A DNA stretch of 17,774 bases from an uncultured Caryophanales bacterium (GTDB lineage Bacteria; Bacillota_I; Bacilli_A; RF39; UBA660), in contig CAMKQS010000024.1 of NCBI GenBank assembly GCA_946414975.1, forward strand, positions 1 to 17,774. The letters are read 5' to 3'. Shown piece by piece: positions 1 through 17,774 of this stretch. Position 1 is the first letter of the stretch. Each line of letters starts with the position of its first letter. Position numbers and translations under genes: made by a program. The notes beneath the pieces are model-generated. The model was not told the origin of the DNA and ran no database searches. It saw only the letters and a program-made list of their open reading frames with translations.

Positions 1-73
1 TAAAGTACGCCATATGTTTAATAAAAAAGAAAATTAAGTTAATATTCACTAAATTACAAGTATACTTTAAGAT

Positions 74-280
74 GTAAATAATTTAATATTTATATCTTAT
101 TTTTTTATGTTAAATTATTTACCAAGAGTTTAAGTGAGAACGGCAAATTACAGAGGTCATAGAATCTAACAAATTGACAGTTCAGCTTTTATTTCTATTA
201 TTAATTTAGTTTAAGATAGTGAGGTCGTAGAATCTATATAACAAGCTTGATGAAATAATGGTGGAAACAAGAGACTTAAA
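74..280 (+). ncRNA. Candidate IS110 bridge (guide) RNA region upstream of the transposase
   Basis: This non-coding stretch precedes the transposase and its ribosome site. Seen: a perfect 13-bp stem (74-86 with 110-122), followed at once by CAAGAGTTT (123-131), then two near-identical 16-base segments (153-168 and 221-236). Known: IS110-group elements carry a structured non-coding left end transcribed as a bridge RNA with two guide loops, one for donor and one for target. A 5' stem-loop followed by two similar segments fits that layout, but I could not fold the RNA, define the element's left boundary or assign guides. No convincing promoter was found. Positions 1-73 are AT-rich with nothing I recognise. 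Confidence 0.3.
153..236 (+). repeat. Two direct 16-bp repeats, GAGGTCRTAGAATCTA
   Basis: Copies lie at 153-168 and 221-236, 68 bp apart, and differ at one base (A or G at the seventh position). Both are in the leader of the IS110-family transposase. They could mark the two loops of a bridge RNA or transposase-binding sites. Confidence 0.75.
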
Positions 281-298
281 TTCAGAAAGGAGTAAATA

Positions 299-1501
299 AT
301 GAAATCAGTATTAAGTGTTGATGTAGCTAAAGGAAAAAGTATGATAATGTTATCTACTGAATATGGAGAAGTATTGATTGAACCTAAAGAGATAAAACAT
401 AATTTTCGTGATTTTAATGAATTAAAAGATAAAATTGAAAGTTTTAATTTAGAAGATTTAACTATTTTCATGGAATCAACAGGAATATATCATTTGCCAG
501 TAGAAAGATATTTTAAAGAAAATAATTTTAATACATTAGTAATTAATAGTTTAACGACCAAAAATAATTATGATACATTAAGGAAAACAAAAACTGATAC
601 AAAAGATTGTATGAGATTAGCTAAATTATTTTTCGTAAATGAAGTAGAATATCATGATTTGTCTAAAAAAGATTTATATGCTAATTTGAAAGCAATGACA
701 AGACAATATTTTTATCTAACTCAATTAAATGTGAGTTGTAAAAATAGATATAAAAGACTTATAAATATATGTTTTCCAGAATTTGAAGAAATATTTAAAG
801 GCAGCAGAATATATGAAGAAACAGCATTAAACTTTATTAAAACCTTTCCTCATGCTTATATAGTAAAAGAAAAAAGAATAGATGCATTATACAATAATTT
901 GTATAAAACTAATTCTAGACATGATTATTATTATAAGAGGTTAGCAAACAAAATCAAAGATATAGCAGTTAATTCATATCCAGGTGTCGATAAAGATCAT
1001 TCGGATGTAAAGAACTTATCTGATATGGCTGCTATTTTACAAGAGAATATTAAGACAATAAATGAATTAAAAGAAAAGATGATAAAAACTGCAAAAGAGT
1101 CACCTTACTTCGATATAATTAATTCTTTTTACGGGATAGGAGAAGTATTAACAACCGAATTATTAGGTGAATTAGGTGATATAACAAGATTTGATAATCA
1201 TAGACAATTAATTGCTTTCTGTGGTTTAGATCCAACAATAATTCAATCTGGGAAAAGTATAAACGTGCATGGAACTATTTCTAAACGTGGAAATAAATAT
1301 GCAAGATGGATATTATTTAATATTAGTCAAATAGTAGTTAAGTTAGGGCATCAATGTCCTGGACACCCCGTATATGATTATTATTTAACAAAAAAAGCAG
1401 AAGGTAAACATTATTATGAAAACCTAACTGCTTGCTCTACAAAAATATTAAGAATGTTATATACAATGTGCAAAAATAATACAACATTCAAAATAAATTA
1501 A
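299..1501 (+). CDS. IS110-family transposase (DEDD type)
   Basis: A 400-aa DEDD recombinase that would move its insertion sequence by a RuvC-like, serine-assisted mechanism. The N-terminal DEDD domain shows SVDVAK (first Asp), the Glu in MESTG near residue 60, and the paired Asp in TKTDTKDC near residue 100. The C-terminal Transposase_20 domain starts around residue 265 (FYGIGEVLTTELLGELGD) and includes FCGLDP and a Ser-rich stretch before SKRGNKYARW. Length and domain order are normal and the frame is intact, so it may be active. AAAGGAG lies 6 nt before the ATG. Non-coding flanks of about 300 bp lie on both sides, typical of IS110/IS1111 elements that carry guide RNA; IS110 versus IS1111 group is not decided. 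These elements usually lack clear terminal inverted repeats, so the IS ends are not marked here. Confidence 0.93.
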   Translation: MKSVLSVDVAKGKSMIMLSTEYGEVLIEPKEIKHNFRDFNELKDKIESFNLEDLTIFMESTGIYHLPVERYFKENNFNTLVINSLTTKNNYDTLRKTKTDTKDCMRLAKLFFVNEVEYHDLSKKDLYANLKAMTRQYFYLTQLNVSCKNRYKRLINICFPEFEEIFKGSRIYEETALNFIKTFPHAYIVKEKRIDALYNNLYKTNSRHDYYYKRLANKIKDIAVNSYPGVDKDHSDVKNLSDMAAILQENIKTINELKEKMIKTAKESPYFDIINSFYGIGEVLTTELLGELGDITRFDNHRQLIAFCGLDPTIIQSGKSINVHGTISKRGNKYARWILFNISQIVVKLGHQCPGHPVYDYYLTKKAEGKHYYENLTACSTKILRMLYTMCKNNTTFKIN

Positions 1502-1533
1502 CAAATTAATTTTAACATATATATAATTACATT

Positions 1534-1573
1534 ACACGAAAAAAATTAAAAAAACGCATATTTTCGTGTTTTT
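1534..1573 (+). terminator. Hairpin and T-tract after the transposase
   Basis: ACACGAAAA (1534-1542) pairs perfectly with TTTTCGTGT (1561-1569), and T residues continue to 1573. It sits about 30 bp after the transposase stop. The 18-nt A-rich loop is long for a terminator. Confidence 0.5.
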
Positions 1574-1578
1574 AGTCG

Positions 1579-1587
1579 TGGTATAAT
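1579..1587 (+). promoter_or_regulatory. Extended -10 promoter for the downstream non-coding RNA
   Basis: TGG followed by TATAAT (1582-1587) forms an extended -10 element just after the hairpin at 1534-1573. No good -35 box is seen. Transcription from here would begin near 1594 and run through the structured intergenic region to the terminator at 1792-1815. A TTGACA at 1606-1611 has no good -10 partner. Confidence 0.4.
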
Positions 1588-1593
1588 ATTAAT

Positions 1594-1815
1594 ATAAATT
1601 TAGTGTTGACAAAACTTAGATAGTCAATTTATTAATTAGTTCGCAAGATTAAGATATTACGATTTACTAAATGTGTTATATAATGTATCTTAGATAAGCA
1701 ATTTAGTAAAACAAGAGTTTTGATACCTGAACTTGACGGTGGCACAAGCTGCATTTAAATCCAAAAAAGAACTAAAGATAAAAATTTCAAAGGCTAGGTA
1801 AAACTAGTCTTTTTT
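1594..1815 (+). ncRNA. Candidate structured non-coding RNA downstream of the IS110 transposase
   Basis: The 320-bp gap between transposase and Fic remnant holds what looks like an independent transcription unit: an extended -10 box, a hairpin, and a terminator. The hairpin has a perfect 10-bp stem (1663-1672 with 1701-1710) followed one base later by CAAGAGTTT (1712-1720), the same stem-then-CAAGAGTTT arrangement seen upstream of the transposase at 74-131. This could be a guide RNA of the IS1111 (downstream) type, a leftover left end of a second IS110 copy, or an unrelated leader. GGTGGCAC at about 1738 recalls a T-box core, but no specifier stem or regulated gene is present. Confidence 0.35.
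1792..1815 (+). terminator. Intrinsic terminator
   Basis: GGCTAG (1792-1797) pairs with CTAGTC (1804-1809; one G-T wobble) around a 6-nt loop, and six T residues follow. It ends the candidate RNA before the Fic promoter. Confidence 0.7.
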
Positions 1816-1839
1816 GTGGTAATTGTGCTTGCTTTATAG

Positions 1840-1845
1840 TATAAT
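1840..1845 (+). promoter_or_regulatory. -10 box upstream of the Fic remnant
   Basis: A consensus TATAAT lies 25 bp before the chosen ATG. No recognisable -35 at 16-18 bp. Confidence 0.4.
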
Positions 1846-1870
1846 ATATATAGTTATAGTGGTGATATAT

Positions 1871-2260
1871 ATGCTTGAAAATAAACTAAATATTACCAAT
1901 GAAGTAGAGCTTGCAAAAGAGGAAGAAAGAATAACAAAATTAAAAGCATTAGAATTATTTGATACAAATAAGATTAATGAATTTGAAGTAGGAACTACAA
2001 AAGGATTATGTGATATTCATAAATTTTTATTTAGTGAAATATATTTATTTGCTGGTGAGGTAAGAGAATTAAATTTAGCTAAAGGTAATTTTAGATTTGC
2101 TGCAGCAATGTATTTAAAAGACGTACTTTTTAAAATAGATTCTATGCCCGAAGATACATTTGAAGATATAATAAAAAAATATATTGAAATGAATATAGCT
2201 CATCCATTTAGAGATGAGAATGAATCCTTAGTCAAAAATAAATTATTATTTTCTAATTAA
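1871..2260 (+). pseudogene. Truncated Fic/DOC-family protein
   Basis: A 129-aa product resembling the N-terminal two thirds of Fic-domain proteins, which usually transfer AMP to target proteins. Family-like segments are DIHKFLFSEIYLFAGEVR (about 48-65) and KGNFRFAAAMYL. The catalytic loop begins at residue 111 as HPFRDEN, where the family has HxFx(D/E)GNGRxxR. The GNGR anion-binding part and the helices after it are missing, replaced by a short unrelated tail ending at TAA. The catalytic His is present but ATP binding should be lost, so AMPylation is unlikely. ATG 1871 is chosen because GGTGA lies 5 nt upstream; a longer in-frame start at 1823 has no ribosome site. Position next to an IS element suggests decay by rearrangement; a retained regulatory or antitoxin-like role cannot be excluded. 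Confidence 0.75.
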
Positions 2261-2272
2261 TGTGTGATAAAA

Positions 2273-2968
2273 ATGATTTATATAACTGGAGATAAACATG
2301 CTGATTTTGGAGAAGTCTTTTATTTTTGCTATGCTAATGAAACTACTTTGGATGATATATTAATTGTGTTAGGTGATGCTGGAATAAATTATTATGCTAA
2401 TGACAAAGATAAAGCACTTAAAAATAGTTTAAAAGAACACTATCCAATAACTTTTTTCTGTATTCATGGAAATCATGAAGAAAGGCCAGAAAATATAAAG
2501 ACTTATAAAACAAAAAAATTCTATGAGGGAATTGTATATTATGAAGAAGATTATCCAAATATATTATTTGCTAAAGATGGAGAATTATATAATTTCAATA
2601 ATCATAAAGTTTTAGTTATAGGTGGAGCTTATAGTGTTGATAAATATTTTAGATTATCTAGAGGTTATAACTGGTATGAGAGTGAACAACCAACCGAAGA
2701 AACAAAAAATAAGGTAAAGAGTGTTTTAAAAAATTTGGATAATAAAGTTGATATTATTTTATCTCACACTTGCCCTTATAAATATTTACCAAGAGAAATG
2801 TTTTTGGAAGGAATAGATCAAAGTACAGTTGATAATTCAACAGAATATTTTTTAGATGAAATAGAAGAATCTACTGATTATAATTTATGGTATTGTGGTC
2901 ATTATCATACAGATAAAAAAATAGATAAAATAATATTTATGTTTCATAAAATTGAAGAATTCAAATGA
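2273..2968 (+). CDS. Calcineurin-like metallophosphoesterase
   Basis: A 231-aa soluble protein with the full set of metal-binding motifs of this fold: GDKH at 6-9, GD at 34-35, GNHE at 66-69, a lone His at 165 (LSHTCP) and GHYH at 209-212. Such enzymes hydrolyse phosphomono- or phosphodiesters using two metal ions; the substrate cannot be told from sequence. ATG 2273 places GTGA 5 nt upstream and puts the first motif at residue 6, as is usual; GTG 2264 in frame would add three residues. It begins 12 bp after the Fic remnant's stop and is probably co-transcribed with it. The protein looks complete. Confidence 0.85.
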   Translation: MIYITGDKHADFGEVFYFCYANETTLDDILIVLGDAGINYYANDKDKALKNSLKEHYPITFFCIHGNHEERPENIKTYKTKKFYEGIVYYEEDYPNILFAKDGELYNFNNHKVLVIGGAYSVDKYFRLSRGYNWYESEQPTEETKNKVKSVLKNLDNKVDIILSHTCPYKYLPREMFLEGIDQSTVDNSTEYFLDEIEESTDYNLWYCGHYHTDKKIDKIIFMFHKIEEFK

Positions 2969-3258
2969 TTATAGTTGAAAAATAGTTGATTATTATTTCT
3001 TTATATTATAAAGTTTAAAAACTACTTTTAAAGAGAAAATCAACGATAAAATAAGGTATATTAGTTGTTTTTGCAAGTTCAAAAAAAGTTGGTGGTGTAA
3101 CTATGAAACTTTTAAATTCTTAATTTTTAAGGAATTTGAAATTTCGTGGTGCATTCCCATATCCTGTTGCGATTAAAATTTTAACTATTTTTTGATTTAA
3201 TAGTAATCATCTATAATTTAGAGTATAATTCAATTAAATATTTGAAGGAAGTGAGATT
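2969..3258. other. 290-bp gap without a recognised gene
   Basis: AT-rich and without a supported ORF. It holds an imperfect hairpin around 3110-3147 (AAATTC with GAATTT, plus outer GAAA with TTTC) flanked by GGTGGTG and CGTGGTG. Two TATAAT boxes (3212-3217 and 3224-3229) before the RhuM gene are possible -10 elements without clear -35 partners. No known RNA family was recognised. Confidence 0.4.
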
Positions 3259-4275
3259 GTGAACAAAGTTGCTGATTTAAATAGTATAGTTTTATATCAA
3301 AATGAAACTGGGAGTAAAATTATAGAAGTGTTATATGATAGTGAAGATTTCTGGCTAACCCAAAAGACTATGTCTGAATTATTCTCTGTTAAAGTCAATA
3401 CTATAAACTATCATTTAAAAGAGATATTTAATAGTGGTGAACTAAAAGAAAATTCAGTTATTCGAAAAATTCGAATAACTGCTAACGATGGAAAAAAGTA
3501 CAATACTAGTTTTTATAGCTTAGATGCTATAATTGCTGTTGGGTATAGAGTTAACAGTTTTGAAGCTACACAATTTAGAAAATGGGCTACTAATACATTA
3601 AAAGAATATATTAAAAAAGGATTTGTAGTAAATACAGAACTTTTAAAAAATGGTCCTAAATTTGGTAAAGATTATTTTGATGAATTATTATTAAAAATAA
3701 AAGAAATAAGAGCAAGTGAAAGAAGATTTTATCAGAAAATTACCGATATCTATAAAGAATGTAGCTATGACTATGATAAAAATAGTGAAACAACTATAGA
3801 GTTTTATAAAAATGTACAAAATAAACTCCATTTTGCTATAACTGGAATGACTGCTCCAGAAATAATTTATAATAGAGTAAGCTCAAAAAAAGATAATATG
3901 GGCTTACAAACTTGGAAGAATTCTCCTAAAGGTAAAATATTAGAAAGTGATGTAGTTGTTGCTAAAAACTATTTAGATAAAGAAGAAATAACCGAATTAA
4001 ATAATTTAGTATCAATGTATCTAGATTATGCAGAAAGGCAAGTAAAACTGGGACACATTATTTCGATGAAAGAATGGAAAGAAAAATTAGAATTGTTTTT
4101 AAAACTAAATGAGTATAATATTTTAAAAGATAATGGCAAAATAAAAAGAGAGATTGCAGATTCTTTGGCTCTATCAGAATATGAGAAATATAGAATAAAA
4201 CAAGATCAAAATTATTTATCTGATTTTGATGAACTTATTGAATTTAGTAAAAGTAAGGCAAATATTAATGAATAG
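3259..4275 (+). CDS. RhuM-family (virulence RhuM) protein
   Basis: A 338-aa protein matching the RhuM family, named from a Salmonella SPI-3 gene and common in genomic islands; its biochemical role is unknown. Recognisable parts: DFWLTQKTMSELFSV near 31-45, a predicted helix-turn-helix-like start; SFYSLDAIIAVGYRVNS near 90-106; TQFRKWATNTLKEYIKKGF near 110-130; and TGMTAPEIIYNR near 193-204, all typical. It starts with GTG; AAGGAA lies 8 nt upstream after the long untranslated gap. Its last codons overlap a 34-codon ORF by 8 bp. The family's scattered presence in accessory regions agrees with the neighbouring IS and Fic remnant. Full length, no defect seen. Confidence 0.88.
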   Translation: MNKVADLNSIVLYQNETGSKIIEVLYDSEDFWLTQKTMSELFSVKVNTINYHLKEIFNSGELKENSVIRKIRITANDGKKYNTSFYSLDAIIAVGYRVNSFEATQFRKWATNTLKEYIKKGFVVNTELLKNGPKFGKDYFDELLLKIKEIRASERRFYQKITDIYKECSYDYDKNSETTIEFYKNVQNKLHFAITGMTAPEIIYNRVSSKKDNMGLQTWKNSPKGKILESDVVVAKNYLDKEEITELNNLVSMYLDYAERQVKLGHIISMKEWKEKLELFLKLNEYNILKDNGKIKREIADSLALSEYEKYRIKQDQNYLSDFDELIEFSKSKANINE

Positions 4276-4372
4276 TATTGAATTTATTAGTGATGCTTAT
4301 ACTGAAGATGGACTTGCAATCATAGAATCTCAAGTAAAAAGTTCAAAACAAAAAGTAGAAGAATGGATTTAA
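4268..4372 (+). CDS. Small ORF, 34 aa, unknown
   Basis: The ORF starts inside the end of the RhuM gene (8-bp overlap) and stops 9 bp before preA. The product is hydrophilic and probably helical (GLAIIESQVKSSKQKVEEWI). It may be the leftover C-terminus of a displaced gene rather than a real small protein; no convincing ribosome site precedes it. I do not recognise the family. Confidence 0.35.
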   Translation: MNSIEFISDAYTEDGLAIIESQVKSSKQKVEEWI

Positions 4373-4381
4373 GGAGAAAAA

Positions 4382-5878
4382 ATGGAAAATAATGATAGAT
4401 TAAAAAATAATGAATTATTACTAAATAGAGAAGTAAATAAGTGTGTATTTTGTTATGATGCACCATGTAAAAAAATTTATAAAAATATTGATCCATCAAG
4501 AATAATTAGAGCACTTAAATTTGATAATAAAAAAGGGGCATATACATTAATAAATAAAGATACGTGTTTTTTAAAAAATGCTGATTCTAATATTAAATGT
4601 CCATTAAATGTTGATATCGATTATATATTAAAAAGTATTGTTAATGATAATAATGTATTAACTAATATAGAAGATGTAGATATAAGTTCTGAAATATGTG
4701 GTGTGAAATTAGAAAATCCATTTCTGCTTTCTTCTTCAATTGTTGGAAGTAATTATGAGATGTGTAAAAGAGCATTAGAAAGTGGATGGGCTGGAATTTC
4801 AGTAAAGACTATTAGTATGATGCGTATGGATGAATCTTCACCTAGATTTTCTGCTTTAAAAGATTGGGACGAATCAATTCTAGGTTTTAAAAATATAGAG
4901 CAACTCTCTGAGCATTCAGTTTTAGAAAATATGGAAATGATAAAAAAATTAAAACAAGAATTTCCTAATAAGGTAATAATTGCATCAATTATGGGTAGAG
5001 ATTTAGAAGAGTGGAAATATTTAACTAAAGAAGTGACAAAAGCTGGTGCGGATTTAATAGAATTAAATTTTTCTTGCCCAAATATGAAACATAAAGATAC
5101 TGAATCTGTTGTTGGACAGAATAAAGAACTTGTTGAAGAATTTACAAGAATTGTAAAAGAGAATACTAACGTTCCTGTGCTTGCTAAAATGACACCTAAT
5201 ATTACTGATATATGCGTTCCAGTACAAGCTTCCAAAAAGGGTGGTGCAGATGGAATCTCTGCCATTAATACAATTAAATGTATAACAGGTATTGATATAG
5301 ATACACTAGTTCCAGAACCACAGGTAAATGGTAAATCATCATTAGGTGGTTATTCTGGTCGTGCAGTAAAACCTATTGCTCTAAGATATATATCTGATAT
5401 GATTAATGATCCTGAACTTGAAGATTTATATTATAGTGGTATTGGGGGAATTTATACTTGGAAAGATGCTATTGAATTTTTATTAATTGGTTGTACAAGT
5501 ATTCAAATTACTACAGCAGTTATGGAATATGGATATAGAATTATTGATGACCTAATATTAGGATTAAAAATATACATGAAAGAAAAAAATTATAAAAGAG
5601 TCAAAGATTTTATAGGATTATCAAAAGAAAATTTAATTAAAAATGATGAATTAGATAAAGATACAATTGAATATCCAAAAATAAATTATGATAAGTGTAT
5701 TGGTTGTGGTAGATGTTATATATCATGCAAAGATGGAGGACATCAAGCAATAAACTTTAATGAAGAAAGAAAACCAATTATAAATGGAAATAAATGTGTA
5801 GGATGTCAGTTATGTAAGCTTGTGTGTCCGCAAAAGGCAATTGAAGTTGCGTTAAAAAGAGTAAGTAAAAATAATTAA
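4382..5878 (+). CDS. preA: NAD-dependent dihydropyrimidine dehydrogenase subunit PreA-like
   Basis: A 498-aa flavo/iron-sulfur protein of the dihydropyrimidine and dihydroorotate dehydrogenase family, expected to reduce uracil and thymine to the dihydro forms (or the reverse) with FMN in a TIM barrel (about 95-415). The catalytic Cys sits in NFSCPN (Cys232). Two [4Fe-4S] ferredoxin motifs close the protein: Cys 439/442/445/449 and 472/475/478/482. The first 80 residues are unusual for PreA: CVFCYDAPCKKIYK resembles the N-terminal Fe-S domain of the partner PreT or of mammalian DPD, but with fewer Cys (21, 24, 29, 62, 73). No PreT gene is adjacent. AAGGAG lies upstream of the ATG. An RdgB-like gene follows after 28 bp, suggesting a nucleotide-salvage operon. 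Confidence 0.88.
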   Translation: MENNDRLKNNELLLNREVNKCVFCYDAPCKKIYKNIDPSRIIRALKFDNKKGAYTLINKDTCFLKNADSNIKCPLNVDIDYILKSIVNDNNVLTNIEDVDISSEICGVKLENPFLLSSSIVGSNYEMCKRALESGWAGISVKTISMMRMDESSPRFSALKDWDESILGFKNIEQLSEHSVLENMEMIKKLKQEFPNKVIIASIMGRDLEEWKYLTKEVTKAGADLIELNFSCPNMKHKDTESVVGQNKELVEEFTRIVKENTNVPVLAKMTPNITDICVPVQASKKGGADGISAINTIKCITGIDIDTLVPEPQVNGKSSLGGYSGRAVKPIALRYISDMINDPELEDLYYSGIGGIYTWKDAIEFLLIGCTSIQITTAVMEYGYRIIDDLILGLKIYMKEKNYKRVKDFIGLSKENLIKNDELDKDTIEYPKINYDKCIGCGRCYISCKDGGHQAINFNEERKPIINGNKCVGCQLCKLVCPQKAIEVALKRVSKNN

Positions 5879-5906
5879 TAGAACTTATTATAGAAAGAGG
5901 TGTAAA

Positions 5907-6464
5907 ATGAAAAAAGTTATATATGTGACTGGAAATAAAGCTAAGATTGAAAGTGCTAGGCATGCATTAGAACCACTTGGCTTTAAAATTGATAATATTA
6001 AAATGGAGACTCCAGAAATACAGGCTGATGATGTAGTAGAAGTTTCTAAATATTCCGCACAATGGGCTGCACAAAAGCTAAATAAACCAGTTTTAAAAAA
6101 TGACTCAGGTTTGTTTGTAAATGGATTAAAAGGTTTTCCTGGAGTGTATACACGATTTGTTGATGAAACAATAGGAGAAGATGGATTATTAAAATTAATG
6201 GAAAATATAGAGGATAGGACAGCATATTTTAAAGAATCTATTGCATATTGTGAGCCAGGAAAGAGCCCAGTAGTATTTGAAGGAATTACCAAAGGAAGAA
6301 TCGATACTAAAAAGTCGGGTTCTAATGGATGGAGTTGGGATTTTGTTTTTATACCTGATGGTGAAGAACAACCTTTAGCTTGCTTTGAAGATGATAAAAA
6401 ATGGGATTTTTGGAGTCAAGATGCTTACAAAGATTTAGCAAAATATTTAGAAACTAAAAATTGA
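5907..6464 (+). CDS. RdgB/HAM1-family non-canonical purine NTP pyrophosphatase
   Basis: A 185-aa protein of the Ham1/ITPase fold, which removes dITP, ITP and XTP from the nucleotide pool by cleaving them to monophosphate and pyrophosphate. Seen: the N-terminal nucleotide loop TGNKAK (8-13), NDSGLFVNGLKGFPGVYTRF (65-84) with the conserved DSG and PG..(S/T)RF, and SWDFVFIPDG in place of the usual GWGYDPIF region. The sequence is nearer the archaeal/eukaryotic ITPase branch than E. coli RdgB, so I give no symbol. A clear GAGGTG precedes the ATG. It lies 28 bp after preA and before a terminator, so the two are probably co-transcribed. Confidence 0.87.
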   Translation: MKKVIYVTGNKAKIESARHALEPLGFKIDNIKMETPEIQADDVVEVSKYSAQWAAQKLNKPVLKNDSGLFVNGLKGFPGVYTRFVDETIGEDGLLKLMENIEDRTAYFKESIAYCEPGKSPVVFEGITKGRIDTKKSGSNGWSWDFVFIPDGEEQPLACFEDDKKWDFWSQDAYKDLAKYLETKN

Positions 6465-6471
6465 TTATTAT

Positions 6472-6501
6472 TAAATTATTTTAATATAATTTATGTTTTT
6501 T
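6472..6501 (+). terminator. Intrinsic terminator after the preA-RdgB pair
   Basis: TAAATTAT (6472-6479) pairs with ATAATTTA (6486-6493) around a 6-nt loop, followed by TGTTTTTT. The stem is entirely A-T, so it is weak. Confidence 0.45.
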
Positions 6502-6556
6502 CAATTATGAGATTAAAAACTTTAATTAAGTTAAATAAATATAGGCTTTAAGCTTA

Positions 6557-6585
6557 TTGTAATATATACTTTTCAATGCTATAAT
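6557..6585 (+). promoter_or_regulatory. Promoter for the nucleosidase gene
   Basis: TTGTAA (6557-6562), a 17-bp spacer, then TATAAT (6580-6585), with TGC directly before it forming an extended -10. Confidence 0.7.
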
Positions 6586-6605
6586 CAATTTAGGATGTGA
6601 TGTAT

Positions 6606-7334
6606 ATGGATAAACCAATTATAATACAGGGAGCGTTGCAAAGTGAAATTGATTATTTGCTAAATATTTTTAATATAAAGAAAAAAATAAGTATTGGTAC
6701 TTTTTGTTTTTATGAATGCTCGTATAAAGAATATCCTGTTATTATATGTAAAACAAAAATAGGTGAAATATCTAGTGCTATAGCTACTTCTTTGGCAATT
6801 AAAAAATATGATCCTTTATTTATATTAAATCAAGGAACAGCAGGAGCTTTAGTAAAATGGCTAAATAAGGGCGATATAGTTATTGGAAAACAAATATATT
6901 ATCTTTCTGATTTTTCGACAGATGAAAATAAAGAAAATGAAATTATAAATCCGTGGAAAAAAGATGGATATAGAACAATTGATGGAGAATTTTTATCATA
7001 TAATGCTAATAAAGAGTTATTAGATTGGTTAAAAAGTCTAGATATATTCAGTAAAGATAATATATATTTTGATATTATTGGTAGTGGAGATATTTGGACT
7101 AAAAATTTAGATAAAATGAGATGCTATAATGATAAATATGGCATAGTTTGTGAGGCTATGGAGTGTTCAGGTGCTTATTTAGCAGCTAATAGTTTAGATG
7201 TCCCATTAATTTCTATAAGAGTGATTTCAAATAATGAATTTAATAATCAAATATATGATGATAGTATTGGTATTATTTCACAAAAAATATCGGTTGACAT
7301 TATAGACAAATTTTTACAAGAGAAAGTTATTTAG
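6606..7334 (+). CDS. MTA/SAH nucleosidase-like phosphorylase-superfamily protein
   Basis: A 242-aa member of the PNP/UDP phosphorylase superfamily, closest to 5'-methylthioadenosine/S-adenosylhomocysteine nucleosidase, which cuts adenine from these SAM by-products. Seen: GALQSEIDYLL at the N-terminus (Glu equivalent to E. coli MTAN Glu12), NQGTAGA near 78-84, and CEAMECSGAYLAAN with the ribose-contacting Met-Glu. Where E. coli MTAN has the catalytic Asp197 (ISD), this protein reads ISNNEF, so Asp is replaced by Asn; purine-base specificity or activity may differ. In-frame starts exist at GTG 6597 and ATG 6600; ATG 6606 is preferred since PIIIQGA then lies near residue 4 as usual. Single-gene unit between a promoter and a terminator. 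Confidence 0.75.
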   Translation: MDKPIIIQGALQSEIDYLLNIFNIKKKISIGTFCFYECSYKEYPVIICKTKIGEISSAIATSLAIKKYDPLFILNQGTAGALVKWLNKGDIVIGKQIYYLSDFSTDENKENEIINPWKKDGYRTIDGEFLSYNANKELLDWLKSLDIFSKDNIYFDIIGSGDIWTKNLDKMRCYNDKYGIVCEAMECSGAYLAANSLDVPLISIRVISNNEFNNQIYDDSIGIISQKISVDIIDKFLQEKVI

Positions 7335-7387
7335 CAAAAAAATAAACTAGAAATGAAATATCTAGTGAGAATAACCAAAGTTAATTT

Positions 7388-7413
7388 AAGGACTTTTAAG
7401 ATCCTTTTTTTTT
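7388..7413 (+). terminator. Intrinsic terminator after the nucleosidase gene
   Basis: AAGGA (7388-7392) pairs with TCCTT (7402-7406) and a T-run continues to 7413. A perfect ACTAGA/TCTAGT hairpin also lies just upstream near 7347-7368. Confidence 0.6.
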
Positions 7414-7651
7414 GCTATATAAAGTACGGAAGTCGGGAATTGATGCTAAAGAAGCAGAAGCACATTTTACTATTTCTAAAACAAATGACGCTAATCATGA
7501 AGAAACAAAAGGTAATAAATCACAAAACAATATTGAAAAAAATCCAAAAACAAATGATAATATAATTCTTTATATTTCAATGTCTATATTAAGTATATTA
7601 GGACTTGTAGGATTAGGGTTATACATAAAGCAAAAAAAGAGAGTTAATTAA
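7412..7651 (+). pseudogene. C-terminal remnant of a sortase-anchored surface protein
   Basis: The 79-aa frame ends with a standard cell-wall sorting signal: NPKTN at 44-48 (a LPxTG/NPxTN-like variant), a hydrophobic span of about 22 residues (IILYISMSILSILGLVGLGL) and the basic tail KQKKR. Before it is a hydrophilic linker rich in Lys, Asn and Glu, typical of the stalk next to the anchor. There is no signal peptide, no ribosome site and no plausible start (only a TTG inside the preceding terminator), so this is the 3' end of a gene whose ectodomain has been deleted. No sortase gene is in the window. Confidence 0.7.
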
Positions 7652-7687
7652 TAAATTTTTTAATAAAAGAAAATTTCTCTTTTTTTG
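7631..7687. terminator. Long-stem, probably bidirectional terminator
   Basis: CAAAAAAAGAGA (7631-7642) is a perfect 12-bp inverted match to TCTCTTTTTTTG (7676-7687). A-rich and T-rich arms allow termination on either strand. The left arm overlaps the last codons of the surface-protein remnant. Confidence 0.6.
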
Positions 7688-7696
7688 TGCTATAAT
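7688..7696 (+). promoter_or_regulatory. Extended -10 promoter before the 113-aa gene
   Basis: TGC followed directly by TATAAT (7691-7696), 23 bp before the ATG. No good -35 is visible, as expected for an extended -10. Confidence 0.55.
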
Positions 7697-7719
7697 TAAT
7701 ATATGAAAGAAGATTTGAT

Positions 7720-8061
7720 ATGACAATAAACTTTAAAAAGAGATTAGAAAAAGAAGAAACTTATATAGATAAAAAAGCCTTAAAACATAAACATAATTAT
7801 TCTATCAATTATTTATTGATTATTACTAATATAAATAAACATGCGAGTGCAAATTATTATGGAAAGAAAGAATATTATTATGTATTAAAATGTAGTGAAT
7901 GTAATTCATTTATTCCTAATTCTATTGATGGTAATTATAACCATAATATTTTTCATAGAGAAAATATAGATTATAATATGCCAACAATTGTTGCAAATAC
8001 AACACAGAAGTGTCCAAATTATGATTTTAGTAAATTAATTGATGTAAAAGTAAATGATTAG
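7720..8061 (+). CDS. Hypothetical protein, 113 aa, with one CxxC
   Basis: I do not recognise the family. The product is hydrophilic, rich in Asn, Tyr and His, with KCSECNSF at about 57-64, which could be half of a metal site; a third Cys lies in QKCPNYDF near the end. No signal peptide or membrane span. It has its own extended -10 promoter and an AAAGAAG ribosome site. The stop lies 20 bp before the lipoprotein's ATG, so the two are probably co-transcribed. Confidence 0.6.
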   Translation: MTINFKKRLEKEETYIDKKALKHKHNYSINYLLIITNINKHASANYYGKKEYYYVLKCSECNSFIPNSIDGNYNHNIFHRENIDYNMPTIVANTTQKCPNYDFSKLIDVKVND

Positions 8062-8080
8062 TATTAAAATAGGAGGTAAT

Positions 8081-8767
8081 ATGAAAAAAATATTAATTAT
8101 AGTATTAATACTATTTATAGTATCAGGATGTAAAGATAATAAAGTTGAAAAAAAAGAAGTTAAGGAAGAAAAAAAAGTAGAAACTGTTGAAAAGAAAGAT
8201 ACATATAACGATTTAAATAATACTGATATTGGATTATATATTGAAAAAGGTAATAAATTAGAATTAGTAACAGAGTATAAGACAAATATTAAATCAGTTA
8301 CTGATATAGGAGTATTTCAAATATATCCAAGTAGTGAGCAAGAGATTATATTAAATAATAAATTTGGTAATAGTTTTTATGAAAAATGGACTTCATTAGA
8401 TAATTATCAAAATTTAAAAATTGGATTTAATTTAAAATATACCCTTGATAGTGGTGAAGAAGTTACACATACAATATTAGATCCATCTACTACTATGAAA
8501 ACGGGATATGAGTTTATAGTTGCATACCTATATGATGATTATAAAAATAGAAATTCTAACTTCTATTCACATATAGAACAAAGCGATTATAATGCTGAAT
8601 CATTATTTACATCAATAAAATTATTTTCAAATAATACTGATAGAGTAGTATCAAAAATAAAATTTATGGTATTTACATATGATAGTCCTGATGATATAAT
8701 TGATTTAGAATACCGTGGTAATAGTAAGTATGAAATTACCATATGTGATATAAATAGTACATGTTAG
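8081..8767 (+). CDS. Hypothetical lipoprotein
   Basis: A 228-aa predicted lipoprotein: Met-Lys-Lys, a hydrophobic segment (ILIIVLILFIV) and the lipobox VSGC, so Cys19 or so would be lipidated and the protein held outside the membrane. A Lys/Glu-rich linker of about 30 residues follows (KVEKKEVKEEKK region), then a Tyr- and Asn-rich domain of unknown family ending in Cys. ATG 8081 is chosen over an in-frame upstream ATG at 8054 because it has a perfect AGGAGG 4-5 nt before it and starts the signal peptide. It probably forms an operon with the 113-aa gene before it and the zinc-ribbon gene 18 bp after it. Confidence 0.8.
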   Translation: MKKILIIVLILFIVSGCKDNKVEKKEVKEEKKVETVEKKDTYNDLNNTDIGLYIEKGNKLELVTEYKTNIKSVTDIGVFQIYPSSEQEIILNNKFGNSFYEKWTSLDNYQNLKIGFNLKYTLDSGEEVTHTILDPSTTMKTGYEFIVAYLYDDYKNRNSNFYSHIEQSDYNAESLFTSIKLFSNNTDRVVSKIKFMVFTYDSPDDIIDLEYRGNSKYEITICDINSTC

Positions 8768-8785
8768 TTGTAGGAGGAAAAAAAT

Positions 8786-9823
8786 ATGGCTTTAGAAGCA
8801 TTGGTTTGTCCAAATTGTAAAGGTGAAGTAGAGCTAGATAAAGATCAAGAATTCGGTTATTGTAAGTATTGTGGCACTAAGGTTCAAAATGCATCAATAA
8901 AACATATTAGAGGTAGAATAAAAATTGATAAAAATAATGATTTAGATAATTATTATATAATTGCACGAAGATCTATAGGAAATGGTGATACTAAGACTGC
9001 AGAAAAGTATTATGATATGATACTACAAATAGATCCAAATAGTTATGAAGCATTATTTTATAATACATATTGTAATGCAAGAAACTGTAAGATTATAGAA
9101 ATTAGAAGTTCAATTATAAAACTAAATAATTGTTTAGATTCAGTATTTAAATTAATGAGTGAACAATTAGAAGGTGATGAGTTAGAAAAGAAAATTACCG
9201 AGATTGGAAATAGAGCAAATAATACTTTTATAACTCTTGTAGATGCATATCGTAATCATTATTTAAAAATAGATTATCGAATAAAAAATAGATATACCCA
9301 ACAATTTCTTGATACAGTTTTAGCAGGAATTAAGGCAGAAGAATACCTGAGTGCTTTATTACTAAAATATTTTCCAGATAGTAAATGGGTGAAAAATAAT
9401 GTAGGGACCTTACTAGGTAATGCTAATTTATGGCATGTAAATTGTATCCCACTTTTAGCTCAAAAAGATTTAAATATTGAAAAAATACATAAAAGAACAG
9501 AGAAAATAAAACAATTCAAACCTGACTATGTAGAACCAAAAATAAGAAAAAGTGGATGTTATGTTGCAACTTGTGTATATGGCTCTTATGATTGTCCACA
9601 AGTATGGACACTTAGAAGATATAGAGATTATAACCTTGCTAAAAGTTGGTATGGTAGATTATTTATTCACATGTATTATGCTATAAGTCCAACAATTGTA
9701 AAAATATTTGGAGATACAAAAATATTTAAAAAAATATGGAAAAGAAAACTAGATAAGATGGTTGTAAAATTACAAGAAAAAGGATATGAAAAAACACCAT
9801 ATGATGATCTAACTTGGAAATAG
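8786..9823 (+). CDS. Zinc-ribbon protein with TPR-like region and CFI-box C-terminal domain
   Basis: A 345-aa protein of unknown function. An N-terminal zinc ribbon (CPNCKGEVEL...YCKYCGTKV, residues 8-32) supplies four Cys ligands. Residues about 50-95 look like TPR helices (NGDTKTAEKYYDMILQIDPN). The C-terminal 90 residues carry the CFI-box type domain: GCYVATCVYGSYDCPQVW then TLRRYRDYNLAKSWYGR and FIHMYYAISPTIVKIFG, a conserved block found at the end of many otherwise unrelated proteins in Gram-positive bacteria. A strong GGAGG lies before the ATG. Last gene of the three-gene unit; a terminator overlaps its stop codon. Confidence 0.8.
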   Translation: MALEALVCPNCKGEVELDKDQEFGYCKYCGTKVQNASIKHIRGRIKIDKNNDLDNYYIIARRSIGNGDTKTAEKYYDMILQIDPNSYEALFYNTYCNARNCKIIEIRSSIIKLNNCLDSVFKLMSEQLEGDELEKKITEIGNRANNTFITLVDAYRNHYLKIDYRIKNRYTQQFLDTVLAGIKAEEYLSALLLKYFPDSKWVKNNVGTLLGNANLWHVNCIPLLAQKDLNIEKIHKRTEKIKQFKPDYVEPKIRKSGCYVATCVYGSYDCPQVWTLRRYRDYNLAKSWYGRLFIHMYYAISPTIVKIFGDTKIFKKIWKRKLDKMVVKLQEKGYEKTPYDDLTWK

Positions 9824-9842
9824 ATATTATTATCTATTTTTT
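9819..9842 (+). terminator. Intrinsic terminator overlapping the stop codon
   Basis: AATAGATA (9819-9826) pairs perfectly with TATCTATT (9831-9838) around TTAT, with T residues to 9842. The TAG stop lies within the left arm. Confidence 0.7.
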
Positions 9843-9845
9843 AAT

Positions 9846-9875
9846 TTGCAATCATACTTTTTATTATGGTATACT
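9846..9875 (+). promoter_or_regulatory. Promoter of glmS
   Basis: TTGCAA (9846-9851), an 18-bp spacer and TATACT (9870-9875), about 45 bp before the ribozyme core. Confidence 0.65.
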
Positions 9876-9923
9876 TTTTATAGTTTATAAAAATTAAGGA
9901 GGGTAGGATTTTTTTATAAATGA

Positions 9924-10041
9924 GCGCCAGAAGTTTAACTTGACGAGGTTAGTAGTTATCGAAAATTCGGCGGGTGCTACTACGGGAAATCGTTAGATTA
10001 TTTACAAAATGCAAAATATGTCTTGCTACAAAAAAATAATC
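9924..10041 (+). ncRNA. glmS self-cleaving ribozyme/riboswitch
   Basis: This leader matches the glmS ribozyme core: AGCGCCAGAAG at the 5' end, CTTGACGAGG, and ATCGAAAATTCGGCGGGTGC. Cleavage is expected between A9923 and G9924. AGTAG/CTACT pair around the central loop, and a distal helix is formed by GATTATTT (9996-10003) with AAATAATC (10034-10041), enclosing a GCA/TGC-type hairpin. Known: the RNA uses glucosamine-6-phosphate, the GlmS product, as cofactor for self-cleavage, after which the mRNA is degraded. Expression should therefore fall when the product is plentiful. Confidence 0.96.
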
Positions 10042-10058
10042 GAAAGAAGGAGGATTAT

Positions 10059-11801
10059 ATGTGTGGAATTGTTGGATACATAGGAAATAATGCAATAAAA
10101 AATACAATAGCTGGATTAAAAAATCTAGAATATCGTGGATATGATTCATCAGGTATTGCATATATAAAAAATAATAAAGTAATTATAAAAAAGGAAGTTG
10201 GTAGAATTGATAACTTACTAACTAATTTAGATTATGATAATAGTGTTAATATAGCTATAGCTCATACTAGGTGGGCAACACATGGTGAAGCCAATAAAAC
10301 TAATGCACATCCACATAAAGTAGGTAAAATTACATTAGTTCATAATGGAATAATTGAAAACTATGAAAAGCTAAAAGAAAATTTAACTGATTATAATTTT
10401 ATAAGCAATACAGATACAGAAGTAATAGCTGCTTTAATTGATAAATTATATAATAAATATAATGATATGAAATTAGTACTTAGTAAAATAACAAATTTAT
10501 TAAAAGGATCATATGCTTTAGCTATTATAAATGATGATATAACTGATAAGATATTTGCTATTAGAAAAGATAGCCCATTAATAATAGGATATGATAATAA
10601 AAGTACAATAATAGCATCAGATATACCTGCTATATTACATGTTACTAAAAAATATTATTTACTGGATAATTATGATATTTTAGAAATAAGTAGTAATGAA
10701 TTAAATATATATGATAAAGATTTAAATAAAATAAAAAAAGAAGAAAATATTTATGATGAAAATTCTACCATTATGAGTAAAGATGGTTATGAACATTATA
10801 TGTTAAAGGAAATAAATGAAGAACCAGATATATTTAGAAATATATTAGATAAATATATCATTAATGATAAAATAGTAGATATATATGATATAAGTAAATA
10901 TGAAAATATAGAAATAGTAGCATGTGGGTCAGCAACTCATGCAGGATTAATTGGTAAGTATTATATAGAAAATTTAACTTCTATTAAAACATCAGTTTAT
11001 TATGCATCAGAATATAGATATCAAAAACATATTTATAACCAAAAAACACTTGTGATAGTGATATCACAGTCTGGAGAAACAGCTGATACTAAAGAGGCTT
11101 TAAAAATAGCTAATGAAGCTAATTTAGATACACTTGCAATAGTTAATGTATATAAATCAAGTATTGCCAGACTTGCCAAAAATGTAATATATACACAAGC
11201 AAAAATAGAAGTTGCTGTTGCAACAACTAAAGCATATATGGCTCAGTGTTTAATATTACTATTACTCGCACTAAAAGTAAATCCAGATAAAACAATAATT
11301 AACGAATTACATAATATACCAAATATAATGAAAAAATATATAAAAAAAGATTATAAAGAAATAGCTAGTGTCATTAGTAATTATGATCATATATTTTATC
11401 TAGGAAGACTTGTTGATTACTATTTAGCTTTAGAAGGAAGTTTAAAACTAAAAGAAATATCCTATATTCATAGTGAAGCATATCCAGCAGGTGAACTAAA
11501 ACATGGTACTATATCACTAATGGATAAAAATGTATTAGTAATAGCTATTGTAACTGATGATAAAATTAAAGATAAAACTATAAGCAATATAAAAGAAATT
11601 ACCGCACGAGGAACAAAAGTAATTGCAATAACAAATGATAATAGAGAATTTTCAGATTATAAAGTATTAATAGAAGATAATATTTTAATCCCATTTATAA
11701 CTATTATTCCAATGCAACTTATCGCATATGAAGTTGCCAAAATAAAGAAATGTGATATAGATAAACCAAGAAATTTAGCTAAATCAGTTACAGTGGAATA
11801 G
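10059..11801 (+). CDS. glmS: Glutamine-fructose-6-phosphate aminotransferase (isomerizing)
   Basis: A 580-aa enzyme that makes glucosamine-6-phosphate from fructose-6-phosphate and glutamine, the first step toward UDP-GlcNAc and peptidoglycan. After Met removal, Cys2 (MCGIVGYIG) is the glutaminase nucleophile; AHTRWATHG and HNGIIENY are further class-II amidotransferase motifs. Two SIS domains follow, with VACGSATHAG (about 289-298) and SQSGETADT (about 335-343), and the C-terminal tail ends DKPRNLAKSVTVE as in the family. ATG 10059 is fixed by the required Cys2 and by AAGGAGG (10047-10053); the longer in-frame start at 10023 lies inside the ribozyme. Slightly shorter than the usual 600 aa. 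Regulated by the upstream ribozyme. Confidence 0.97.
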   Translation: MCGIVGYIGNNAIKNTIAGLKNLEYRGYDSSGIAYIKNNKVIIKKEVGRIDNLLTNLDYDNSVNIAIAHTRWATHGEANKTNAHPHKVGKITLVHNGIIENYEKLKENLTDYNFISNTDTEVIAALIDKLYNKYNDMKLVLSKITNLLKGSYALAIINDDITDKIFAIRKDSPLIIGYDNKSTIIASDIPAILHVTKKYYLLDNYDILEISSNELNIYDKDLNKIKKEENIYDENSTIMSKDGYEHYMLKEINEEPDIFRNILDKYIINDKIVDIYDISKYENIEIVACGSATHAGLIGKYYIENLTSIKTSVYYASEYRYQKHIYNQKTLVIVISQSGETADTKEALKIANEANLDTLAIVNVYKSSIARLAKNVIYTQAKIEVAVATTKAYMAQCLILLLLALKVNPDKTIINELHNIPNIMKKYIKKDYKEIASVISNYDHIFYLGRLVDYYLALEGSLKLKEISYIHSEAYPAGELKHGTISLMDKNVLVIAIVTDDKIKDKTISNIKEITARGTKVIAITNDNREFSDYKVLIEDNILIPFITIIPMQLIAYEVAKIKKCDIDKPRNLAKSVTVE

Positions 11802-11807
11802 AATTAG

Positions 11808-11836
11808 TTGACTAAACAATACTATTGTGTTATATT
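11808..11836 (+). promoter_or_regulatory. Promoter of the methyltransferase leader
   Basis: TTGACT (11808-11813), exactly 17 bp, then TATATT (11831-11836). It starts 7 bp after the glmS stop and gives a transcript beginning near 11843. Confidence 0.8.
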
Positions 11837-11903
11837 AGTTTTGTAATAAATCAATTAGTTATTCGCGTTTTATTACCGAGAAGTATTAATTACTAGGTTA
11901 ATA

Positions 11904-11936
11904 ATGATAAGAACCTTAGAATCTTTTCATGAATGA
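11904..11936 (+). CDS. Leader peptide uORF, 10 codons (MIRTLESFHE)
   Basis: ATG with AGG 6 nt upstream, ten codons and TGA. The codons TCT-TTT-CAT-GAA lie inside the terminator's left arm (11922-11933), linking its translation to readthrough into the methyltransferase gene. Too short to judge by composition; the argument rests on its position. Confidence 0.5.
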   Translation: MIRTLESFHE

Positions 11937-11992
11937 CAAATATAGTTGTTTTTATGTGCAACTTTATGTTCATTTCGTGAGAAGATTTTTTT
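11922..11992 (+). terminator. Conditional terminator before the methyltransferase gene
   Basis: TCTTTTCATGAA (11922-11933) pairs over 12 bp with TTCGTGAGAAGA (11974-11985), two G-T wobbles, and seven T residues follow. Inside are AATGACA/TGTTCATT (one bulge) and AGTTG/CAACT, making one long extended hairpin. It sits between promoter and gene, so it must act as an attenuator. Confidence 0.8.
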
Positions 11993-12007
11993 GTTAGGAG
12001 GATTGTT

Positions 12008-12760
12008 ATGAAATATAAAGAAACAAATGAATATAAGTATTATGAAAATAAAAAAAATTGGGACTTTGATACATTTAATATTGAAGTAGAAAAATTAACA
12101 AATTGGGATATGTATGAAATATTAAGAAATATTACAAATAGTAAATCAAAAGTATTAGATTTAGGAACTGGTGGTGGAGAGAAAGTAATAAAATATTTTC
12201 CTTCATATTTAAGCGAGATAATTGCGACAGATTTTTCTCTATCAATGATTGAAACAGCTAAAAATAATTTAAAAAAATCAAAAAGAAGTAATATAAAATT
12301 TATGGTAATGGATAATTTAAATATGAATCTTAAAAAGAATTATTTTGATGTAGTAGTAGCTAGAAATACAAAAATAGATCCTAAACAAATATATGAAGTT
12401 TTAAAGGAAGGAGGATATTTGATAGTTAGGGGTGTAGATAAATATGATTGTTATGAATTAAAAAAAATATTTGGATATGGACAAGGATATTTTGATGATA
12501 CTCAAATAAGTGTTAAGGATTATAATAATATAATAAATGCTAACTTTAAAAATACAGAATTAGTATTCATACACGAAAGAGAATATTATGATAATTATGA
12601 ATCACTATATGAATTTTTAAAAATTGTTCCAATATTAAATGATATGAATGATAAAAATAATATTGATGAAAGAAAATTATCAAAATATGTAGAAGAAAAT
12701 ATATATAACAATAAAGTAAGACTATTAAGAAGATATTATGGTATAGTTGCAAAAAAATAG
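12008..12760 (+). CDS. Class I SAM-dependent methyltransferase
   Basis: A 250-aa enzyme with a Rossmann-type methyltransferase domain. Motif I is VLDLGTGGGE (about 49-58), followed by the acidic residue after strand 2 (IATDFS), then FMVMDNLNM and FDVVVAR (motif IV region), and LKEGGYLIVRGVDKYD. The C-terminal part (DYNNIINANFKNTELVFIHEREYYDN...KVRLLRRYYGIVAKK) is specific to a family in Gram-positive bacteria whose substrate I do not know. The attenuator leader argues for a gene induced by translation stress, for example an rRNA methyltransferase giving drug tolerance, but nothing in the protein proves that. AGGAGG lies 7 nt before the ATG. Single-gene unit. Confidence 0.85.
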   Translation: MKYKETNEYKYYENKKNWDFDTFNIEVEKLTNWDMYEILRNITNSKSKVLDLGTGGGEKVIKYFPSYLSEIIATDFSLSMIETAKNNLKKSKRSNIKFMVMDNLNMNLKKNYFDVVVARNTKIDPKQIYEVLKEGGYLIVRGVDKYDCYELKKIFGYGQGYFDDTQISVKDYNNIINANFKNTELVFIHEREYYDNYESLYEFLKIVPILNDMNDKNNIDERKLSKYVEENIYNNKVRLLRRYYGIVAKK

Positions 12761-12831
12761 ATAAATAATATTTTTCTTTATAAAATTTATAAAACATGTT
12801 AAAATAATAATAGATAGTTATTATATGAAAA

Positions 12832-12863
12832 GAGGTGAAGCCAAATATATTTGGCATATTATG
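12832..12863 (+). promoter_or_regulatory. Ribosome site separated from the fmt start by a perfect hairpin
   Basis: AGAGGTG (about 12831-12837) is 23 nt from ATG 12861, too far for normal initiation. Between them lies a perfect 16-bp palindrome, GCCAAATATATTTGGC. If it folds (6-bp stem, TATA loop), the remaining spacer is about 7 nt, the optimum. The other in-frame ATG at 12825 has no ribosome site upstream. Confidence 0.55.
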
Positions 12864-13814
12864 GATATAGAAAATGTAGAAGTAGAAAAAGAGAAAAAAG
12901 TAGTATTTATGGGAACTCCATTATTTAGTGTTCCAGTACTTGATAAATTAATAAAAAATTATAATGTAGTCGCAGTTGTTACTCAGCCAGATAAAAGAAT
13001 AGGTAGAGGTGGAAAAATAGGAATTACTCCTATAAAACAACTAGCAAGTAATAATAATATTTTAGTATTACAACCAGAGAGAATTAAAGAAGAATATAAT
13101 GAGATAATCGCTCTAGAACCTGATATTATAATAACTTGTGCATATGGACAAATAATACCAAAAGAATTGCTTGATTATCCAAAGTATGGTTGTATTAATG
13201 TTCATGCATCACTACTACCTAAACTAAGAGGTGGTGCACCAATACAAAGAGCTATTATGAATGGTTATGATAAAACAGGTATAACTATTATGTATATGGC
13301 AGAGAAAATGGATAGCGGGGATATAATTAAAAGTAAAGAAATAGATATTCCTATTGATATGAACTATAAGACATTACATGATAAGTTATCTTTATTGGGT
13401 AGTGAATTATTAATAGAAGTATTACCAGATATTATAAGTGGAAATATTAGTCCAGTAAAGCAAAATGAAGATGAAGTTACATATGGATTTAATATTAGTA
13501 AAGAAGATGAGAAAATTAATTTTTCAAATTCTAAACTAAATATATATAATCAAATACGCGCTCTAGATGGTTTTAGTGGTGCATACTGTAATTTTCAAGG
13601 TAAAAGATTAAAGGTTTGGAAATCAATGATAACAGATAATCATTTTTCTGATCAATTAAATGGAGAAATTACTAAAATATATAAAAATGGGATTGGTGTT
13701 AAAGTTAGCGATGGAGAGATTATTTTACTTGAAGTTCAGCCTGAAGGTAAAAAAAGAATGGATGCATTATCATTTGCTAACGGTGTAGATTTACTAGGAA
13801 AGGTATTAGAATAA
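12861..13814 (+). CDS. fmt: Methionyl-tRNA formyltransferase
   Basis: A 317-aa enzyme that formylates the initiator Met-tRNA using 10-formyl-tetrahydrofolate. Seen: VVFMGTPLFSVPVL near the start, TQPDKRIGRGGK (tRNA-contacting loop), CINVHASLLPKLRGGAPIQRAI with the catalytic Asn and His, and MAEKMDSGDI with the catalytic Asp. The C-terminal OB-fold domain begins near residue 210. ATG 12861 is preferred over 12825 because of the GAGGTG plus hairpin arrangement, although it still leaves about 12 extra residues before the usual KVVFMGTP start. The stop overlaps the next gene's ATG by one base (TAATG), so the two are translationally coupled. Confidence 0.93.
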   Translation: MDIENVEVEKEKKVVFMGTPLFSVPVLDKLIKNYNVVAVVTQPDKRIGRGGKIGITPIKQLASNNNILVLQPERIKEEYNEIIALEPDIIITCAYGQIIPKELLDYPKYGCINVHASLLPKLRGGAPIQRAIMNGYDKTGITIMYMAEKMDSGDIIKSKEIDIPIDMNYKTLHDKLSLLGSELLIEVLPDIISGNISPVKQNEDEVTYGFNISKEDEKINFSNSKLNIYNQIRALDGFSGAYCNFQGKRLKVWKSMITDNHFSDQLNGEITKIYKNGIGVKVSDGEIILLEVQPEGKKRMDALSFANGVDLLGKVLE

Positions 13815-14482
13815 TGAATGATTTAAAAAAGTTTTTTAAAACAATAAAAGAACTTTGGAGTAACCCAAAACTAAAAGGAACAGTACAATTAGTATTTTGG
13901 ATATTATTTTTTATAATTGTTGCTCTTTTATTTAGAACATCATCTAATAATGGAAATGTTGATAAGGTAGATGATAATAAGAATAATAATGTAGAAAAAA
14001 AAGAAAAAACTAATGATGAGACGGCTGTTTTAAGTTATGATTTTATGTGTGATTATACTGATAACACAGGAAGTACACATATAACAGGAACAAATTTTAA
14101 AAATAAGAATGTATTTTATCAAGAAAATTCAAAGTATTATTTTGTAAATAATAAATATTATAATGCACTAGATAATTCAATTATAGAATATCCATATAAT
14201 TTAATAGAATGGTTATATAGTAATGTAAAAAACATGATGGATAGTAATAAATATACAAACGTTACAAAGTATAAAGATGGTCTTATTAAATATGAATATA
14301 TAATAGATCATAATATTTATAATAATTATTATAGTAAGAATTATGAAAATGATATTATTATGAATATTACCATAGATAATAATATTATAAAAGAAGTTAC
14401 AATTAATTATGGATTTAGTAGTGTTTTAATTAATTACAGTAAAATAAATGAAATAGAAGATGTAGAAATTAATATTGATTAG
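13814..14482 (+). CDS. Single-pass membrane protein, unknown function
   Basis: A 222-aa protein with a short cytoplasmic N-terminus (MNDLKKFFKTIKELW), one membrane segment at about 24-41 (LVFWILFFIIVALLF), a low-complexity Asn/Lys/Asp linker (about 45-68) and an outside domain rich in Asn and Tyr with no family I recognise. Positive charges before the segment and the linker after it suggest the C-terminal domain is outside. It begins in the fmt stop codon (TAATG) and ends 9 bp before murE, so it is the middle gene of an operon; linkage to murE hints at a role at the envelope, but this is only context. Confidence 0.8.
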   Translation: MNDLKKFFKTIKELWSNPKLKGTVQLVFWILFFIIVALLFRTSSNNGNVDKVDDNKNNNVEKKEKTNDETAVLSYDFMCDYTDNTGSTHITGTNFKNKNVFYQENSKYYFVNNKYYNALDNSIIEYPYNLIEWLYSNVKNMMDSNKYTNVTKYKDGLIKYEYIIDHNIYNNYYSKNYENDIIMNITIDNNIIKEVTINYGFSSVLINYSKINEIEDVEINID

Positions 14483-14491
14483 AGGGATTTT

Positions 14492-15853
14492 ATGAACATA
14501 AAAAGTGATTCTAGAAGAGTAAAAAAGGGAGATATATTTGTCGCACTAGATGGAATTAAGAGTAATGGAGATTGCTATATTCAAAATGCAATAGAATCAG
14601 GTGCTAGTAAAATAGTTTGTAAAAATGGAAAATATAGTGTTGATACTATAAACGTTAGTGATCCTAAAAAATATTTAACAAAGTATTTAGAAGAGAACTA
14701 TAATCCATATTTAAATAAAATGACTATGATAGGAATTACTGGTACAAATGGTAAAACTACTACGGCATATTTAACATATGAACTTTTAAATAGTATGGGA
14801 TATAAATGTGCATACTTAGGTACTCTTGGATTCTTCCTAGATAAAAAACAAGATGATTTACCAAATACCAGTCCTGATACTTGTACATTATATGAACTAT
14901 TTATGGATGCCTATAACAAGGGATATAAATATATAATAGTAGAAGTAAGTAGTCAAGGACTATCATATAATAGATTTGATGGATTAAAATTTGATTATGC
15001 AATATTTACTAACCTAACAGAAGATCATCTAGATTATCATAAAACAATGCAAGCTTATGCTAAAGCAAAACAAAAACTATTTAAATATTTAAAAGAAGAT
15101 GGAGTAGGTATTATAAATATTGACGATGAATACCATAAATACTTTAAAACTAAGAATACTGTTACATATGGATTTAATAAAAGTGATTACCAAGTAATAG
15201 ATTATAAATTATCAATTAATCATACAGATATAAAGATAAAAGTTAAAGATAAAATTTATGAATATAAATACCCATTAATTGGTAAATATAATATTTATAA
15301 TGTAGTTGCTATGTTATCTTTATTAGATAATCTAGGATTTAATATAGATAATATTGATATAACTAAATTAAAAACACCAAATGGAAGAATGGATAAAATA
15401 AAATACAAAGATAATACAATAATAATTGATTATGCACATACATCCGATGCAATGGATAACATTTATAAAACAGTAAAGCCATTAGCTAAAGGGAAAATAA
15501 TTACAGTATTTGGATGTACAGGATCAAGAGAAAAAGAAAAAAGGCCTGTTATGATGAGTCTTGCACTATCTAATTCAGATTATGTAATTGTTACAAGTGA
15601 TGATTTACACGAAGAAACGTATGATGATATTGTTAAAGATATGCTAAATGGAATTAAAAGCGATAAATATAAATTAATTGCTGATAGAGGTGAAGCAATA
15701 GAAGAAGCATTTAAAATGTTAGATAGTAATGATATGTTACTAATACTAGGTAAAGGACATGAAGAATTTATTATAGTGGGTAATGAAAAAATACCATTTA
15801 ATGATAAGAAAAAAGTACAAGAAATATTAAAAAGAGAAAAGGTTACTGAATAA
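14492..15853 (+). CDS. murE: UDP-N-acetylmuramoyl-tripeptide synthetase (MurE)
   Basis: A 453-aa Mur ligase that adds the third amino acid to UDP-MurNAc-L-Ala-D-Glu using ATP, in the cytoplasm. Seen: N-terminal SDSRRVKKGDIFVAL typical of MurE; the ATP loop GITGTNGKTTT (81-91); VEVSSQGL and FTNLTEDHLDYH (lid and metal region); NGRMD and IDYAHTSDAM; FGCTGSREKEKRP; and GKGHE near the end. The site that selects the third residue, DNPR in diaminopimelate enzymes, reads DDLHEE here, so substrate (diaminopimelate, Lys or other) cannot be assigned. GAGGG lies before the ATG. Last gene of the fmt operon, followed by a terminator. A second MurE-like start lies at the end of the window. Confidence 0.92.
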   Translation: MNIKSDSRRVKKGDIFVALDGIKSNGDCYIQNAIESGASKIVCKNGKYSVDTINVSDPKKYLTKYLEENYNPYLNKMTMIGITGTNGKTTTAYLTYELLNSMGYKCAYLGTLGFFLDKKQDDLPNTSPDTCTLYELFMDAYNKGYKYIIVEVSSQGLSYNRFDGLKFDYAIFTNLTEDHLDYHKTMQAYAKAKQKLFKYLKEDGVGIINIDDEYHKYFKTKNTVTYGFNKSDYQVIDYKLSINHTDIKIKVKDKIYEYKYPLIGKYNIYNVVAMLSLLDNLGFNIDNIDITKLKTPNGRMDKIKYKDNTIIIDYAHTSDAMDNIYKTVKPLAKGKIITVFGCTGSREKEKRPVMMSLALSNSDYVIVTSDDLHEETYDDIVKDMLNGIKSDKYKLIADRGEAIEEAFKMLDSNDMLLILGKGHEEFIIVGNEKIPFNDKKKVQEILKREKVTE

Positions 15854-15855
15854 TT

Positions 15856-15885
15856 AGATAAGTAAAAAAACTTGTCTTTTTTTTT
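15856..15885 (+). terminator. Intrinsic terminator after murE
   Basis: AGATAAGT (15856-15863) pairs with ACTTGTCT (15870-15877; one G-T wobble) around six A residues, followed by nine T residues. Confidence 0.85.
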
Positions 15886-15899
15886 ATATATGATAAAAT
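15872..15899 (+). promoter_or_regulatory. Possible promoter for the prepilin-like gene
   Basis: TTGTCT (15872-15877), 16 bp, TAAAAT (15894-15899). The -35 would lie in the terminator's right arm. Weak match, supported mainly by position. Confidence 0.3.
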
Positions 15900-15923
15900 A
15901 ATATATAGAATAGGAGTATGATT

Positions 15924-17393
15924 ATGAAAAGAAAAAAAGGTTTTACTTTAATAGAGTTAATAGCAGTCTTAGTTATTATGGCAATCATTGCACTAATCGT
16001 AACACCACTAGTAATGTCTATAATTAAAAAGGCAAAAATAAGTGCGAGAAAAAGAAGTGTAGATGCTTACGGGCGAAGTGTAGAGTTAGCAATTGCATCA
16101 CATTTACTAGATACAGGTACATTTCCAACAAATGAAGAGTTACCAAATCTACAAATAGAATATAGTGGTTCTACAGTAGTATGTAATGTAATGGCTATGA
16201 AAGAAAATGGAGGATTATACTTATCAGAGTGTAAAGTAAATAATGTAGATGTTAAAGATAATTCTACTGATGATGGATGGTATCATTATGGTACTAGAGA
16301 TTTAACAAATGAGGAATATGTTGATATGTATGGAGATGCCTTAAAGACTGCATCACTTGCATATTTTAATACAAATGGTAATCCAGTTGAAGATTATAGA
16401 ACTTTAACAATAGATTATAAAGGCAAAACAGTAACATGTGATGTTACAATTAATTATGACGCAACTATTTATATGACTAAATGTAAAGTAAACAATGTAG
16501 ATGTAACAAGTGATACAGAAGATGGATATTATCATTATGGTAGTATAGTAAATCCACCATCTGCGGTAAATGATTTACTTGCAAAAGCAAATCCAGTAAC
16601 TGTAACAAACTATACAGATGGAAATACTGGGGAGATGTATACATTTGAACATCCTGCAACAACTCAAACAGGAGCTTTAACAGATTATAGATATATTGGA
16701 GCAAATCCAAATAACTATGTAACATTTAACAATGAATTATGGAGAATAATAGGAGTATTTACAGTAGAAGATGGAAATGGTAATACCGAACAAAGAATAA
16801 AGATAATAAGAAATGAAAAATTATCAAGTGATATGGCTTGGGATTCAAATGGTGTAAATGAATGGTCAACTGCAACATTAAATACATATTTAAATGGAGA
16901 TTATTATAATGGATTAGATGATACAAGTAAGAGTATGGTTGCAGATACCAAATATTATTTAGGTGGAAGGACTGCATATGATAATTTAAAAGGTGAAGAT
17001 TACTATAATTTTGAACGTGGGACAAAGGTATATAGCGGTAGAAGCACTTCATGGACTGGAAAAATAGCCTTAATGTATCCAAGTGACTATAGCTATACCT
17101 ATGCATTAGGAGTAGATAATACTTGTTACACAGATGGATATGATTGTGATGGTTCATCAGGAAAAACAAATGGTTGGATATATAATACTAATAGTAATTC
17201 CAATCAATGGCCTTTGTCGCCTAATTCAACGGACTCGTATAGCGCGTTCTGTCTGAGCTATTCGGGCTATGTCAACTACAGCGACCTCGTCACTAACTCT
17301 TCAGGCGTTCGTCCAAGTCTGTATCTAGTATCTAATATCAAAATAGATTCAGGTGAAGGAACGGAACAGAGTCCTTATCGCTTGAAATTATAG
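15924..17393 (+). CDS. Prepilin-type surface protein with hypervariable C-terminal domain
   Basis: A 489-aa protein starting with a type IV prepilin leader: KRKKG then FTLIE (cleavage after Gly6, Glu at +5) and a hydrophobic helix (LIAVLVIMAIIALIVTPLV). ATG 15924 is preferred over ATG 15918 since AGGAG is then 7 nt away. Residues about 49-123 and 136-206 are a tandem duplication, each with two Cys (87/103; 172/187) and CKVNNVDV then YHYG, probably a disulfide-stapled module. From about 240 (YRYIGANPNNYVTFNNELWRIIGV) runs a large domain, DUF6273/C-type-lectin-like in layout, ending in GVRPSLYLV. Residues 431-469 are encoded by a GC-rich cassette repeated downstream, the likely variable region. 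No pilus assembly genes or reverse transcriptase are in the window. Likely role: surface display of a variable ligand-binding tip. Confidence 0.85.
   Translation: MKRKKGFTLIELIAVLVIMAIIALIVTPLVMSIIKKAKISARKRSVDAYGRSVELAIASHLLDTGTFPTNEELPNLQIEYSGSTVVCNVMAMKENGGLYLSECKVNNVDVKDNSTDDGWYHYGTRDLTNEEYVDMYGDALKTASLAYFNTNGNPVEDYRTLTIDYKGKTVTCDVTINYDATIYMTKCKVNNVDVTSDTEDGYYHYGSIVNPPSAVNDLLAKANPVTVTNYTDGNTGEMYTFEHPATTQTGALTDYRYIGANPNNYVTFNNELWRIIGVFTVEDGNGNTEQRIKIIRNEKLSSDMAWDSNGVNEWSTATLNTYLNGDYYNGLDDTSKSMVADTKYYLGGRTAYDNLKGEDYYNFERGTKVYSGRSTSWTGKIALMYPSDYSYTYALGVDNTCYTDGYDCDGSSGKTNGWIYNTNSNSNQWPLSPNSTDSYSAFCLSYSGYVNYSDLVTNSSGVRPSLYLVSNIKIDSGEGTEQSPYRLKL
17213..17332 (+). repeat. Candidate DGR variable region (VR) in the pilin-like gene
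   Basis: This 120-bp block is about 48% G+C in surroundings near 25%, using codons (TCG, GCG, CTG, GGC, GTC) that are rare in the rest of the window. It is homologous to 17525-17641. Identical ends (16 bp at the left, 29 bp at the right beginning GGCGTTCGTCCAAGTC) bracket variable codons. In the 23 codons before a one-codon indel, 9 codons differ by 11 bases, all at positions 1 or 2. The invariant right end would correspond to the IMH-like anchor of a DGR. Confidence 0.75.
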
Positions 17394-17406
17394 TCGAAGA
17401 GATTAT

Positions 17407-17439
17407 GGCGGCTGTTGTGCCTTTAGGTCAACGCCCGCC
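17407..17439. other. GC-rich hairpin after the variable gene
   Basis: GGCGGCTGTTG (17407-17417) pairs with CAACGCCCGCC (17429-17439) at 10 of 11 positions (one C-C mismatch, one G-T wobble) around an 11-nt loop that can itself close through CC/GG. No T-tract follows, so it is not an ordinary terminator. It starts 14 bp after the stop codon. Known: DGRs often have a GC-rich hairpin or cruciform after the VR that aids target recognition. Confidence 0.6.
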
Positions 17440-17524
17440 CGCCGATTATTCATGTATTATAAATGTTATTATAATAATTGATAAAAATGTTAGTAAATTA
17501 ATTGTAGGTTAAGCTTGAAGGAAA

Positions 17525-17695
17525 TTTGTCGCCTAATTCAGCGGGCTCGAATAACGCGTTCTGTCTGTTCGTTTCGGGCAATGTCAACAACAACAATTCG
17601 AACAATTCTAATGGCGTTCGTCCAAGTCTGTATCTAGTATCAAAATAGATTCAGGTGATGGTAGTGAACAAAGCCCATATCTGTTATCAATGTAA
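17525..17695 (+). pseudogene. Truncated second copy of the variable cassette and gene end
   Basis: Homology to the pilin-like gene begins abruptly at TTTGTCGCC, exactly the left edge of the variable block, and runs to a stop at 17693-17695. In the cassette frame it reads NSAGSNNAFCL, then AAC/AAT-rich codons (NVNNNNSNNSNGVRPSLYLV). A 7-bp deletion relative to the upstream copy, between two TATC repeats at about 17638-17641, breaks the frame; after it the tail DSGDGSEQSPYLLSM is intact and diverged at synonymous sites too. It has no start or leader. It is best read as the 3' end of a second, lost target gene; a decayed template repeat or a silent donor cassette is possible. Confidence 0.7.
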
Positions 17696-17703
17696 TAAAT
17701 TAA

Positions 17704-17746
17704 CCTCTAGTATATTTAATCATAAAATATACTGAGGTGTTTTTTT
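17704..17746 (+). terminator. Intrinsic terminator whose right arm holds the next ribosome site
   Basis: CCTCTAGTATATTT (17704-17717) pairs with AAATATACTGAGG (17725-17737) over about 13 bp with one bulged T, then TGTTTTTTT. GAGGTG in the right arm is also 7 nt before ATG 17747, so folding would hide the ribosome site. Confidence 0.8.
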
Positions 17747-17774
17747 ATGTTACAATCTGATTCTAGAAAAGTAA
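17747..17774 (+). CDS. Start of a second MurE-like gene (partial)
   Basis: Only nine codons are present: MLQSDSRKV. They match the start of the MurE in this window (MNIKSDSRRV) in the SDSR(K/R)V motif that opens Mur ligases of the MurE type. GAGGTG lies 7 nt upstream. The gene runs off the window, so identity rests on this motif alone. Confidence 0.5.

Follow-up and report, generated by a model that had tools for sequence, protein, structure and literature searches.

A type IV prepilin gene with a DGR-type variable repeat and a displaced template-type repeat in an uncultured gut bacterium of the Bacilli

Introduction

The window analysed here, the whole 17,774-nt stretch of a contig from an uncultured Caryophanales bacterium, contains a prepilin-like gene whose 3' end strongly resembles a second block of DNA a short distance downstream. 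What has made the two blocks differ at scattered codons, and what is the second one? An initial annotation took the pair for the variable cassette of a DGR at the end of a prepilin gene with a lectin-like domain, followed by another copy of the cassette. Here, we follow up this proposal with profile and repeat searches in related genomes and with an alignment of homologous proteins.

Results

Two blocks at the 3' end of a prepilin gene

The two blocks are present as first described, at 17213-17332 and 17525-17641 (the features in and around them are collected in Table 1). Counted from the codon TTG up to the last codon ahead of the length difference, 9 of 23 codons differ, by 11 bases, and none of these is at codon position 3, which agrees with the initial annotation. 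If changes fell evenly over the three positions, the chance that 11 out of 11 avoid position 3 would be (2/3)^11, about 0.01; taken alone, this avoidance is suggestive and not decisive. The triplets just beyond the blocks, GAA-GGA-ACG and GAT-GGT-AGT, had been put forward as synonymous changes. This needs a correction: in frame they read E-G-T and D-G-S and are not purely synonymous, and the stretches just past the two blocks are different tail types. Of the two blocks, just the first is coding, within ORF 15918-17393. The second is located past the stop codon of this ORF and is flanked by in-frame stops, TAG at 17505-17507 upstream and a further TAG downstream. What had been described as a second copy of the cassette is instead a displaced, non-coding template-type repeat together with its spacer.

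Table 1. Features in the 3' part of the window (strand + is the strand as given).
Feature	Coordinates	Strand	Remarks
Predicted DGR target gene: type IV prepilin leader, pilin-like repeats and DUF6273 (predicted lectin-like) domain	15918..17393	+	491 aa ORF
Variable repeat (VR), in frame	17214..17317	+	73 bp from VR end to stop codon; mismatches against the template repeat (TR) on G001:C26
C-terminal tail of target, ending SPYRLKL-stop	17318..17393	+	same tail type as the DGR-adjacent target on G001:C26
Spacer, GC-rich segment at 17407-17439	17394..17525	+	matches the G001 spacers
Displaced template-type repeat (probable TR relic), non-coding	17526..17626	+	preceded by GGAAAT, as are the G001 TRs
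3' remnant of a target gene (tail SPYLLSM-stop), no open frame joined	17627..17695	+	colinear with the syntenic gene end on G001:C27

In a profile search, the product of ORF 15918-17393 matched PF07963 (E 2.8e-8, above the cut-off) and PF19789 (E 1.2e-5). The PF07963 match supports the prepilin leader that the initial annotation had claimed. The lectin-like character that it assigned to the C-terminal domain is supported as well, by model matches and by fold matches that are modest, and we regard the domain as probably lectin-like. One homologue of 577 aa (P0002) appears by eye to have an extra pilin-like repeat, with a segment ending DGWYHYG present twice, which suggests that the length of the stalk may vary. 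A Mur ligase gene (14492-15853) is found upstream of the target gene, and the last bases of the window (17747-17774) look like the start of a second Mur-ligase-type gene, as judged by eye in colinear sequence of a related genome (G001, contig C27). Elsewhere the window encodes an IS110-family transposase (299-1501; PF02371, PF01548) and a RhuM-family protein (3259-4275; PF13310, E 6.7e-102).

A DGR beside a paralogous prepilin gene in the nearest genome

No reverse transcriptase (RT) is encoded within the 17,774-nt window. A search for an RT and a template in related DNA, as the initial annotation had advised, was successful in G001, the nearest genome compared (38% of sampled 31-letter words in common with the window), where RT, bAvd and TR lie beside a paralogous prepilin gene. 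The order on contig C26 of G001 is paralogous prepilin with VR, GC-rich spacer, TR, MutS-I-like ORF, bAvd and RT. The RT is intact (364 aa; PF00078, E 1.8e-13). The bAvd matches PF22296 at 41.1 bits (cut-off 40; E 2.7e-10) and phrog_3206, 'Avd protein of DGR', at E 3e-15, and it matches NF033474 at E 6.5e-11, below the cut-off of 80 bits. The MutS-domain-I-like ORF matches PF01624 at E 8.5e-5. The best solved relative of the RT is the 8ub7 set (E 8.5e-18; the next at 1.3e-6), which we take to be the BPP-1 DGR RT complex. Models of group II, retron and defence RTs remained below the NCBIfam cut-offs or gave lower scores. As the libraries used contain no DGR-specific RT model, the assignment of the G001 RT to the DGR type is based on the Avd, the TR/VR repeats and the 8ub7 match.

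G001 has a second copy of this DGR on contig C8, where the RT is split over two reading frames. A different DGR is found on contig C13; it has a MutS_I-like ORF of its own, an Avd-like ORF that scores 38.8 bits, slightly short of the PF22296 cut-off, and an RT. Across the genus, an RT match at E 1e-5 was found in three of the seven genomes and in none of the other four, three of which are 75-84% complete. From the nearest genome we infer that the window's own genome has an RT too. Phage RTs are only distantly related (of 55 records, the 12 that were listed gave 22.8-29.4%, and seven viral contigs gave 26-31%).

VR mismatches concentrate at template adenines

A template with AAC/AAT at the variable codons, which the initial annotation had proposed to look for, is present in G001. 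Between the window VR and the C26 TR there are 17 mismatches, 12 of them at adenines (P 3.6e-4) and five at other bases (three G, two T). These five mismatches mean that the true template of the window VR is absent among the templates compared. The last 14 bases of the VR (17304-17317, GGCGTTCGTCCAAG) are common to the C26 TR, and they are positioned where an IMH would presumably be. The bias extends to other VRs. When seven VRs were aligned with the best of four TR-type repeats, gaps allowed, 114 of 163 mismatches were at A, and 19, 18 and 12 were at G, T and C, respectively, while adenine makes up 25-31% of the aligned templates. These seven are the VRs caught by a sequence pattern plus the C39 VR, and the counts omit the VRs of G001:C14, G001:C4, G052:C15, G146:C13 and G149:C44, which the pattern missed. 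The number of consecutive AAC codons differs among the repeats (read at about 1720-1830 of RT locus L022, in L026, which is C8, and in VRs): there are six in the C26 TR and five in the C8 TR, and several VRs have four to six codons at this position, so that loop length varies too.

Repeat pairs within the same genome were also searched, and pairs with at least 75% of their mismatches at A were kept, with C and G as controls. For A, this returned six pairs in G001 (two of which are not such repeats), one in G146 and two in G052; neither of the G052 pairs is a TR-VR pair on our reading. C- or G-biased pairs were absent from each of these three genomes in the same search. All mismatches were at template adenines in the TR/VR pairs of G001:C13 (10 of 10) and G146 (5 of 5), and both targets have a prepilin leader. 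The C8 TR and the C32 VR of G001 differ at adenines in 8 of 8 cases over an ungapped 62 bp, and in 18 of 22 over the whole repeat.

A wider scan of genome contigs gave 138 stretches that matched the search pattern. Relatives of the RT are encoded in 115 of them, and we retained 80, most of them labelled as Bacilli. An A-biased pair was present in 27 of 78 wider RT loci, versus two for C and two for G, and one of the 27 (L030) looks spurious. The count for T is also 27, as both strands were scanned and T thus mirrors A, which leaves C and G as the controls. None of the 27 paired targets contained the prepilin motif (12 are complete ORFs and 15 run off the locus start), in a pattern that demanded G before F and would therefore miss leaders of the AFTLIE type.

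Variation among homologues is concentrated in the VR

We aligned 77 sequences of more than 465 residues, consisting of the window's own protein (P0001, numbered as the ORF minus two) and 76 homologues drawn from the first 79 of 120 matches listed, with 710 hits at E 1e-60. The alignment mixes orthologues and paralogues from public data and does not represent the reads of one population. Of the 26 columns with an entropy of at least 2.5 bits, 17 are found in the 31 VR residues 432-462 (hypergeometric P 6e-17), where they span 434-460. This concentration takes the difference between the two blocks beyond what chance would give. Mean entropy is 2.17 bits in the VR versus 0.47 outside 427-462. The other nine of the most variable columns are outside the VR and include column 427 (window 17202-17204; 3.0 bits), just upstream of the block that is homologous to the TR. 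The initial annotation had suggested comparing strains or metagenome reads; across this mixture of orthologues and paralogues, variation is indeed concentrated in the VR codons.

The kind of residue is also telling. K, E, Q, M and W, which NNY codons cannot encode, occur 36 times among the 1262 residues of the 17 VR columns, and 245 times among the 1532 residues of the 20 most variable columns elsewhere. The residue spectrum of the VR is as expected for mutated adenines of AAY codons, and is close to NNY.

The second block as part of a probable stray cassette

The spacer between the two blocks helps to trace the origin of the second. In G001 it occurs only upstream of TR-type repeats (C26, C8 and C39), and these three are the only spacer matches at E 1e-5 among the seven genus genomes. 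Window tail and spacer together show six differences and six gap columns from C26 in 201 compared columns, and three differences from C39 in 204 columns. The window is colinear with contig C27 of G001 from 14796 to 17379 (85.6%), and 17525-17774 matches C27 again at 2454-2707 (80.5%); compared with C27, the window has two copies of the stretch from the VR to the gene end. The piece that is extra to C27 is made up of a VR tail (YRLKL-stop, as on C26), the spacer and a TR. Contig C39 of G001 provides a second instance, with the same cassette ending in a different gene tail. On the simplest reading of these alignments, the second block would be a VR-tail/spacer/TR cassette inserted by recombination in VR/TR homology. 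Insertion of the cassette through over-long copying by the mutagenic RT was considered and is not supported, as only one of the six differences from C26 falls at a C26 adenine.

The second block is without the sequence that lies downstream of the TR on C26 and C8. In BPP-1, the region after the TR is needed for cDNA priming, so the block has probably ceased to serve as a template and is probably an inert relic. As a template of the adjacent VR it was rejected, with 19 mismatches of which nine are at its adenines and 10 are not. Neither the spacer (z -0.44) nor the post-TR region (z -0.22) folds better than shuffled sequences. A single viral contig matched the spacer pattern; we attribute this match to chance in a GC-rich contig, in which no listed ORF looks alike by eye.

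Related prepilins in G001 and in the family

In G001, a prepilin leader is combined with a related C-terminal domain in at least 11 genes, namely 10 from a protein search (10 of 52 candidates scored) and the C13 target. An adenine excess against a TR is found in the six prepilin genes tested for it (on C26, C43, C27, C32, C39 and C13). Two more (C7 and C14:4464) have no match to the C13 TR, the best alignments having 32 and 26 mismatches of 59, and the remaining three, C22 among them, lay outside the TR comparison. For pilus assembly, G001 encodes a prepilin peptidase and members of the T2SSF and T2SSE families. In the family as a whole, 72 of 145 genomes have a match to the target protein at E 1e-10, and among the matches listed many are limited to the lectin-like part.

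Discussion

The RT, bAvd and TR beside a paralogous prepilin, the adenine bias and the hypervariability of the VR all support the DGR interpretation of the initial annotation. We are highly confident in the explanation as a whole, in which a prepilin gene carries a DGR VR, RT and bAvd would act on it in trans and a TR cassette would have recombined into the locus. A complex of RT and bAvd, with its genes at another place in the same genome, would act on the target, with the TR transcript copied so that random nucleotides are placed opposite template adenines. The resulting cDNA would replace the VR, and about 17 positions would be rewritten in a lectin-like domain borne by a type IV pilin subunit. 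This protein would be assembled into a pilus, presumably at its tip, where it would bind a ligand. The VR-tail/spacer/TR cassette would have entered the VR of another target by recombination in sequence common to VR and TR. The DGR is presumably active at present.

Pilin variation is also known from silent-cassette systems such as pilS/pilE. An archive of silent cassettes from which homologous recombination supplies the expressed pilin, with no RT, could explain a non-coding partial copy just downstream of an expressed gene, the several paralogous VRs of G001 and the tail types, which by eye look shuffled among proteins. However, mean identity at 16 variable sites in the 77 proteins is 12.7%, and only two pairs reach 60% there (mean 0.015 and maximum 1 in 200 shuffles). 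As identity at these sites is also only weakly related to framework identity (r 0.18), variants seem to be seldom reused. Mismatches that concentrate at template adenines, and the RT/Avd/TR set in G001, argue further against such an archive, which we consider very improbable. A second rival involves no retroelement: the paralogues would simply have diverged in the ordinary way, with positive selection favouring amino-acid change. Columns 310, 352-353 and 406-410, which are variable although they are outside the VR, fit this idea. The adenine-specific pattern, the sharp concentration in the VR, the residue spectrum near that of NNY codons and the DGR genes beside the paralogue speak against it, and we give it even less credence than an archive of cassettes.

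For the second copy, other origins deserve more weight. It could be the remnant of a full DGR locus that lost its accessory and RT genes by recombination between the TR and a downstream VR. The product of such a deletion would look identical, and the RT in two frames on G001:C8 indicates that decay may happen, unless this is an assembly error. However, two steps would be needed, and the RT would have to be followed by another VR, which is absent from the 7 kb read at C26. At the syntenic C27 locus, the stretch read shows only one VR, and it contains no DGR. A remnant of this kind is possible, but we think it unlikely. The block might also be live as an alternative template, in which case it would be transcribed together with the target gene and the RT would use it in trans. 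In favour of this, it retains AAC/AAT runs, and the C39 copy, a repeat of the same type, gives the best alignment for the VRs of G001:C27 and G146:C7. Against this stand the lack of the post-TR sequence present on C26 and C8, the poor fit to the adjacent VR and the presence of TGT/TTC/GTT where the C26 TR has AAT/AGC/GAT, and we find a live template distinctly less likely than a decayed locus. A cassette inserted by recombination is the account of the second block that we prefer.

DGRs of the BPP-1 type with Avd have the same components, with RT, bAvd, TR and a VR near the 3' end of a lectin-like target, and the same adenine-specific mismatches between TR and VR. The system described here differs in its type IV prepilin target, with at least 11 related prepilin genes in one genome (G001), and in the stray VR-tail/spacer/TR cassette inside the VR of another target. 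DUF6273 targets of DGRs have been described in gut phages, as tentaclins (PMC10743442) and in Faecalibacterium prophages (PMC11792537). In the excerpts of these papers that we consulted, the VR likewise lies in the DUF6273 domain and a lectin-type fold is reported; however, those targets are phage proteins, unlike the bacterial prepilin found here, and the phage RTs are only distantly related. According to the part of a review that we consulted (PMC12632263), type V pili of Bacteroides have tip pilins diversified by DGRs, but these are lipoprotein pilins of Bacteroidales rather than type IV prepilins of Bacilli. Thiohalocapsa PB-PSB1, as presented in the sections consulted of PMC10907252, resembles G001 in that a single genome contains several DGR loci, that some copies are degenerate and that targets are diversified in trans. 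There, the loci are linked to transposons and the targets are putative conflict systems, whereas here it is pilins that are targeted, and the joins fall within VR/TR sequence. Putative pilin structures are noted with DUF1566 DGR targets in an excerpt of PMC6642488. DGRs and DUF6273 targets are thus already known, and other sorts of pilin-like proteins have been published as DGR targets. The novelty lies in type IV prepilins as a class of target, several of them in one genome, and in the stray template cassette; the literature searched contained no report of DGR-diversified type IV prepilins, although a prior report may exist.

Our analysis links type IV pili of uncultured gut Bacilli with mutation by a retroelement. 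One cell could display several lectin-like pilus subunits and keep altering them, and the ligands of these diversified adhesins, be they glycans, other cells or phages, become testable. The stray cassette, seen twice with different tails, offers a concrete way in which the templates of DGRs, and the ends of genes, may pass from one target to another. We tentatively suggest, with more doubt than conviction, that the DGR of this genus keeps many type IV pilin tips per cell, and that cassettes may spread the template via VR/TR homology, giving a gene a new tail and, temporarily, a template of its own.
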